Positions 1-64,000 of a stretch of 64,000 bases of DNA are shown in pieces. Source of the stretch: Rhodospirillales bacterium. Its GTDB lineage: Bacteria; Pseudomonadota; Alphaproteobacteria; Reyranellales; Reyranellaceae. Position 1 is the first letter of the stretch, and each line of letters begins with the position of its first letter. Position numbers and translations under genes: made by a program. Below the pieces are notes generated by a model. It worked only from the letters and a program-made list of their open reading frames with translations. It did no database searches and had not been told where the DNA came from. The stretch spans positions 1 through 64,000 of the forward strand of contig WHTW01000013.1 of the NCBI GenBank assembly GCA_009377525.1, written 5' to 3'.

Positions 1-9
1 CGTGGCCGG

Positions 10-903
10 TCAAAAGGCTCCGACAGCCAAAGTTACCTTTTGCGTTCGGGGAGTGATCACCGCCCCCTGGCCCGTCCCCGTCTCGCTCACCGTCACCTTC
101 CCGTCTTCCAGGACTCCGGCCTTCAGCCATTTCTGGATCAGCCGGATGATGCGTTGATCGCCGACCCGGTGCTCCACGAAGCGGATGAGCCAGTCATGGC
201 TCACCGTGTCGAAGAACGACCGAATATCGGCATCCACGATCCAGTTCACCCGCCGGTGCCTGATCCCGACCACCAGCGCATCCAGCGCATCGTGCTGGCT
301 GCGCCCAGGCCGGAACCCGTACGAGAACCCGAGGAAGTCCTCCTCGTAGATCGCGCCCAGCACCTCCTGCACGGCGCGCTGGACGATCTTGTCCTCCAGC
401 GCCGCCACCGCCAGCGGTCGTTGCCGACCGTCCGGCTTGGCTATGTACCGCCGCTGCGACGGCAGCGGCCGGTACGGCCCGCCGCGGTGGACCCGATCGT
501 GCAGAGCCTCCAGCCGTGGCTCGAGGTCTGCCTCGTAGTCCCGCCACGTCAGCCCGTCCACCCCCGGGGCCGCGTCCCGCTTCAACGCATGGAACGCCTC
601 CCGTAGCTGAGCCACGCTGACATGATGCAGTAGGTTGGTGAACCGCTCCTTCTTCCTTTGCCTTGCCGCTTGTCGTATGCGGCCCAGCCCCTGTGCCACG
701 CCGACCCGGCCCTGGGTCCGGAGCGTGCGGTGATGGTCCGCATTCCTCGTGGCCCCCGCCCTTCGCTCCACCATCTCCGCCGCCGGCACGCCGGCTTCGT
801 TCGACGGCTTCATCGCCACTATGGCGGGGTCCGACTTCTCACGCCCGTGCATCATTGGCTTCGGCTCCTCGCCTTCCCAAGGCGGGCCGCCGGCATTACC
901 CAC
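10..903 (-). pseudogene. ltrA: Group II intron reverse transcriptase/maturase, truncated
   Basis: This is the multifunctional protein encoded inside a group II intron, which normally splices and mobilises its intron. Visible are the RT fingers/palm blocks: APGVDGLTW, RPLAVAALEDKIVQ, FSYGFRPGRSQHDALDAL, the first catalytic Asp in VDADIRSFFDTVSHDWL, and the start of block 4 as GTGQGAVITP. There the family sequence stops. It is replaced by a short unrelated tail, so the YADD catalytic motif, the X (maturase) domain and any HNH domain are absent. A full protein is usually over 400 residues. The break lies near position 50, inside the window, so it is not an edge effect. The true start may be internal, because the first 40 or so residues look like untranslated intron domain. 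The product should be inactive. Confidence 0.85.
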
Positions 904-1212
904 CGGCGGTCAGACGTGAGATCTCCCAGCTTCCGACGCGATCCTTTCGAGCGTGATGGGGTCTTCGACCTCGGCAGAGCGGCGGCCCCTCGCTTCGCGG
1001 GGACGCTCATGTTGCCTTCGACCTTTGCGACAGTCTCGGCCTCTGCGACTGGCATTTCGTGGCTCAATAGCCCACCCCTCTCGATGGCTGTGTACGCTTC
1101 GCGGCCGCCCTCACAGACGGACTCGCGCAACACTCGCTACCAGGCAGGACGCTACTCCTTTACCTGCGCCGGACTTCCACCGGCTGGACCGCGCCAGCTT
1201 TGGCTGGCGCAC
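50..1212 (-). mobile_element. Group II intron, 5' part (antisense insertion)
   Basis: Read on the minus strand, the element begins at 1212 with GTGCGCC, matching the group II 5' consensus GUGYG. Roughly 300 bases of structured RNA (904-1212) follow before the RT frame. The exon just upstream ends in TTTGCG (1218-1213), a candidate IBS1. A perfect complement, CGCAAA, lies at 1029-1024 inside the intron as candidate EBS1. The intron is oriented opposite to the PIN gene it interrupts, so splicing could not restore that gene. The 3' part (catalytic domain V, 3' splice site) is not seen: intron similarity ends near position 50. Confidence 0.75.
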
Positions 1213-1383
1213 CGCAAACTGCTTCAAAAATACAGGGACACGCCGATGTCGCTGGCCGATGCATGCATCGTTCGCATGTCGGAAATCCATGATCGGCATG
1301 CCGTGCTGACGCTGGACTCCGACTTCCTGGTCTATCGAAAGCATGGCCGAGCTTCACTCACGCTCATCCACCCGGCGACATAG
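1213..1383 (+). pseudogene. PIN-domain (VapC-like) toxin, C-terminal fragment
   Basis: The 56 residues between the intron boundary and the stop read as the end of a PIN ribonuclease. TPMSLADACIVRMSE carries the conserved third acidic residue, LTLDSDFLVYRKHG is the last core strand with the terminal Asp, and the frame closes at TAG. The N-terminal half must lie to the left of the intron, outside the window. Antisense insertion of the intron at 1212/1213 inactivates the gene. Known members of this family degrade RNA as toxins of toxin-antitoxin pairs. Confidence 0.7.
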
Positions 1384-1389
1384 CGGCCC

Positions 1390-1660
1390 CGCATCTGCCA
1401 TACGGCGCAAGACGCTTGCGCTGGCTCAGGCACGGCTTTGCTGCCATCGCGACTTCGATTGGCCCGGCCCGCGCATCGGCAATCACGTCATGCGCGAACA
1501 CGGCGCGGTATTGTGGCGCTTCGATGAGGTCGGCTGCATGCTGCATTTCGAACCGCCTCGGGTCTGACACAGCGCCTCAACGGAAACGCCGTCGAAGCAT
1601 CGTGGGACGAGGCGCTGACGGCGGCCATGCGAGGGCATGGCGTCGCCATCGCCAAAGGGG
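1390..1660 (+). pseudogene. Decayed jetD (DUF2399) C-terminal fragment
   Basis: This stretch is clearly homologous to the end of the intact jetD at 11160-11390. In one frame it reads ARLCCHRDFDWPGPRIGNHV (1427-1486), matching ARLCYHGDFDWPGLRIGNHV of JetD. After a stop and frame change it continues as NAVEASWDEALTAAM (about 1577-1630), matching GAVEASWDEALATAM. DNA identity is high over most of the length. The rest of jetD and the other jet genes are missing here. It is a relic of a second, different Wadjet copy, not a recent duplicate, since substitutions and frameshifts have accumulated. Confidence 0.8.
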
Positions 1661-1727
1661 ACAGCGGTTGCGTTGCTGGCGGGCCTGAATGTGTGTCCGG
1701 GATAGTCGCGCTTGGAGAGTGCACAAG

Positions 1728-1793
1728 CTGTCGAGAAAGGCGCGCCGCCTGGTCGACGATCCCGGCACGCAGCTATGGTTCAGCGCCGCGAGT
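1728..1793 (+). pseudogene. PIN-domain (VapC-like) N-terminal fragment
   Basis: A 22-residue stretch containing LSRKARRLVDDPGTQLWFSA resembles the segment of VapC toxins (LSAAARALIADP-x-LWLSAAS-like) that follows the first acidic strand. Nothing PIN-like precedes or follows it in any frame. This is a small remnant and the assignment rests on one short motif. Confidence 0.35.
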
Positions 1794-2207
1794 CGGGTGA
1801 ACTGTATTGGTTCTCAGGCAGACGAACTCTTCGGGCCTGCTTCAGGAGTTCGAAAGCGCTGCAGTCGATCAGATCCTCGCTCTCGCGCGACCTTCGTTGC
1901 GGCGGCACAAGGGAGAGCTTCCCGCCTCGTCGCCTTGACGCGCGATCCGCAGCATCTGATTGGACCTATGCGATGGTCGCCCGTCCGATTCCCCGGCTCG
2001 ATAAGCACGGCCGACCGATGTACGATGCCTCGTCCGTCGGAACCGGATGACGTCCTGGATCGGCGCCGTCAGCCAGCCGTCGTATTCGCTCGGCGCGAGC
2101 GATGCTTGGATAGGACGCAGCGCATCTGTATCGTATTCGCGAAAGCGCCGATCTCTGGTTGCCGATGATACTGATCATGACGAGATAATTACCCACCACT
2201 CAACCGC
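1794..2207. other. Region without a recognisable gene
   Basis: Open frames exist on both strands but none shows family motifs, a ribosome site or a credible start. The stretch lies between the gene fragments on its left and the aminotransferase on its right. It is best read as degraded DNA plus the aminotransferase promoter region; no promoter could be picked with confidence. Confidence 0.5.
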
Positions 2208-2218
2208 AAGAGGCAGTG

Positions 2219-3604
2219 ATGTCACTCACCAACGCGCCCGATCCCGCCGTCCGCCAGGCCGTCGTGCGGCAGGACCTGGAGAACGTCCTGCATCCCATCG
2301 TCCAGCACAAGGCGCTGGAGGCCAAGCAGATCGTGGTGACCGGCGCTGAAGGTTCCACGATCTACGATGCCGATGGAACTGCCTATCTCGACGCGATGGC
2401 CGGACTGTGGTGCGTCAACATCGGCTACGGCCGCGCAGAATTGGCCGGCGTGGCGGCAGAACAGCTCCGGCAGCTCGCATATTTCCCGCACACCGCGATG
2501 AACGTACCGGCCGCGGCGCTGGCCGAGAAGATCAACGGGCTGATGGGTGGCGGCTATCATACCTACTTCGTCAACTCGGGCTCCGAGGCGAACGAGGCCG
2601 GCTTCAAGATCGCCCGCCAGTACATGAAGCACGAGCATCCGCAGCACTATCGCTTCAAGACCGTCAGCCGCTACTTCTCCTACCACGGCACGACTCTGGC
2701 GACCCTGGATGCCGGCGGCATGGGCGAGCGCAAGGCGAAGTTCGAACCGTACTCGGGCGACTTCGTGCATGTCGCCCATCCCTACTGCTATCGCTGCCCG
2801 CTCGGCCTCGACTATCCGAGCTGCGGCATGGCCTGCGTCAAGAACATGGAGACCACCATCCTCGGCGAAGGTCCCGAGACGATCGCCGAAGTGCTCGTCG
2901 AGCCGATCATGAGCGGGGTCGGCGTTGCGGTGCCGCCCGACGAATACCTGCCCGAGGTGGAGAAGCTTTGCCGCAAGTACGGCATCCTTCTGCACGTGGA
3001 CGAGGTGATCAACGGCTTCGGCCGCACCGGCAAGATGTTCGCCCACCAGCACTATGACGTCGCACCCGACATCGTCGCCATCGCCAAAGGCATCTCCAGC
3101 GCCTACCTGCCGATCGCAGCGACAGTGGTGAAGAACAGCGTGTTCCAGAGCTTCTACGGCGAGGCGTCGGAAAACCGGCAGGTCGGGCAGGTCAACACCT
3201 ACGGTGGGCACCCGGTCTCTGCCGCCGTTGCCGTCCGCAACATCGAGATCCTGGAAGCCGAGAAGCTGGCCGAACGCGCGGCCGATGTGGGCGGCTATCT
3301 GCAGGACGGACTGCGCACCTTGATGAAGAAGCACCCGGTTGTCGGCGATGTTCGCGGCAAGGGCCTGCTCATCGGCGTCGAGCTGGTGAAGGACCGCACC
3401 AGCAAGGAGCCGGTCGGCCCGCAGGCCATCACCGCCGTCGTCGAGTTCTGCCGCGACAACGGCCTCCTGGTGGGCCGATCGACCGGTGGGCGGCGCTACG
3501 GCAACACCATCACGATGTCGCCGCCGCTGGTGATCACCCGTGCCGAATGTGACCGGATCGTCGAAACGCTGGATCGCGCGTTGTCGACAGTCGATTTCAG
3601 TTGA
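2219..3604 (+). CDS. Class III (omega) aminotransferase, taurine-pyruvate type
   Basis: PLP-dependent transaminase of subgroup III, 461 residues, moving an amino group from an omega-amine or taurine-like donor to pyruvate or a similar keto acid in the cytoplasm. Seen: NSGSEANEAGFKIARQY (PLP phosphate/substrate region), LLHVDEVINGFGRTGKMF with the pyridine-N-binding Asp261, and AIAKGISSAYLPIA with the Schiff-base Lys290. The start is ATG 2219 rather than GTG 2216, because AAGAGG (2208-2213) sits five bases upstream. The segment CYRCPLGLDYPSC resembles taurine:pyruvate and related aminotransferases, but the substrate cannot be fixed from sequence. It is intact between two blocks of gene remnants and ends in a strong terminator, so it is monocistronic. 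Confidence 0.85.
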   Translation: MSLTNAPDPAVRQAVVRQDLENVLHPIVQHKALEAKQIVVTGAEGSTIYDADGTAYLDAMAGLWCVNIGYGRAELAGVAAEQLRQLAYFPHTAMNVPAAALAEKINGLMGGGYHTYFVNSGSEANEAGFKIARQYMKHEHPQHYRFKTVSRYFSYHGTTLATLDAGGMGERKAKFEPYSGDFVHVAHPYCYRCPLGLDYPSCGMACVKNMETTILGEGPETIAEVLVEPIMSGVGVAVPPDEYLPEVEKLCRKYGILLHVDEVINGFGRTGKMFAHQHYDVAPDIVAIAKGISSAYLPIAATVVKNSVFQSFYGEASENRQVGQVNTYGGHPVSAAVAVRNIEILEAEKLAERAADVGGYLQDGLRTLMKKHPVVGDVRGKGLLIGVELVKDRTSKEPVGPQAITAVVEFCRDNGLLVGRSTGGRRYGNTITMSPPLVITRAECDRIVETLDRALSTVDFS

Positions 3605-3659
3605 AACGTTGAAACCAATCCTCCCGAGGCTCGCTTCGATGGCCTCCTCAACGACAAAA

Positions 3660-3686
3660 GCCGTCCGGAAACCGGACGGCTTTTTT
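3660..3686 (+). terminator. Rho-independent terminator after the aminotransferase
   Basis: A nine-base-pair GC-rich stem (GCCGTCCGG / CCGGACGGC) with an AAA loop is followed directly by six T. It lies 55 bases after the aminotransferase stop. Confidence 0.9.
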
Positions 3687-3690
3687 GAAT

Positions 3691-3723
3691 TGGTTGCGGG
3701 GGCTCGATTGGAACTTACGACCT
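3691..3723 (-). other. tRNA 3'-end-like fragment
   Basis: Read on the minus strand, this stretch looks like the last third of a tRNA: a T-loop-like GTTCCAATC, then GCCCCCGCAACCA ending in CCA. The T-stem does not pair well and no D or anticodon arm precedes it, so it is not a working tRNA. It sits between the terminator and the Wadjet operon. Sequences of this kind are often left as attachment sites when an element integrates in a tRNA 3' end. Confidence 0.4.
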
Positions 3724-3901
3724 CTCGCAGCACCACCGGGACGCCACGACCACTATGCTGAGCGGTCTTCCATTCGTCTCGTCGTAGCCTGGAGGTCGCA
3801 GCGGCTCGGCATGTTATGAACACCTGCCACCACCATGCCGGCTTGACGGCCGACAAGAACAAAGCAAAAACGCCAAGGTAAACCCGCTGGAGCGGCCTTC
3901 C

Positions 3902-4727
3902 GTGAAGATTGCGAGCCATGCCGCCGACTTGTTCCGGCACGTCAGTGCCGACAAGGCCGCCTTCTACCGCTGCATCATGGACGTCTTCGCCACCGCGAAG
4001 CGGCAATACCGCCTGGTTCCTCAGCACCGGACACGCGCCGCCACAGGCGGAGCTGCTGCGCGCGCGGGCGCGGTCGGCCATCCCGCAGCTCCTGTCGGCG
4101 ATCGCCGCCCTCAACGAGCGGCGCAGCGGACGCAGCGACCGCTCGTCGGATTTCCGGGTCTTGGCCCAGTGGTTCGCCGCCTGCCGCAACGACGGGGACG
4201 CCCACCGGCTGGCGCGAGCCGCTTTCGCGCTTCATCCAGCGCGGCATTTTTCGCTCAACGCCGACGCCGATGCGGAATTGCCGGCCAGCACGTCGTGGGC
4301 CGACGCCCCGCCGTTTCGCATCCATCCGCGCCTGCGCGAGTACGGCGAAGCGGCGCCGCGCGGGCCGCTGCCGCGCGTGCGCGACCGCAGCAAGGAGCGC
4401 GCCGACCTGGCGCAACAGCTCGCCGAGCAGACGCAGCAGCTCGAGGCGGCGCGGCGGCGCCTCGCCACCGGCCGGCCGGTGCGGCTTTCCGACCTGGGCG
4501 AGCTCGACGTGCATGCCTTCGAGGTCCTGCTGGGGCTTCTGGGCGAGACACTCGGCGAGCAGAGCAGGCCGGACGACGCCGTCGCGCGGCGGACCGGCGA
4601 CGGGCTGCTTCACGTCCATCTCGAGCCGCTCGGCGCGGAAAGCCGCGCCGAGATCGCCACGCCGCGCGGCGTCTTCGCCGGCCGCGATCACGCGATCACC
4701 GTCTCGCCCGTGCAGGACGTCCGATGA
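3902..4727 (+). pseudogene. jetA: Wadjet JetA (DUF2397, kleisin), middle deleted and frameshifted
   Basis: JetA is the kleisin subunit that closes the SMC ring of the anti-plasmid Wadjet machine. The first 38 codons from GTG 3902 match the family start (LFRHVSADKAAFYRCIMDVF, then AKRQYRL). At about 4011 the homology jumps to another frame (+1) and resumes at AWFLSTGHAPPQAELLRARA, ALNERRSGRSDRSSDFRVLA, AAFALHPARHFSL, STSWADAPPF, then the C-terminal winged-helix part ending at TGA 4727. About 275 residues remain of a family usually near 500, so some 200 residues are missing, and not in frame. The downstream gene overlaps by ATGA. Loss of the central part that holds the KITE subunit should abolish complex assembly. 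Confidence 0.85.
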
Positions 4728-5986
4728 CCGCGGATCGGGACGCCGCCGACGAGGACCTGGGAGAGCGCCAGCAGCGCCTCCACCGCGAGGAGATGCGCGC
4801 CGCCCTGTGCGCCCTGCTGATGACGCCGCTGATCGACGCGGCGCACGAGGATTTCGCCGCCGTGCGCCGCCATGCCGACCGGCTGCGCGAGTGGTTTGCG
4901 CGCGAGACCGGCTGGGTCCTCCACGTCGAACGCGACGGCGCGCGCCTCTACAAGAGGCCGGCCGACCTGGTCGACGCCACGCGGGGCCTGCCCGGCTATG
5001 ACCGCCGCCGCTACGTGCTGCTGTGCCTGGCCTGCGCCGTCCTCGAGCGCGCCGACCCGCAGATCACGCTGCGCCTGCTGGGCGAGCGCCTGCTCGAGCT
5101 CGCCGCCGATCCGGCGCTCGTCGCGCTCGGCTTCACCTTCACCCTGGGCGCACAGCATGAACGGCGGGAGCTGGTGGCGGTATGCCGCACGTTGCTGGCG
5201 CTCGGCGTGCTGCAGCATGTCGCCGGCGACGAAGAAGCCTTCGTGCAGGCCGCCAGCGCAGCCGGACAAGCCGACGCGCTCTACGACGTGCATCGACGGA
5301 CGCTGGCCGGCATGCTGGCCGCGGTACGCGGCCCCTCGACCTGGATGCGGGCCGAAGCTCCCGCCTCGCTCGACGAAAGGCTGCGCGCCCTGGTCGACGA
5401 GCACGTCCCCGACAGCGACGAAGGCCGGCGTACGGCGATGCGCCACGATATCGCCCGCCGGCTCCTCGACGATCCGGTCGTCTACCTCGACAGGCTGGCG
5501 CCGGAGGTCCGCAACTACTTCCTCAATCAGCGCGGTGCCATGGCCGGCCGACTGTGCGAGGCCTCGGGCCTCGTTGCCGAGCAGAGAGCCGAAGGCCTGG
5601 CCCTGGTCGACGAGGCCGGCCTGCTGACCGACCTCGCCATGCCGTCCGAAGGCACCGATGCCCACGTCACGCTGCTCGCCGCGGATTATCTCGCCACGCG
5701 CCAGCGGCTCGATCGGGCGGCGCGCGGCGACGCTTCGGCGCAGGCCTCCGCCACGGTACGCGAGCAGGACATCGCCGAGTTCCTGCGCGACGCGCGGGAG
5801 CGCTACGGCCGCTACTGGCGCAAATCGGCGCGCGAAGCCGGCGCCGAGCGCGAGCTGGCCGCCATCGCGGTCGAGCGCCTGGAAAGGCTGCAGCTCGTCG
5901 AGCGCCGGGCAGACTTCGTCCATCCCCTGCCGGCGCTCGCCCGGTTCGCGCTGGGCGATGCCGAAGTCAGGGAAGTCTCGCCGTGA
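4724..5986 (+). CDS. jetB: Wadjet JetB (DUF2398, TIGR02678 type)
   Basis: KITE-like winged-helix subunit of type II Wadjet, 420 residues, which in the known complex binds the kleisin JetA and the SMC heads. Recognised from family order and sequence: an N-terminal helix-rich segment (MRAALCALLMTPLID), GWVLHVERDGARLYKRP, LPGYDRRRYVLLCLACAVLE with RADPQITLRLLGERLLEL, and the C-terminal YLNQRG-like FLNQRGAMAGRL. The ATG at 4724 overlaps the jetA stop (ATGA), and the next gene overlaps its stop as GTGA, so the operon is tightly coupled. The frame is open upstream all the way to the jetA start because of the jetA deletion. Confidence 0.85.
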   Translation: MTADRDAADEDLGERQQRLHREEMRAALCALLMTPLIDAAHEDFAAVRRHADRLREWFARETGWVLHVERDGARLYKRPADLVDATRGLPGYDRRRYVLLCLACAVLERADPQITLRLLGERLLELAADPALVALGFTFTLGAQHERRELVAVCRTLLALGVLQHVAGDEEAFVQAASAAGQADALYDVHRRTLAGMLAAVRGPSTWMRAEAPASLDERLRALVDEHVPDSDEGRRTAMRHDIARRLLDDPVVYLDRLAPEVRNYFLNQRGAMAGRLCEASGLVAEQRAEGLALVDEAGLLTDLAMPSEGTDAHVTLLAADYLATRQRLDRAARGDASAQASATVREQDIAEFLRDARERYGRYWRKSAREAGAERELAAIAVERLERLQLVERRADFVHPLPALARFALGDAEVREVSP

Positions 5987-8900
5987 ACGACAGCCCGATC
6001 GCACTGGCGCGGCCGCTCGACAGACCGGCGCTACCCGTCCCGACGCTGGCGCGCTGGCAACCGCTTCGTCTCGGCGTGGTGGAGCTGTTCCACTACGACA
6101 GTGAGGAGTTCTGGTTCCGTGACGGCCACCTGCTGCTGCGCGGCAACAACGGCACCGGCAAGTCCAAGGTCCTGTCGCTGACGCTGCCGTTCCTGCTCGA
6201 CGCCCAGCTCAAATCCTCGCGCATCGAGCCCGACGGCGACAGCGCCAAGAAGATGGCCTGGAACCTGTTGATGAACAGCTATTCCAGGCGAATCGGCTAT
6301 GCCTGGATCGAATTCGGCCGTCTGGCCGAGGACGGTACGCCGCATTACCTGTCTTTCGGCGCCGGGCTGTCGGCGAGGGAGGGCCGCCCGCAGGTGGAAA
6401 GCTGGTTCTTCGTCCTTGACGATGCGGCCGGCGTGCGCATCAACCAGGATCTGTGGCTGACGAGCCCGCAGCGGGTCGTGCTCACCAAGGAGCGGCTGCG
6501 CGAACTGCTCGAGGGCCGCGGCCAGGTTTTCGACAACGCCGGGCAGTACCGCCGGGCCGTGGACGAGCGGCTGTTTCGCCTCGGCCCCAAGCGCTACGAC
6601 GCGTTGATGGACACGTTGATCCAGCTACGGCAGCCGCAACTGTCGAAGAAGCCCGACGAAACCGGCCTGTCGAATGCGCTAACGGAGGCCTTGCCGCCCC
6701 TGCCATCGGAACTGCTGGGCGACGTGGCCGAAGCGCTCGGCCAGCTCGAGGAGGATCGCCGGCAACTCGAGGAGTATCAGGCCCTCTCGCGGGCCGTCGG
6801 CAGGTTCGAGCAGCGCTATCGCGTCTATGCCGGCACCCAGAGCCGCCGGCAGGCGCGCACGCTGCGTCAGGCCCAGACCGAGTTCGACAACGCCAGCCGG
6901 GCGCGCGGCGAGGCGCTGGCGAGACTGCAGGACGCGCAAGCCGAGGAAGAGCAGGCACGGACGCGTCATGCCGATGCCGACACCGCGCTCAAGCGGGCAC
7001 GCGCGCGGCGCGACGCCCTGCTCGATGATCCGACGATGCGGGACGCCAAGCAGCTCGAAGCTGCCGCGAGGGACCTGGACGCGCGCCAGAATGCGCTGCG
7101 CGATGCCACGGGAACGGCCGAGGAGGCGGGCCGGCGACTGCAGGTCAGGATCGACGAGACGGCGCATAGCGAGCGACTCGCCCGCCAGACCGAACATCGG
7201 GTGACGGCGGCGCGTCAAGAGGTCGCGATCCACGCCGATGCGGCGGGCATCGCTGCCGCGCATGGCGACAGCCCGCTTTCTCACTTCGCGGCGGCGGCGC
7301 TGGCCGAGCAGACGCCGGCGGATTTCGACAAGGCTCGCAGCGGGCTCGCGGCGCTCGTTCGCGGCCGGAACGAGCAGATCGCCTTGCTGCGCCGCCGCCA
7401 CGCCGAGGTGGAACGCGCCGAATCGATCCACGCTCAGCGGCGCCAGATGCAGGACGAGCGGCGCGCCGAGGCCGAGACGGCTTCACGACGGCGCGACGAT
7501 GCCGACGTCGAGGTCGAGCGCCTGGGAACCTCCCTCGTGGCGGACTGGGAGCGCCACTATGCGACGCTCGAGCAGCTGATGGTCGATCCCGAAGACGCCA
7601 GCACCGCCCTCGCCGCCATGGCCGAATGGGCGGTGGCGCTGCAGGGAGAAAATCCGGCGCGGCTGTTCTTGCAGGCAGCGCAGCAGCGCGCCAGCCAGGA
7701 TTTCGCGGAGCGCGCCGCCGCGCTCGACGGCCAGCGCCGGACATTGGAGCAGGAGCGCCGCGACCTGGAAGAAGAGCGCGGCCGTCTCGAGGCAGGCATC
7801 TCCCTGGACCCACCGGCGCCCCATACGCGCGCCGCCGACGTCCGAGCCGACCGGCAGGGCGCTCCGTTCTGGCAACTGATCGACTTTCACGACGCGGTGG
7901 TGGCGCCGCAGCGCGCGCTGCTCGAAGCCGCCCTGGAAGCGGCGGGCTTGCTGGACGCCTGGGTCTCTCCCGACGGCCGACTTCAAGCCGGCGAGGACGG
8001 CCGGCTGCTTCACGACACGCAGCTCGTGGAGCGTCGGGCACTGTCCTCCTCGCTCGCCGGCTGGCTGCGGCCAGCGGTGCCCGAGGGCAGCACGGTCTCC
8101 GGCAGCACGATCGAGCGGATCCTCTCCGCGATCGCGTGTGCGGACGACGATGTCCCCGAGAGCGAAGCCTGGCTATCGCCCGACGGGCGCTTTCGTCTCG
8201 GTGCCTTGGTGGGCGCCTGGGCGAAGCCGGCGGCGGTCTACATTGGCCATGCGGCTCGCGAGGCGGCACGCCGGCAACGACTCGCCGAAGTCGCCGAACG
8301 CCTCGAGCGGTTGTCGGACGAGATGGCCGGGCTGCGCGCCGCCGACGATCGACTGGCGGACGACCGCCATGTGGCGGGCGAAGAGTGGCGCCGGGCTCCC
8401 GCCGACGATGGCTTGCGGGCGGCTCACGCGACGGCCGCCGCCTGCGGTCGCGAGGTGCAGCGCGCCCGCGAGAAATTGGCCGAAGCCGATCTCCGCTGCA
8501 GCGAAGCCTTCGACACCCTGAAGGCCGCACGAGAGCGCCTGGCCACGGATGCAGCCGACCTTCGGCTGCCGGCAGCGCCCGAAGCGCTAGCCGCGATCGA
8601 GGCGGCGCTCGATCGCTATCGCGATTCGCTGGCCCAGCTCGTGCAGGCGACCCACGAGCTGCGCCTGGCGCTGCCGGAGCTGCAGCGCCAACGTTCGCGC
8701 GAGGAGGAGGCGCGCAACGACGCGGCAAAAAGCGAAGGACGGCTCGCGACGGCGCGAAACGAGGCCGAACAGGCCGCCGCCCGGCTCGAAGCGCTGCGCG
8801 AAGCGGTCGGCGTCAAGGTCGAGGAGCTGCAGCGGAAGCTGTCCGATGCCCGTCTCGCCGTCGATGCCACCGAGGAGGCCGTCAAGCGAGCCGACGGGGC

Positions 8901-10155
8901 TCTCCGCGAGTCGGGGGAGGCGCGCGCTATCGCCACCGAGCGGGCCGAGTCGGCCGAAACAGCCCTACGGGAGCGCACCGCCGCCCGTGCGCAGACGATC
9001 GTGCGGCTGCAATCGTTCGCGCGGACCGGCCTGCTGTCGTCGGCGATGCCGCAGCTCGAACTGCCCGATACGACGGCAGCATGGACGATCGATCCTGCCC
9101 TCACACTGGCGCGGCGGATCGAGCAGGCCTTGTCGGAGCTCGGGGACGACGACGAGGCCTGGAACCGCGTGCAGCGGCAGATCAACGAGGAATTGACCGA
9201 GCTGCAACGCGCGCTCAGCGCGCTCGGCCACCAGGCATCGGCCGAGACCACCGACTGGGGACTCGTCGTCCACATCACGTACCAGAATCACGCCGAGCGT
9301 CCGGATCGCCTCGCCGCCCGCCTCGCCGACGAGATCGCCCAGCGCTCCGAGCTGCTGACGGCCAAGGAACGGGCCGTGCTGGAGAACCATCTGCAGGCCG
9401 AGATCGCGGCCGAGATCCAGCGTCTTCTGATGAGTGCCGAAAAACAGCGAGATGCCATCAACAGGGAGCTGTACAAGCGGCCGACCTCGACCGGCGTCCG
9501 CTATCGGCTCCTGTGGCAGCCGCTGGCCGAGGAAGAAGGCGCGCCCCTGGGCCTGGACGCGGCGCGCAAACGGCTGCTCAACACCAGCGCCGATCTCTGG
9601 TCGGCGGACGATCGCAACGTGGTCGGCACCATGCTTCAACGGCGCATCGCGACCGAACGCGAGCGCACCGACGCGGGCGCCGGCCGGGACAGCGGCAGCC
9701 TGGTCGATCAACTGGCCCGCGCCCTCGACTATCGCCGCTGGCACCGCTTCCGCGTCGAGCGCTGGCAGGACAGGCAGTGGCGCAAACTGTCCGGACCGGC
9801 CTCGAGCGGCGAGCGGGCGCTCGGCCTCACCGTGCCGCTCTTCGCCGCCGTCGCGAGCTTCTACAGCCAAGGCAGCTACCCCCTGGCGCCGCGATTGATA
9901 TTGCTCGACGAAGCCTTTGCCGGCATCGACGACGCGGCGCGCGCCCATTGCATGGGCCTGATCCGCGAATTCGACCTCGACTTCGTCATCACCAGCGAAC
10001 GCGAATGGGCGTGCTATGCCGAGCTCCCCGGCGTCGCCATCTGCCAGCTCCAGCGGCGCGAGGGCGTCGATGCCGTGTTCGTGTCGCGCTGGACCTGGGA
10101 TGGCCGGGCCAGGGTACGCGAAGCCGATCCGGATCGCCGGTTCTCGCCGGCATGA
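5983..10155 (+). CDS. jetC: Wadjet JetC (SMC-like ATPase, TIGR02680 type)
   Basis: Condensin-like motor of the Wadjet system, 1390 residues, expected to extrude DNA loops on small circular plasmids and present them to JetD. Walker A is LLLRGNNGTGKSK (about residues 54-62). Two long Arg/Glu/Ala-rich coiled coils flank a central hinge region near residues 620-770. The ABC signature is SGPASSGERALGL (near 1268) and Walker B is LILLDEAFAGIDD (near 1305). The motifs are intact and the length is normal for the family. The start is GTG 5983, overlapping the jetB stop; the stop overlaps the jetD ATG. Confidence 0.92.
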   Translation: MNDSPIALARPLDRPALPVPTLARWQPLRLGVVELFHYDSEEFWFRDGHLLLRGNNGTGKSKVLSLTLPFLLDAQLKSSRIEPDGDSAKKMAWNLLMNSYSRRIGYAWIEFGRLAEDGTPHYLSFGAGLSAREGRPQVESWFFVLDDAAGVRINQDLWLTSPQRVVLTKERLRELLEGRGQVFDNAGQYRRAVDERLFRLGPKRYDALMDTLIQLRQPQLSKKPDETGLSNALTEALPPLPSELLGDVAEALGQLEEDRRQLEEYQALSRAVGRFEQRYRVYAGTQSRRQARTLRQAQTEFDNASRARGEALARLQDAQAEEEQARTRHADADTALKRARARRDALLDDPTMRDAKQLEAAARDLDARQNALRDATGTAEEAGRRLQVRIDETAHSERLARQTEHRVTAARQEVAIHADAAGIAAAHGDSPLSHFAAAALAEQTPADFDKARSGLAALVRGRNEQIALLRRRHAEVERAESIHAQRRQMQDERRAEAETASRRRDDADVEVERLGTSLVADWERHYATLEQLMVDPEDASTALAAMAEWAVALQGENPARLFLQAAQQRASQDFAERAAALDGQRRTLEQERRDLEEERGRLEAGISLDPPAPHTRAADVRADRQGAPFWQLIDFHDAVVAPQRALLEAALEAAGLLDAWVSPDGRLQAGEDGRLLHDTQLVERRALSSSLAGWLRPAVPEGSTVSGSTIERILSAIACADDDVPESEAWLSPDGRFRLGALVGAWAKPAAVYIGHAAREAARRQRLAEVAERLERLSDEMAGLRAADDRLADDRHVAGEEWRRAPADDGLRAAHATAAACGREVQRAREKLAEADLRCSEAFDTLKAARERLATDAADLRLPAAPEALAAIEAALDRYRDSLAQLVQATHELRLALPELQRQRSREEEARNDAAKSEGRLATARNEAEQAAARLEALREAVGVKVEELQRKLSDARLAVDATEEAVKRADGALRESGEARAIATERAESAETALRERTAARAQTIVRLQSFARTGLLSSAMPQLELPDTTAAWTIDPALTLARRIEQALSELGDDDEAWNRVQRQINEELTELQRALSALGHQASAETTDWGLVVHITYQNHAERPDRLAARLADEIAQRSELLTAKERAVLENHLQAEIAAEIQRLLMSAEKQRDAINRELYKRPTSTGVRYRLLWQPLAEEEGAPLGLDAARKRLLNTSADLWSADDRNVVGTMLQRRIATERERTDAGAGRDSGSLVDQLARALDYRRWHRFRVERWQDRQWRKLSGPASSGERALGLTVPLFAAVASFYSQGSYPLAPRLILLDEAFAGIDDAARAHCMGLIREFDLDFVITSEREWACYAELPGVAICQLQRREGVDAVFVSRWTWDGRARVREADPDRRFSPA

Positions 10156-11429
10156 GCGCGCCGGCCGACGACCGGCTGCAACGCCTGCTCGGCGGGGAGC
10201 ATCTCGCTCCCCTGCGCAGGCGTCTGCGGCGGCGTTTCGAGCGCGCGCCGCTCGACCGCGCCATCGGGCAAATCCGAGTGGACGGGCTTGCCGCGGAGGA
10301 ACATACGGCGCTGGCATCGCTGCTGGGGAGACCGCAACGCTACGCCGGTTCGCTGCAATTCGACCTCGAGCTGATCGACGGCAACCTGCGCCGCTCCGGC
10401 GTCGCCCGCTCGCTGCGCGACGCGCTCGAACGGCTCGACGGTCCGATCACCCACGTCGCGGAGGCGCGTCTTCGGCTGGAATTGCGCTGGTCGGCCGTCG
10501 TTGACAGCTGCCCGCATCCCGATCTTCTCAGCATGTTGGGCAAAGCGGAGGGCATAGGCCTGCTCAAGCGCCTCGCCCGTCAGGACGTAGCCATGGCAAG
10601 CGAGCTGTGCCGTTCCGCCGAGGCGGTATTGCGCCATCTGCCGGCAAAAGGAGTGACGCGTTCGCAACTCGCCGCGAGCGTCCTGGGCGATGCCCATGCC
10701 CTCGATAACGGGCAGGCCGTGGCGACGCTGGTGCTCGCGGTCAGGCGTCGGCTCGGTCCGCCTTCGCCCGAGGACGAAGACGGCCAAGCGCAGCCGGCAT
10801 CCGACGGCCCCCCACTGCGGCTAGGCAGCGCGGAACGCGCCCGTGACATCTGGGCGAGAGCTGGCGTCCTCGTCAACCAACTGGCGCGGCCGGCGCTCTT
10901 TCTGAACCTGCCGACCAAGTCGACCGACGGTGGCGGTGGTCGCACCGGGGAGCCGTCATACCTGTCGCTGCGATCGTTGCTGCGCTCTCCGCCCTCTTGG
11001 GACGCAACGGGGCGCCGGGTCTTCGTGTGCGAGAATCCCAACCTTGTCGCCATCGCGGCAGATCGCTGGGGCCGCCACTGCGCACCCCTCATCTGCACCG
11101 ACGGGATGCCTGCCGCCAGCCAGCGCGCGCTTCTATCCCAGCTTGCGCAGGCTGACGCGCGGCTTTGCTACCATGGAGACTTCGATTGGCCCGGCCTGCG
11201 CATCGGCAATCACGTCATGCGAGCCTACGGGGCAACACCGTGGCGTTTCGGCGCGGCCGACTATGTGGCTGCAGCCCGGATGGCGCCATCGCGAGCGCAG
11301 CGACTCGATGGAGGTGCCGTCGAGGCCTCGTGGGACGAGGCTCTGGCAACAGCCATGCGCGAGCTCGGCATCGCTATCGCCGAGGAAGCGACGGCCGCTG
11401 CGTTGTTACCCGATCTGGATGATCGATAG
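10152..11429 (+). CDS. jetD: Wadjet JetD (DUF2399, Toprim/topoisomerase VI-like nuclease)
   Basis: Nuclease subunit of type II Wadjet, 425 residues, which in studied systems cleaves the DNA of small plasmids once the SMC complex has sized it. The Toprim-type fold is visible as RVFVCENPNLVAIA (metal-binding Glu near residue 294) and YHGDFDWPGLRIGN (DxD near 343-345), followed by the helix EASWDEALATAM. ATG 10152 overlaps the jetC stop by four bases. The gene appears complete. A decayed relative of its 3' end lies at 1390-1660. Confidence 0.88.
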   Translation: MSAPADDRLQRLLGGEHLAPLRRRLRRRFERAPLDRAIGQIRVDGLAAEEHTALASLLGRPQRYAGSLQFDLELIDGNLRRSGVARSLRDALERLDGPITHVAEARLRLELRWSAVVDSCPHPDLLSMLGKAEGIGLLKRLARQDVAMASELCRSAEAVLRHLPAKGVTRSQLAASVLGDAHALDNGQAVATLVLAVRRRLGPPSPEDEDGQAQPASDGPPLRLGSAERARDIWARAGVLVNQLARPALFLNLPTKSTDGGGGRTGEPSYLSLRSLLRSPPSWDATGRRVFVCENPNLVAIAADRWGRHCAPLICTDGMPAASQRALLSQLAQADARLCYHGDFDWPGLRIGNHVMRAYGATPWRFGAADYVAAARMAPSRAQRLDGGAVEASWDEALATAMRELGIAIAEEATAAALLPDLDDR

Positions 11430-11511
11430 AGAGGCTTGCTGGCCATCATCGTTCATCAGTGTGGTCGGCCACCATCGAGCCAACCGGCGCCAGAAGCGCC
11501 TTCTCCCGATT

Positions 11512-12078
11512 TCATCTCTGACGATAGAAGAGCGCCCGTCCGGCAGGGATGAGCTGAAGGAGGATGTCGTAGTCGCCGACATTCGCGGTAAGCACGACCA
11601 AGCCAAGCTTCTGCGCCTGCAGGAACAACACGCAGTCCTGCAGCGCACGCAGCCTGCCGTCCCTTTCATATCCCCGGAGGCGACATAGGATCCCTGAGAG
11701 CAGCGCGGCCCTTCCAAGAACTTCGACGTCCGGCGCAAAAACCCGATGGGGCGGCATTGCCTTGAGCTGCTTGCCGATCTCGGCAATGACGCCGGCGGTC
11801 CGTGCGTCCGACGGGTCAAGGGCGCCGACAGTGTGCATCAGTTCCTGGATCGCAACAGTCGAATGGTTGACCTGGCGCTGGGCGATAAGGTCATCCAAGA
11901 CCTGAGGCGAACGATCCTGCATTTGATCGATATAGACACAAGTATCGAGCAAGAGCCCTTGGCCGCCGATTGGAGCTGTATCGACGAATGGCAACGCGTC
12001 GTCGCGACGTCGCGCCAAAGTCGTTCGCGGATCGAACCGCGCCCATCGCCGTGTTGCCTCGAAGTCGAACTCGGCCAC
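11512..12078 (-). CDS. PIN-domain toxin (VapC-like)
   Basis: Probable endoribonuclease toxin of 188 residues. PIN signatures are in order: LLLDTCVYIDQM (first Asp), STVAIQELMH (conserved Glu), RALQDCVLFLQAQKLGLVVL (third acidic residue) and TANVGDYDILLQL (last Asp). It has about 38 extra residues before the PIN core. The start is GTG 12078, one base after the antitoxin stop, so the two are one transcript. It lies convergent to jetD with an 80-base gap. The partner is not a standard VapB by sequence, so the exact TA family is open. Confidence 0.8.
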   Translation of the reverse strand: MAEFDFEATRRWARFDPRTTLARRRDDALPFVDTAPIGGQGLLLDTCVYIDQMQDRSPQVLDDLIAQRQVNHSTVAIQELMHTVGALDPSDARTAGVIAEIGKQLKAMPPHRVFAPDVEVLGRAALLSGILCRLRGYERDGRLRALQDCVLFLQAQKLGLVVLTANVGDYDILLQLIPAGRALFYRQR

Positions 12079-12079
12079 G

Positions 12080-12430
12080 TCAGAAGCCGAGTTTCAGCTC
12101 CGGAACGACCTTGCCTCGTGACGCCTTGAATGCCCGTGCAAAGTTGTCCTCAAGAGCCACTGTCGCCAACGCAAACTCGATCAGGTCGGTATCGGTCTCG
12201 ATGCCCGTTTGCTGCTTGGCCTGCCGGATCAGGACCGGACTCACTCTGCCGCCAATGCGGCCTCCCTTGCCGCGCAGAAGGCCGGCTTGCTTTGCGGCCT
12301 GCATGACCGCCTCGAAGCGCGCCTGACTTACGACCAAACGGCCCGTCCGGGCATCTCGCGTCAGCTTCGCGACGCCCGTTTCCGATTTGGCGGTTGATGT
12401 CGACGACTTGCTCGATGATGTCTTAGCCAC
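12080..12430 (-). CDS. Putative antitoxin partner of the PIN toxin
   Basis: Small protein of 116 residues directly before the PIN gene. A Ser/Thr/Lys-rich start is followed by RTGRLVVSQARFEAVMQAAK, a Gly-rich turn GKGGRIGGRVS and a C-terminal helix ALATVALEDNFARAFKASRG. The C-terminal half resembles short helical antitoxin tails that occupy a PIN active site. The start is placed at GTG 12430, since upstream codons run through the operator palindrome and TTG 12448 is the only close alternative. The assignment rests mostly on gene order. Confidence 0.55.
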   Translation of the reverse strand: MAKTSSSKSSTSTAKSETGVAKLTRDARTGRLVVSQARFEAVMQAAKQAGLLRGKGGRIGGRVSPVLIRQAKQQTGIETDTDLIEFALATVALEDNFARAFKASRGKVVPELKLGF

Positions 12431-12441
12431 AGCAGCACCAT

Positions 12442-12470
12442 TGTTGGACAAAATACCTGTCTGTCCAACA
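12442..12470. promoter_or_regulatory. Inverted repeat, likely toxin-antitoxin operator
   Basis: TGTTGGACA (12442-12450) and TGTCCAACA (12462-12470) form a perfect nine-base inverted repeat, spaced 11 bases, just upstream of the antitoxin. On the minus strand a TTGGAC -35-like box overlaps one arm, with AACAAT seventeen bases on. That arrangement fits autorepression by the antitoxin/toxin complex. Confidence 0.6.
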
Positions 12471-12667
12471 TAGCGTACCGAAGAGGCATTTTCCAGGGGC
12501 CGCAGAAACCTTCTTAAGGTCTGACGGGACGCAAGCCGACAGCTGCAGGTCGGCGCGACCCATTGCCCGCTTGCGGTTTCGCCGATCAGCGCTATATCCA
12601 GCACAGCCACCGCCAATCCCCACAATCGAGCGATGACAGCCGGGCCCTCGGCCCGCGGAGGCGTGTT

Positions 12668-13438
12668 TTGAGTGCGTTGAGAAACGAGATCGTACGGTCG
12701 GTCCATCACTGGACCGAAGAATTGTTCAGCTTCAGGACATCTCGCGACAAAGGTTTTCGCTTCGCCAGCGGGCAGTTCACGATGATCGGGCTAAAAATCG
12801 ACGGCAAGCCGCTGTTGCGCGCCTACTCGATCGCCAGCGCCCACTACGACGACGAGCTGGAGTTCTTCTCCATCAAGGTGCCAGACGGCAAGCTGACGTC
12901 CCGGCTGAAGGACCTGACGCCGGGAGACACGGTGCTGGTGGGCGCCAAGGCCACCGGGACGCTCCTGCTCGACAGCCTGACACCCGGACGCAATCTCTAC
13001 CTGCTGGGCACCGGCACCGGGCTCGCCCCGTTCCTGTCGATCGCGCGTGACCCGGAAGTCTACGAGCGCTTCGAGAAGGTGATCCTGGTCCATGGCTGCC
13101 GCCAGGTGCGCGACCTCGCCTACCGCTCGAAGCTCGCCGATGAGCTGCCGGCCGACGAGATCCTGGGCGACATGGTGCGCGACAAGCTTGTCTACTATCC
13201 GACCATCACCCGCGAGCCGTTCAAGAACCGCGGCCGCATCTCCGACCTGATCGCGACCGGCACGCTGGCAAGTGACGTCGGGCTGCCGCCGATCGGCAAG
13301 GAACACGACCGCTTCATGCTGTGCGGCAGCGTCCAGATGCTGGCCGACATCCGCGCGCTGCTCGAGGGCGCGGGCCTCAGCGAAGGCAGCACGACGGTTC
13401 CCGGCGAGTTCGTGGTGGAGAAGGCGTTCGTCGAGTAG
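12668..13438 (+). CDS. fpr: Ferredoxin/flavodoxin-NADP+ reductase
   Basis: FAD enzyme of 256 residues that exchanges electrons between NADP(H) and ferredoxin or flavodoxin. Seen: FASGQFTMIGL (FAD region), LRAYSIASAHYDDELEFFS (RxYS FAD-binding motif), LYLLGTGTGLAPFLSIARD (NADP pyrophosphate loop), ILVHGCRQVRDLAYR, and the C-terminal FVVEKAFVE typical of bacterial subclass I/II Fpr. The start is TTG 12668, because GGAGG (12657-12661) lies six bases upstream and the frame matches the family beginning. It stands alone between the TA pair and a convergent GH13 gene. Confidence 0.9.
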   Translation: MSALRNEIVRSVHHWTEELFSFRTSRDKGFRFASGQFTMIGLKIDGKPLLRAYSIASAHYDDELEFFSIKVPDGKLTSRLKDLTPGDTVLVGAKATGTLLLDSLTPGRNLYLLGTGTGLAPFLSIARDPEVYERFEKVILVHGCRQVRDLAYRSKLADELPADEILGDMVRDKLVYYPTITREPFKNRGRISDLIATGTLASDVGLPPIGKEHDRFMLCGSVQMLADIRALLEGAGLSEGSTTVPGEFVVEKAFVE

Positions 13439-13442
13439 GGCA

Positions 13443-14937
13443 TCAAGACCTGACGGGATCCAGCCTGAAGACATTGTAGCGCCACGCCCCGAGGTCGATG
13501 TAGAGGCCTGGCTCGAGCAGGCCGCCGCCGTCCCGCGAATAGACCTCGCTTCCTATCACATCGACCAACCGGAATTGGAGCCCGGCCAAACCATCAAAAG
13601 GCAACCGCAGACGGCACTGCCCTTGGCGATCCGAATAGTTGACGACGATGACGTAGCGGCTCCCGTTCAGCGTGTGCCAGGCGTACGAAATGAAGTCCTG
13701 CCACGTCGGATTGCCGGCCCAAGCCGGTTGCGGCGATATCCGCGGCCAGGCGCCATTGCGAAAAGTGTCGGTCTCCAGCGCCGCCAGGAGCCTATCGTAG
13801 AAGGCGACGATGTCGGCGTCGCGGGCTTCGGCCGCTGCGCGGCGCAAATGCATCGGCACTTTGATACGTGCGCCCTCCAACTGGCCTTGATGAAAGAACC
13901 GCAGCCCCGGCGCGAAGCACGTGACGATGGCCGCCGCCTGGTGCCGCGGCCAGGGAAAGACCGCCGCGGCGCGCGGCTCGTCGTGATTCTCGAGGAAACG
14001 TGCCAACCGATCCTGGTAGTCGAGCCCGGCCCCCAGATGGGCGCGAATGGCGCCGGCATCGGCATGGCGAAGGCGATCGTAGAGGCGCTTGTCGTAGCAG
14101 TAGTCGAAGCCCTGCTGCTGCAATTCCCATTCGAGGTCCCAGTAGGCCTCGGCCAGGAAAGTGAAGCCGCGATGGGCTTCGCGCACGGCCGCGATCGCCT
14201 TCGGCCAGAACGGCGCCGGCGTGAGACCCCAGCTGCGCTGGAACACTTCCGGCAGCAGAAGCATCGCCATGTCGCAGCGCACGCCGTCGCATTGCCCGGC
14301 GATCGTCGCCAGTTCCGCCATCTGCGCCGCCTGCAGCGCCGGATTGGCGTAGTTCAATTGCAGCGTGTCCGGCCAGCCGGGGAAGTTCGGATCGCGGCCA
14401 TGGGCCAGGATGCGCAGCCCCTGATCGGTGTCGACCCGACAATAGTTCTCCGGCTGAGCGGCGAGAGCCTGCTCGCTGCCCTGGACATGGAAATCGGGAT
14501 GCGTCTTCGCCCACGGATGATCGAGCGCGGTATGATTGGGCACGAAATCGAGCATGAGCCGCAGACCGCGCGCGGCAAGCCGGGCGCGAAACGCCTGCCA
14601 GCGCCGCCTTGCCGCCCAGCGCCTCATCGACCTCGTAGGCGCTGATGGCGAAGCCCGATCCGCAGATATCGTCTTCCGTCATATCCGGCAGCGCCGCCCT
14701 AAACTCGGCCTGCCAGACCGGGTTGCCGCGCGATACTGCGCGGCTCGCCCGGCCCGTCTGCCACACGCTCAAGAGCCAGATCCAGTCGAAGCCGCGACGC
14801 GCGAGATCGTCCAGGGTGGCGTCATCGACAGTGGCGAGGGTGACCGGCTTGCCGACCTCCTGTGACAACCGGCAAAGCCACACCCTGGTGTTGATCTCGA
14901 ACAGGGAGGGATAGCGAGCGAGCCCCTCCCTATTCAT
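13443..14937 (-). pseudogene. GH13 alpha-amylase-family enzyme, frameshifted
   Basis: Glycoside hydrolase/transglycosylase of about 497 residues if the frame is restored. From ATG 14937 the N-terminus reads YPSLFEINTRVWLCRLSQEV, GFDWIWLLSVWQTG and DICGSGFAISAYEVDEALGG. At about 14598 the homology moves to a second frame, reading FRARLAARGLRLMLDFVPNH, DGVRCDMAMLLLPEVF (nucleophile Asp), FLAEAYWDLEW (acid/base Glu) and RFLENHDEPRAA (third Asp). One base change in length would heal it, so it is either recently broken or a sequence error. It follows the glucosidase on the same strand after a 190-base gap and probably belongs to the same carbohydrate locus. Confidence 0.8.
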
Positions 14938-15130
14938 GCAGCCGTCTCTTGGGGTGGATACGGGAGACTGCCGTCGTCCCGACCAAGGCCCCCCTCGACT
15001 TCGCTCGGGGTAAACTCCGCGCCGCGTGGAGTGACCTTCTCGTCACGATAGGCCGCTTGTCGTGGAGAGAAGGTCTCTCCGCTCGGGCCTGCGGCCCTCG
15101 GTCGAGACGACGGAAGCCACTAGCCCTGCC

Positions 15131-17761
15131 CTATTCATGCAGCTCGGCGATCATGTTGGCGACCAGCGCGCTCCACCCTGTCTGGTGCGAGGCACCCAGG
15201 CCGCGGCCGGTGTCGCCGTCGTAATATTCGTGGAACAGGAGGTAGTCCTTGAAGTGTGGATCGGTCTGCATCTTCTCGTAGGTGCCGAAGACGGCACGCC
15301 GGCCCTTTTCGTCGCGCCGAAAGATGTTGATCAAGCGGTTGCGCAGGTCATCGGCGATCTGTTTCAGCGACAGCGTCTCGTCCGAGCCGACCGGGCATTC
15401 CACGCGGAAACCGTCGCCGTAGAACTTGGCGAACTTGTTCATGCTTTCGATGAACAGGTAGTTGAACGGCATCCAGATCGGCCCCCGCCAATTGGAATTT
15501 CCGCCGAAGAGATCGCTGTCCGATTCGGCCGGCACATATCTGACCGCGGAGGAGCGGAAGCTGCCGGCCTCGAAAACGTAGGGGTGGTCGAGATGGTATC
15601 GCGACAACGACCGTATCCCGTAGTCCGACAGGAATTCGTTCTTGTCGAGGACGCGTCCCAATACCTTGGTCGCGCGGAAGGCACGGGCGATGGCAAGCAG
15701 GCGCGTATCGTCGGCGCCCGGCGTGTTCCAGCGGGAAACCAGGGACGCAAGCTTTGGACGGTAACGCAAATACCAATCACGCTGCCGGGTGAACGATGGC
15801 AGGTTCTTCAGCAGGGCCGCGTCGATGGAGTCGACGGCGAACGCTGGAATCAGGCCGACCAGGGAGCGAACGCGCAGGGGCGTCGCCTCGCCATTGCCCA
15901 TGACGAGCCAGTCGTAGAAGAAATTGTCGGTGTCGTCCCACAAACTCAGGCCCTTGCCGCCGAGGTTGGTCATCGCGCCGCCGATCATCAGGAAATGCTC
16001 GAAGAACTTGGTCGCGATGTCCTGGTAGGCATCGTCTTCCTGCGCCAGCTCGATGGCGATCCGCAGCATGTTCAGGCTGTACATCGCCATCCACGACGTT
16101 CCGTCGGACTGCACCTGCATGCCATCCACCGGCAGCGGAGCGGACCGGTCGAAAACGCCGATATTGTCCATGCCGAGGAAGCCGCCTTCGAAGACGTTGA
16201 GGCCGCGCGGATCCTTGCGGTTCACCCACCAGGTGAAATTGAGCAGCAGCTTGGTGAAGACCCGCTCGAGAAACTTCCGGTCACCTTTGCCGTTGCGCCG
16301 CCGCTCGGCATCGTAAAGGCGCAGCGCCGCCCAGGCCTGCACGGGCGGATTGACGTCGCTGAAGTTCCATTCGTAAGCCGGCAGCTGTCCGTTCGGATGC
16401 ATGTACCAGGATTGGCCGAGCAGGATCAGCTGATGCTTGGCGTCCTCCAGGTCCAGACAAGCGAGCGTGACCAGATGAAAGGCCCAGTCCCAGGCCGCGA
16501 ACCAGGGGAATTCCCATTTGTCCGGCATCGAGACGACGTCTTCCATGGTGGCATGAACCCACCCGCTGTTGCGTCCCCTATGGCGGGCGCTGGCGGGCAT
16601 GGGTTGTGCCGGGTCGCCGTCGAGCCACTCCGTGACGTCGTAGTAGAAATATTGCTTCGACCACAGAACGCCTGCAAAGGCCTGGCGTTGAATGCGGCGG
16701 AGATCCTCGTCCAGCACCTTGCTCTGCAGCGCGGCGTAGAAGGCATCCGCCTCGGGTTTGCGCAGGCTGAAGATCCGCTCGAAATGGTCGAAGGGTGCGG
16801 GCTTGGGCGGTCCCAGGCTCAGCCTGACCCGGATGGTGATGCTGGCGCCCGCCGCAACGGCCCGCCGGTAGATACCGGCCGCCTTGGTGCCCTTATGCGA
16901 ACCGACTGCGTCCTTGGCTCCGCCCACCAGATAATCGTGGAAGCCGTCCTTGTACAAACGTCCGGTCTCTTTGCTGCCGTATAGTTTCGCGGCATTGGTC
17001 TCGTTCTCGCAGAACTTGATCTCGTCCGGCCCCTCGAAGTGGACCGTATAGGCGCCGAGCGTCTCATGCTTGACCACGACATCGTCACCCGCGCGCTCGA
17101 GCGAGGGTTTGGGCCTGTCCGTGAACCAGCTCCAGGAGTTGCGGAACCAGACCTGAGGCAGCACCTGAAGCGCGGCTTCTTCGGGCCCGCGATTGGTGAT
17201 GGTCAACCGCATCAGGATGTCGTCGACGTCCGCCTTGGCATACTCGATATCGACGTCGAAATAGCGGTCGGCGTCGAAGATGCCGGTATCGATGATCTCG
17301 AATTCGGGCTGCTGCCTGTCGCGCCGTGCGTTCTCCTGCACCAGAAGGTCGTAGGGGAATGCCGCCTGCGGATACTTGTAGAGCATGCGGGCGTAGCTGT
17401 AGGTCGGCACCGCGTCGAGATAGTAGTAGAGCTCCTTGACGTCCTCGCCGTGATTGCCCTCGCGGTTGCTCAGTCCGAACATGCGCTCCTTCAGGATCGG
17501 GTCCTTGCCGTTCCAAAGCGCGACGGCGATGCACAAATGCTGCTTCTCGTCGCAAAACCCGCCGATTCCGTCCTCTCCCCAGCGATAGGCGCGACTGCGG
17601 GCGTGGTCATGGGGGAAGTAGTTCCAGGCATCGCCATCGGCGCTGTAGTCCTCGCGCACCGTGCCCCACTGGCGCTCGCTCACATAGGGGCCCCATTTGC
17701 GCCAGGCCTGCCGGCGCTCATTCGCCTCGGCAAGCCGTTGCTCTTCCGGAGTGATCGTCAC
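15131..17761 (-). CDS. Large glucosidase (GH63/MGH1-like)
   Basis: Cytoplasmic (alpha/alpha)6-barrel glycosidase of 876 residues, annotated in relatives simply as glucosidase. Typical blocks are KWGPYVSERQWGTVREDYS, WNYFPHDHARSRAYRWGEDG, WKFPWFAAWD-like WEFPWFAAWDWAFH, GFLGMDNIGVFDRS, SNWRGPIWMPFNYL and LFHEYYDGDTGRGLGASHQT. No signal peptide is seen. GTG 17761 overlaps the stop of the RpiA-GntK gene by GTGA, so it is the last tightly coupled member of the pentose phosphate operon. The substrate is unknown; trehalose-, glycogen- or glucosylglycerol-type compounds are possible. Confidence 0.8.
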   Translation of the reverse strand: MTITPEEQRLAEANERRQAWRKWGPYVSERQWGTVREDYSADGDAWNYFPHDHARSRAYRWGEDGIGGFCDEKQHLCIAVALWNGKDPILKERMFGLSNREGNHGEDVKELYYYLDAVPTYSYARMLYKYPQAAFPYDLLVQENARRDRQQPEFEIIDTGIFDADRYFDVDIEYAKADVDDILMRLTITNRGPEEAALQVLPQVWFRNSWSWFTDRPKPSLERAGDDVVVKHETLGAYTVHFEGPDEIKFCENETNAAKLYGSKETGRLYKDGFHDYLVGGAKDAVGSHKGTKAAGIYRRAVAAGASITIRVRLSLGPPKPAPFDHFERIFSLRKPEADAFYAALQSKVLDEDLRRIQRQAFAGVLWSKQYFYYDVTEWLDGDPAQPMPASARHRGRNSGWVHATMEDVVSMPDKWEFPWFAAWDWAFHLVTLACLDLEDAKHQLILLGQSWYMHPNGQLPAYEWNFSDVNPPVQAWAALRLYDAERRRNGKGDRKFLERVFTKLLLNFTWWVNRKDPRGLNVFEGGFLGMDNIGVFDRSAPLPVDGMQVQSDGTSWMAMYSLNMLRIAIELAQEDDAYQDIATKFFEHFLMIGGAMTNLGGKGLSLWDDTDNFFYDWLVMGNGEATPLRVRSLVGLIPAFAVDSIDAALLKNLPSFTRQRDWYLRYRPKLASLVSRWNTPGADDTRLLAIARAFRATKVLGRVLDKNEFLSDYGIRSLSRYHLDHPYVFEAGSFRSSAVRYVPAESDSDLFGGNSNWRGPIWMPFNYLFIESMNKFAKFYGDGFRVECPVGSDETLSLKQIADDLRNRLINIFRRDEKGRRAVFGTYEKMQTDPHFKDYLLFHEYYDGDTGRGLGASHQTGWSALVANMIAELHE

Positions 17762-19005
17762 GGACGCACCGTCGCGGACGCGCCGAGCAGGCGGATGATC
17801 TCGCCGGCGACCTGGCCGGCGGGCGGACCGACATCGACAATCAGGGGATCTTCGTCCGGCCCGGGTTCCTCCAGGGCATCGATCTGACTTTGCAGCAGGC
17901 TCGCCGGCATGAAGTGCCCGCTGCGCCCCGCCAGATGCTCGGCCATGACATCGCGGCTGCCGCGAAGATAGACCAGCCGTACTTCCGGCCGGTCGCCGAT
18001 GACGATCCGGCGATACGACCGCTTGAGCGCGGAGCAAGTGATGATGCCCGGTTGCCTGGCAACGCGCCGAGCGTCGATCCAGGCAGCCACGCTCTCGAGC
18101 CATGGCTGGCGATCCGCGTCGGTCAGCGGGATCCCGGCATGCATCTTGGCGACGTTGGCCTCGGGATGAAGGGCGTCGCCCTCCTCGAAAGGCCAGCCGA
18201 GGCGCGCCGCGAGTGCCTCGGCGACGGTCGACTTGCCGGCGCCCGACACTCCCATGACCACCAGGACCGGCGGACGGCCGCGATGGGCGCGCGCGCTGTC
18301 GAGGCGATGGACCCCCTGCCCGTCGGCGACGAACACCGGGTCGGCGCGGCTGATGAACAGGCCGCTCTCGACCACGCCGACGATGCGGCGGATGCGGTCC
18401 TCGAGCCGCGCCGGGTCGGCGATGGGGCCGGCGAAGCGGCAGTCGAGAATGCGGTTGCCGCCATCGGTGACGAACAGGTCGCCCGCCGGCGTCAAGCGTG
18501 GCCGAACCTCCGCTGCGAACACTTCGAGGGCCGCTCGGGTGACTTCCAACCCGAAGGCGACGACCTCGACCGGCACCGGGGCGTGCGTCCCCAGCCGATC
18601 GACCAGCTTGGCGCCATCGACGACGATGGCGAGACGCCGGCTGGCATTGGCAACGATCTTCTCGCGCAGCAAGGCGCCGCCCAGTCCCTTGATCAGGTTC
18701 AGCGTGCCGCGTTCGACCTCGTCGGCGCCGTCGATCGTGAGGTCGATCTGCCGGTGCTCGGCGAAGGAGGCGAGCGGAACGCCGGCGGCCCTCGCCTGCG
18801 CCGCGGTTCGCTCCGACGTCGGAATGCCGACAAAGCGCAGACCCTGTCGATGCCGTCGGGCCAGGGCCTCGACCGCGAAAGTCGCCGTCGAGCCGGTGCC
18901 GAGCCCGACGACCATGCCATCCTCGACCAGTTCGACCGCCGCCTCCGCCGCCGCACGCTTCAGCGCGTCGCGATCGGCATCGGCTGGAACGGCGTCGGCG
19001 CTCAT
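17758..19005 (-). CDS. Ribose-5-phosphate isomerase A fused to gluconokinase
   Basis: Two-domain cytoplasmic enzyme of 415 residues. Residues 10-235 are RpiA (ribose-5-P to ribulose-5-P): GLGTGSTATFAVEAL, DLTIDGADEVERGTLNL and KGLGGALLREKI with the catalytic Asp/Lys. Residues 245-410 are a GntK-type gluconokinase (gluconate + ATP to 6-phosphogluconate): P-loop GVSGAGKST (252-260), EGDALHPEANVAKMHAGIPL, CSALKRSYR and SGHFMPASLLQSQ. The frame runs without a break and a linker of about ten residues joins the parts. ATG 19005 overlaps the rpe stop (ATGA). The fusion couples entry of gluconate with the non-oxidative branch. Confidence 0.92.
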   Translation of the reverse strand: MSADAVPADADRDALKRAAAEAAVELVEDGMVVGLGTGSTATFAVEALARRHRQGLRFVGIPTSERTAAQARAAGVPLASFAEHRQIDLTIDGADEVERGTLNLIKGLGGALLREKIVANASRRLAIVVDGAKLVDRLGTHAPVPVEVVAFGLEVTRAALEVFAAEVRPRLTPAGDLFVTDGGNRILDCRFAGPIADPARLEDRIRRIVGVVESGLFISRADPVFVADGQGVHRLDSARAHRGRPPVLVVMGVSGAGKSTVAEALAARLGWPFEEGDALHPEANVAKMHAGIPLTDADRQPWLESVAAWIDARRVARQPGIITCSALKRSYRRIVIGDRPEVRLVYLRGSRDVMAEHLAGRSGHFMPASLLQSQIDALEEPGPDEDPLIVDVGPPAGQVAGEIIRLLGASATVRP

Positions 19006-19688
19006 GGCTTGGCGGCGCCCGCAATGGCGCTTGCGCGGATCGCGGCAATGGCGGCTTTGTAATCCTTCGTGCCGAAGATCGCCGAGCCGGCAACGATGGC
19101 GGTGGCGCCTGCCGCGGCTGCCCGTCCCGCCGTCATCTCGTTCTCGCCGCCATCGACCTCGATGACCGGATCGAGGCCGCGTTGCGTGCACATCGCCCGG
19201 ATGCGCCGGATCTTGGGCAGCATCTCGGACAGGAAGGACTGCCCGCCAAATCCGGGATTGACCGTCATCACCAGGATGATGTCGCAGAGATGCAGGACAT
19301 ACTCGATGAGTTCCGGCGGGCTTGCCGGGTCGACCACCACCCCGGCCTTCTTGCCGAGTGCGCGGATCTGGCCGAGCGTCCGATGCAGATGGCTGGTGGA
19401 GCCGGGCTCAGCCTGGACCAGCAGGTGGTCGGCGCCGGCCTCGGCGAAGGCGGCAAGATAGCGCTCGGGCTCGACGATCATCAGATGAACGTTGAGCGGC
19501 TTTGCCGTCGAGCGGCGAATGGCCTTGAGCACCACCGGGCCGATGGTGATGTTGGGAACGAAACGGCCGTCCATCACGTCGACATGGATCCAATCGGCGC
19601 CGGCTGCGTCGACGGCCCGCACCTCCTCGCCCAGGCGCGCGAAATCGGCCGACAGAACCGAGGGTGCAATGAGTATCGAAGCGGCCAT
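19002..19688 (-). CDS. rpe: Ribulose-phosphate 3-epimerase
   Basis: TIM-barrel epimerase of 228 residues converting ribulose-5-P and xylulose-5-P. Seen: IAPSVLSADFARLGEEV, WIHVDVMDGRFVPNITIGP (metal His/Asp), NVHLMIVEPERYL, MTVNPGFGGQSFL and EVDGGEN. ATG 19688 is chosen because family members begin within a few residues of this point. An in-frame upstream extension to 19730 would enter a hairpin repeat. It overlaps the RpiA-GntK gene. Confidence 0.93.
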   Translation of the reverse strand: MAASILIAPSVLSADFARLGEEVRAVDAAGADWIHVDVMDGRFVPNITIGPVVLKAIRRSTAKPLNVHLMIVEPERYLAAFAEAGADHLLVQAEPGSTSHLHRTLGQIRALGKKAGVVVDPASPPELIEYVLHLCDIILVMTVNPGFGGQSFLSEMLPKIRRIRAMCTQRGLDPVIEVDGGENEMTAGRAAAAGATAIVAGSAIFGTKDYKAAIAAIRASAIAGAAKP

Positions 19689-19725
19689 GGACCTAGAGCC
19701 TGCTTTCGTTGAATGGACCGAGACC

Positions 19726-19825
19726 CTCATGGTCTTCCGGACAGCGCGCTTCCAGCGCGCTCAGACGCGCATGTGAATGCGCTCTCATGAGCGAGCCAGA
19801 GGCTCGCGGTCCGGAAGACCATGAG
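19726..19825. repeat. Hairpin repeat of the CTTCCGGAC family, copy 1
   Basis: Seventeen-base perfect inverted arms (CTCATGGTCTTCCGGAC, 19726-19742, and its complement, 19809-19825) enclose smaller GC-rich inverted repeats. The element fills the gap between rpe and pgl and overlaps the discarded upstream extension of rpe. Confidence 0.85.
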
Positions 19826-19845
19826 CGCTCCCCGTAGGACATAGT

Positions 19846-20568
19846 CTACCCCTCCCCCGCCGCGGCGCGATCGACGAACCAGACGAGCTCGCCGACCGGA
19901 CTGACACGCGCCGCCGGCACGTCACTGCCGCCGGCGCGAATCGCCTTCAAGATCGCGGCCTTCTCCTTGCCCGCCACCAGGAAGGCCACACGCCGGCTGC
20001 TCTCGATGACCGGATAGGTCATTGTGATGCGAACCTCGGGGCGACCGTGCGAGACGGCAGCGACCCAGCGCTTGCGCTCCTGCAGCACCGGTTCGCCCGG
20101 CAGCAACGAAGCGGTATGACCGTCGGGACCCAGGCCGAGCAGGGTGATGTCGAACAGCGGCCTCGCCGGATCCAGCACCGCGGCACCATAGGCTGCCTTC
20201 AGCGTCTGCTCGTAGCGCGACGCTGCCTCCTCAGGAGTACCATCGGCCGGCACAGGATGGACGTTTTCCGAAGGGACAGGCGCCTTGGCGAGCATCGCCT
20301 CGCGGGTCATCCGGTAGTTGCTCTCCGGATGATCGTAGGGAACGAATCGCTCGTCACCCCAGTACCAGGAGACCTGTGGCCAGGGGAAACGTCCGACGAA
20401 CTCAGCGGAGGCGAGCAGTGCGAAGAGAGCCTTCGGAGTCGACCCGCCTGAAAGCGACACCCGAAAGGTGCTTTTCGCCGCAAGGGCCGCCGCCGTCATC
20501 CACTCGGCCACGTGGCGCGCGAGTGCGGCCGGATCCGGAAGTACCTCGATGCGCCCGTTCATCGCCAT
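19846..20568 (-). CDS. pgl: 6-phosphogluconolactonase
   Basis: Hydrolyses 6-phosphogluconolactone to 6-phosphogluconate, the second step of the oxidative pentose phosphate pathway; 240 residues. Seen: RVSLSGGSTPKALFALLA (phosphate loop), WYWGDERFVPYDHPESNYRM and LLGLGPDGHTASLLPG (active site). The gene lies 12 bases after the HAD gene, with zwf just upstream of that, the usual order for this pathway. ATG 20568 agrees with family starts. Confidence 0.93.
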   Translation of the reverse strand: MAMNGRIEVLPDPAALARHVAEWMTAAALAAKSTFRVSLSGGSTPKALFALLASAEFVGRFPWPQVSWYWGDERFVPYDHPESNYRMTREAMLAKAPVPSENVHPVPADGTPEEAASRYEQTLKAAYGAAVLDPARPLFDITLLGLGPDGHTASLLPGEPVLQERKRWVAAVSHGRPEVRITMTYPVIESSRRVAFLVAGKEKAAILKAIRAGGSDVPAARVSPVGELVWFVDRAAAGEG

Positions 20569-20580
20569 GCCTCACCTCAA

Positions 20581-21393
20581 TCAAGAGCCCAGGATGAAGC
20601 GTTCCATCGCCTTGGCGAAACCTTCGTCGTTGTAGGAATCCGTGACGACGCTGGCCTGCCCTTTGACCTGATCGGAAGCGTTGCCCATGGCGATGCTGAA
20701 ACCCGAGCGCTGGAACATCGGCACGTCGGTCGGCTGGTCGCCTATGGTGGCGATCTCCGCGGCCGGCACCCCGAGATGTCGGGACAGGAATTCCACGACC
20801 GCGCCCTTGTTGGCGTCCTTGTTGGTGACGTCGAGGTAGTAGGGCTGCGAGCGGTTGGCCGTGGCGCGCTGCCCGAAGGTCGCCTTGGCGTCGGCCTCGC
20901 AGCGCTGGACCTTGTCCAGATCGTCGCTGACCCCGACGATCTTGGAGACCTGGTCCAGCTTCTCGGCGACATCCGTCACCACCGACGGCGAGAACTTGAC
21001 GGTCCACGCTTCATGGGCGACGTGCGGCCCGTCGGCCCTGCCGACCAGCCAGTCATTGCCGCGATAGACCCACACATCGAGGCCGTGAGCCCGCAGCAGC
21101 TCGATCGAGCTTGCGGCGACATCGGCCGGCACGGTCTTCTGCTCGATGATCGTGAGGTCAGGCTTGACGACAAGCCCGCCGTTGAAACCGGCGATCGGTG
21201 TATCGAGTTGAAGCGCATCGAGCAGCATGGCCATGCCCCTGGGCGGCCGGCCGCTGGTGATGGCGAAGCCGATGCCGGCCCCCCGCAGGCTGTGCACGGC
21301 GGCCTGGGCGCGTTTGGTGAGCACCTTCTCCGCGGTGACGAGCGTGCCGTCCACGTCCGCCAACACCAGGGAGATCTTTCGCTTTTCTGCCAT
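20581..21393 (-). CDS. HAD-superfamily (Cof-type) sugar phosphatase
   Basis: Mg-dependent phosphatase of 270 residues with a Cof-type (class IIB) cap. Motif I is VLADVDGTLV, motif II FAITSGRPPRGM, motif III the Lys in TNKDANKGAVVEF, and motif IV IGDQPTDVPMFQRSGFSIAM. It is placed between zwf and pgl in one run, so a sugar-phosphate substrate or removal of a side product of the pathway is likely. The exact substrate cannot be read from the sequence. Confidence 0.82.
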   Translation of the reverse strand: MAEKRKISLVLADVDGTLVTAEKVLTKRAQAAVHSLRGAGIGFAITSGRPPRGMAMLLDALQLDTPIAGFNGGLVVKPDLTIIEQKTVPADVAASSIELLRAHGLDVWVYRGNDWLVGRADGPHVAHEAWTVKFSPSVVTDVAEKLDQVSKIVGVSDDLDKVQRCEADAKATFGQRATANRSQPYYLDVTNKDANKGAVVEFLSRHLGVPAAEIATIGDQPTDVPMFQRSGFSIAMGNASDQVKGQASVVTDSYNDEGFAKAMERFILGS

Positions 21394-21414
21394 CGGGACC
21401 TCTGTGGTGTTCGC

Positions 21415-22986
21415 CTATTCGAGCGGGCGCCAGGCCCGTCCGTCGCGCGCCAGCAATTCGTCGGCCGCCGTCGGGCCGTCGCTGCCTGCGGCATAGGTCG
21501 CAAGATCCTTGGCCGGGTTGCTCGCCCAGAAGTCCAGAATCGGCTGAACCGCCCGCCAACCCGCCTCGATATTGTCGGCGCGCTGAAACAGCGTCGCGTC
21601 GCCGGTCATGCAGTCATAGATCAACGTTTCATAGCCCGTATTGGGCGCCATGGCGAAATAGGTCTCGTAGGCGAAGTCCATGCTGACGTTGCCGAGCGTC
21701 ACCGTGGGACCGGGACGCTTGGCGGCGAACTGAAGCGAGATGCCTTCGTCGGGCTGGATGCGCAGGATCATCCAGTTGGGATTCATCTGCTCCACGTGCG
21801 TGCCGCGGAAAAGCGTGTAGGGCGCCTGGTGAAAGCGGATGGCGACTTCGGTCCAGCGCCGCCTCAGATACTTTCCCGTGCGCAGGTAGAAGGGCACCCC
21901 GGCCCAGCGCCAGTTGTCGATCTGCAGCTTCCAGGCGATGTAGCTCTCGGTGTTCGAATCCGGGGCAACGTCGGGTTCGCGACGATAAGCCTGGGCCTGC
22001 TTGCCCAGGACGGTGCCGGCATCGTACTGGCCGCGCACGGCGTCCTTCATCGCGCGTCTGGGCGAGACCGGACGTATGGCCTGGATGACTTCCGCCTTCT
22101 TTTCCCGGACGGCCTCGGCATCGAAGGAGATCGGCGGCTCCATTGCCGTCAGCGCCAGCAACTGGAACATGTGATTGGGCACCATGTCGCGCAGCGCGCC
22201 GGTCTGCTCGTAGAACTTGCCGCGCCGTTCGACGCCGACCGTCTCGGCGGCGGTGATCTGGACGTGGTCGATGTGCTGCCGATTCCACAGCGGCTCGAAC
22301 AGGCCGTTGGCGAACCGGAGCGCCATGATGTTCTGGACCGTCTCCTTGCCGAGGAAATGATCCATTCGATAGATCTGATGTTCCTGCAGCGTCTTCAGGA
22401 TCGCGGCGTTGAGCGCCTTGGCCGAGGACAGGTCATGCCCGAACGGCTTCTCGATGACGACGCGCCGCCATTGTCCGTCTTTTTCCGTCACCATATCCGC
22501 CGCCCCAAGGGCGGCCACGACGACGCTGAAGAAGCGGTCGGCCACGGCGAGATAGAAGAGATGGTTGCCGGCCGTACCGGCCGTCTTGTCGAGGCCCGCG
22601 AGATGCTCCTTGAGACGGTTGTAGGTTTGCGGTTCGGTGAAGTCGCCTTGCAGGTAGGTCATGCGGTCGGTCAGCCATCGCCAGGCCGTCTGGTCGATAT
22701 GGTCGGCCTGGAACTCACCGTCATGGCTGGCGACGAATTCGTTCATCATGTCGGTGAGGCTCTTGCGCCAGTCCTCCACGGTCTTGTTCCCGTGGTCGAC
22801 GCCGACCAGCCGGAAGCCATCGGGCAGCCGCTTGGCGGTCACCAGATTGTAGAGCGCCGGCGCGACCAGGCGCTTGGTCAGGTCGCCTCCGGCGCCGAAG
22901 ATCACCATGGCGCAGGGCGGCGCGACGGCCACGGTCTCGGCCTTCGCCACAGCCTTGGTAGTGGTGGATGGGTCGGGCCTGTTCAT
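21415..22986 (-). CDS. zwf: Glucose-6-phosphate 1-dehydrogenase
   Basis: First enzyme of the oxidative pentose phosphate pathway, glucose-6-P + NADP+ to 6-phosphogluconolactone; 523 residues. The coenzyme loop is [20 protein letters not shown] (near residues 28-47) and the catalytic region is [20 protein letters not shown]. Also seen are [20 protein letters not shown] and [12 protein letters not shown] 22986 starts a roughly 25-residue polar extension before the Rossmann fold. It lies 23 bases after tkt and 21 before the HAD gene. Confidence 0.95.
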
Positions 22987-23009
22987 GGCTTCTGCTTCCT
23001 CCCTGCCGA

Positions 23010-25067
23010 TCACTTGCGCCCGAGCATTTCCAAGGCCGCCGCGACGACCTTGTCGGGCTCGAAGCCGAACTTGCGCTGCAACTCCTTGAGCGGCGCGGAG
23101 GCGCCGAAGGCCTTCATGCCGATGACCCGGCCGTGGTCGCCCACATAGCGCTCCCATCCCAGCGCCGATGCCTGCTCGACGGCAAGCCGCGTCTTGACGG
23201 ACGGAGGCAGCACTTCCTCGCGATAGGACTGGGGCTGGTGCTCGAAGATGTCCCACGACGGCATCGAGACGACACGCGAGCGGATGCCCTTGGCCAGCAG
23301 CGCTTCGTGCGCCTCGACGATCAGCGAGACCTCGCTGCCGGACGCGATGAAGATGATCTCGGGCGAGCCGCCTGGCGCGTCTGCCATGACATAGGCGCCC
23401 CGCGCCACGCCCGCCGCCGGCGCGTACTTGCCACGGTCGAACGTCGGCAGAGGCTGGCGCGACAGCGCCAGTACCGCCGGCTGGTGACGGAGCTGCAGGA
23501 TGTAGCGATAGGCCTCGACCACCTCATTGGCGTCGGCCGGCCGCAGCACCACCAGCCCCGGGATGGCACGCAGCGAGACCAGCTGCTCGACTGGCTGATG
23601 CGTCGGACCATCCTCGCCGTCGCCCATGGCGTCATGGGTGAAGACGAGGATGGTCGGCAACTCCATGAGGGCGGAGAGCCGGATCGCCGGCCGCGCGTAG
23701 TCGCTGAAGATGAAGAACGTCGCGCCGAAGGCCCTGAGCTTGGACAGCGACATCCCGTTGACGATCGCGGCCATGGCGTGCTCGCGGATGCCGAAATGGA
23801 AATTGCGTCCGCCGGGGGTGCCGGCCTCGAAGTCCCCGGCGCCGGCAAACTTCAGCGTCGTCTTGTTCGACGAGCCGAGGTCCGCCGAGCCGCCGAGGAA
23901 CCAGGGGATGTTCTGGGCGAGCACGTTCAGCACCTCGCCCGAGGCGTCGCGGCCGGCGATACCCTTGGGATCGGCCTTGAAGCTCGGCAGGTTGCGGTCC
24001 CATCCCTTGGGCAACTCGCGCCGCTGCATTTGCTCGATCTCGGCGGCGAGCTCCGGGTATTTCGTGCGGTAGTCGGCGAACAATGCCTCCCAGCGCCGCC
24101 GCGCCTCGGCGCCGCGCGCGCCGATGCCGGCATCGAACGCGCCCATGACCCCGTCGGGCACCAGGAACTTGGCATCCTCCGGCCAGCCATAGGCCCGCTT
24201 GGCGAGCCGGACTTCGTCCTCGCCCAAGGGTTCACCATGGGCGGCGGCGGTATCGATCTTGTGCGGAGAGCCGTAGCCGATGTGGCTGTCGAGGATGATC
24301 AGCGTCGGCCGGTCCTTGGTCTTGCGGAAGACGTCCAACGCGTCCTCGATGCGTTGCAGGTCGTTGGCGTCGCCGACGCGCAGCACGTTCCAGCGATAGG
24401 CGAGGAAACGCGCGGCGATGTCTTCGGTGAAGGTGATGCTGGTCTTGCCCTCGATGGTGATGTGGTTGTTGTCGTAGATCCAGCACAGGTCGTCGAGCTG
24501 GAGGTGCCCCGCGAGCGAGGCCGCCTCCGAGCCCACGCCTTCCATCAGGCAGCCATCGCCGCAGATGGCGTAGACATTGTAGTCGAACAGCTCGAAGCCC
24601 GGCTTGTTGTAGCGACTGGCCAGCCACTTGCGGGCGATCGCCATGCCGACGCTGGTGGCGATGCCCTGCCCCAGCGGACCGGTCGTGGTCTCGACGCCCG
24701 ACACCCAGTGATATTCCGGATGACCCGGTGCCTTGCTGTCGAGCTGGCGGAAATGACGGATGTCGTCGAGCGTGACCGAGGGCTTGCCGAGGTTCTCGTA
24801 GTCGGCGTTCACGGCCTGGGTGCGCGTCAGGAAGAGCATCGACCACAGCAGCATCGAGGCGTGGCCGTTGGACAGGACGAAGCGGTCGCGACCGGGCCAG
24901 ATCGGGTCCTTCGGGTCGAAGTTCAGGATCCGGTTCCATAGCGTGTAGACCAGCGGCGCCAGCGCCATCGGCGTGCCGGGATGACCCGACTTCGCCTGCT
25001 GGACGGCGTCGATTGAGAGCGTGCGGATGGTGTTGATGGCGAGTTGGTCGAGCTCGTCGCTAGTCAT
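23010..25067 (-). CDS. tkt: Transketolase
   Basis: Thiamine-diphosphate enzyme of 685 residues that moves two-carbon units between sugar phosphates in the non-oxidative branch. Seen: [56 protein letters not shown] with DNNHITIEG (TPP motif) and [19 protein letters not shown]. The C-terminal domain ends in [16 protein letters not shown] 25067 follows AGAGGAGAACC. A long hairpin repeat sits between this start and gnd. Confidence 0.95.
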
Positions 25068-25080
25068 GGTTCTCCTCTTC

Positions 25081-25143
25081 TCTTCCGGACCGCGCGCGTC
25101 TCGCGCGCTCATGAGGCGCGCGAGACGCGCGCGGTCCGGAAGA
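25081..25143. repeat. Hairpin repeat of the CTTCCGGAC family, copy 2
   Basis: A perfect inverted repeat with 28-base arms (25081-25108 and 25116-25143) and a seven-base TCATGAG loop. The arms begin TCTTCCGGACCGCG. It fills the 81-base gap between gnd and tkt. Confidence 0.95.
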
Positions 25144-25148
25144 TGTGT

Positions 25149-26168
25149 TCAAGATCCGGCCGGCTTCTCGATATGCCCGCCGAACTCGTAGCGCATGGCC
25201 GAGAGCAGCTTGTCAGCGAAATCCGCCTCGCCGCGGGAGCTGAACCGTTCGTAGAGCGCCGAGGACAGGACATGCGCCGGCACGCCCTCGTCGATCGCCG
25301 CCTTGATCGTCCAGCGCCCTTCGCCGGAATCGGACACCCGGCCGGCGAACTTCGCCAGGTTCGGATCCTCGATCAGCGCCGCGGCCTGCAGGTCGAGCAG
25401 CCAGGAGGCGATGACGCTGCCGCGCCGCCATACTTCGGCAATGTCGGGCAAGTTGAGATCGTACTGGTAGTGCTCGGGATCGCGCAGCGGCGTGGTCTCG
25501 GCGTCGACCTGGCCGGAGCGCTTGCCGATATCTGCCGCCTTGAGAACTGCCATGCCTTCGGCATAGGCCGCCATGACGCCGTACTCGATGCCGTTGTGCA
25601 CCATCTTGACGAAATGGCCGGCGCCGTTGGGCCCGCAATGCAGCCAGCCCTGCTCGGCAGTGCCGCCCAGCTTCTCGCGGCCCGGCGTGCGCGCGATGTC
25701 GCCGCGGCCGGGCGCCAGGGTGGCGAAGATCGGCTCGAGGCGTTTCACCGTGTCGGTCTCGCCACCGACCATCATGCAGTAGCCGCGCTCGAGGCCCCAG
25801 ACGCCGCCGCTGGTGCCGACATCGACATAGTGGATGGACTTCGGCGCCAGCTCGTTCGCGCGGCGGATGTCATCGACATAGTAGGAGTTGCCGCCATCGA
25901 TCAGGATGTCGCCGGGCTCGAGATGCGGCAGCAGATCGGCGATGGTCTTGTCGACCACGCCCGCCGGCACCATTAGCCAGACCGCGCGCGGCTTGCTGAG
26001 TGTCTTGGTGAATTCCGCCAGCGAGCCGGTGCCGACCGCCTTCTCCTTCACCAGCTCGGCCACCGCCTTGGGCGACATGTCGAACACCACGCACTGATGG
26101 CCGCCCTTCAGCAGGCGGCGCACCATGTTCGCACCCATCCGTCCCAGTCCGATCATTCCCAATTGCAT
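25149..26168 (-). CDS. gnd: 6-phosphogluconate dehydrogenase, decarboxylating (short type)
   Basis: Oxidatively decarboxylates 6-phosphogluconate to ribulose-5-P; 339 residues, the short GntZ/YqeC-like form rather than the 470-residue form. Seen: [20 protein letters not shown] (dinucleotide loop), [50 protein letters not shown] and [16 protein letters not shown] with the catalytic Lys. Short-type enzymes often prefer NAD+; this cannot be decided here. The start at ATG 26168 leaves two bases after the stop of the DUF2090 gene. Confidence 0.93.
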
Positions 26169-26170
26169 GG

Positions 26171-27079
26171 TCACTTCCCTTCGAAGATGTCGACGAATTC
26201 GCGATAACGGGCGGCGATCCGGGCGACCGCCTGCTCGCGCGTCGCCTTCCCGCCCTTCCAGTCGACAAGCGGCTCCCAGAAGACGGTGCGGCCGACGGCA
26301 AAGCCGATGAAGCCCGGCACCTTCCGGGCTGTTCCGAGCCACTCCCGCACCTTCTGATCGTTCTCGCCGCGGCCGAGCACGATACAGCCGACATGGTCGC
26401 GTCCGCCGGCCCGCGCCGCCGCCACGACCGCCTCGCAATCCTCGCGGCGGTCGAGGCCTTCGATCTTCCAGAGGTCGGGCTCGACATCGGCCTGCTGCAA
26501 TTCGCGGATGGCCTCCACCATCAGGCGCGGCCGGACTTGCAGATCGTAGGCCCGCTTGTCGCCCTTGAGTGCGTCGAGCTGGGCCTTCTCCGCCGGCACC
26601 AGCAGCTCGAACATGAAGCGGCTGCGCTTCGCACCCGCCAGGTAGTCGGACAGGCGTTTCAGCCGCCCGGCCTGGCGCTGGTTGAGCGACCGGTCGCCCT
26701 CCGGGTTGTAGCGCACCAGCACCTTGCAGAAGGTCGGGTCGAAGGCCTCGATGTGGCGCGCGAAATCCTCGCCATACTCGAAGTCGAACTCGTCCTGTCC
26801 GCTTTTCTCTGCCGGACAGGCGGTGACGATGCCCTTGGCCGCCGCATCGCGCAGGATCGCGGCGCCGAACTGCTCGTCGACCAGGATGCCGGCCTTTTCG
26901 GCGGGCGCGCCGCCGGCCAGCGCCGAGCGGAAGCCGTCATAGATGATCTGCTTGGCGCCGGCGATTTCGGCGGTCTGGGCGTCGCCGAGCGGCGGCTTCC
27001 AGCCGAACAGCCCGCTCTGGAAGGAACCGCGGTGATCGAACGGCAGGATGTAGAGCGGCCGATCGTATCCCCGCGGCAT
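26171..27079 (-). CDS. DUF2090 aldolase-like protein
   Basis: TIM-barrel protein of 302 residues related to the C-terminal aldolase half of bifunctional IolC proteins (2-deoxy-5-keto-gluconate-6-P aldolase family). Seen: [19 protein letters not shown] near the start, [70 protein letters not shown] and [20 protein letters not shown]. It stands without the IolC kinase domain and no other iol gene is nearby. It overlaps pgi (TGATG) and sits two bases before gnd, so a sugar-phosphate aldol reaction serving this pathway is the natural guess. Confidence 0.75.
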
Positions 27080-28716
27080 CAGGCGCTCCCCTTCATCTTG
27101 CGATAGCGACGGATCAGCGCGTTGGTCGAGCTGTCATGCTCGAGCTTGGGTTCCGCTGCGTCCTCGAGCTCGGGGATGATCCGTTGGGCAAGCGCCTTGC
27201 CGAGCTCCACGCCCCACTGGTCGAAGGAATCGATCTGCCAGATGGTGCCCTGGGTGAAGACGCTGTGCTCGTAGAGCGCCACCAGCTTGCCGAGCGCGGC
27301 CGGCGTCAATTCGTCCAGCAGGATGGTGTTGGAGGGACGATTGCCCTCGAACAGCCGATGCGGCACCAGCCAGTCGGGCGTGCCCTCGGCCTCGACCTGC
27401 TTGGCGGTCTTGCCGAAGGCCAGCGCCTCGGTCTGGGCGAAGACGTTGGCGAGCAGCATGTCGTGATGACGGCCGGGCGGATTGAGGGTGCGGGCGAAGG
27501 CGATGAAGTCGCAGGGGATGAGGCGCGTGCCCTGATGGATCAGCTGGTAGAAGGAGTGCTGCCCGTTGGTGCCGGGCTCGCCCCAGTAGATCGGCCCGGT
27601 GTCGTAGTCCACTGGACCGCCGTCGAGCGTGACGTGCTTGCCGTTGCTCTCCATGGTGAGTTGCTGGAGATAGGCGGGAAAGCGCTTCAGGTACTGCTCG
27701 TAGGGCAGCACGGCGACGGTCTGGGCGCCGAAGAAGTTGTTGTACCAGAGGGCGAGCAAACCCATCAGCACCGGCAGGTTGCGCTCGAACGGCGCGGTGC
27801 GGAAATGCTCGTCCATCTCGTGGAAGCCGCCCAGCATGGCGCGGAAATTGTCCGGCCCGACGGCAAGCATGGTCGAGAGCCCGATGGCGGAATCCATCGA
27901 ATAGCGCCCACCGACCCAATCCCAGAAGCCGAACATGTTGGCCGTGTCGATGCCGAACTTCGCCACCTCCTGGGCGTTGGTGGAGACGGCGACGAAATGC
28001 CTGGCCGTGGCGGCCTGCTCGCCGTTCAGGCCGGCCAGCAGCCAGTCCCGCGCGGCGTGCGCGTTCGTCATGGTCTCGAGCGTGGTGAAGGTCTTGGAGG
28101 AGACGATGAACAACGTTTCAGCCGGATCGAGACCATGCACCGCCTCGGCGAAATCCGTGCCGTCGACGTTGGACACGAAGCGGAAGGTCATGGCCCGTTC
28201 GCTGTAGTGCTTGAGCGCTTCGTAGGCCATCACCGGCCCGAGGTCCGAGCCGCCGATGCCGATATTGATCACGTTGCGGATGCGCTTGCCGGTATGGCCC
28301 TTCCAGTCGCCGCTGCGCAGCCGATCGGCGAACGCGGCCATCTTGTCGAGAACGGCATGAACTTCGGGCACGACATTCTGGCCATCGTGCATGATGGAAG
28401 CGCCGCGCGGCGCGCGCAGGGCGACGTGAAGCACCGCGCGCTTCTCCGAGGTGTTGATCTGATCGCCGCGGAACATGGCGTCGATGCGATCGCGCAGCCC
28501 CGACTCCTGGGCGAGCTGAAGCAGCAATCCCAGGGTTTCGTCGGTGATGCGGTTCTTGGAATAGTCGAAATAGACACCGGCGGCTTCGACCACGAGCCGC
28601 TGGCCGCGCTCGCGATCCTTGGCGAAGAGCTGCCGCAGGTGGGTGCGCCTGATCTTCTGGTGATGCTTCTTCAGCGACGCCCAGGCCGGGCGCAGGTGCA
28701 AAGCCGGTACGCTCAT
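27079..28716 (-). CDS. pgi: Glucose-6-phosphate isomerase
   Basis: Interconverts fructose-6-P and glucose-6-P and so recycles pentose phosphate products to zwf; 545 residues. Seen: [19 protein letters not shown] (sugar-phosphate SIS motif), [17 protein letters not shown], the PGI signature region [36 protein letters not shown] and [13 protein letters not shown]. The start ATG 28716 lies 24 bases after the tal stop, and the stop overlaps the DUF2090 start. Confidence 0.95.
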
Positions 28717-28740
28717 TGATCGTTCCCTTGGCGAGAGTGG

Positions 28741-29826
28741 TCAGCTTGCCTTGCGGATCGCAATGCGCTTGGAATCGATGCGCTCCATCAGGTCGTTCCA
28801 GGACTTCACGAACGACGAGGCGCCCTCGTCCTGCAGCCGGGCGGCGAGCGCGTCGATATCGATACCCGCCTTGGCGAAGCTCGCGAGCACCGTCTCGCAG
28901 TCGCCGCCATCCGGCGCGAGCGCCTGGCCGACCTCGCCGTGATCGGCGAAGGCCTTGAGGGTGCCCTCGGGCATGGTGTTGACCGTGAAGGGTGCGGCGA
29001 GTGCCTTCACATAGAGGATGTCGGACGCCTTCGGGTCCTTGGTGCCGGTGCTGGCCCACAGCAGGCGCTGGGTCCGGGCGCCGCTGTTGGCGGCGCGCTG
29101 GAAGCGCGGCGAGGCGAGCAACTCGAGATAGGCCTTGTAGGCGCGCTGGGCGACAGCGATGCCGAGCCGGTTGGTGAGCTCAGCCGGAACCTTGCCGCTG
29201 ACGGCAACGTCCCAGCGGCTGACGAAGAGCGAGGCCACCGAGGCGACGGCCGGGTTCAGTCCTGCCGCGACGCGGCGCTCGACGCCGCGCAAGTACGCGT
29301 CAGCCGCAGCGACGTACTGTTCGCGGGAGAACAGCAGCGTGACGTTGACCGGCACGCCGGCGAAGATCGCCGCCTCGATGGCGGGCAACCCTTCCGGTGT
29401 GCCGGGAATCTTGATGAAGAGGTTGGGCTTGCCGGCGCGCTTATGAAGGTCGACCGCGGCCGCCAGGGTACTGTTCGTGTCGTGCGCCAGAAGAGGCGAA
29501 ACTTCCAGCGACACCCAGCCGTCCACGCCATCCGTCCGGGCAAAGACAGGCTGGAATAGGTCGGCGGCACGGGTCAGATCCGCGAGCGCCAGCGGGAAGA
29601 ACAGATCCTCGGCCGACTTGGCCGTGGACGCCGACTGGGAAACATCCTCGTCGTACATGGTGCTGTTCTTGATTGCATTGTCGAAGATCGTCGGGTTCGA
29701 CGTGAGCCCCGTCACCGAGAGATCGTCGATGTAGCGCTTCAGCGTGCCGCTGTTCAGCAGCTCGCGGGTGATGTTGTCGAGCCACAGGCTCTGGCCGAGA
29801 TCGTGCAGCTTCTTTGCTGGTTTCAT
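28741..29826 (-). CDS. tal: Transaldolase
   Basis: Moves a dihydroxyacetone unit between sedoheptulose-7-P and glyceraldehyde-3-P; 361 residues, the longer TalB-like subgroup found in actinobacteria and some proteobacteria. Seen: GLTSNPTIFDNAIKNS, VSLEVSPLLAHDT, PNLFIKIPGTPEGLPAIE with the Schiff-base Lys139, and VNVTLLFSREQYVA. ATG 29826 overlaps the stop of the upstream HAD gene (ATGA). Confidence 0.93.
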   Translation of the reverse strand: MKPAKKLHDLGQSLWLDNITRELLNSGTLKRYIDDLSVTGLTSNPTIFDNAIKNSTMYDEDVSQSASTAKSAEDLFFPLALADLTRAADLFQPVFARTDGVDGWVSLEVSPLLAHDTNSTLAAAVDLHKRAGKPNLFIKIPGTPEGLPAIEAAIFAGVPVNVTLLFSREQYVAAADAYLRGVERRVAAGLNPAVASVASLFVSRWDVAVSGKVPAELTNRLGIAVAQRAYKAYLELLASPRFQRAANSGARTQRLLWASTGTKDPKASDILYVKALAAPFTVNTMPEGTLKAFADHGEVGQALAPDGGDCETVLASFAKAGIDIDALAARLQDEGASSFVKSWNDLMERIDSKRIAIRKAS

Positions 29827-30533
29827 CGTGTCACCTTCAGGCTGGATTCAAGGCTGCGCGGCGCCGTGCCGAGCCGCGTCAGGTCAAGGTCGAGCAGGTC
29901 GCCGATGTGCTCGATCGTCACGTCCGCCGGCGGCAAGGCGCTGATCACCTTGGCATCGTGCGCATACTGGCCCTGGCGCGGGAACACGGTCGTCACGCGC
30001 GCTCCCCAGACCTGCTTGACCGCGTCCAGAATGCGCAGCTTGTCGTCGACGAGAACGTAGTGCTCGGCCGGAAAGCGCCGCTCGACGTCTTCCAGGGCCT
30101 CTTCCTTGTGGATGTAGATCAGCACGGCTCCGTCGGCGACCTTGGCCAGGCCCGCATGCTCGACCTTGCGCGGCTGGAAGACGACATCGCCGTCCGACAG
30201 GATCACGGTCGGGGCCACGCTGCGCAGCCGCTCCAGCACCTCCAGGGCGTTCGGATAGAGCCGCTCGGCGAAAGGGTAGTCCATGAGGAAGGAGGACATC
30301 GCCAGCAGCTCCACCTCGCGCGGATGTTCGACACGGAAGCGTTGGAGCGCGCCGATATAGTCGCGATAGCCCAACTCCGTGAACAGATCCTCAAGAATCC
30401 TCCAATAGCGGTCGCGGGCAGCGACGCCATAGGTCCGCTCGAGATGGTCCTTCAGGTCCTCTTGGATCCCGTCGTTGTCGACCAGCGTATTGTCAACGTC
30501 GACCAGGAAAACGAGCGGGTGAGGCTGTGTCAT
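29823..30533 (-). CDS. HAD-family hydrolase
   Basis: Haloacid-dehalogenase-type phosphatase of 236 residues with a helical cap. Motif I is VFLVDVDNTLVDNDG, motif II APTVILSDGDVVF, motif III the Lys in FQPRKVEHAGLA, and motif IV YVLVDDKLRILDAV. It is the first gene of the leftward pentose phosphate run and overlaps tal. ATG 30533 is chosen because the upstream in-frame extension to 30674 has no family match. The substrate is unknown. Confidence 0.8.
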   Translation of the reverse strand: MTQPHPLVFLVDVDNTLVDNDGIQEDLKDHLERTYGVAARDRYWRILEDLFTELGYRDYIGALQRFRVEHPREVELLAMSSFLMDYPFAERLYPNALEVLERLRSVAPTVILSDGDVVFQPRKVEHAGLAKVADGAVLIYIHKEEALEDVERRFPAEHYVLVDDKLRILDAVKQVWGARVTTVFPRQGQYAHDAKVISALPPADVTIEHIGDLLDLDLTRLGTAPRSLESSLKVTR

Positions 30534-30778
30534 GCAGCACTTCCATCGCAGCTTCGACGTCCGGTCACCATGCGCGAACAGCATGCCAAAGACAAACTTC
30601 TTTTGTGGCCGTCCGCCGGGCACCGAAGACAGGCTTGACTCCGAGCGAGAGCGCCGACTTGCTTTCATGAACAAAGCCTGAGACGACAGGGCTGGGGGAG
30701 AAACGCCATGTTCGGGAGCGATCGACGGAGCGGTGGAGAAAAGCGGGCGGCTGCCGGGGACGATGGCGCGAGTGGCCC

Positions 30779-32680
30779 GTGGACGTCATGAGCGAGGAGC
30801 GCTCCCGGCCCGCAGCACAAAGCGCAGCCGCCCCGTCCCCATTCCCCGCGATCGCCGACTACGCGTTCCTGTCGAACTGTCACACCGGAGCGCTCGTCGC
30901 CCCGGACGGATCGGTCGATTGGCTCTGCGTGCCGAGGTTCGATTCACCCAGCCTGTTCGGCGCCCTGCTCGACCGCCAGGCCGGCAACTTTCGGCTGGGC
31001 CCGTTCGGCGTGACCGTTCCGAGCTCGCGCACCTACGACCCGGGAACGAACACGCTCGTCACGACGTGGTACGCGCCCGGTGGCTGGGTGGTGGTGCGCG
31101 ACGCGCTCACCATGGGACCGCGCATCGGCGAGGATCGCGTGACACCCTATACCCGACCTCCGGCCGACGACGGCGCCGACCATATGCTGGTCCGTACCGT
31201 GCAATGCATCGAGGGCCAGATCGAGATCGAGCTGTATTGCGAGCCGGTCTTCGACTATGGCCGGACAGCGGCAACGTGGACGCTCTCCGGCGACGACGGT
31301 CGGTCGGCCGATGCCGTCGCCGGCGACCAGAAGGTTCGCCTGCAGAGCAGCATTCGTCTTGGCATCGAGGGCGGCAGCGTGCGCGGCCGCCACACGCTGA
31401 CCAATGGCGAGGAGCTGTATTGCTGCCTGTCGTGGGCCGATGGGCTGGCCGCCCCCGCGACGACCGATGAAGCCAACGCCCGCATGGTGGCGACGACCCG
31501 CTTCTGGCGAAGCTGGCTGGGACGGGCGCGGATTCCCGATCACCGCTGGCGACACCCCATCATGCGGTCGGCCCTCGTGATCAAGGGGCTCACCTACCTG
31601 CCGACAGGAGCCACGGTGGCCGCGCTCACGACCTCACTGCCCGAGACTCCCGGCGGCGAGCGCAACTGGGACTACCGCTATTGCTGGATGCGCGATTCCA
31701 CCTTCACGCTCCAGGCGCTGCACTGGCTGAACCTCGACTGGGAAGCCAACGAGTTCATGGAGTTCGTCGCCGACCTCAAGCCCAACGACGACGGCGCTTT
31801 GCAGATCATGTACGGCATTGATGGCCGCCGCGACCTCAACGAGACCACGCGCGACGACCTGTCGGGGTACGCCGGCGCGCGCCCGGTACGCATTGGCAAC
31901 GGCGCGTTCGATCAGCGCCAGAACGACGTCTTCGGCGCGGTGCTGGGATCCATCCTGTTGCACACGCGGCGAAGCCAGCGACTCCCCCGGCGCCTCTGGC
32001 CGATCGTCCAGTCGCTGGCCGAATGTGCCGCGCGGGTGTGGCATGAGCCGGACCAGGGCATCTGGGAGGCGCGCGGGGCGCCGCAGCACTATGTTTCCTC
32101 GAAGCTGATGAGCTGGGTCGCCCTCGACCGGGCCGCCCGGCTGGCCGAGATCCGCGGCGCCCCCGACCTGACGAAGACGTGGCGGGCTATCGCCGACGAC
32201 ATCCGGGCCGACATCCTGGCCCGAGGCCTGAACGACAAAGGTGTCCTACGCCAGCACTACGGAACAGATGCCCTCGACGCGTCGACCTTGCTGGCGGCGG
32301 TCCTCGGCTTCCTCCCCGCCGACGACGAGCGGTTGCGCAACTCGGTGCTCGCCATTGCCGACAATCTCACCGAGCACGGCTTCGTGCTGCGCTATCGCAC
32401 CGAGGAGACGGACGACGGCCTGTCGGGCAGGGAGGGCACTTTCCTGATCTGCTCGTTCTGGCTCGTCTCCGCGTTCACGATCATCGGCGAGCTCCAGCGC
32501 GCTCGCGACCTGATGGAGCGCCTGCTGCGCATTGCCTCCCCGCTCGGGCTGTACGCCGAGGAGTTCGACGTTGCGACCTGCCACCATCTTGGGAACTTTC
32601 CCCAAGCCTTTTCGCACCTGGCGCTGATCGAGGCCGCCTCGCGGATCATTGTCGCGGAGCGGCTGGAGGAGTTCACGTGA
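30779..32680 (+). CDS. GH15 glucoamylase/trehalase-type glycosidase
   Basis: Inverting (alpha/alpha)6-barrel glycoside hydrolase of about 630 residues acting on alpha-glucosides such as trehalose or glucans. Seen: the N-terminal beta-sandwich opening IADYAFLSNCHTGALVAPDG with VDWLCVPRFDSPSLFGALL, the barrel signature ERNWDYRYCWMRDSTFTLQA, DGALQIMYGIDGRRDLNE, NDVFGAVLGSIL, and the catalytic-base region GREGTFLICSFWLV. No signal peptide is seen, so it is intracellular. GTG 30779 and ATG 30788 are both possible starts; neither has a clear ribosome site. It is divergent from the pentose phosphate run and can feed glucose to it. Confidence 0.88.
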   Translation: MDVMSEERSRPAAQSAAAPSPFPAIADYAFLSNCHTGALVAPDGSVDWLCVPRFDSPSLFGALLDRQAGNFRLGPFGVTVPSSRTYDPGTNTLVTTWYAPGGWVVVRDALTMGPRIGEDRVTPYTRPPADDGADHMLVRTVQCIEGQIEIELYCEPVFDYGRTAATWTLSGDDGRSADAVAGDQKVRLQSSIRLGIEGGSVRGRHTLTNGEELYCCLSWADGLAAPATTDEANARMVATTRFWRSWLGRARIPDHRWRHPIMRSALVIKGLTYLPTGATVAALTTSLPETPGGERNWDYRYCWMRDSTFTLQALHWLNLDWEANEFMEFVADLKPNDDGALQIMYGIDGRRDLNETTRDDLSGYAGARPVRIGNGAFDQRQNDVFGAVLGSILLHTRRSQRLPRRLWPIVQSLAECAARVWHEPDQGIWEARGAPQHYVSSKLMSWVALDRAARLAEIRGAPDLTKTWRAIADDIRADILARGLNDKGVLRQHYGTDALDASTLLAAVLGFLPADDERLRNSVLAIADNLTEHGFVLRYRTEETDDGLSGREGTFLICSFWLVSAFTIIGELQRARDLMERLLRIASPLGLYAEEFDVATCHHLGNFPQAFSHLALIEAASRIIVAERLEEFT

Positions 32681-32822
32681 GGCCGAGCAACGTCCCGGCG
32701 TTGGCGTCGGGAAGGCTGCCCAGCAGGGCAACGAGACCGACCAGGGCGGCCGGCCACCATTCAGCCAAACGGCTGTAGGCCGGGCGGTGGCAGGTCCTCT
32801 GCGATTCAATCTGGAGATACAT
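32673..32822 (-). CDS. Possible 49-residue small hydrophobic protein
   Basis: Antisense to the end of the GH15 gene and overlapping its stop by eight bases. ATG 32822 is preceded by AAAGG. A charged start is followed by WWPAALVGLVALLGSLPDA, a single membrane-like segment, and the frame ends GTLLGLT. No family is recognised. It could equally be a chance frame. Confidence 0.2.
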   Translation of the reverse strand: MYLQIESQRTCHRPAYSRLAEWWPAALVGLVALLGSLPDANAGTLLGLT

Positions 32823-32863
32823 GGGAAGAAGCCTTTGGTGATCGAAACGCGTCAATAATATGG

Positions 32864-32892
32864 TTGAAGATTATGTAATATCTGCCTGATAT
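32864..32892 (+). promoter_or_regulatory. Candidate sigma-70 promoter of a small RNA
   Basis: TTGAAG (32864-32869) and TGATAT (32887-32892) are spaced 17 bases in an AT-rich patch. No coding frame follows; a terminator lies about 75 bases after the expected start of transcription. Confidence 0.4.
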
Positions 32893-32898
32893 TCAAGG

Positions 32899-32975
32899 AA
32901 ATTCCGCAAATACTTAAAGTGAAACTTTACCTTGGCAAGTTTCATGCCCTCAGAGGCTTTTTCCTGAGGTTTTTC
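32899..32975 (+). ncRNA. Candidate small RNA between convergent genes
   Basis: Within an AT-rich patch (29 G or C in the 90 bases 32851-32940, by hand count) in a GC-rich genome. Two competing hairpins can form: TAAAGT-GAA-ACTTTA (32915-32929) and GAAACTT...AAGTTTC (32921-32943). A terminator-like stem and T-run follow. It is bounded by the GH15 gene and the end of the ABC exporter gene. No similarity to a known RNA family was recognised. Confidence 0.4.
32948..32974 (+). terminator. Rho-independent terminator
   Basis: CCTCAG (32948-32953) pairs with CTGAGG (32964-32969) around a ten-base loop and is followed by five T. It could end the candidate small RNA and/or the GH15 transcript. The stem is short. 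Confidence 0.6.
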
Positions 32976-32991
32976 AAATAACTAAGAGAGC

Positions 32992-34746
32992 TTATTCAGC
33001 TGCGGCGGACAGGCTGAACTGCAGCTCGGCCAGCCGCGCGTAAAGACCGTCGCGACGAACCAGATCGGCATGACGGCCGACATCGACGACCTGGCCATGG
33101 TCGACGACGACGATCCGGTCGGCCTTCTGCACGGTCGCCAGCCGGTGGGCGATCACCAGGGTGGTGCGGCCCTTCATCAGCCGGTCGAGCGCCTGCTGCA
33201 CCGCCAGCTCGCTTTCCGCGTCGAGGGCGCTGGTCGCCTCGTCGAGCAGCAGGATGGCGGGGTTGCGCAGCACGGCGCGGGCTATGGCGATGCGCTGGCG
33301 CTGGCCGCCCGACAGCCGCACGCCGCGCGCGCCGAGGTCGGTGGCCAAGCCCTGCGGCAAGGCCTCGATGAAGGCGAGCGCCGAGGCCGTTTCGGTGGCG
33401 GCGCGCACCTCAGCGTCGCTGGCGTCCGGCCGGCCGTAGCGGATGTTCTCGGCCACCGAGGCGGTGAACAGCACCGGCTCCTGCGGCACGATCGCGAGCG
33501 CGCTGCGCAGATCGGCGAAGCGCAGGTCGCGGATATCGACGCCGTCGATGCGGATCGTCCCGGCTTCGGGATCGTAGAAGCGCAGCAGCAGGTTGAAGAC
33601 GGTCGTCTTGCCCGCCCCCGAGGGACCGACGATGGCTACCGTCTCGCCCGGCGCGACGGCGAGGTCGAAGCGGTCGAGCGCCGGCGACTCCGGCCTGGTG
33701 GGATAGCGGAACGAGATTTCTTCGAAGCGCACGCTGCCGCGCAGCGGCTTGGGCAGGGGCTTTGGATTCGCGGCTTCGACTATGGCGGGCGGCTCGGCGC
33801 TGAGCTCCGCCAAGCGCTCGGCCGCACCCGCCGCGCGCTGCAGATCGCCGATGGTCTCGCTGATGGCGCCGCCCGAACTCGCCACCAGCACGGCGTAGAA
33901 GACGAAGGCCGTGAGGTCGCCGGCGCTGATCTGGCCGCTCAGCACGTCGTGGCCGCCCATCCACAGCAGGAAGCCCACGGCGGCGAAGACGATGAAGATC
34001 ACCAGCGTCGTCATGACGGCGCGCTGGGCGATGCGGCGGCGGGCCGCGGCGAAGGCGCGCTCGGTGGCCTCGCCGAAACGCTCGGTGGCGCGCTCCTCCT
34101 GGGCGAAGGCCTGCACGGTGCGCACCGCGTCGAGCGTCTCACCGCCTTCCGAGACCATGTCGGCCATGCGCGCCTGGGCCTCGCGCGACAAACGCCGAAC
34201 CTTGCGGCCGAACAGGATGATGGGCGCCACCACCAGCGGCACCACCGCCAAGACCAGCAGGGCGAGCTTGGGGTTGGTCACCACCAGCATCGCCACGCCA
34301 CCGATGCACATCAGCGAATTCCTGAGCGCCACCGACGCCGACGAGCCGATCACCTGCTCGATGAGCTGGGCGTCGGCCGAGATGCGGCTCATGACGTCGC
34401 CCGAGCGCTTGACCTCGAACCAGGCCGGTCCCAGCCGCACGACGTGGGCGAACAGGTCACGGCGCAGGTCGCCCACCACGCGCTCGCCCAGCCACGACAC
34501 CAGATAGAAGCGCGCGCCCGAGGCGATCGCCAACACCACGGCGACGGCGATCAGCGAGGCCAGGGCGTAGTTCAGGATGTCGGGCCGGCCCTGGGCGAAG
34601 CCGCGGTCGATCAGGGCGCGCAGGCAGGCGCCGAAGGCCAGCACGGTGCCGGCCGCGACCAAAAGGGAGATGGCGGCCAGGATGGTCCGGCTGCGATAGG
34701 GCCGCAGGTACGGTCCGAGAAATCTCAGGCCGGCAAACCGGTTCAT
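32992..34746 (-). CDS. ABC exporter, fused permease and ATPase (MsbA-like)
   Basis: Half-transporter of 584 residues. The N-terminal six-helix membrane domain (type IV exporter fold) includes LAAISLLVAAGTVLAFGA and LALLVLAVVPLVVAPIILF. The ATPase has Walker A IVGPSGAGKTTVFNLL, Q-loop IVPQEPVLFTASVAENI, signature VRLSGGQRQRIAIARAVL, Walker B ILLLDEATSALDAES and the H-loop LVIAHRLATV. It probably works as a homodimer exporting lipids or drugs. ATG 34746 overlaps the cyaY stop (ATGA), a coupling seen in related bacteria. The cargo is unknown. Confidence 0.9.
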   Translation of the reverse strand: MNRFAGLRFLGPYLRPYRSRTILAAISLLVAAGTVLAFGACLRALIDRGFAQGRPDILNYALASLIAVAVVLAIASGARFYLVSWLGERVVGDLRRDLFAHVVRLGPAWFEVKRSGDVMSRISADAQLIEQVIGSSASVALRNSLMCIGGVAMLVVTNPKLALLVLAVVPLVVAPIILFGRKVRRLSREAQARMADMVSEGGETLDAVRTVQAFAQEERATERFGEATERAFAAARRRIAQRAVMTTLVIFIVFAAVGFLLWMGGHDVLSGQISAGDLTAFVFYAVLVASSGGAISETIGDLQRAAGAAERLAELSAEPPAIVEAANPKPLPKPLRGSVRFEEISFRYPTRPESPALDRFDLAVAPGETVAIVGPSGAGKTTVFNLLLRFYDPEAGTIRIDGVDIRDLRFADLRSALAIVPQEPVLFTASVAENIRYGRPDASDAEVRAATETASALAFIEALPQGLATDLGARGVRLSGGQRQRIAIARAVLRNPAILLLDEATSALDAESELAVQQALDRLMKGRTTLVIAHRLATVQKADRIVVVDHGQVVDVGRHADLVRRDGLYARLAELQFSLSAAAE

Positions 34747-35048
34747 TGCGGCCGCCAGTCCAGCGACATGCCCAGCTCGGCCGACAAATGCGCGAGCAGG
34801 TCGGGACCGCCGCGGGTATCCTTCCATTGGCCTGAGGCCGCGTCGAAGGCGTAGTGCCGCGCCCCGCTATGGGGCGAACTCAGCCAAATCTGCCGGGTCG
34901 GTGCATGTTTGTTCACGACCCAGGTGCCGTCATCGCCGTCGACGGTCAGGATGCCGCCCTGCAGCTCGGCATCGGCATGGACGCCGATACCCTCCTCGAG
35001 GGCGGCGAGCAGGCTGTCGGCAAGGCTTTCAAAGGCGGAGTCGCTCAT
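34743..35048 (-). CDS. cyaY: Frataxin homologue, iron donor protein
   Basis: Small iron-binding protein of 101 residues that regulates or supplies iron for Fe-S cluster assembly. Seen: the acidic first helix [19 protein letters not shown], then the beta-sheet blocks [38 protein letters not shown] and [18 protein letters not shown], in family order and length. ATG 35048 is divergent from rpmE. Confidence 0.88.
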
Positions 35049-35190
35049 TGGCTCGGCCGGTCTACAGGCCCGTTTGGCCCCCGACAACCGGCTTCTGGCC
35101 GGGCTTGTCCTCAGCGGACAGGGCCTGTATACCCGCCGCCTTGTTGCGCCGGCCGGTCGGCAATCGGCCCCTATGCGCTGGAGATTGTTC

Positions 35191-35493
35191 ATGAAAGAGA
35201 AGACCCACCCCGACTACCACAAGATCACGGTGGTGATGACCGACGGCTCGTCCTTCGAGACGAAGTCGACCTGGGGCAAGGAAGGCGCGTCGCTACGCCT
35301 CGACATCGATCCAAAGACCCACCCGGCCTGGACCGGCGTGCGCCAGTCCGTCGACCGCGGCGGCCGCGTGCAGCGCTTCAAGGACCGCTTCGGCATGACA
35401 GGCTCGGCAGAAGGCGGCGTCGGCGCGGGCACCAAGTCGACCGGCGCCAAGCCGGAAGCGACCCCAGCTAAGGGCGCGACCAAGAAGAAGTAA
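35191..35493 (+). CDS. rpmE: 50S ribosomal protein L31
   Basis: Large-subunit protein of 100 residues. [34 protein letters not shown] and [14 protein letters not shown] are the L31 core in its alphaproteobacterial form, lacking the zinc cysteines of type-A L31. The last 30 residues are a Gly/Ala/Lys-rich tail longer than usual. ATG 35191 matches the family; the in-frame upstream extension does not. Confidence 0.92.
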
Positions 35494-35550
35494 GGCCGGG
35501 CTTCTTCACGGCCTCTGTTACACTCCGTCTTCCATCTTTGGGGAGACCGT

Positions 35551-37590
35551 GTGGTGAAGGGCCAAGTTCGAGTCGTCTGTGCACACGATTGTCCCGACAT
35601 GTGCTCGCTCATCGCGCATGTCGAAGACGACAAGATCGTGCGCGTGCAAGGCGATCCGGACCATCCGTACACGGCGGGATTCGCCTGCGGAAAGGTCAAC
35701 CGCGACGCCGACCTCGTCAACTCCCCCGAGCGCATCAAGACGCCGCTGAAGCGCACCGGCCCCAAGGGATCGGGCCAGTTCAAGCCGATCACCTGGGACG
35801 AGGCGCTCGACGAGATCACGGTCAAGTGGAAGGCGATCATCGCCGAGAGCGGCCCGCTGGCGCTGCTGGGCTACGCCTACTCCGCCCATCAGGGCCTGAT
35901 GAACCGCGGCCTGGTGAACGGCATGTTCCATGCGCTGGGCGCCTCGCGCCTGCTGGCCGGCACGGTGTGCGACACCTGCTGCGAGGAGGCGTGGAACGTC
36001 ACGGTCGGCCCGATCGGCGGTGCCGATCCCGAGGACGTCGTGCATTCCGACCTGGTGATCTCGTGGGGCGCCGACCTCGCCGCCACCAACGTGCATTTCT
36101 GGGCGCTCGCCGAGGAGCAGAGGAAGAAGCGCGGCGTGCCGATCGTGGTGATCGATCCGCGCCGCACCCGAAGCGCCAAGGCGGCCGACCTCCATCTGCC
36201 GATCCGCATCGGCACCGATGCCGCCCTCGCGCTCGGCATCATGCACATCCTGGTGCGCGACGAGTTCGCGAACCGCGACTACATCGCCCGGCACACGCTG
36301 GGCTTCGACAAGGTCGAGCGCGAGATCCTGCCGAAGTTCCCGCCGCAGCGCGTTGCCGAGATCACCGGCCTCGCCACAGCCGACATCGAGAAGCTCGCGG
36401 CCATGTACGGCAAGGCCAAGGCCGCGCTGATCCGGCTCGGCGAAGGCATGACGCGGCTGACGCATGGCGGCCAGGCGCTGCGCACCGTGGCGCTGCTGCC
36501 GGGCGTGTCGGGCCACTACGCCGTGAAGGGGGGCGGTGCGTTTCTGCTGACCGCGGCGTCGTGCGATCTCAACTACGCCGCCATCCGCAGGCCCTCGGGG
36601 CCGGCCGCGACGCGCAACGTCAATCACCTGCGCCTGGGCGAAGAGCTTTTGAACATGAAGGACCCGCCGATCCGCGCGCTCTACGTGTCGGCCAACAATC
36701 CAGCGGTGACCTGCCCCGAGGTGCATAAGGTGCAAAAGGGCCTGGCGCGCGAGGACCTATTCACCGTGGTGCACGACCCCTTCATGACCGACACCGCGAA
36801 GTATGCCGACATCGTGCTGCCAGCCGCGAGCTACCTCGAGACCGACGATCTCTATCGCGCTTATGGCGCCTACTGGATGCAGTGGGGCCGGCAGGCGGCC
36901 AAGCCGCAGGGCGAGGCACGGTCGAACTTCGACGTCGCCCAGGCGCTCGCCCGGCGCATGGGCCTGAGCGACGCGATCTTCAGCCTCGCCCCGCAGGATG
37001 CTGCCAAGGAGCTGTTCAAGGGCGCGACCGGCCCTGCCGCTGCCGCCGATCCATCCAAGCTGTTCGCCGGCGAGCCCATCCACATCGCGCATCCCTTCAA
37101 CGGCCAAGCGTTCAAGACGCCGTCGGGCAAGCTCGAGTTCTACTCCGAGCAGCTCGCCAAGCAGGGCGTCTCGCCGATGCCTGACTGGAACGAGGATCCG
37201 GTCGAGGTGGCCGAAGCCGCCAAGTGGCCGCTGCGCCTGCTGACGGCGCCGGGCTACTTCCAGGCGCACACGGCGTTCTCCGGCGTGGGCTTCCTGCGCC
37301 AGCGCGAGGGCAAGCCGTTCTGCGTGCTGCACCCCGAGGACGCTGCCAAGCGCGGCCTCAAACAGGGCGACGAGGTTCGCCTGTTCAACGGCCGCGGCGA
37401 GATCGGCCTGGTGCTGCAGGTGGGTGACGACATCCAGCCCGGCGTCGTGCTGGTGCCCGGACAGCGCCCGACCAGCGAGGCGGTGTCGGGCACCATCAAC
37501 ATGCTCTGCTCCGACCGCTACACCGACATGGGCGAAGGTGCCACGTACCAGAGCACCTGGCTCGACGTCGGGCCGTGGCGGCACTCATAG
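35551..37590 (+). CDS. Molybdopterin oxidoreductase (BisC/formate dehydrogenase-like)
   Basis: Mo/W-bis-molybdopterin enzyme of the DMSO reductase superfamily, 679 residues. The N-terminal [4Fe-4S] motif is CAHDCPDMCSLI with a fourth Cys in GFACGK. Seen further: CDTCCEEAWNVTVGPIGGAD, VVIDPRRTRSAKAADLHL, YADIVLPAASYLETDD, and the C-terminal molybdopterin-dinucleotide domain LTAPGYFQAHTAFSG to DEVRLFNGRGEIGL. No twin-arginine signal or partner subunit gene is near, so a soluble cytoplasmic enzyme is likely. GTG 35551 follows GGGGAG by about five bases. The substrate is not predictable. Confidence 0.85.
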   Translation: MVKGQVRVVCAHDCPDMCSLIAHVEDDKIVRVQGDPDHPYTAGFACGKVNRDADLVNSPERIKTPLKRTGPKGSGQFKPITWDEALDEITVKWKAIIAESGPLALLGYAYSAHQGLMNRGLVNGMFHALGASRLLAGTVCDTCCEEAWNVTVGPIGGADPEDVVHSDLVISWGADLAATNVHFWALAEEQRKKRGVPIVVIDPRRTRSAKAADLHLPIRIGTDAALALGIMHILVRDEFANRDYIARHTLGFDKVEREILPKFPPQRVAEITGLATADIEKLAAMYGKAKAALIRLGEGMTRLTHGGQALRTVALLPGVSGHYAVKGGGAFLLTAASCDLNYAAIRRPSGPAATRNVNHLRLGEELLNMKDPPIRALYVSANNPAVTCPEVHKVQKGLAREDLFTVVHDPFMTDTAKYADIVLPAASYLETDDLYRAYGAYWMQWGRQAAKPQGEARSNFDVAQALARRMGLSDAIFSLAPQDAAKELFKGATGPAAAADPSKLFAGEPIHIAHPFNGQAFKTPSGKLEFYSEQLAKQGVSPMPDWNEDPVEVAEAAKWPLRLLTAPGYFQAHTAFSGVGFLRQREGKPFCVLHPEDAAKRGLKQGDEVRLFNGRGEIGLVLQVGDDIQPGVVLVPGQRPTSEAVSGTINMLCSDRYTDMGEGATYQSTWLDVGPWRHS

Positions 37591-38246
37591 TCTTCCGGAC
37601 CTAGATCCGGGCACGGTGGATTTCGACAGGTTGGGCGCGGGCTGGCTGAGAAGCCCTTGGGCGGTGCATGCACTGCCGTCAGCGGTGCTCGAGGGTTCCG
37701 CATTTTTGCCGTCTCACTTTTGAGGTGCACTCCAAGGGTCCGGTCCACGTCGAATTCCCGCAATTCCCGCAATTTCCGCAACCGGTTTCTACATCTTCCT
37801 GTCGCTCGGGCTGCCGGTCGAAGTCGGACAGTTACGCAAGTTTCGCAACCGGAAACGCCACATCGAAGAGCTGGAGTCCCGGCGCGTTCCGTCCGGATGC
37901 ACGCAACCGGACGGAACGCGCCCTTTGGTCTCGGATCAACGATGCATAGAGCGACAACACGGGGACGCAACGCGACAGGCCCACATTATAACTCAGGTGC
38001 ACTCGTGTCAAGAACTGTGGTCAGGATCGCCAATTTCATTTTCGCGACTTTTTGGGCTCCGTAGAGCCCCACGTCTGGCGGGCCGAGCCGGCGATCACAC
38101 CATTCGTTGTGTCGCTGGGCCGAATGCCAGCAACGCTTTCGCAATCCTCCTGCAGTTGCCTTCGCGTGGCTCAGCTCCAACCGGTCAAAACCTCTCTGAC
38201 GACCTGCTAGGCGCATTCACATGCGCCTAGGTCCGCAAGAGAAGTG
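37591..38246. other. Gene-free stretch with strong hairpins
   Basis: No supported coding region in 656 bases. It holds a half copy of the hairpin-repeat terminus (GTCTTCCGGACC, near 37592), three direct copies of a CCCGCAATT-like unit (about 37758-37787), a perfect 16-base inverted repeat at 37881-37896/37907-37922, the hairpin GGGCTC-cgta-GAGCCC at 38054-38069, and a perfect ten-base inverted repeat at 38207-38216/38221-38230. The last hairpin lies at the 3' end of the monooxygenase gene and may end its transcript. Confidence 0.6.
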
Positions 38247-38558
38247 TCACACGAACCGGTGCTGCGTGCGCTCGCGCTTGGCGAGCTTCGGGACCGCCTG
38301 GCCCACGATCAGCGTCTTGAAGTGGTCGGTCTGCTGATGGTCGGCGAAGGCCGCCTCGTCCTTGAAGACCTCGTAGAAGAAGAACTTGTGCGGCTCGGTC
38401 GTCGACTGGTGGATCTGGAACGCCTTCACGCCCGGCTCGCGCTGGGCCTGCGGCAGGAACTGGCGGACGATCGCCTGCACGGCGTCGACCTCGTCGGGCT
38501 TGGCCTCCCAGAAGGCGGTGACGACGAGACCATCCTTGAGCGTATGAAGATCAGCCAT
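38247..38558 (-). CDS. Antibiotic biosynthesis monooxygenase-type protein
   Basis: ABM-domain ferredoxin-like fold protein of 103 residues, resembling small quinol monooxygenases. Seen: GLVVTAFWEAKPDEVDAVQA, EPGVKAFQIHQSTTEPHKFF, and FYEVFKDEAAFADHQQTDHF (the conserved His/Phe strand). Start ATG 38558 is preferred over ATG 38570 because GGAG sits six bases upstream. The role is probably detoxification of small quinones or similar compounds, which is inference. Confidence 0.8.
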   Translation of the reverse strand: MADLHTLKDGLVVTAFWEAKPDEVDAVQAIVRQFLPQAQREPGVKAFQIHQSTTEPHKFFFYEVFKDEAAFADHQQTDHFKTLIVGQAVPKLAKRERTQHRFV

Positions 38559-38644
38559 GAGTTGCTCCATCGATTGACGATGGCGCGACCATAGGTGCCG
38601 CCTTGCCGCCGTTGCTTCGGCAGCGGTCGAAACGAGATCGCCGA

Positions 38645-38964
38645 TCAGCCCAGGCGGATGAGCGGCTCGGGCCAGACCGTGCCGCTCGCTGCCCGGAGCG
38701 CCGCGGTGTCCATGTAGACGGTCTCCTCGACGATCACGACCTCGCCGCGCGCAGTCCAGTCGAGCAGCTGCCAGACGTGATCGGCGCGGCCTGCCTTAAA
38801 AGCTCGGTCAGGCGTCCCAGCTCCTTGCCGGCGACCGGCCGATCGTAAAGCGGTGAACGCAGGATCCCGTCGGGATGCCACAGCGCCAGGAAGGCCTCGG
38901 GGTCGCGCGCCGCCCAGGCTGCAGCGAAGCGGCTGACGAAATCCTGCGTGTCAACATCGGTCAT
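38645..38964 (-). pseudogene. SnoaL-like (NTF2-fold) protein, frameshifted
   Basis: Roughly 105-residue cone-fold protein of the nuclear transport factor 2/SnoaL group. From ATG 38964: TDVDTQDFVSRFAAAWAARD, FLALWHPDGILRSPL and AGKELGRLTELL. At about 38797, in a run of four T on the minus strand, the homology shifts to another frame: FKAGRADHVWQLLDWTARGE, VVIVEETVYMD and the stop at 38645. Restoring one T would give a continuous protein. It is a single-base loss, real or a sequence error. Confidence 0.65.
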
Positions 38965-39041
38965 CGTCGTCTCCTTCTGGATGAGCGAGACCTAGTTGGG
39001 CGATGATGCGTCGTCTGGCGGAGTTCGGACCCTACATACCC

Positions 39042-40010
39042 ATGACGAACCGACTGATCCTCGATACCGACGGCGGCGTCGACGATGCCCAGGCGCTGCT
39101 CCTGCTGATCGCTGCCGGTCGCACGCCGGACGCCATCACGACGGTGTACGGCAATGTCAGCCTCGAGGCGGCGACGGAGAATGTCCTGGCGATCCTCGCC
39201 GCCGCCGGCGCACACGTCGACGTGCATGCAGGTGCGGCCCAGCCGCTGGTGGAGACCCGGATCGATGCCCGCCACGTCCATGGCGAGGACGGCCTGGGCG
39301 GCGCGCCGCGTCCGGCCGAAACCCGCGACCTCGCCGGTTCGGACGCCGTGCAATTCCTCGCCGCCACGCTGTCGGCGGCGGCTGCAGCAGCCGATCCCGT
39401 CGACCTCCTGATGGTCGGCCCGCTCACCAACCTCGCGCTGGCGCTGCGGCGCGCGCCGGGCATCGCGGATGGCATCGGGCAGCTCACCATCATGGGCGGC
39501 ACGCTGTACGGCCGTGGCAATGTCACCCCTGCCGCCGAGTTCAATATCTTCAGCGATCCTGAAGCGGCGGCCATCGTGCTCGGTGCCGGTCTCGACACCA
39601 CGGTCGTTCCTTGGGAGCCGTGCCTCGGCCACTTCGTCGCCGGCAGCGACCTCGATCGCATGTTCGAGGCGGTGCCCGACAGCGACTACAAGGCCTTCGT
39701 CCGAGCCCTGGTCGAGCACGACCGCAGCCGGCACGTGCGCGAAGGCAAGGGCGACCGCCTCTTCCTGATCGATCCCCTGGCGGCGGCGGTCGTGGTGGAA
39801 CCCGCCATTGTCACCAAGGCGCTGCGGGCGTCGGTCGGCGTATCGCTGGCGCCCGGCCTCACCCGCGGCATGACCGTCGTCGACCCGTCGGGCCGGCTCG
39901 GCACCCCGACCGTCACCCTGGTGGAGGAGGCGCGGCTGGACCGCCTTGCGGCGCTGGTCGCGGCGTCCCTCGCCTGGTCGCCCCCCGTCACGAAACAGGC
40001 GAGGGGATAA
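39042..40010 (+). CDS. Nucleoside hydrolase
   Basis: Inosine/uridine-preferring nucleoside N-ribohydrolase of 322 residues that releases the base from ribonucleosides for salvage. The calcium site is LILDTDGGVDDAQALLLL, close to the family's DTDPGxDD. Also seen are VYGNVSLEAATENVLAIL, MVGPLTNLALALRRAP, IMGGTLYGRGNVTPAAEFN and DPEAAAIVLGAG. ATG 39042 gives the usual N-terminus; an ATG at 39003 would add 13 residues. The following gene starts 92 bases on. Confidence 0.88.
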   Translation: MTNRLILDTDGGVDDAQALLLLIAAGRTPDAITTVYGNVSLEAATENVLAILAAAGAHVDVHAGAAQPLVETRIDARHVHGEDGLGGAPRPAETRDLAGSDAVQFLAATLSAAAAAADPVDLLMVGPLTNLALALRRAPGIADGIGQLTIMGGTLYGRGNVTPAAEFNIFSDPEAAAIVLGAGLDTTVVPWEPCLGHFVAGSDLDRMFEAVPDSDYKAFVRALVEHDRSRHVREGKGDRLFLIDPLAAAVVVEPAIVTKALRASVGVSLAPGLTRGMTVVDPSGRLGTPTVTLVEEARLDRLAALVAASLAWSPPVTKQARG

Positions 40011-40102
40011 TTTTTCCTATGGCTGCCGTGCAGGCGATTTTCTTTTCCCTTGGCACGAAATGAGCTTAGCTGTTGGCGAGCAGGAGCTTTCGGCGAGAGG
40101 GA

Positions 40103-40882
40103 ATGGCTGGCAAGGCGAAACCGGTGGTCGGCGTGATCGGCAACGCGCAGGTCGTTAACGACCGGCACAACGTGCAGGTCGTGGGGCAGCGCAATATGCA
40201 GGCGATCGCCGGGGTTGCCGGCGCCCTGCCCCTGATGTTCGCCGGCACACCGGACATCACCGATATCGACGCCCTGCTGGGCGCGGTCGACGGCATCCTG
40301 CTGACGGGTGCGCGCGCCAACGTCCATCCGACCTGCTTCGGCGTCGAGCCCGATCCCCGGCACGAGCCCTACGACCAGCATCGCGACGCCATGGCGCTGT
40401 CGCTGATCAAGGCTTGCGTCGAGCGCGGCATGCCGCTGTTCGGAATCTGCCGCGGCCTGCAGGAGATGAACGTGGCTTTCGGCGGCACGCTGCATCCGGA
40501 GATCCGCGACATCCCCGGACGTATGAACCACCGCATGCCGCGGCTGGAGAACGGCGAGATCCATCCTGATCCGGAAGTGGTGTTCGCCGATCGCCACGAG
40601 GTGCGGCTGGCCAAGGACGGCGCCTTCGCCAGGCTGCTTGGCCGCGATTCGATCCGCGTGAACTCGCTGCACGGCCAGGGCATCCTCGAGCCGGGCGAGC
40701 GCGTCGTGGTCGAGGGCATCGCGGAAGACGGCACGATCGAGGCGATCCGCATCGCCGACGCGCCCTCCTTCGCGCTCGGCGTCCAGTGGCACGCCGAGTA
40801 TGACCCGCAGAGCAATCCCATCAACCGCGCCCTCTTCCAGGCGTTCGGCAAGGCGCTCGTGGAGAGCAAGAAGGTGGCTTAG
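40103..40882 (+). CDS. Class I glutamine amidotransferase-like (gamma-glutamyl-GABA hydrolase type)
   Basis: Peptidase C26 protein of 259 residues, related to PuuD, which hydrolyses gamma-glutamylated amines. Nucleophile region PLFGICRGLQEMNVAFGGTL with Cys, and the His/Glu pair in FALGVQWHAEYDP, are intact. Also seen are IDALLGAVDGILLTGARANV and INRALFQAFG. It begins 92 bases after the nucleoside hydrolase and may be co-transcribed. The substrate is inferred from the family only. Confidence 0.87.
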   Translation: MAGKAKPVVGVIGNAQVVNDRHNVQVVGQRNMQAIAGVAGALPLMFAGTPDITDIDALLGAVDGILLTGARANVHPTCFGVEPDPRHEPYDQHRDAMALSLIKACVERGMPLFGICRGLQEMNVAFGGTLHPEIRDIPGRMNHRMPRLENGEIHPDPEVVFADRHEVRLAKDGAFARLLGRDSIRVNSLHGQGILEPGERVVVEGIAEDGTIEAIRIADAPSFALGVQWHAEYDPQSNPINRALFQAFGKALVESKKVA

Positions 40883-40885
40883 CTG

Positions 40886-41039
40886 GGGGCGCGCCACTCC
40901 AGTGGCGCGTCTTCTCATGCTCTTCCGGACCGCGAGCCTCCTACGCCGAATCGACCTTCGGTCGATTCGGCTCCCTACGCTCATGAATCATGAGCGCGCA
41001 AGATGCGCGCGGTCCGGAAGAGCATGAATGGCGCGCCGC
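40886..41039. repeat. Hairpin repeat of the CTTCCGGAC family, copy 3 (nested)
   Basis: Nineteen-base perfect arms CATGCTCTTCCGGACCGCG (40916-40934) and complement (41008-41026), with an internal hairpin CCGAATCGACC...GGTCGATTCGG. Outside them lie GGCGCGCCA-type arms (40889-40910 and about 41031-41039). It fills the gap between two convergent genes and could act as a transcription barrier. Confidence 0.85.
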
Positions 41040-41042
41040 TGC

Positions 41043-42443
41043 TCAAGAAACCCGCCGACGCAGCCGCACCAGGCGCACGCCGGCGACGACGGCGGCGAGT
41101 GCCGCCAGCACAAAACTCATCGGCACCCAGAACGCCGCTTCGGCGACATCGGCGCGGGTCAATCCAGCGGACAGGCCGGCGGCATTGGCGGCGAGGCCGG
41201 CGAGCGCCGCGCCCAGCGCGAAGCCGGTCTGCTGCACGGTGGCGACCGACGATGCCGCGAGATTCTCCTCGCCCGCCCGCGCGCCGCTCATGACCCTCTG
41301 GGCAAGAAAGGCCCAGCACGCACCGATGCCGGCGCCCACCAGTGCGATCGCCGGAAAGACGACCGGCGCCGGCTTGATCGACATCAGCAGGGCGACGCCG
41401 AGCAGACCCAGTGCCATCATGAGCGGACCCGCGACCAGCCAGCGGTCGCTGCGTTGCTCCGGCGTGCCGGCGACGATGAGCGACATGCCCGTCCAGCCGA
41501 ACGAGGCGCCCGCCACCATGTAGCCCGCCTCCAGCGGATCGAGGCCGTGCAGGGACTGCAGGAAGATCGCCACGAAGATCTGCAATGGGCTGTAGGCAAT
41601 CGCGACGAGCAGGCAAAGCCACAGGCCCACGCCCGTCAGGCTGCCGAACGCGAAGGCGTCGGTCGGCAGCAGCGGCTGCGGCGAACGACGATCGACCGCC
41701 AAGGTCAGCACCAGGGCGGCGATGGCGCCGGCCAACAGCAGGACCTTGGCCGGCGCGCCGGGCGCGATCGCCATCAGCGACATGGCGGCGATCGCCAAGC
41801 AGATCAGCAGCACGCGCAGGCCCGGCACGCGCGAGCTGGCGCCGCTCGTGGCGCTGAGCGGCAGGGCGCGGAGCGCTACCACGACCAGGATGACGGCCAT
41901 CGCCGTCACGGCGAAGAAGGCGCCGCGCCAGTCGCCGTAGCGGGCGAACAGGCCGCCGACCAGCGGGCCGACCAGGATCGACATGCTCCAGGCGCCCGAC
42001 AGCAGGGCGAAGCCCCTCGCCCACAGGTTCTCCGGAAAGGTGCTGCGCACCAGGACATAGGCCATGGCGGTCAGCAGGCCGCCGCCGAAGCCCTGCACGA
42101 AGCGGCCGGCGACGACCTGGCCCATCGTCGGCGCCAGGGCGCAGGTGAGCGCACCCAGGCCGAAGATCGCCGCACCGGTGCAGAACACCGTGCGCGCGCC
42201 CAGGATCGAGGTCAGGTAGCCGGTGCAGGTCGCCGCCACGATCGACGAGGCGAGGAAGGCGCTAGACGTCCAGCTCATCAGCGTGGCGCCGCCGAGGTTA
42301 TCGACGACGCTCGGCAGCACCGTGGCCAGCATCAGCACGTTCATGGAATGCAGCAGCACGCCGCCCACCAGCACTGCAACCGCGGGCAGCCAGGCCGGAC
42401 GCAACAAGGCGCTCCAGCCGGTCTCGACCGTTTCCTCCGACAT
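41043..42443 (-). CDS. MFS transporter (drug:H+ antiporter type)
   Basis: Inner-membrane secondary transporter of 466 residues with twelve to fourteen hydrophobic segments. Seen: LPAVAVLVGGVLLHSMNVLM, the antiporter motif region LGARTVFCTGAAIFGLGALT, GRFVQGFGGGLLTAMAYVLV (motif C-like) and GPLVGGLFARYGDWRGAFF (motif D/C of DHA families). The size and first half resemble DHA2/EmrB-like exporters. A palindrome lies 50 bases upstream of its start, between it and the divergent ada-like gene. The cargo is unknown. Confidence 0.85.
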   Translation of the reverse strand: MSEETVETGWSALLRPAWLPAVAVLVGGVLLHSMNVLMLATVLPSVVDNLGGATLMSWTSSAFLASSIVAATCTGYLTSILGARTVFCTGAAIFGLGALTCALAPTMGQVVAGRFVQGFGGGLLTAMAYVLVRSTFPENLWARGFALLSGAWSMSILVGPLVGGLFARYGDWRGAFFAVTAMAVILVVVALRALPLSATSGASSRVPGLRVLLICLAIAAMSLMAIAPGAPAKVLLLAGAIAALVLTLAVDRRSPQPLLPTDAFAFGSLTGVGLWLCLLVAIAYSPLQIFVAIFLQSLHGLDPLEAGYMVAGASFGWTGMSLIVAGTPEQRSDRWLVAGPLMMALGLLGVALLMSIKPAPVVFPAIALVGAGIGACWAFLAQRVMSGARAGEENLAASSVATVQQTGFALGAALAGLAANAAGLSAGLTRADVAEAAFWVPMSFVLAALAAVVAGVRLVRLRRRVS

Positions 42444-42493
42444 TTCGAGGTCGAATGATCATGTTCACGGCACAGGGTCAAACGACCAAGGCT

Positions 42494-42519
42494 CATACCT
42501 CACCTGGGCGTGAGGTATG
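42494..42519. promoter_or_regulatory. Inverted repeat between the MFS and Ada-like genes
   Basis: CATACCTCA (42494-42502) and TGAGGTATG (42511-42519) form a perfect nine-base inverted repeat with an eight-base spacer in a divergent promoter region. It looks like an operator for a dimeric regulator; which one is unknown. Confidence 0.45.
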
Positions 42520-42582
42520 GGGTGGGATATAGAGGTCCGAAAATCGCGAGCGATGGCCGCGCGCGCGTACTAGATTCCCTTC

Positions 42583-43632
42583 ATGGAACTGCACGATCGC
42601 CGCACCTACTACCGCGCCTTCGAGACCCACGACGCCCGCTTCGACGGCCGCGTGTTCGTGGGCGTCACCTCGACCGGCATCTACTGCCGGCCGATCTGCC
42701 CGGCGCGCACACCGAAGTTCGAGAACTGCCGCTTCTTCGTGTCGGCCGCGGCCGCCCAGGAAGCGGGCTTCCGTCCCTGCCTGCGCTGCCGGCCCGAGAT
42801 TGCGCCCGATCTCGCCTTCTGGCGCGGCACGGCCAACACGGTGAGCCGCGCGCTGGCGCTGATCGCCGACGGCGCGCTCGATGGCGAGGACAGCGACGTC
42901 GAGACGCTGGCCGAACGATTGGGCGTCGGCGGACGGCAGCTCCGCCGCCTGTTCCAGCGCCATCTCGGCGCCTCGCCGATTGCCGTCGCCCAGACGCGCC
43001 GCGTGCTGTTCGCCAAGCAGCTCCTGCACGACACGCATCTGCCGATGGCGGAAGTGGCGCTGGCCTCAGGCTTCGGCAGCGTGCGCCGCTTCAACGAAAC
43101 CTTCAGGGACCTGTTCGGCCGCCCGCCCAGCGCGCTGCGCCGCAAAGGCGGCGTCGACAATTCGGCGCGCGAGGGCGTGACGCTCAGGCTCGCCTACCGC
43201 CCGCCTTACGACTGGCCGGGCATGCTGGCAGCACTGTCGTCTCGCGCGGCACCTGGCGTCGAATGGGTCGGCGACAACACCTGGCATCGCCGCATCGATC
43301 TCGACGGCAAGCAAGGCAGCGTCGCTGTCGCGCACCTGCCGGCGCGCAATTCCGTGATGGTCACCATCCACTTCCCCTGCGTGAAGGCCCTGCCGTCTAT
43401 CGTGGCGCGCGTGCGACGCGTGTTCGATCTCGGCGCCGACATCGCCACCATCGACAGCCACCTGGCGCGCGATCCCAAGCTTGCACCGCTGATCAGGAAG
43501 CGTCCTGGCCTGCGCGCGCCGGGCGACTGGGAGCGCGAGACCATGACCGTCATGCAGGACAACGCCCCGCCTGCCTGGAGGCCGTGGCATGCCTACGCCC
43601 ATCAACACCTCAGGATGGCGAACCATGGTTGA
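42583..43632 (+). CDS. Ada-type regulator with AlkA N-terminal domain, glycosylase domain deleted
   Basis: 349 residues. The N-terminal Ada zinc domain has C35, C39, C66 and C69 (GIYCRPICPART, FRPCLRCRPE), the site of methyl-phosphotriester repair. An AraC-type helix-turn-helix follows (LAERLGVGGRQLRRLFQRHL, EVALASGFGSVRRFNETFRD). Then comes the AlkA N-terminal beta domain (LRLAYRPPYDWPGML to PLIRKRPGLRAPGDW). The helix-hairpin-helix glycosylase domain expected next is absent. Sequence passes through about 15 residues straight to the AlkA C-terminal end AWRPWHAYAHQHL. Full relatives are near 480-500 residues. It likely still regulates and demethylates phosphate, but cannot excise alkylated bases. 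It overlaps ogt by eight bases. Confidence 0.85.
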   Translation: MELHDRRTYYRAFETHDARFDGRVFVGVTSTGIYCRPICPARTPKFENCRFFVSAAAAQEAGFRPCLRCRPEIAPDLAFWRGTANTVSRALALIADGALDGEDSDVETLAERLGVGGRQLRRLFQRHLGASPIAVAQTRRVLFAKQLLHDTHLPMAEVALASGFGSVRRFNETFRDLFGRPPSALRRKGGVDNSAREGVTLRLAYRPPYDWPGMLAALSSRAAPGVEWVGDNTWHRRIDLDGKQGSVAVAHLPARNSVMVTIHFPCVKALPSIVARVRRVFDLGADIATIDSHLARDPKLAPLIRKRPGLRAPGDWERETMTVMQDNAPPAWRPWHAYAHQHLRMANHG

Positions 43633-44152
43633 GCCTCTCACCCTGCTGGTCGATCGGCTGCAGACCCCGATCGGCGAACTGCTGATCGTCGCCGACCACG
43701 CCGGCAAGCTGCGCACCATCGACTGGACCGACCACGAGGCGCGCATGCGCCAACTGCTCGACCGCTACTACGGCAAAGGCCACTACACGCTGCGGCCGGC
43801 GCGCGATCCGGGCGGCCTGACAAGCGCCATGCGCGCCTACTTCAAGGGTGACATCGCTGCGATCGACCGGTTGCCGGTCGACGAGAGCGCCGGCACGCCA
43901 TTCCAGAAGAGCGTCTGGCGCGCGCTGCGCAGGATCCCCAAGGGCAAGACCATCAGCTATGCCGAGCTGGCGCGGCGCATCGGCAAGCCCAAGGCGGTGC
44001 GCGCCGCGGGCCTGGCCAACGGCCAGAACCCGATCAGCATCGTCGTCCCGTGCCATCGCGTGATCGGCTCGAACGGCACGCTGACGGGCTACGGCGGCGG
44101 CCTGCCGCGCAAGAAGTGGCTGCTCGAGCACGAAGGCGCACTGAGCGGTTGA
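43625..44152 (+). CDS. ogt: Methylated-DNA-protein-cysteine methyltransferase
   Basis: Suicide repair protein of 175 residues that takes the alkyl group off O6-alkylguanine. Active-site block ISIVVPCHRVIGSNGTLTGY with the acceptor Cys, and the helix-turn-helix segment TPFQKSVWRALRRIPKGKTI with YAELARRIGKPKAVRA, are intact. ATG 43625 lies inside the end of the Ada-like gene, so the two are translated from one message, a normal adaptive-response pairing. Confidence 0.93.
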   Translation: MVEPLTLLVDRLQTPIGELLIVADHAGKLRTIDWTDHEARMRQLLDRYYGKGHYTLRPARDPGGLTSAMRAYFKGDIAAIDRLPVDESAGTPFQKSVWRALRRIPKGKTISYAELARRIGKPKAVRAAGLANGQNPISIVVPCHRVIGSNGTLTGYGGGLPRKKWLLEHEGALSG

Positions 44153-44193
44153 TCGCCCTTGCCGAGGCGACTGCCCGATCCGCATAAGAGCGG

Positions 44194-44730
44194 ATGGATA
44201 TCGATCCGGAGACAGCAAAGGCACTCTGCTTTCCCAAGCCGGCCTACAGGGTGGTCGAGTTCGAGCGCCGCTGGCTGTGCCACGATGTGCCACATGAAGG
44301 GGTGACACGGAGCGAACGGATCACGGACCTCTATGTCACCGGTTCGGGGCTGCGCCTCCGGGAGGCGCGGCCGCTTAGTGGTGGTCCGGCACAGCTCCGG
44401 CTCAGCCGAAAGGGCGACGTCGACGCAAGGACGCGGCTCGTCACGTCGATCTATTTGCCGGAGGAGGAGTTCGCGGTCCTTGCCGCGTCGTTGCCGGGCG
44501 TTCGCCTCAGGAAGGTCCGGCATAGACTGCAATCACCGACCGGCGTCGTGCTCTCGGTCGACCAGTTCCAGGACGAACTCTACGGTTTGATCATGGTCGA
44601 GGCCGAGTTCAGCACAGCCGCCCTCATGGCCGGATTTGCCATGCCGGACTTTGCCTTTCGCGAGGTAACGGACGATCCTCGCTACAGTGGCGGGCATCTC
44701 GTCCGGCATGGGCTCCCGAAGGAGCCATAG
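44194..44730 (+). CDS. CYTH-domain (triphosphate tunnel metalloenzyme-like) protein
   Basis: 178 residues with a degenerate CYTH pattern: EFERRWLC at the start (family ExExK-type strand), LRLREA, LRLSRKGD, VLSVDQFQDEL and GLIMVEAEFSTAALM. Known relatives hydrolyse triphosphates or make cAMP in a beta-barrel tunnel. Here the first Glu pattern is EFERR rather than EIERK, so activity is uncertain. It follows ogt by 41 bases and precedes the LLM gene by 14, probably one transcript with the latter. Confidence 0.7.
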   Translation: MDIDPETAKALCFPKPAYRVVEFERRWLCHDVPHEGVTRSERITDLYVTGSGLRLREARPLSGGPAQLRLSRKGDVDARTRLVTSIYLPEEEFAVLAASLPGVRLRKVRHRLQSPTGVVLSVDQFQDELYGLIMVEAEFSTAALMAGFAMPDFAFREVTDDPRYSGGHLVRHGLPKEP

Positions 44731-44744
44731 AAGGAATCCACCCG

Positions 44745-45686
44745 ATGCGCTACGGCTTCTATCTCCCCACCCGCGGCCCCACCGCCACGCGCGCCGACAT
44801 CCTCAGGCTGGCGCGTGAAGGCGAGCGGCTGGGCCTGCACTCCGCGATGATCGCCGACCACATCGTCTTCCCGGTGGAGAGCGAGTCGCCCTATCCTTAC
44901 ACGCTCGACGGCAAGCATCCGGGCACCGGGGACGCGCTGGAGACCTTCTCCATCCTGGGCGTCGTGGCGGGCGCCACGGAGAAGCTCCGGCTCGTCACCT
45001 CCGTCCTGGTGCTGCCCTACCGCAACCCGGTGCTGACGGCGAAGATGGTGTCGTCGCTCGACGTCCTGTCCGGCGGTCGCGTCACGCTGGGCGTCGGCGT
45101 CGGCTGGCTGAAGGAGGAGTTCGAGGCGCTGGACAGTCCCGATTTCGGGCGTCGCGGCGCGGTGACCGACGAGTGGATCACGATCTTCAAGCAGCTCTGG
45201 AGCCGCTCGCCCGCGAGCCTCGACGGCAAGTTCTACAAATACACCGACATACGCTGCGAGCCGTTTCCCTTGCAGAAGCCGCATCCGCCGATCTGGGTGG
45301 GCGGCCATTCGAAGGCCGCATTGCGCCGCACGGCGCGGCACGGCGACGGCTGGCACCCGGTCGGCGCCATCGCCGCCTCGCCGCTGCCGCCGCAGGAGAT
45401 GCGCGCGCACCTGCAGACGCTGAAGCAGATGACCGAGGCTGAAGGGCGCGACTTCTCCAAGCTCACCATCTCCTACAAGGCGCCGCTCTACGACACGAGC
45501 ATCCCGGATCGCGACGGCAGCCGCCGCAGCTTCTCCGGCACGCCCGACGAGATCGCGGGCGACATCCGCTCGTTTGCCGCCATCGGCGTGCACGAGCTGA
45601 TCTTCGACTTCCGCGGCAATTCGATCGATGCCAGCGTCGCGGGCCTGCAGCGCTTCGCCGCGGAAGTGATCCCGCTGGTCAACTGA
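44745..45686 (+). CDS. LLM-class flavin-dependent oxidoreductase
   Basis: Luciferase-like TIM-barrel oxidoreductase of 313 residues, of the group annotated as F420-dependent in actinobacteria but often FMN-dependent elsewhere. Seen: RYGFYLPTRGPTATRADILR, SAMIADHIVFPVESESPYPY, KLRLVTSVLVLPYRNPVLTA, SLDVLSGGRVTLGVGVGWLK and PIWVGGHSKAALRRTARHGD. AAGGAA lies about nine bases before ATG 44745. The substrate is unknown. Confidence 0.85.
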   Translation: MRYGFYLPTRGPTATRADILRLAREGERLGLHSAMIADHIVFPVESESPYPYTLDGKHPGTGDALETFSILGVVAGATEKLRLVTSVLVLPYRNPVLTAKMVSSLDVLSGGRVTLGVGVGWLKEEFEALDSPDFGRRGAVTDEWITIFKQLWSRSPASLDGKFYKYTDIRCEPFPLQKPHPPIWVGGHSKAALRRTARHGDGWHPVGAIAASPLPPQEMRAHLQTLKQMTEAEGRDFSKLTISYKAPLYDTSIPDRDGSRRSFSGTPDEIAGDIRSFAAIGVHELIFDFRGNSIDASVAGLQRFAAEVIPLVN

Positions 45687-45714
45687 CAAATCTCTCGGAC
45701 ACATGCTCATGTTC

Positions 45715-45832
45715 CTCTCTCCCGCTAGCCCCCCGCTAGGGGGAGAGGCTAGGTGAGGGGGAATCGACGTGCGTAACCCCCTCATCCAACCTCTCCCCCT
45801 AGCGGGGCCCTAGCGAGGGAGAGGAGCCCGAG
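45715..45832. repeat. Imperfect inverted repeat of the CTCTCCC type
   Basis: Two arms of about 48 bases, rich in CTCTCCC and GCTAGGGGG/CCCCCTAGC, face each other around a short centre containing ATCGACGTGCGT. It differs from the CTTCCGGAC family. The right arm runs into the damaged 2OG oxygenase gene and supplies its last codons. Confidence 0.7.
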
Positions 45833-46551
45833 GATACGGGGAGGAAGTCTGAGAGAGGGACCGCTGGCGGACAGGAAGGTGAAGACGCCGAACCGGCGCC
45901 CGCGTCATCGGCACGACCTCGTGCAGCAGCGACGAGGAGAAGAAGAAGACCAGCGAGCCGCCCGCGACCGGCCGATAGAGCTCGCGGCCGAACTCGGGGA
46001 AGCGCAGCTCGCCGCCCTCATACTCCTCGTCGGAATTGAGGTTGGAGGCTGAGCGCGAACTGGCGATGCGCGGTGTAGCGGCTGGTGTTGTCGCGGTGGC
46101 GGGCGAATCGGCCGCCGGAATCGGCGTCATAGCAGCCGATGATCGGCGCCTCGATCACCATGATGCCGATGTGGAACGCCTGCAGGATCGCCGGCGCGAC
46201 GCGGCGCACCAGGCAGTCGCGCGGCTGCGCGAACAGCCTGGCATCGTCGAGCTGGACGTCGTGGCGGCGCTTGACGTCGCCATTGACGACATTGCCCTGC
46301 GGCCCGCCGACCGTGTTCGACACCTTGTCATGACGCTGCCGGTAATCGATCAGCGTGCGGCACAGGCCGGGCTCGACCACGCGTTCGAGCAGCAGCACCG
46401 GCGCCCGGGCGTGGACCACGGCCGGCAGGCTCACCGCATCGAGTTGCGTCACCCGCGCTGCAAGGACATCGGGCGTCGGCTGAGGCAGCACCGTGATCCG
46501 CAGCATCCAATCACCGATGCCGACGCTGGCGGATGGCAGCAGTGTCGCCAT
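45782..46551 (-). pseudogene. 2OG-Fe(II) oxygenase (prolyl 4-hydroxylase-like), frameshifted twice
   Basis: About 250 residues when assembled from three frames. Frame one from ATG 46551: VLLLERVVEPGLCRTLIDYR, VAPAILQAFHIGIMVIEAPI, and the iron-binding HxD in GGRFARHRDNTSRYTAHRQF. At about 46037 one base too many shifts the frame. Frame two: LNSDEEYEGGELRFPEFGRE and SLLHEVVPMTR with the distal His. Near 45903 a second shift leads to RFGVFTFLSASGPSLR. The last part runs into the inverted repeat. All metal ligands are recognisable but the protein cannot be made whole. Confidence 0.75.
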
Positions 46552-46694
46552 GTCGCTCCGAGTATGATCGTGCAACGGACCGGCGACATTTCATGTTTCT
46601 GACAAACATCAGTTTCGGCAGGCTGCATGAAGGCGTGTGCCGCGTTTGATCACACGATCGCCACACCTGATGCGCCCTATTCCTCGTCGGCGGG

Positions 46695-46722
46695 TTGACG
46701 CCTCGAACCATCGCCTTAGATA
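46695..46722 (+). promoter_or_regulatory. Candidate sigma-70 promoter
   Basis: TTGACG (46695-46700) and TAGATA (46717-46722), spaced 16 bases, stand about 120 bases upstream of the two small genes that start at 46844. The long leader between them shows no clear structure. Confidence 0.45.
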
Positions 46723-46843
46723 GACATCAGCGCCGTGCCGAACGACGACGACGAACGTCGGTCATCGACCACTCTCGAGTGGGAGGCGCTTAAAAGACGC
46801 AACGCAATGCGTGAACGTAACCTCCAACCCAGAGGAGTGTGCG

Positions 46844-47155
46844 ATGAAGATGAATTCCGCACAGATTCAGCGGACCCTGCACACGTTGAATGCCGCGGAA
46901 CTGAACGCCGAAGCCATTCCGGCGGAGCATCCGATGATGTCGCAGCTCGAACGTCTGTTCGGCGAACATACCTACTTCCTCGACAGCCGCGGCCTCAACA
47001 TCGTGGAACCCGTCGAGGCCGGACACGTTGACGGCCGACTGGGGGTCGTCGTCAATCTCGCGAGCTGGACCGACTCGAGAGCGGAGAGCCTTCAGCCGCA
47101 CCAGCCCGAGCCGACCGAAACCGTGGTCGATCTCGAGGCCGACAGCCGGCACTGA
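46844..47155 (+). CDS. Hypothetical protein, 103 residues
   Basis: No family recognised. ATG 46844 has GAGGAG six bases upstream. The sequence is acidic and soluble, with helices (NSAQIQRTLHTLNAAELNAE, MMSQLERLFGEH) followed by TYFLDSRGLNIVEPVEAG and a VVVNLASW strand, and an acidic tail. No signal peptide, membrane segment or cysteine motif. It is probably co-transcribed with the next small exported protein, 21 bases on. Confidence 0.7.
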   Translation: MKMNSAQIQRTLHTLNAAELNAEAIPAEHPMMSQLERLFGEHTYFLDSRGLNIVEPVEAGHVDGRLGVVVNLASWTDSRAESLQPHQPEPTETVVDLEADSRH

Positions 47156-47176
47156 CCTCGGAAAAGGAGAGCCAAC

Positions 47177-47560
47177 ATGAAATCGACAATCGGCTTTTGC
47201 GTCATGACTGTCGCCGCCGCCGGACTCCTGCTCGCGCCAGCCGCGAATGCACAGACACAGACGCCCTCGACGCCGCCCACGGCGAAGCCCGATCGGAAGG
47301 CGCCGGCCGACATTTCCGAAAAGAAGCTCGACGCCACCGCCAAGGCAGTCAAGAACGTCTCCACCATCAAGGACAGCTACGAACAGAAGCTGATCAAGGC
47401 GCCGGCCGACCAGAAGGCGAAGCTGGCCGACGAGGCGAGCGACGCCATGGCGAAGGCCGTCACCGATCAGGGCCTGTCGGTGGAGGAATACACGAGCATC
47501 ATCGAGGTCGCGCAGAACGATCCCGTCGTGCGCAACAAGCTGCTGCAGCGGTTGAAGTAG
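47177..47560 (+). CDS. DUF4168-like exported protein
   Basis: 127 residues with a clear signal peptide (MKSTIGFCVMTVAAAGLLLA, cleavage likely after ANA at about residue 25), a Pro/Thr linker, then a Lys/Ala-rich helical domain with DISEKKLDATAKAVKNVSTI and a C-terminal LSVEEYTSIIEVAQNDPVVR. The pattern is that of small periplasmic DUF4168 proteins. Their function is unknown. AAGGAGAG lies eight bases before the ATG. Confidence 0.75.
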   Translation: MKSTIGFCVMTVAAAGLLLAPAANAQTQTPSTPPTAKPDRKAPADISEKKLDATAKAVKNVSTIKDSYEQKLIKAPADQKAKLADEASDAMAKAVTDQGLSVEEYTSIIEVAQNDPVVRNKLLQRLK

Positions 47561-47574
47561 GCCTGAGGGCTCGG

Positions 47575-47753
47575 GCGCGCCATTAGAGGCGGAGTAAACT
47601 CCGCCGTAGGTGGCGCGTCATGCTCTTCCGGACCGCGCATCCTGCGCGCTCACGAGCCATGAGCGAGCCGGAGGCTCGCGCGGTCCAGAAGATGAAGATC
47701 ATGAGAAGACGCGCCACTTACGGCGGAGTTTACTCCGCCTCTAGTGGCGCGCC
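47575..47753. repeat. Nested hairpin repeat of the CTTCCGGAC family, copy 4
   Basis: Outer arms 47575-47619 and 47709-47753 (45 bases) are complementary with two mismatches. Each arm itself contains the hairpin GGCGGAGT-aa-ACTCCGCC. Between them is a core beginning CATGCTCTTCCGGACCGCGC and ending in a diverged GCGCGGTCCAGAAG. It separates two convergent genes. Confidence 0.88.
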
Positions 47754-47760
47754 CACGGCA

Positions 47761-48744
47761 CTACGCCGCGAGCTTGATGCCGAACGATTGCAGGCTGGGC
47801 GTGATGCGCTCGGTCAGAAGCCCGACCTTGCGCAGGTTGCGGACCAGGCCGTCATGCAGGTCGCGGCGAAAGTACTTGCGGAAGGCGGTCTCGTCGCCGC
47901 CGGCCGCGCGCTCGCGCCGGAACTGCTTGATCTCGTCGACCTCGGCCTTGCCGAAGCCCATGTCCTGGTAGGCGCCGAGCGGGAAGATGCCGCCGAGGGT
48001 GCGGCTGAGCGCCCATACGGCAAAGTCCTCCATCTCGCGATGCTCGGCCTCGGTCGCCTGGCCGACGATCTCGGGCAGCGACAGCATGGCGAAGCCCATG
48101 TGGCGCGCCTCGTCCTGCAGGATGCGCCGGCAGACCTGGCGCAGCACGGCGTCCTTGGACGATTCCGCCAGCATGCGGAACAGCGAGACGGCGAAGGTCT
48201 CGGCCACGAGCTGCAGGCCGATCGTCTTGAGATGCCACGACGAGGTGCTGAGCAGGGTATCGAAGATCTCCTTGACGTTGCCGCCCAGCGCGTAGCTCTC
48301 GCCGTCCAGCCTGAGCTCGAGGTAACGCTGCAGCACCTCGTTGTGCCGCGCCTCGTCGGCGACCTGCGTCGCCTGGAAAAGCTTGGCGTCCTGGCCCTGC
48401 ACGCTGTCGACAAGCTGGCTGCACAGCAGCATGGCGCCATGCTCGCCCTGCACCAGGGTCGACAGCCGCCAGCGCGTGACGCGGCGGTTCAGCTCGATGC
48501 GGTCGGCTTCCGACATGGCGCCCCAGAAGCGCGTGCCGTGGATGTCGACAAGGTCGTCCGAGATCAGCCCGCCGTCACCCTCGAGCGGTGTCGCCCAATC
48601 GATGTCGGTGGCAGCGTTCCACTGATCGATCTTGGCCTGCTCATAGAGACGGCGCAGGTCGGCCTGCTCGCTGGCGTAGTCGTGGAGAAAGTGCGCGGTG
48701 CTCTGCGTCTCGACCTGGTGCCCTTTGGCCACGGCGTCCTCCAT
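47761..48744 (-). CDS. Ferritin-like diiron protein (AurF-like)
   Basis: Four-helix diiron protein of 327 residues. Iron-binding motifs are spaced as in ferritin-like oxygenases: LVQGEHGAMLLC, QVADEARHNEVLQRYLEL, VAETFAVSLFRMLAES and LQDEARHMGFAMLSL, giving two ExxH pairs and two further Glu. Relatives include p-aminobenzoate N-oxygenase AurF and uncharacterised proteins. It lies 43 bases downstream of the DUF934 gene on the same strand, where cysH is often found, but is unrelated to CysH. The reaction is unknown. Confidence 0.75.
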   Translation of the reverse strand: MEDAVAKGHQVETQSTAHFLHDYASEQADLRRLYEQAKIDQWNAATDIDWATPLEGDGGLISDDLVDIHGTRFWGAMSEADRIELNRRVTRWRLSTLVQGEHGAMLLCSQLVDSVQGQDAKLFQATQVADEARHNEVLQRYLELRLDGESYALGGNVKEIFDTLLSTSSWHLKTIGLQLVAETFAVSLFRMLAESSKDAVLRQVCRRILQDEARHMGFAMLSLPEIVGQATEAEHREMEDFAVWALSRTLGGIFPLGAYQDMGFGKAEVDEIKQFRRERAAGGDETAFRKYFRRDLHDGLVRNLRKVGLLTERITPSLQSFGIKLAA

Positions 48745-48787
48745 ATCGTTCTTGTGGAGGAAGGGTAAACCTAAAGAGTGTTAGAAA

Positions 48788-49234
48788 CTAGACGGTCGTC
48801 TCCACGTTGCGCCTGCTCAGTCGCAGTAGCGAAGCGGGCGCCCGGTCGTCCTCGGCGGGCTGGTAGACGACGCTGAACAGCGTGCGGGCCTTGGCCAGGG
48901 CCTCGCCGAACCCCTTCTGGTCGCTTTCGAAGGAATCGAAGCCGCAGCGCAGCATGAACGGCAACTGGTCGTGCAGCACGCCGCCCGTCGCCCGCAGCTC
49001 GCCGGTATAGCCCAGCCGGCCGCGCAGCAGGCGGGCCTGGCTATACGCCCGGCCGTCGCTGAACTTGGGAAAGTTGAGCACGATCAGGCGCAGCCGGCCG
49101 ACATGCGGCGCCAGGTGCTCGACCGGATCGGTGTTGGCGAGCGACATCGCGGGCCAGGCCGGCCGCTGCTGCCACTCGGCGAACGGCACTGGCTCGAGGA
49201 TGGTGGCACTCCCCTTCTCGCTAAACAGCGGCAT
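48788..49234 (-). CDS. DUF934 protein, sulfite-reduction accessory
   Basis: 148 residues of the DUF934 family, which almost always follows cysI in proteobacteria. Seen: WPAMSLANTDPVEHLAPHVG, RLIVLNFPKFSDGRAYSQAR with LLRGRLGYTGELRATG and LPFMLRCGFDSFE. Its biochemical role is unknown; placement suggests help in sulfite reduction or electron delivery. The ATG overlaps the end of cysI by 14 bases. Confidence 0.88.
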   Translation of the reverse strand: MPLFSEKGSATILEPVPFAEWQQRPAWPAMSLANTDPVEHLAPHVGRLRLIVLNFPKFSDGRAYSQARLLRGRLGYTGELRATGGVLHDQLPFMLRCGFDSFESDQKGFGEALAKARTLFSVVYQPAEDDRAPASLLRLSRRNVETTV

Positions 49235-50912
49235 AGACTCGCTCCTTGAAGGGCTGGGCGCCGATGCGCCGGTAGGTGTCGACGAAGCGCTCGCCGTCGC
49301 CGCGATTGTCGAGATAGGTGCCGACCAGGGCGTCGACCGCCTCGACCACCTTGTCGGCGGTCACGGCCGGCCCGAGGATCGTGCCGATCGCCGTCTTGCC
49401 GAAATCGACGTCGCCACCGAGGCTGATCTGGTAGAGCTCGACGCCGTTCTTATCGACGCCCAGGATGCCGATGTGGCCGACGTGATGATGGCCGCAGGCA
49501 TTGATGCAGCCCGAGATCTTGATCTTCAGGTCGCCGATGTCGTGCTGGCGGGCGAGCTCGGCAAAGTGATTGGAAATGCGCTGCGCCACCGGGATCGAGC
49601 GCGCATTGGCGAGCGCGCAATAGTCGAGGCCCGGGCAGGCGATGATGTCGGTGATCTTGCCGACGTTGGCCTCGGCGAAGCCGAGGCGTCCGAGCGCGCG
49701 CCATACCGCCGGCAGATCCTCGACCGCGACATGCGGGAAGACGAGGTTCTGCTCGTGGCTGACGCGGATCTCGCCCTGGCCGTAGGCGTCGGCGATGTCG
49801 GCCACGCCCTCCATCTGCACGGCACTGGCATCGCCCGGTGGCGCGCCGGCGGGCTTCAGCGAGGCGGTGACGATGCGGTAGCCCGCCATGCGGTGCGGCG
49901 CCACATTGGACTTGAGCCACAGCGCGAAGTCACGGTCCGCCAGCTTCAGCGCCTCGACCTCCGCCACGACGGCCGGCCGATGCGGCAAGGGTGGCGGCGC
50001 GAACTGGCGGGCGATCGCCTCGATGGTGTCGACCGGCAGCCTGAGGGCGCCGTCCTTGATTGCCGCATACTCGGCCTCGACCTCCTCGCGCATCTTCTCG
50101 GCGCCGATCTCGTGCACCAGGATCTTGATGCGCGCCTTGTAGAGGTTGTCGCGCCGGCCGTAGCGGTTGTAGACGCGCAGCGTCGCCTCGAGATAGGCCA
50201 GCAGCTCATCGCGCGGCAGGAACTCGCGGAGCGTCTTGCCGATCATCGGCGTGCGGCCGAGGCCACCGCCCACGATCACCTCGAAGCCGACCGCGCCGGC
50301 TTTGTTCGCCCACAGGCGCAGGCCGATGTCGTGCACCCGCACGGCGGCGCGGTCGTTGGGCGAGCCGGTGATGGCGATCTTGAACTTGCGCGGCAGGAAG
50401 CTGAATTCGGGATGCAACGTCGACCACTGGCGCACGATCTCGCACCAGATGCGAGGATCCTCGATCTCGTCGATGGCGGCGCCGGCATAGTGGTCGGCGG
50501 TGACGTTGCGGATGCAGTTGCCCGAGGTCTGCATGGCGTGCATGTCGACCTCGGCCAGGGCCGCCAGCGCGTCGGGCGCGTCCTCGAGCTTGATCCAGTT
50601 GAGCTGCAGGTTCTGGCGCGTCGTGAAATGGCCGTAGCCGCGATCGTACTTGCGCGAGATGTCGGCGAGCTTGCGCAGCTGCCGCGACGACAGCGTGCCA
50701 TACGGGATGGCGATGCGCAGCATGTAGGCGTGGAGCTGCAGATAGAGGCCGTTGGTGAGCCTGAGCGGCTTGAACTGCTCCTCGGTCAGCTCGCCGGCGA
50801 TGCGCCGGCGCACCTGGTCGCGGAACTGCTCGACGCGCTCGCCGACCAGCGTGCGGTCGTAGTCGTCGTATTGGTAGAAGTGGTTGGGGCGGTAGAAATG
50901 GGTATCAGGCAT
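49221..50912 (-). CDS. cysI: Sulfite reductase hemoprotein (nitrite/sulfite reductase family)
   Basis: Siroheme [4Fe-4S] enzyme of 563 residues reducing sulfite to sulfide for cysteine synthesis. Two ferredoxin-like half domains (GYGHFTTRQNLQLNWIKLED, MQTSGNCIRNVTADHYAGAA) are followed by the cluster/siroheme ligands CPGLDYCALAN (near 425-431) and ISGCINACGHHH (near 466-470). The sulfite-binding Arg/Lys region is in VTADH and FKIAITGSPNDR. ATG 50912 overlaps the DUF2849 stop. Context with cysG supports sulfite rather than nitrite as substrate. Confidence 0.92.
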   Translation of the reverse strand: MPDTHFYRPNHFYQYDDYDRTLVGERVEQFRDQVRRRIAGELTEEQFKPLRLTNGLYLQLHAYMLRIAIPYGTLSSRQLRKLADISRKYDRGYGHFTTRQNLQLNWIKLEDAPDALAALAEVDMHAMQTSGNCIRNVTADHYAGAAIDEIEDPRIWCEIVRQWSTLHPEFSFLPRKFKIAITGSPNDRAAVRVHDIGLRLWANKAGAVGFEVIVGGGLGRTPMIGKTLREFLPRDELLAYLEATLRVYNRYGRRDNLYKARIKILVHEIGAEKMREEVEAEYAAIKDGALRLPVDTIEAIARQFAPPPLPHRPAVVAEVEALKLADRDFALWLKSNVAPHRMAGYRIVTASLKPAGAPPGDASAVQMEGVADIADAYGQGEIRVSHEQNLVFPHVAVEDLPAVWRALGRLGFAEANVGKITDIIACPGLDYCALANARSIPVAQRISNHFAELARQHDIGDLKIKISGCINACGHHHVGHIGILGVDKNGVELYQISLGGDVDFGKTAIGTILGPAVTADKVVEAVDALVGTYLDNRGDGERFVDTYRRIGAQPFKERVYAAV

Positions 50913-51219
50913 AGCGCACCGCATCGGCGGCAATGGCGTCGAAGGTGAGGCCCGAGGCGCGGATCTTCTCGCGCAGGCTGACAGGCTCGATGCGGCCAAT
51001 GTCGTCCTCGGTCACCGCCACCAGGAAGGGATCGATCACGTTGAAGGCTTCGGCGCGGGCACGCTCCAGCAGGATCTCGCCGGTGCGCTTGTCGCGCGCC
51101 ACGGCGGCGTGCTCGAGCCGCGTCGTCCACTGGCCGGCATCGTCGAGGAACACCACGACTCCATCGACCAGGCGGTTGGCGGAAGCGACTGAAAGGTCGC
51201 CGCTCAGGTTCTTGGCCAT
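50905..51219 (-). CDS. DUF2849 protein
   Basis: 104 residues of the DUF2849 family, found between cysG and cysI in alphaproteobacteria. Seen: LVDGVVVFLDDAGQWTTRLE, AAVARDKRTGEILLERAR, then NVIDPFLVAVTED and a C-terminal SLREKIRASGLTFDA. The function is unknown. TGATG overlap with cysG upstream and an eight-base overlap with cysI downstream show strict translational coupling. Confidence 0.9.
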   Translation of the reverse strand: MAKNLSGDLSVASANRLVDGVVVFLDDAGQWTTRLEHAAVARDKRTGEILLERARAEAFNVIDPFLVAVTEDDIGRIEPVSLREKIRASGLTFDAIAADAVRYA

Positions 51220-52571
51220 CAGGACACCTTTGCCAAAGGCTGTTGCCACTCTTCAGCGAAATCGCCGGAGGCCAGTGCCGCCACGTCGCCGACGATGATG
51301 AGGCTGGGGCCGGCGTCGCCGCGGGAATGGGAGGCGGCAAGCCGCGCCAGATCGGCGAGACGACCGGTGGAAAGCCGTTCGTCGGGACGGGTTCCGTTCT
51401 CGATGATGGCGACCGGCGTGGTGGGTTCGGCGCCGGCGCGCAGCAGACGATCGCGCACGGAGGCCGCCTCCGTGGCGCCCATGTAGATGGCGAGCGTATG
51501 GCCCTGCGCGGCCAGCGCCGGCCATGCCGCCTCGCGGCTGCCTTCAGCGCTGTGACCCGAGACGAAGGTGACGGCCGACGCGAGCTTGCGATGGGTGAGC
51601 GGAATGCCGACCGACGCCGCGCAGCCCAGCGCCGCGGTGACGCCCGGCACGATCGCGACCGGCAGGCCCGCCTCGCGCAACGCCCCGACTTCCTCGCCGC
51701 CGCGGCCGAAGACGAAGGGGTCACCCGCCTTCAGTCGCACCACCGTCTGGCTGGCGCGCACGCGGCGGACCAGCTCGGCGTTGATCTCGTCCTGCGTCCA
51801 GCGCGCGCGGCCTTTGCGCTTGCCAACGGGTACCAGCTCGGCGTCGCGGCGCGCGCGTGCCAGGACCGCCGGCGGCACGAGGTCATCGTGCAGGATGACA
51901 TCGGCCTCGCGCAGGAGCTGCGCGGCTTTCAGAGTCAGAAGATCGGGATCGCCGGGGCCTGCGCCGACGATATGGGCGATTCCCACCGGCGCGAGCCGGC
52001 GGCGGGCGTCATCGAGTTCGCCCAGCGCGGTACGCCGGGCGCCCGCATCGTCGCCGGCCAGGACCAGGCGCGCCGCCGGACCCTCGACCAGCCGGCGCCA
52101 GAAGGTGCGGCGGCGGGCGGGATCGACGATCAGGGCGTTGACCTGGGCACGGAAGGTTGCCGCCAGTCGCGCCAGGCTGCCGATGCGCTCGGGCAATACC
52201 GCCTCGATGCGGCCACGCAAGGTGGCGGCGAGCGTCGGCGAGGCGCCGCCGGTCGAGATCGCCACCACGACATCGTCGCGATCGACGATCGCCGGCAGGA
52301 TGAAATCGCAGAGAGCCGGCCGGTCGGCCACGTTCACCGGCACGCCGAGCGACTTGGCGACCCGTTGGGCCACCGTATCGTGATCGAGGTCGCCGGTAGC
52401 GACGAAGACCGCCGCCGCGCCCCTGAGATCGTCGACCCGAATGTCCGAAAGCTGTCGCACCTCGGCACCCGCCGAGCGCGCCAAGGCGGCGCGACGGTCG
52501 GCGGCCGGTCCTTCGCCCACCACCACGACCCTGCGGCCCAGAAGATCGAAGAACAGCGGCAAGTGCTTCAC
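51219..52571 (-). CDS. cysG: Siroheme synthase (dehydrogenase/ferrochelatase plus uroporphyrinogen-III methyltransferase)
   Basis: Makes siroheme for the sulfite reductase in three steps; 450 residues. The N-terminal precorrin-2 dehydrogenase/chelatase has KHLPLFFDLLGRRVVVVGEG, VNVADRPALCDFILPAIVDR and VVAISTGGASPTLAATLRGR. The C-terminal SAM methyltransferase has HIVGAGPGDPDLLTLKAAQL, VRLKAGDPFVFGRGGEE, VPGVTAALGCAASVGIPLTH and a terminal AIIENGTRPDERLSTGRL. The start is GTG 52571, which overlaps the stop of a 36-residue ORF as GTGA. Confidence 0.95.
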   Translation of the reverse strand: MKHLPLFFDLLGRRVVVVGEGPAADRRAALARSAGAEVRQLSDIRVDDLRGAAAVFVATGDLDHDTVAQRVAKSLGVPVNVADRPALCDFILPAIVDRDDVVVAISTGGASPTLAATLRGRIEAVLPERIGSLARLAATFRAQVNALIVDPARRRTFWRRLVEGPAARLVLAGDDAGARRTALGELDDARRRLAPVGIAHIVGAGPGDPDLLTLKAAQLLREADVILHDDLVPPAVLARARRDAELVPVGKRKGRARWTQDEINAELVRRVRASQTVVRLKAGDPFVFGRGGEEVGALREAGLPVAIVPGVTAALGCAASVGIPLTHRKLASAVTFVSGHSAEGSREAAWPALAAQGHTLAIYMGATEAASVRDRLLRAGAEPTTPVAIIENGTRPDERLSTGRLADLARLAASHSRGDAGPSLIIVGDVAALASGDFAEEWQQPLAKVS

Positions 52572-52678
52572 AGCACGGCGACCCGCAGCAGGACGTTGAA
52601 TCCGAGCATGGCAGCTGCCTGGCTGGCGGCGAATACCCTGGGCCTGGCCCCGGGATAGCGGTCGAAAAACTGGGACAT
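52568..52678 (-). CDS. Small ORF of 36 residues coupled to cysG
   Basis: ATG 52678 is preceded by CGGGAG, eight bases upstream, and the frame ends TGA at 52568-52570, overlapping the cysG GTG. The peptide starts MSQFFDRYPGARPRVF, has an AASQAAAMLGFNVLL segment, and ends RVAVL. It has no family I recognise. It may be a small protein of the cluster, or a leader whose translation sets cysG translation. Confidence 0.5.
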   Translation of the reverse strand: MSQFFDRYPGARPRVFAASQAAAMLGFNVLLRVAVL

Positions 52679-52811
52679 ACGCAGGACTCCCGCCTGATCC
52701 ACTCGATCTGGCGTGTCTTCGCACATTCGCCATGACTTGAATTACCGAAGGTCCAGCGGGAAGGAGCATTTCTTGCCGTCGGCCGGACCGGGGAAGAAAT
52801 TTTTCCTTCCC

Positions 52812-52839
52812 TTGACGGTTGGAAGACCCTTCCTAAATC
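52812..52839 (+). promoter_or_regulatory. Candidate promoter of hsp20
   Basis: TTGACG (52812-52817) and TAAATC (52834-52839), spaced 16 bases, fit a sigma-70 promoter. The first box extends to CCCTTGAC, so a sigma-32 reading is also possible. Transcription from here would give a leader of about 60 bases. Confidence 0.45.
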
Positions 52840-52844
52840 AAGGC

Positions 52845-52900
52845 CGTTCCCCGTGCCCATCCCGGGGCGGGGGCGTCAAACACATCGCTCATTGGAGGAT
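52845..52900 (+). promoter_or_regulatory. ROSE-like RNA thermometer upstream of hsp20
   Basis: The leader can form a GC stem (CCCCG...CGGGG, about 52850-52868). A 3' hairpin follows in which TCGCTC (52885-52890) pairs with GGAGGA (52894-52899), leaving one bulged G and an ATTG loop. This is the ROSE arrangement (U-Y-G-C-U facing A-G-G-A) that hides the Shine-Dalgarno sequence of small heat-shock genes in rhizobia and relatives until temperature rises. It is shorter than classic ROSE elements. Confidence 0.6.
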
Positions 52901-52907
52901 GATGATC

Positions 52908-53351
52908 ATGCGAACCTTTGACTATTCCCCGTTCTATCGCGCCACCGTCGGCTTCGACCGGGTCTTCGACCTGCTCGATTCGGTGGCCAGCCAGTCCGGC
53001 TCCAACGGCTATCCGCCGTACAACATCGAAAAGTCGGGCGACAACGCCTACAAGATCGTGATGGCGGTGGCGGGCTTCGCCGAGGCCGAGCTGAACGTGA
53101 CCCAGAAGGAGAACGAGCTCCTGGTCACCGGCCAGACCGCGCAGAACGGCCAGGACGAGAGGCAGTATCTCTATCGCGGCATCGCCGGCCGTAACTTCGA
53201 GCGCCGCTTCCAGCTCGCCGACCACGTGAAGGTCGTCGGGGCGAAGCTTGCCAACGGCCTGCTGACGATCGAGCTGCAGCGTGAGATCCCGGAGGAGAAG
53301 AAGCCCCGTGCGATCCCCGTCGAGGCTGCCAAGCCCGCGCTGACGCACTAA
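52908..53351 (+). CDS. ibpA: Small heat-shock protein Hsp20 (IbpA-like)
   Basis: ATP-independent holdase chaperone of 147 residues that binds unfolding proteins in the cytoplasm. RTFDYSPFYRATVGFDRVFD is the class A N-terminus; the alpha-crystallin core runs through YPPYNIEKSGDNAYKIVMAV, LNVTQKENELLVTGQ, and the closing GLLTIELQREIPEEKKPR. ATG 52908 is nine bases after GGAGG; ATGs at 52899 and 52902 are too close to it. Regulation by the thermometer directly upstream is likely. Confidence 0.92.
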   Translation: MRTFDYSPFYRATVGFDRVFDLLDSVASQSGSNGYPPYNIEKSGDNAYKIVMAVAGFAEAELNVTQKENELLVTGQTAQNGQDERQYLYRGIAGRNFERRFQLADHVKVVGAKLANGLLTIELQREIPEEKKPRAIPVEAAKPALTH

Positions 53352-53370
53352 TCGTCAGGCTCCCTGAAGA

Positions 53371-53400
53371 AGGCGTTGCGGGCAACCGCAGCGCCTTTTT
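53371..53400 (+). terminator. Rho-independent terminator after hsp20
   Basis: GGCG-T-TGCGG (53372-53381) pairs with CCGCA-G-CGCC (53386-53395) around GCAA and is followed by five T. Confidence 0.88.
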
Positions 53401-53437
53401 CGTTGCGGCCGTCCGCGACGGGCCGGACAATGCCGCC

Positions 53438-53977
53438 ATGACCCTATCCGCCCAGCTCACCCATTTCGGCATCCACACCACCGAGCTCGACCGCATGGTC
53501 GACTTCTACACCCGCGTCATGGGCTTCGTGATCAGCGACCAGGGCACCGGCCGCTCGGGCGCGCGCGTGGTGTTCATGACGCAGAACCCCGAATGCCATC
53601 ACCAGTTCGTGCTGTTCGACGGCAAGCCGCAGGACCTCACCTACAATCCCGTGAACCAGATCTCCTACCGGCTCGAATCGCTGGACACGCTCAAGGACTA
53701 TCGTCGGGCGCTGGTCAAGGAAGGCATCACCGAGCATCGCGTGACCGACCACGGCAACGCCTGGGCGCTCTACTTCAAGGACCCCGAAGGCAATCCGGTC
53801 GAGCTCTACGTCGATTCGCCGTTCCACACGCCGCAGCCCTGCGGCGAGCCGCTCGACCTCGACCAGTCGAACGACGAGATCCTCACCCACACCGAAGCCA
53901 TGTGCCGCAGCCGGCCACGCTTCATGAGCCGCGAGGCCTGGATGCAAGGCATCCAGGCGAAACTCGACGCGCGCTGA
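53438..53977 (+). CDS. VOC-family (glyoxalase/extradiol dioxygenase-like) protein
   Basis: Single-module vicinal-oxygen-chelate protein of 179 residues. Metal-ligand positions are suggested by LTHFGIHTTELDRMVDFYTR (first His), CHHQFVLFDGKP and ALYFKDPEGNPVELYVDSPF (closing Glu). The C-terminal 45 residues are a helical tail (QSNDEILTHTEAMC) seen in some bacterial dioxygenase-like members. It lies after the hsp20 terminator and convergent to the aldo/keto reductase gene. The substrate is unknown. Confidence 0.82.
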   Translation: MTLSAQLTHFGIHTTELDRMVDFYTRVMGFVISDQGTGRSGARVVFMTQNPECHHQFVLFDGKPQDLTYNPVNQISYRLESLDTLKDYRRALVKEGITEHRVTDHGNAWALYFKDPEGNPVELYVDSPFHTPQPCGEPLDLDQSNDEILTHTEAMCRSRPRFMSREAWMQGIQAKLDAR

Positions 53978-53982
53978 AGCCG

Positions 53983-54993
53983 TCAGCTGCGCGGCGCCAC
54001 CCTGCCCTCCTGCGGCTCCATCGGGTCGCGGTAGCCGGGCGTCGACGGATGCCCGGGAACCACCAGGCCGTCGACCAGCGCTTCGCAGTCGGCGGGCAGC
54101 TTCTGGCCAAGCGCGCCGATATAGTCGCCAAGTTGGGCTTCGGTGCGCGGCCCGCAGATCACCGAGGTGACTAGGCGGTTCTCCAGCACCCACGCCATGG
54201 CGAACTGGCTGGCGGTCATGCCAAGCGCCTCGGCGCGGGTCTTCAGCTTCTGGGCGATCGCCAACGACTCCGGCCGCCACTCGGTCTGCATCATGCGCTG
54301 ATCGTTGCGCGCCGCGCGGCTGTCGGCAGGCGGCGTGGCGCCCGGCGCGTACTTGCCCGACAGCACGCCGCGCGCCAGCGGGCTGTAGGGAACGACCCCC
54401 AGGCCGTAGTAGGCGGCAGCCGGAAACTGCTCGACCTCGGCCATGCGATTGAGCGCGTTGTAGAGCGGCTGGGTCGCGACCGGGCGGTCGGTGCCGATAC
54501 GGTCGCAGATGTTGCAGATCTCGGCGATCCGCCACGCCTTGTGATTGGAAAGCGCGAAGTAGCGGATCATCCCGGCGCGCGCCAGATCGGCCAGCGCGTG
54601 CACCGACTCCTCGAGCGGCGTCTCGAGGTCCTCGCGGTGCAGGTAGTAGATGTCGATATAGTCGGTGCCGAGCCGGGCGAGGCTCTGGCGCGCCGCCTCG
54701 AAGATCCACTTGCGCGACGAGCCGCGCTGGTTGGGCCCCTCGCCCATGGTGCCGTTCAGCTTGGTGGCGACCACCCAGCGGTCGCGCTCGTTGCGGATCG
54801 CCCGCCCGACCACCTCCTCCGACTTGCCGCCGTTGTAGACGTCGGCGGTGTCGATGAAGTTGATGCCGGCGTCGCGGGCGGCCGCGATCATGCGCTGGGA
54901 GTCCGCCTCGCTGGCCGGGCCACCGAACATCATGGCGCCGAGGCAAAGCGGCGAGACCTTCAATCCACTGCGGCCGAGCTTGCGGTACTCCAT
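53983..54993 (-). CDS. Aldo/keto reductase
   Basis: NADPH-dependent TIM-barrel reductase of 336 residues (AKR11/YajO-like). Catalytic tetrad regions: NFIDTADVYNGGKSEEVVGR (Asp, Tyr), VVATKLNGTMGEGPNQRG (Lys) and DIYYLHREDLETPLEES (His). Coenzyme site: GVVPYSPLARGVLSGKY and VTSVICGPRTEAQL. It is the last gene of the LacI-GH127-transporter operon, 11 bases after the permease gene, so it may reduce the sugar released or imported. Confidence 0.9.
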   Translation of the reverse strand: MEYRKLGRSGLKVSPLCLGAMMFGGPASEADSQRMIAAARDAGINFIDTADVYNGGKSEEVVGRAIRNERDRWVVATKLNGTMGEGPNQRGSSRKWIFEAARQSLARLGTDYIDIYYLHREDLETPLEESVHALADLARAGMIRYFALSNHKAWRIAEICNICDRIGTDRPVATQPLYNALNRMAEVEQFPAAAYYGLGVVPYSPLARGVLSGKYAPGATPPADSRAARNDQRMMQTEWRPESLAIAQKLKTRAEALGMTASQFAMAWVLENRLVTSVICGPRTEAQLGDYIGALGQKLPADCEALVDGLVVPGHPSTPGYRDPMEPQEGRVAPRS

Positions 54994-55004
54994 CTTGCTC
55001 TCCC

Positions 55005-55682
55005 TTATTGGACGGCGAGCTTCGTCGGCGCGAGGTGCACGGGATCGAGCCGCCGCTCGAGCCAACGGCTGTAGGCCGACAACGGCCAGCACAGCAGGAA
55101 ATAGAGAAGCGCCACCAGACCGTAGACGATGAACGGCCGGAACGTGGCGTTGTTGACCATTTGCGCCGTGCGCGTGAGCTCGGCGAAACCGATGATCGAG
55201 GCGAGCGATGTGCCCTTCAGCACCTGGACCATGAAGCCCACGGTCGGCGGAATGGCGATGCGGAAGGCCTGCGGCAGGATCACCAGGCGCAGTTCGAGCA
55301 TCGGACCGAGCGCCAACGCCCGCGCGCCGTCCCATTGGCCGCGCGGGATGGCCTGGATGCAGCCGCGCCAGATCTCGCCCAGGAAGGCGCTGGTATAGAA
55401 GGTGAGCCCCAATGCCGCCGCCAGCCAGGCGTTGGCCTGCAGGCCGAGCAGACTGGCGCCGAAATAGACGAGATAGAGCTGCATCAGGAGCGGCGTGCCC
55501 TGGAAGAGCTTGATGTAGGCGATGGCGACGGCGCGCGGCAGCCGCCGCCTGCTGACGCGCAGGACGGCAATCACCAGTCCCACGACGCCGCCGCCCACGA
55601 AGGCGAGGATGGCGAGCAGAACGGTCCAGCGCACGGCCTGCACCAGGAACCACGCCTCGCTCAAGGTGAACTCGCGGATCAT
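55005..55682 (-). CDS. ABC transporter permease, polar amino-acid type
   Basis: Inner-membrane subunit of 225 residues. Four to five hydrophobic segments, with the HisM/GlnP-type signature IAYIKLFQGTPLLMQLYLVY and the EAA loop EIWRGCIQAIPRGQWDGARA. ATG 55682 overlaps the stop of the sister permease (ATGA). Together they form a heterodimeric channel. No ATPase gene is present in the operon. Confidence 0.88.
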   Translation of the reverse strand: MIREFTLSEAWFLVQAVRWTVLLAILAFVGGGVVGLVIAVLRVSRRRLPRAVAIAYIKLFQGTPLLMQLYLVYFGASLLGLQANAWLAAALGLTFYTSAFLGEIWRGCIQAIPRGQWDGARALALGPMLELRLVILPQAFRIAIPPTVGFMVQVLKGTSLASIIGFAELTRTAQMVNNATFRPFIVYGLVALLYFLLCWPLSAYSRWLERRLDPVHLAPTKLAVQ

Positions 55683-56353
55683 GTGTGCGCGCTCCAGCGA
55701 CGGAACAGCAAGCGATCGACCACGGCAAACACCGCCTGGAAGGCAAGCGACAGCGCGAGGTAGATGCCGGTCGCGACGAAGTAGAATTCGAAGGAGCGAA
55801 AGTTGCGGGCGATGATGGTGTCGGTGACCGCCGTCAGCTCCTCGGCCGAGATCACCGAGACCACGCTGGAGGCCAGCATGACCAGGATGAACTGGCTGCC
55901 GAGGGCGGGAAACACCGTGCGCAACGCGGGCACGATCACGACGAAGCGGAAGATCTGGTGCGGCTTCAATCCGAGGGCACGGCCCGCCTCGATCTGGCCG
56001 CGCGGAACCGATTCGATGCCGGCCCGCACGATCTCGGTCGCATAGGCGCCGAGATTGACGACCATGGCCAGCAGCGCCGCCTGATCGGGCGTGAGCCGCA
56101 GGCCGAGCGACGGCAAGCCGAGATAGACGAGCAGCAGCTGAACGAGGAACGGCGTGTTGCGCACCGCCTCGACGTAGCCGTGTGTGATCGCCCTCAGGAC
56201 GCGTGACGACGAGGACTTGCCCAGCGCCCCCAGGATGCCCACCGCGAGGCCGAGCACCATGGTGAAGGCCGACAGGCGCAGCGTGAGCCAGGTACCCAGC
56301 AGGAGCTTGTCGAGCTCCTGCCAGACGATGCCGAATTGGAAGACATAGCTCAC
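55679..56353 (-). CDS. ABC transporter permease, polar amino-acid type
   Basis: 224 residues; partner of the downstream permease. GTWLTLRLSAFTMVLGLAVG begins the membrane domain. The family signature is YVEAVRNTPFLVQLLLVYLG and the EAA loop EIVRAGIESVPRGQIEAGRA. The start is GTG 56353 (codons for SYVFQFG follow), 22 bases after the binding-protein gene. Confidence 0.87.
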   Translation of the reverse strand: MSYVFQFGIVWQELDKLLLGTWLTLRLSAFTMVLGLAVGILGALGKSSSSRVLRAITHGYVEAVRNTPFLVQLLLVYLGLPSLGLRLTPDQAALLAMVVNLGAYATEIVRAGIESVPRGQIEAGRALGLKPHQIFRFVVIVPALRTVFPALGSQFILVMLASSVVSVISAEELTAVTDTIIARNFRSFEFYFVATGIYLALSLAFQAVFAVVDRLLFRRWSAHT

Positions 56354-56375
56354 GGCGGATGACGGCGCCGGGTGA

Positions 56376-57173
56376 TCAGAACACCGGCAAGGTGCCGAGC
56401 GGCAGCTCGCGCCACTTGCGGCTGATGGCGTCGAGCTCGCCGTTGTTCTTGATGGCGTAGACGAAGGTGTTGAGCCATTGCAGCAGGTCGGTCGAGCCGC
56501 GGCGGACACCGATGCCGAAATGCAGTTCGCGCAGCACCACCTTGACCTCGTAGTTCTTGCCGGGGTCGTTGCGGTTCAGCGTACGGTTGACCAGCAGGCC
56601 CGTGCCGACGAGGTCGATCTGCCCCGAGATCATCGCCTGCAGGCCGGTCGCCTCGTCGTCGAAGCGCTGCAGGTTGATCTTCTTGTCGGCGACGAGGGGC
56701 GTCAGGATGAGATCCTGCATGGCGCCGCGCGGCACGCCGACCTTGAGGCCGGCGAGGTCGTCGACCGACTTGACTTTGCGGCTCTCGGGCGCAACCAGCG
56801 TCGCGGCCTCGCTTGCGTAGGGGATCGAGTACCAGACCTGCAACGCCCGCTCCGGCGTGATGCCGAACAGGCAGATCAGCATGTCGACCTTGCCGCTCAG
56901 CAGGTTGGGGATGCGGTTGGCGCCGGTGACGGAGACGAACTCGACCGGCACGCCGAGGTACTTGCCGACCAGGCGCGCCACGTCGGGATCGTAGCCCTCC
57001 GGCTGCCCGTCCTTGCCCATCAGGCCGAAGATCGGCGTCGTGGTGTTGACGCCGATGATCACCTTGCCGCGCTTGATGATCTCGTCGACCGTCTGGGCCT
57101 GCGCGGCCCCGAGCGGCGCAAGGCCAAGCAACATCGCCATCAGCAATCCGAAAATTCCGCTTCTTGTCAGCAT
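56376..57173 (-). CDS. Periplasmic substrate-binding protein, amino-acid type
   Basis: Family 3 solute-binding protein of 265 residues. Signal peptide MLTRSGIFGLLMAMLLGLAP, cleaved probably after AQA (residue 26). Then IIKRGKVIIGVNTTTPIFGL, GQPEGYDPDVARLVGKYLGV, NLLSGKVDMLICLFGITPER and LRELHFGIGVRRGSTDL. The fold binds polar amino acids or other small anions. Its place between a glycosidase and permeases raises the chance of an unusual ligand. The stop lies 22 bases before the permease start. Confidence 0.88.
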   Translation of the reverse strand: MLTRSGIFGLLMAMLLGLAPLGAAQAQTVDEIIKRGKVIIGVNTTTPIFGLMGKDGQPEGYDPDVARLVGKYLGVPVEFVSVTGANRIPNLLSGKVDMLICLFGITPERALQVWYSIPYASEAATLVAPESRKVKSVDDLAGLKVGVPRGAMQDLILTPLVADKKINLQRFDDEATGLQAMISGQIDLVGTGLLVNRTLNRNDPGKNYEVKVVLRELHFGIGVRRGSTDLLQWLNTFVYAIKNNGELDAISRKWRELPLGTLPVF

Positions 57174-57212
57174 GGCGTCCTCCCTCTCTTGTGCGATTGT
57201 CGTCGGTCAGGC

Positions 57213-59166
57213 TCAGGCCTCCCGCAGCCAGACCACCATTTCCCCTGCTTCCCGGTGATCCCAGACGTGATAAGGCACCGCCTTGAACGGCACGCGTCGG
57301 GCCGGCCACGGCTCCGTCCGGTAGAGCGCCGGGTCGACCGGCTCGGCCGCCAGGGCCGTGCCGCTCAAGGTCGCGATCCCGCCCAAAAGATCGGGTTCGA
57401 GGCGGGACGTCACGGCTTCGTCGCGCGGCAGCGCGAGGCGGTGCGGCGGCGCGGACGCATCCACCGCCTCCACGCAATAGACGATCGGCCCGCGCTTCAG
57501 GGCCACGCGGCCCTGATCGGCGTGCACGTCGGGATGGGCATAGAGGCGTTCCACCGGCATGGCCAAGGTGAGCACAACCTTGTCGCCGCTCTGCCAACGC
57601 CGGCGCAGGCAGGCGTAGCCGCGCTCGGCGAGCGCCTTGGTGTCGAACACCTGTCCGTTGACGGCGAGCGTGGCCGAGCGGCACCAGCCGGGAAGGCGCA
57701 GGCGCAGGGTGAACTCCATGGGCATCGCCGGATCGACGGCGATCTCGACGGTGCCCTCCCACGGATAGTTCGTCGTCTGCCTCAGGCTGACGGCGGCGCC
57801 ATCGACCTCGAGACGGGCGTTGCTCTCGGCATACAGGTGAACCGCGAGCTCACCGGGCGCCGTCGAGTAGACATAGGAGCCGAGCGAGGCGATCAGACGG
57901 GCGATGTTGGGCGGGCAGCACGGACAGCGGTGCCAGGTCCAGCGATGATGGGTGCCGCGGCTGGCCAGCGGGTTGTCGTAGAAGAACCGCTCACCGTCGA
58001 GCGACAGGCCGCTCAGCGCGTTGTTGTAGAGCGCCTGTTCCATGACATCGCCATAGCGGCCGTCGCTCTCGAGCAGCGCCATGCGGTGCGCCCAGAACAC
58101 CAGGCCAACCGAGGCGCAGGTCTCGGCGTATGCGGTCTCGTTGGGCAGATCGTAGTCGGTGGTGAAGCCCTCGTTGTGCTCGCTGGGGCCGAGCCCGCCG
58201 GTGACGTAGAGGCGCTTGTCGTTGAGATCGGCCCACAGCCGCCGGCAGGCAGCCAGCCAGCAGGCCCGAGTCGCCGGTCTCCGCCGCGAGATCGGCCATG
58301 GCGCAATAGAGGTACATGGCGCGCACGGCGTGTCCGACGACGCGATCCTGCTCACGCACCGGCACGTGGCTCTGGTTGTAGTGGTAGGTCGAATACCAGT
58401 AGTCCGCCGGATCGGCGCCGCGCGCACGGGCCTCGATGTCGAAATAGTGCGGCTGGCGGCCACGCTCGTCGATGAAGTAGCGCGCGAGCTCGAGATAGCG
58501 TCGCTCGCCGGTCAACCGGTAGAGCTTGACCAGGGCCAGCTCGATCTCCTCGTGGCCGCAGTAGCCGCGCCGCTGGCCCTCGCCCGGTCCGAACAGCCTT
58601 GCGACGAGATCGACCTGCCGGCACACGAGGTCGAGCAGGTTGGTCTTGCCGGTCGCCTGGGTGTGGGCAACCGCCGCCTCGATCATGTGGCCCAGGCAAT
58701 AAAGCTCGTGCCAGTCGCGCAGGTTGGTCCACTTCTTGGCGGGCTCGCGGCGCTGGAAGAAGCTGTTGAAATAGCCGTCCGGCTCCTGCGCCTTGGCGAT
58801 GCGCGCCACCACGTCGTCGATCAGCGCCTCGAGCGCCGCGTCGGGACAGGTCGCAAGCGTGTAGCTCGCCGTCTCGATCCATTTGGCGATGTCGGAATCC
58901 CAATACATCACCGAGGTCGAGGTGTTGTTCTTGCGATAGGGAAAGGCGAGCGGTCCCGGCGGCTTGGTGACATCCAGTGCCTCGATGGTGCCGATCTTCT
59001 CCATCTGGCCGTACAGGAAGGGCACGGTGCGCTCGCGCACGACGCGCTGGCGCGGCGCCCACAGGCGATCGGCGAGCTCGACGGCGGTGAACGCCACCGG
59101 CAGATGGCGGGGCCGTGGCCGATCGCCGGCGGACGTGGTCACCTCAGGCTGCGTACGCGCCATCAT
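57213..59166 (-). pseudogene. GH127 (DUF1680) beta-L-arabinofuranosidase-like, frameshifted
   Basis: Glycoside hydrolase family 127-type protein, about 650 residues if repaired. Frame one from ATG 59166: ELADRLWAPRQRVVRERTVP, GYFNSFFQRREPAKKWTNLR, HELYCLGHMIEAAVAHTQAT and GHAVRAMYLYCAMADLAAET. At about 58252-58261 a tandem GGCTGGCT shifts the frame; removing four bases restores SGLLAACRRLW. Frame two carries GGLGPSEHNEGFTTDYDLPN, AYAETCASVGLVFWAHRMAL and the HRCPCCPPNIARLIASLGSY motif with the Cys nucleophile. The catalytic residues thus lie after the shift and the 391-residue product should be dead. It starts inside the lacI 3' end. Confidence 0.82.
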
Positions 59167-60205
59167 GATGCTCCGGAAGGATGTCGGCGGAAGCGCCGGT
59201 TGCCGCGCCGCAGGACTGCCGCACCACCAGCCGGCAGGGCAGGCACTCGACGCCGGAGGGGCGCGGGCCGTCGATCATGTCGAGCAGGCGCAGGCCTGCC
59301 TGCCGGCCGAGCTCGTGCAGGTTCATGTCGACCGTGGTGATGGGCGGCCGCGTCGCGGCGGCGATGACATCCCAGTTGTCGAAGCCGACCACGGCGACGT
59401 CGTCGGGCACGCGCACACCCGTCTCGCGCAGGCTGTCGATGACACCGCGCGCGATCTGGTCGCTGCCGCAGAAGATCGCGTCGATGGCCGGACGAAGGCC
59501 GGCCAGATACTGCGCAGCCTCGCGGCCGAAGGCTTCGCTCCACGCGCCGGTAAGGACGTGGCCGGCGCGGCCGCGCAGACCCGCCGCCGCGAGGGCGTCG
59601 CGGAAGCCTTGGCGGCGCTTGCGCACCGCCTCGAAGTCGACGGGCCCTGTGACGTGGGCGATCCGGCGACGGCCCAGCCCGATCAGATGGTCGACGGCAA
59701 GCCGGGCGCCGCCGCGGTCGTCGGGCAGCAGGCAGAGCGCCCGCGGATCGGCGACCTGGGCGAAGGCATAGACGACCGGCACCGACGCACCGCCGAGGTC
59801 GACCGGCGAACGCCGGTCGGTGCGGCGGCCGGTGACGATGATGCCGTCGACGCGCTTGGCCAGCAGGGAATCTACGTGCCGGCGCTCGCGGACCGGGTCG
59901 TCGGCGCGGCAAAGGAAGACCGAGAGACGCGTGGGCTCGAGGGCGCTCTCGATGCCTTCGAGCACGGGAATGCTGAAACGGCCGTAGCTGTCGGTCGAGA
60001 TCAGGCCGACGGTGAAGCTGCGCTTGCGCAGCAGGCTTTGGGCCAGATCGTTGGGCCGGAAGCCCAGACGTTCGGCCGCGTTGCGCACGGCGTCGCGCGT
60101 CTGCTCGCGCAGCTGGCCGTAGCCGTTCAGCGCCTTGGACACGGTGCCGACGCTCACGCCCGCCAATCGGGCCACGTCGCGAATGGTCACCGGCGGCTTC
60201 GTCAC
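59144..60205 (-). CDS. LacI-family transcriptional regulator
   Basis: 353 residues. N-terminal helix-turn-helix VTIRDVARLAGVSVGTVSKA with the hinge helix PNDLAQSLLRKRSFTVGLIS. The periplasmic-binding-like core has DGIIVTGRRTDRRSP, RIAHVTGPVDFEAVRKRRQG, AIFCGSDQIARGVIDSL and VAVVGFDNWDVIAAATRPPI. The start is GTG 60205. It is the first gene of the GH127-transporter operon and an 18-base palindrome lies 72 bases upstream, so it likely represses its own operon until a sugar, perhaps an arabinoside, binds. Confidence 0.92.
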   Translation of the reverse strand: MTKPPVTIRDVARLAGVSVGTVSKALNGYGQLREQTRDAVRNAAERLGFRPNDLAQSLLRKRSFTVGLISTDSYGRFSIPVLEGIESALEPTRLSVFLCRADDPVRERRHVDSLLAKRVDGIIVTGRRTDRRSPVDLGGASVPVVYAFAQVADPRALCLLPDDRGGARLAVDHLIGLGRRRIAHVTGPVDFEAVRKRRQGFRDALAAAGLRGRAGHVLTGAWSEAFGREAAQYLAGLRPAIDAIFCGSDQIARGVIDSLRETGVRVPDDVAVVGFDNWDVIAAATRPPITTVDMNLHELGRQAGLRLLDMIDGPRPSGVECLPCRLVVRQSCGAATGASADILPEHHDGAYAA

Positions 60206-60276
60206 GACCGAGATCGACGCCCCCCTTGCGGCCCTCCCGCAGCGGCGAGCATTGCACGGCCATCCGGCCGATCGCA

Positions 60277-60294
60277 ACGGAAAACGTTTTCCGT
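60277..60294. promoter_or_regulatory. LacI-type operator
   Basis: ACGGAAAACGTTTTCCGT is a perfect 18-base palindrome with the central CG step typical of LacI/GalR operators. It lies upstream of the lacI-family gene, in its expected promoter region. Confidence 0.75.
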
Positions 60295-60329
60295 ATAGGT
60301 TTTAGCGCAGACGCCATCCCCTCCCCCGT

Positions 60330-60388
60330 CCTACGGTCCGTCCTACGGTCCTACGGTCCGTCCTACGGTCCTACGGTCCGTCCTACGG
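60330..60388. repeat. 20-base tandem repeat, nearly three copies
   Basis: The unit CCTACGGTCCGTCCTACGGT repeats from 60330; the third copy ends in CCTACGGGGG. Flanking CTCCCCCGT and ACGGGGGAG give the whole array inverted ends. It lies between the LacI-type operator and the fumarylacetoacetate hydrolase-family gene. Confidence 0.9.
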
Positions 60389-60423
60389 GGGAGGATCAGG
60401 GAGGGGGAAGCCCCCGTGCCTCG

Positions 60424-61353
60424 TTACTTGGCGTACCTGCCGCCGGTCTGCGGCGTGTGGGCGCCCTCGCCGCCCTTGTCCTTGTGCTGCGAGCGCGTGG
60501 TGCGGGCCCAGGTGCGCTTGAGCTCGTCCTTCACGTTGATGCGCAAGGTGCCCACCTTCTCGACGGTGAGCTCGATCTTGTCGCCGTCCATGAAGGAATG
60601 CAGGCCGCGGTGGTTGGTGCCCGTCGCCAGGATGTCGCCGGGCTGCAGAGTATGGATCGAGCTCGCCCATTCGATGCAGCGCGGGATCTGATGCGCCATG
60701 TCGTTGGTGTTGAACTTCTGCATCACCTGCCCGTTGTTGGAGAGCGTGATGTTGAGGTTCTGCGGATCGGCGATCTCGTCGGCCGTGACGATCCACGGGC
60801 CGATCGGCGCGAAGGTGTCGCGCGACTTCATCTGGAAGAAGACGTTGCCCGGCGGCGGCAGGCCGCGCGCCGAGCCGTCGATGAAGCAGGTGTAGCCGAA
60901 GATGTGCGTCATGGCGTCGGCCTGGCTGGCACGCGTCGCCGGCTTGCCGATGATCAGCGCGAGCTCGGCCTCGCCCTCGAAGATGCTGGCCGGCACGTCG
61001 GGCAGCACCATGGTGTCACCCTCGCCGATCACCGCCGTCGCCGCCTTGTGGAAGGCGTTGATCTGCGGCTTCTCCTTGAGCGTGCCGTCCTCCATGTAGT
61101 TCACCGCCATGCAGACGACGTTGCCCGGCTTCGGCACCGGTGGACGCAAATGCACGTTCTTGAGCGGCATGCCGGTCGTGTCGTTCGCGGCCTTCTCGAC
61201 CTTGGCCTTGTAGCTGTCCCACCGGGAAATCAGGCCGACGATGAGGTCGCGTGAATCGAGATGCGGGATGTCCTTCACGGCGTCGGTGACGTCGACGACG
61301 GCGTCGCCCTTGATGACGCCGAGCCGGTAGTCGTTGAAATAGCAGAGCTTCAC
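60424..61353 (-). CDS. Fumarylacetoacetate hydrolase-family protein
   Basis: 309 residues of the FAH superfamily, metal-dependent hydrolases or isomerases of ring-cleavage products. Seen: PPVPKPGNVVCMAVNYMEDG, PASIFEGEAELALIIGKPAT (metal Glu), FGYTCFIDGSARGLPPPGN, FFQMKSRDTFAPIGPWIVTA, and GDILATGTNHRGLHSFMDGD. The C-terminal 30 residues are a charged tail (TRSQHKDKGGEGAHTPQ). GTG 61353 overlaps the stop of the CMD-like gene (GTGA). A second FAH protein lies two genes upstream. Confidence 0.88.
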   Translation of the reverse strand: MKLCYFNDYRLGVIKGDAVVDVTDAVKDIPHLDSRDLIVGLISRWDSYKAKVEKAANDTTGMPLKNVHLRPPVPKPGNVVCMAVNYMEDGTLKEKPQINAFHKAATAVIGEGDTMVLPDVPASIFEGEAELALIIGKPATRASQADAMTHIFGYTCFIDGSARGLPPPGNVFFQMKSRDTFAPIGPWIVTADEIADPQNLNITLSNNGQVMQKFNTNDMAHQIPRCIEWASSIHTLQPGDILATGTNHRGLHSFMDGDKIELTVEKVGTLRINVKDELKRTWARTTRSQHKDKGGEGAHTPQTGGRYAK

Positions 61354-61685
61354 TTCTGTTCTCCTTCGAACACCTTCTTGGCGACGTTGGCCGCCGACAT
61401 GGCGGTCGGCCAGCCGGAGTAGAAGGCGAGATGGGTGATGAGCTCGAGCAGCTCCTCCTTCTTCACGCCGTTGTTCAGCGCGCGCTGGAAGTGGCCGGTC
61501 TGCTGCTCGGTGCGGTTGAGCGCCACCAGGGTGGCGCAGGTGATCAGGCTGCGGTCGCGCTTGGACAGGCCGGGCCGCTCCCAGACGTCGCCGAACAGCA
61601 CGTTGTCGGTGAGATCGACCAGCTTCGGCGCGAAAGACCGGAGCGCTTCGCGTGCCGCTGACGTAGAGGTGGGTGACTTGGACAT
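61350..61685 (-). CDS. Carboxymuconolactone decarboxylase-like protein
   Basis: 111-residue all-helical protein of the CMD/AhpD-like family. Seen: LVDLTDNVLFGDVWERPGLS, KRDRSLITCATLVALNRTEQ, FHLNRALNNG-like GHFQRALNNGVKKEELLELI and HLAFYSGWPTAMSAA. The lone Cys in LITCATL and the conserved His/Glu pattern match CMD proteins rather than CxxC peroxidases. ATG 61685 lies 29 bases after the VOC gene. Confidence 0.85.
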   Translation of the reverse strand: MSKSPTSTSAAREALRSFAPKLVDLTDNVLFGDVWERPGLSKRDRSLITCATLVALNRTEQQTGHFQRALNNGVKKEELLELITHLAFYSGWPTAMSAANVAKKVFEGEQK

Positions 61686-61714
61686 GATTTTCCTCCTTAC
61701 CGTGAACTTGCCGA

Positions 61715-62662
61715 TCAGGGGCTGGCGTGGCCGATGAAGCGCTCGGGCGGACGCTCGCCCCACTGCGACTGGAAGCCTTCCTCGACGCTCAGCAGATGGC
61801 CGCCGTTGGCCGCGTTCAACCGGTCGGTGTCGGCCCAGCGCTCGTGCACGCGGCCCCACGGGTCCGACCAGTAGTCGTAGACCTGGCTGCCCAGCAGGTG
61901 GCGGCCGATGCCCCACATGTGCTCGTACTTGCCGACGCGCTTGATGTGCTCATGGTCCTGGAAGACGGCGTCGATGTCCTGCGCCTCGTAGGAAACGTGG
62001 TTCAGCCCCGTCTTCTCGTTGTGCACGCAGAACAGCACGTGGTGATCGACGTATTCGTCGCCGCAGTCGAGGCGGCTGAAGGCGCCGATGACGTTCTCCT
62101 TGTCGCCGGCATAGACGTCGTCCGACCGGATCATGCCCAGCGTCTCGCGGAACCAGGCGACGGTCTCCTTGACCTTGGGCGTCGACAGCACGCCATGGCC
62201 GATGCGCTGGATCGGCGTCGGCGACTTGCTGAGCCGCATGAGGCGGCCTTTGCGGCGCAGCGGATCGCCGCCGGTGTTCACCGGGTCGCGTTCCACCTTG
62301 GTCGACGGCACGGTCTGCATGCCATGGATGACCTCGATCTGGTAGCCGTTGGGTTCCTTCAGCCGAACGCGTTTGCCGCCGCCCGGCTCGTTCAGGGTCT
62401 CGATGCCCGACGCGCCCGGCAGCTTGGCGAGCCGCTTGAGGTCATCCTCGCTCGCCGCGTGATAAGCGAAGCCGATGAACTTGGTGCCGCCCTTGTGCAC
62501 GGCGTGCAGGTGATGATGGCCGTCGACGCCGCGCATGTAGAGCGAGTCAGGCGTGCGCTCGGCGCGGATCAGGCCGAAATGGGTGAGAAACTCCTCCATC
62601 TCGTCGAGGTCGGGCGCCTCCATGCGCGGGAAGGCGAATTCGGCAGCTTTGATTGCGACCAT
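61715..62662 (-). CDS. Extradiol dioxygenase-like VOC protein (two modules)
   Basis: 315 residues with two VOC modules, as in 2,3-dihydroxybiphenyl 1,2-dioxygenases. Module one includes MEEFLTHFGLIRAERTPDSL and VRLKEPNGYQIEVIHGM. Module two includes IQRIGHGVLSTPKVKETVAW (candidate His ligand), VLFCVHNEKTGLNHVSYEAQ (candidate His) and VYDYWSDPWGRVHERWADTD (candidate Glu). Function as a ring-cleaving dioxygenase is likely given two FAH-family neighbours. ATG 62662 follows AGGAGGAAACC. Confidence 0.83.
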   Translation of the reverse strand: MVAIKAAEFAFPRMEAPDLDEMEEFLTHFGLIRAERTPDSLYMRGVDGHHHLHAVHKGGTKFIGFAYHAASEDDLKRLAKLPGASGIETLNEPGGGKRVRLKEPNGYQIEVIHGMQTVPSTKVERDPVNTGGDPLRRKGRLMRLSKSPTPIQRIGHGVLSTPKVKETVAWFRETLGMIRSDDVYAGDKENVIGAFSRLDCGDEYVDHHVLFCVHNEKTGLNHVSYEAQDIDAVFQDHEHIKRVGKYEHMWGIGRHLLGSQVYDYWSDPWGRVHERWADTDRLNAANGGHLLSVEEGFQSQWGERPPERFIGHASP

Positions 62663-62676
62663 GGTTTCCTCCTGTC

Positions 62677-63549
62677 TCAAACCGTCGTCTTGAACTTGTC
62701 GGGCAGGCGTTCCTCGTTGCCGAGCGCCACACGGCGCACGCCGTCGCTGTCGGGGCTGGCCGGGAAGCCGATGATGGCGCGCGGCGCGGGCACCTCGACC
62801 ACCTTGTTGGAGAGGCGGCCGATACCGCTCACCTCGACGTCGATCGTATCGTCCGCCGCGAGCGGGCGCGAGTTGGCGGGCGTGCCGGTCAGCAGGATGT
62901 CACCGGGCAGGAAGGTCATGTGACGCGCGAGGTCGGCGATCAGGTAGCCGCAATCGAAGATCTGCTCGCTGATCGCGCCTTCCTGCACCATCTTGCCGTT
63001 CTTGTAGGAACGCAGGGTCGACTGGCGCACGTCCACGCCAGAGACCAGACCCGGGCCGATGGGGCAAAAGCCGTCCATGCCCTTCGCCCGCAGCATCGAG
63101 CCGGCATCGGTGTCGCGAAAGTCGTGGCAGCCGAAGTCATTGGAGGGCGCGAAGCCCGCGATGCAGTCCCACGCTTCTTCGCGAGAAACGTTGCGCGTGA
63201 CCTTGCCGAACACGACGGCCATCTCGCCCTCGTAGTTCACGTACTTGTAGCCCTTGGGCTTGATCAGCTCGCCCTTGTGGGCGTTGAGCGCCGTCAGCGG
63301 CTTCTGGAAATAGGTCGGCGACTTGGGCGGCGTGCGGCTGTTGTTGAACTCGAAGTAGCGCGAGATGTAGTTCACGTGCACGCAGATGATCTTGGTTGGC
63401 GTGCAGGGCGGCAGGTGCACGACCTCGTCCTCGCCGCAGGTCCGGCCATCGCTGAACACGATGCGGCCGTCCTTGAACTCGACCCAGTACTCGCTGCCGT
63501 CCTTCACCACACGCCGCACTTCCTTGCGTGGACCTTCCAGAACGCTCAT
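62677..63549 (-). CDS. Fumarylacetoacetate hydrolase-family protein
   Basis: 290 residues, resembling the hydrolase/isomerase enzymes of meta-cleavage (HpcE/HpaG-like) pathways. Seen: TKIICVHVNYISRYFEFNNS, YVNYEGEMAVVFGKVTRNVS with the metal Glu, AGFAPSNDFGCHDFRDTDAG, MDGFCPIGPGLVSGVDVRQS and LPGDILLTGTPANSRPLAA. It lies 14 bases before the VOC gene and is probably in one operon with it, the CMD-like gene and the other FAH protein. Confidence 0.88.
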   Translation of the reverse strand: MSVLEGPRKEVRRVVKDGSEYWVEFKDGRIVFSDGRTCGEDEVVHLPPCTPTKIICVHVNYISRYFEFNNSRTPPKSPTYFQKPLTALNAHKGELIKPKGYKYVNYEGEMAVVFGKVTRNVSREEAWDCIAGFAPSNDFGCHDFRDTDAGSMLRAKGMDGFCPIGPGLVSGVDVRQSTLRSYKNGKMVQEGAISEQIFDCGYLIADLARHMTFLPGDILLTGTPANSRPLAADDTIDVEVSGIGRLSNKVVEVPAPRAIIGFPASPDSDGVRRVALGNEERLPDKFKTTV

Positions 63550-63568
63550 CTATCTTCACTCCTTGTTT

Positions 63569-63635
63569 TGCCGGACCGTGGGCCTCCAGGCCCGCTCATG
63601 ATCATGATGCGGGCCTGGAGGCCCGCGGTCCGGCA
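63569..63635. repeat. Hairpin repeat of the CCGGACCG family, copy 5
   Basis: Arms of 27 bases (63569-63595 and 63609-63635) pair with one G-T wobble around TCATGATCATGAT. The arms begin TGCCGGACCGTGGGCC, so only CCGGACCG of the shared terminus is kept. It separates the FAH gene from the dehydrogenase gene. Confidence 0.9.
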
Positions 63636-63638
63636 TGA

Positions 63639-64000
63639 CTACTTCTTCGCCTGCTGGATGGCGCGCCACACGTTCTGCGCCGTGGCGGGCATCGCCACGT
63701 CCTTGACGCCGAGCGGCGCCAGCGCGTCCATGATGGCGTTCATCACCACCGGCATGGCGCCGACCGTGCCCGCCTCGCCGGCGCCCTTGGCGCCCAGCGG
63801 ATTGTACTGCGTGGGCACCGGGTTGCTCTTGATCTCCATGCTCGGGATCATCTGAGCGGTCGGCATGGCGTAATCGAGGAAGCTCGCCGTGAGCAGCTGA
63901 CCGCTTTCGCGGTCCCACACCACCTGCTCGCTCAGGATCTGGCCGATGCCCTGGGCGACGCCGCCATGGATCTGGCCCTTCAGCCCGATCGGATTCATCA
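63639..64000 (-). CDS. Xanthine dehydrogenase-family molybdopterin subunit, C-terminal part
   Basis: At least 119 residues, running off the window edge, so the N-terminal and middle parts are not seen. NPIGLKGQIHGGVAQGIGQI, LLTASFLDYAMPTAQMIPSM, and GAKGAGEAGTVGAMPVVMNA match the C-terminus of CoxL/XdhB-type large subunits; the Glu in KGAGEAGT is the catalytic base of the family. The substrate (aldehyde, carbon monoxide, N-heterocycle or aromatic) cannot be judged from this part. Confidence 0.88.
   Translation of the reverse strand, partial: MNPIGLKGQIHGGVAQGIGQILSEQVVWDRESGQLLTASFLDYAMPTAQMIPSMEIKSNPVPTQYNPLGAKGAGEAGTVGAMPVVMNAIMDALAPLGVKDVAMPATAQNVWRAIQQAKK

Follow-up and report, generated by a model that had tools for sequence, protein, structure and literature searches.

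A type II Wadjet operon very probably inactivated by a 695-bp deletion inside its kleisin gene jetA

The window analyzed here is the whole 64,000-nucleotide stretch at the start of an 81-kb contig from a Rhodospirillales draft genome. At positions 3902 to 11429, it carries a type II Wadjet operon that was very probably inactivated, and probably recently so, by the loss of 695 bp of jetA sequence lying between short near-repeats. The genes follow the order jetA-jetB-jetC-jetD in a single operon, with neighboring genes overlapping or adjoining. All four gene families were typed by PADLOC profiles and supported by Pfam domains (DUF2397, DUF2398, SbcC-type Walker B, and DUF3323+DUF2399). The same order and the same four families characterize known type II Wadjet systems (JetABCD; TIGR02677/DUF2397, DUF2398, TIGR02680, and DUF3323+DUF2399), for example, nvJET of N. 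vireti (PDB 9QE0/9QE1).

The jetA lesion

As the initial annotation had proposed, profile matches showed that jetA is present as its first 38 codons and a C-terminal half located in another frame. The first piece (3902 to 4015, + strand; JetA2 profile, 4e-10) begins at the ancestral GTG start, at the same position as in the jetA gene of relative L008, and its codons 1–38 correspond to JetA2 profile positions 14–48. The second piece (4011 to 4727, + strand; 238 codons) matched TIGR02677 with an E value of 2.8e-85 and PADLOC JetA2 with 1e-96, covers JetA2 positions 278–513, and continues from the junction to the normal jetA stop at 4727. Only positions 2–30 and 256–492 of TIGR02677 are left, in two frames. 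Since no full-length JetA is encoded, the operon was not filed as a working type II Wadjet; it is classed as an inactivated derivative of one.

To define the lesion, the locus was aligned with its intact relatives. Full-length jetA occupies the same operon position in five relatives, while in L009 the gene is cut by the contig end. Ungapped comparison revealed that 695 bp are missing relative to L005, L006, and L007, and 698 bp relative to L008, which has one extra codon. Because neither length is divisible by three, the frame changes at the junction: reading jumps from codon 38 to approximately residue 270 of the relatives, ~232 of ~500 JetA residues are gone, and residues 270–507 are retained. 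A loss of about 200 residues from the middle of the kleisin had been suggested earlier; the internal loss was confirmed, while its size is larger and it takes away most of the N-terminal half rather than a middle part alone. The junction (4010 to 4015, + strand) consists of six bases common to both jetA pieces, which read CGCCTG here. CGGCTG is found on both edges of the corresponding segment in L005 and near versions in the other relatives, so that a near-repeat, CGSCTG, marks both edges. Judged from these sequences, deletion between short direct repeats is the simplest origin of the lesion.

The deleted part comprises the remainder of the N-terminal domain and a long helical region. In the alignment of JetA proteins (A1), which includes the 38-codon remnant, the lost residues 39 to ~270 are well conserved among relatives. 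In the AlphaFold model of L008 JetA, which is weak overall (mean pLDDT of 59), the lost part holds helices 42–70 and long helices 86–272, some stretches of the latter being modeled more confidently. Foldseek matched this weak model to 9QE0 with a TM-score of 0.26, a value that speaks for family identity only. Residues 13–453 of the intact protein matched the solved Wadjet-II JetA of N. vireti (9QE0; E value of 7e-30). Both JetC and JetA of the operon studied here are similar to the solved nvJET complex; the difference is that jetA lacks ~232 residues and its reading frame. Programmed frameshifting was considered as a way to rejoin the two jetA parts and was rejected: no slippery sequence was seen by eye at the junction, and the 232 residues would stay missing in any case.

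Partner genes, age of the break, and the chimeric reading frame

The remaining three genes are complete, with their ATPase and nuclease motifs in place, as was noted before. All three are on the + strand. jetB (4724 to 5986), encoding the KITE subunit, matched PADLOC JetB2 (6e-139) and Pfam DUF2398 (4e-98). jetC (5983 to 10155) encodes a 1390–amino acid SMC ATPase that matched PADLOC JetC2 with an E value of 0 and N. vireti Wadjet-II JetC (9QE0), and has its Walker A, signature, and Walker B motifs at residues 54, 1274, and 1305. jetD (10152 to 11429), encoding a Toprim nuclease with DUF3323+DUF2399, matched PADLOC JetD2 (1e-133) and retains the Toprim E and DxD motifs (CENPN and DFDWPG). No stops or frameshifts were found when jetB, jetC, and jetD were inspected.

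Selection was estimated with an MG94-type branch codon model written for this analysis, using five taxa and a topology fixed from the concatenated data. On the operon’s own branch, dN/dS was 0.13 for jetB, 0.13 for jetC, and 0.17 for jetD, all significantly below 1 (2dlnL of 7.8, 45, and 32, respectively). The combination of purifying selection and the lack of lesions in the partner genes suggests that the break is probably recent: it appears to be young relative to the split from L008, and most of the operon’s own branch may predate the deletion. For the C-terminal part of jetA, the own-branch value was 0.225; since this value is statistically indistinguishable from both the background (0.104) and 1, selection data cannot prove this part dead. 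The own branch of jetD is longer (0.16, compared to 0.045–0.08 for jetB and jetC), and the jetD tree is weakly different (support of 71), which may suggest recombination of this gene.

The deletion had one further consequence, absent from the initial annotation: it placed the jetA start in frame with jetB. The frame from 3902 runs open through the C-terminal part of jetA, where it is the wrong frame, and then enters jetB, giving a 694-codon open reading frame (3902 to 5986, + strand) composed of 38 amino acids of JetA, 236 out-of-frame amino acids, and complete JetB. The chimera was rejected as a conserved feature. Since three of four relatives have stops in this alternative frame, its openness here is attributed to chance in GC-rich DNA. 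The jetA stop shares an ATGA (4724 to 4727) with the jetB start, an arrangement that suggests translational coupling of the two genes. Ribosomes starting at the GTG at 3902 would instead read out of frame into jetB and add a 274-residue N-terminal extension to JetB; for them, the stop/start coupling would be lost, with a presumed effect on jetB translation. Since an AGGA lies shortly upstream of the jetB ATG, jetB may also start independently. The N terminus of JetB in type I systems bears an IFDR motif that is contacted by JetD (PMC10586767); by analogy, the extension could disturb the nuclease as well.

Consequences for function and competing explanations

In type I systems, the N terminus of the kleisin dimerizes two motors, and plasmid suppression in B. 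subtilis required every one of the four subunits (PMC10586767). Here the frame shift prevents any kleisin from being made from the ancestral start. If the JetA requirement can be carried over from type I systems, the deletion, which takes away what follows in the N-terminal domain together with the long helical region, would leave JetA without what a dimeric motor needs. JetC should then be unable to assemble into a closed, dimeric motor that extrudes loops and activates the nuclease JetD. Plasmid exclusion by the operon is therefore predicted to be absent, and the host is expected to tolerate small circular plasmids. We infer that the system is inactive, which was also the expectation before this analysis and remains its best reading.

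The competing explanation that survives best, though improbable, is that the living organism has an undamaged jetA and that the deletion stems from an artefact of assembly or of strain mixture. The genome is a 7.35-Mb draft assembly of 208 contigs, and the intact state of the other operon genes under purifying selection would also fit an unbroken system. However, the join lies inside a contig, its edges and frames are clean, and the ~6 bases shared by the edges should be far too short for a false assembler join. The missing piece is not orphaned elsewhere either: a search of the assembly for the ~230 lost JetA residues found none (best E value of 0.3).

It is less probable still that the cell continues to produce the C-terminal half of JetA and that this half acts as a mini-kleisin, alone or together with the N-terminal peptide. 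The frame of this part has accumulated no stop, is open back to 3906, and contains TTG (3909), ATG (3918), and GTG (3945) codons; a start at ATG 3918 would yield 31 junk residues followed by JetA from the junction onward. The C-terminal part also continues to match the type II JetA solved in 9QE0. Nevertheless, such a product would lack the N-terminal domain and the long helices, both of which every relative conserves, and its leader, junk read out of frame, would have no convincing ribosome-binding site. The list of start codons revealed no ATG of the remnant’s own inside true jetA sequence. No similarly shortened JetA was found in any relative: all full-scoring matches in the genus and phylum samples were full length, and weak partial matches were short stretches in large open frames. 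We regard as equally doubtful that JetA shortened through an internal start, or the JetA-JetB chimera, still sustains JetBCD in a complex whose activity is altered and non-dimeric.

The use of another cellular kleisin by JetBCD, raised earlier as an alternative to inactivity, found no support and is the least credible of the explanations. In the 7.35-Mb assembly, jetA has no second copy (a TIGR02677 search gave no other match), and neither does jetC; a type I JetA (DUF3375) is likewise missing, and housekeeping ScpA, present as in many bacteria, was the sole other kleisin found in the genome. Kleisin-SMC interfaces are specific, and ScpA belongs to a different SMC family.

Genomic setting and significance

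The Wadjet operons most closely related to this one, those of Reyranella sp. E6 bin.68 (L008) and of a Rhodospirillales metagenome-assembled genome (L005), come from two genomes of the same genus and belong to the same subfamily, with JetC ~78% identical. In both, jetA is intact and the genomic surroundings differ from those seen here. DNA homology to them is confined to the operon (about 3835 to 11420), with no match in the flanks, and jetA was found in only 2 of 193 sampled relatives, not counting the operon’s own genome. These sequence comparisons suggest that the operon was probably acquired horizontally and is mobile between genomes.

Several other elements lie around the operon. A fragment of a tRNA-Met 3′ end (3678 to 3723), ~120 bp upstream of where homology begins, is 85% identical to a genuine tRNA-Met gene on contig C197 and plausibly represents an old integration site. 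At the contig end lies a truncated group II intron (1 to 1214, − strand; Rfam RF02005 at 959 to 1177) with a reverse transcriptase open reading frame (10 to 903); a second copy on contig C169 is 92% identical across 663 to 1214. Adjoining this intron, ~2.2 kb upstream of the operon, is a frameshifted remnant of another type II jetD, covering the C-terminal Toprim part (1412 to 1675, + strand; DUF2399, 3.6e-7) and 74% identical at the DNA level to the operon’s own jetD. By its sequence, this relic is evidence of an older, decayed second Wadjet at the same place. Open reading frames at 1223 to 1383 (+ strand) and 11512 to 12078 (− strand), on either side of the region, resemble, on visual inspection, PIN-type toxin genes or their remnants (LADACIVRMSEIHDRHAVLTLDSDF; LLLDTCVYIDQMQ); Pfam at 1e-3 gave no match for either.

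An SMC motor and a nuclease left without a kleisin had been called unusual. This was overstated, since inactivated Wadjets are documented (PMC10586767, PMC9252829). A laboratory strain of M. smegmatis carries a null mutation in EptABCD and shows high plasmid uptake (PMC10586767), as does C. cellulovorans with a spontaneous jetABCD deletion (PMC12287153), and the PADLOC paper shows an example of a frameshifted jetC (PMC9252829). The present case is likewise a loss of Wadjet, here through a deletion within jetA that spared jetBCD. It is ordinary biology, an event of a known kind that reveals no new mechanism. Overall, the locus offers a clean natural kleisin knock-out in a type II Wadjet whose motor and nuclease genes are intact, and it illustrates how small deletions switch off anti-plasmid systems. 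Since the TIGR02677 match is still above the cut-off, family-based annotation could count a very likely dead system as present.
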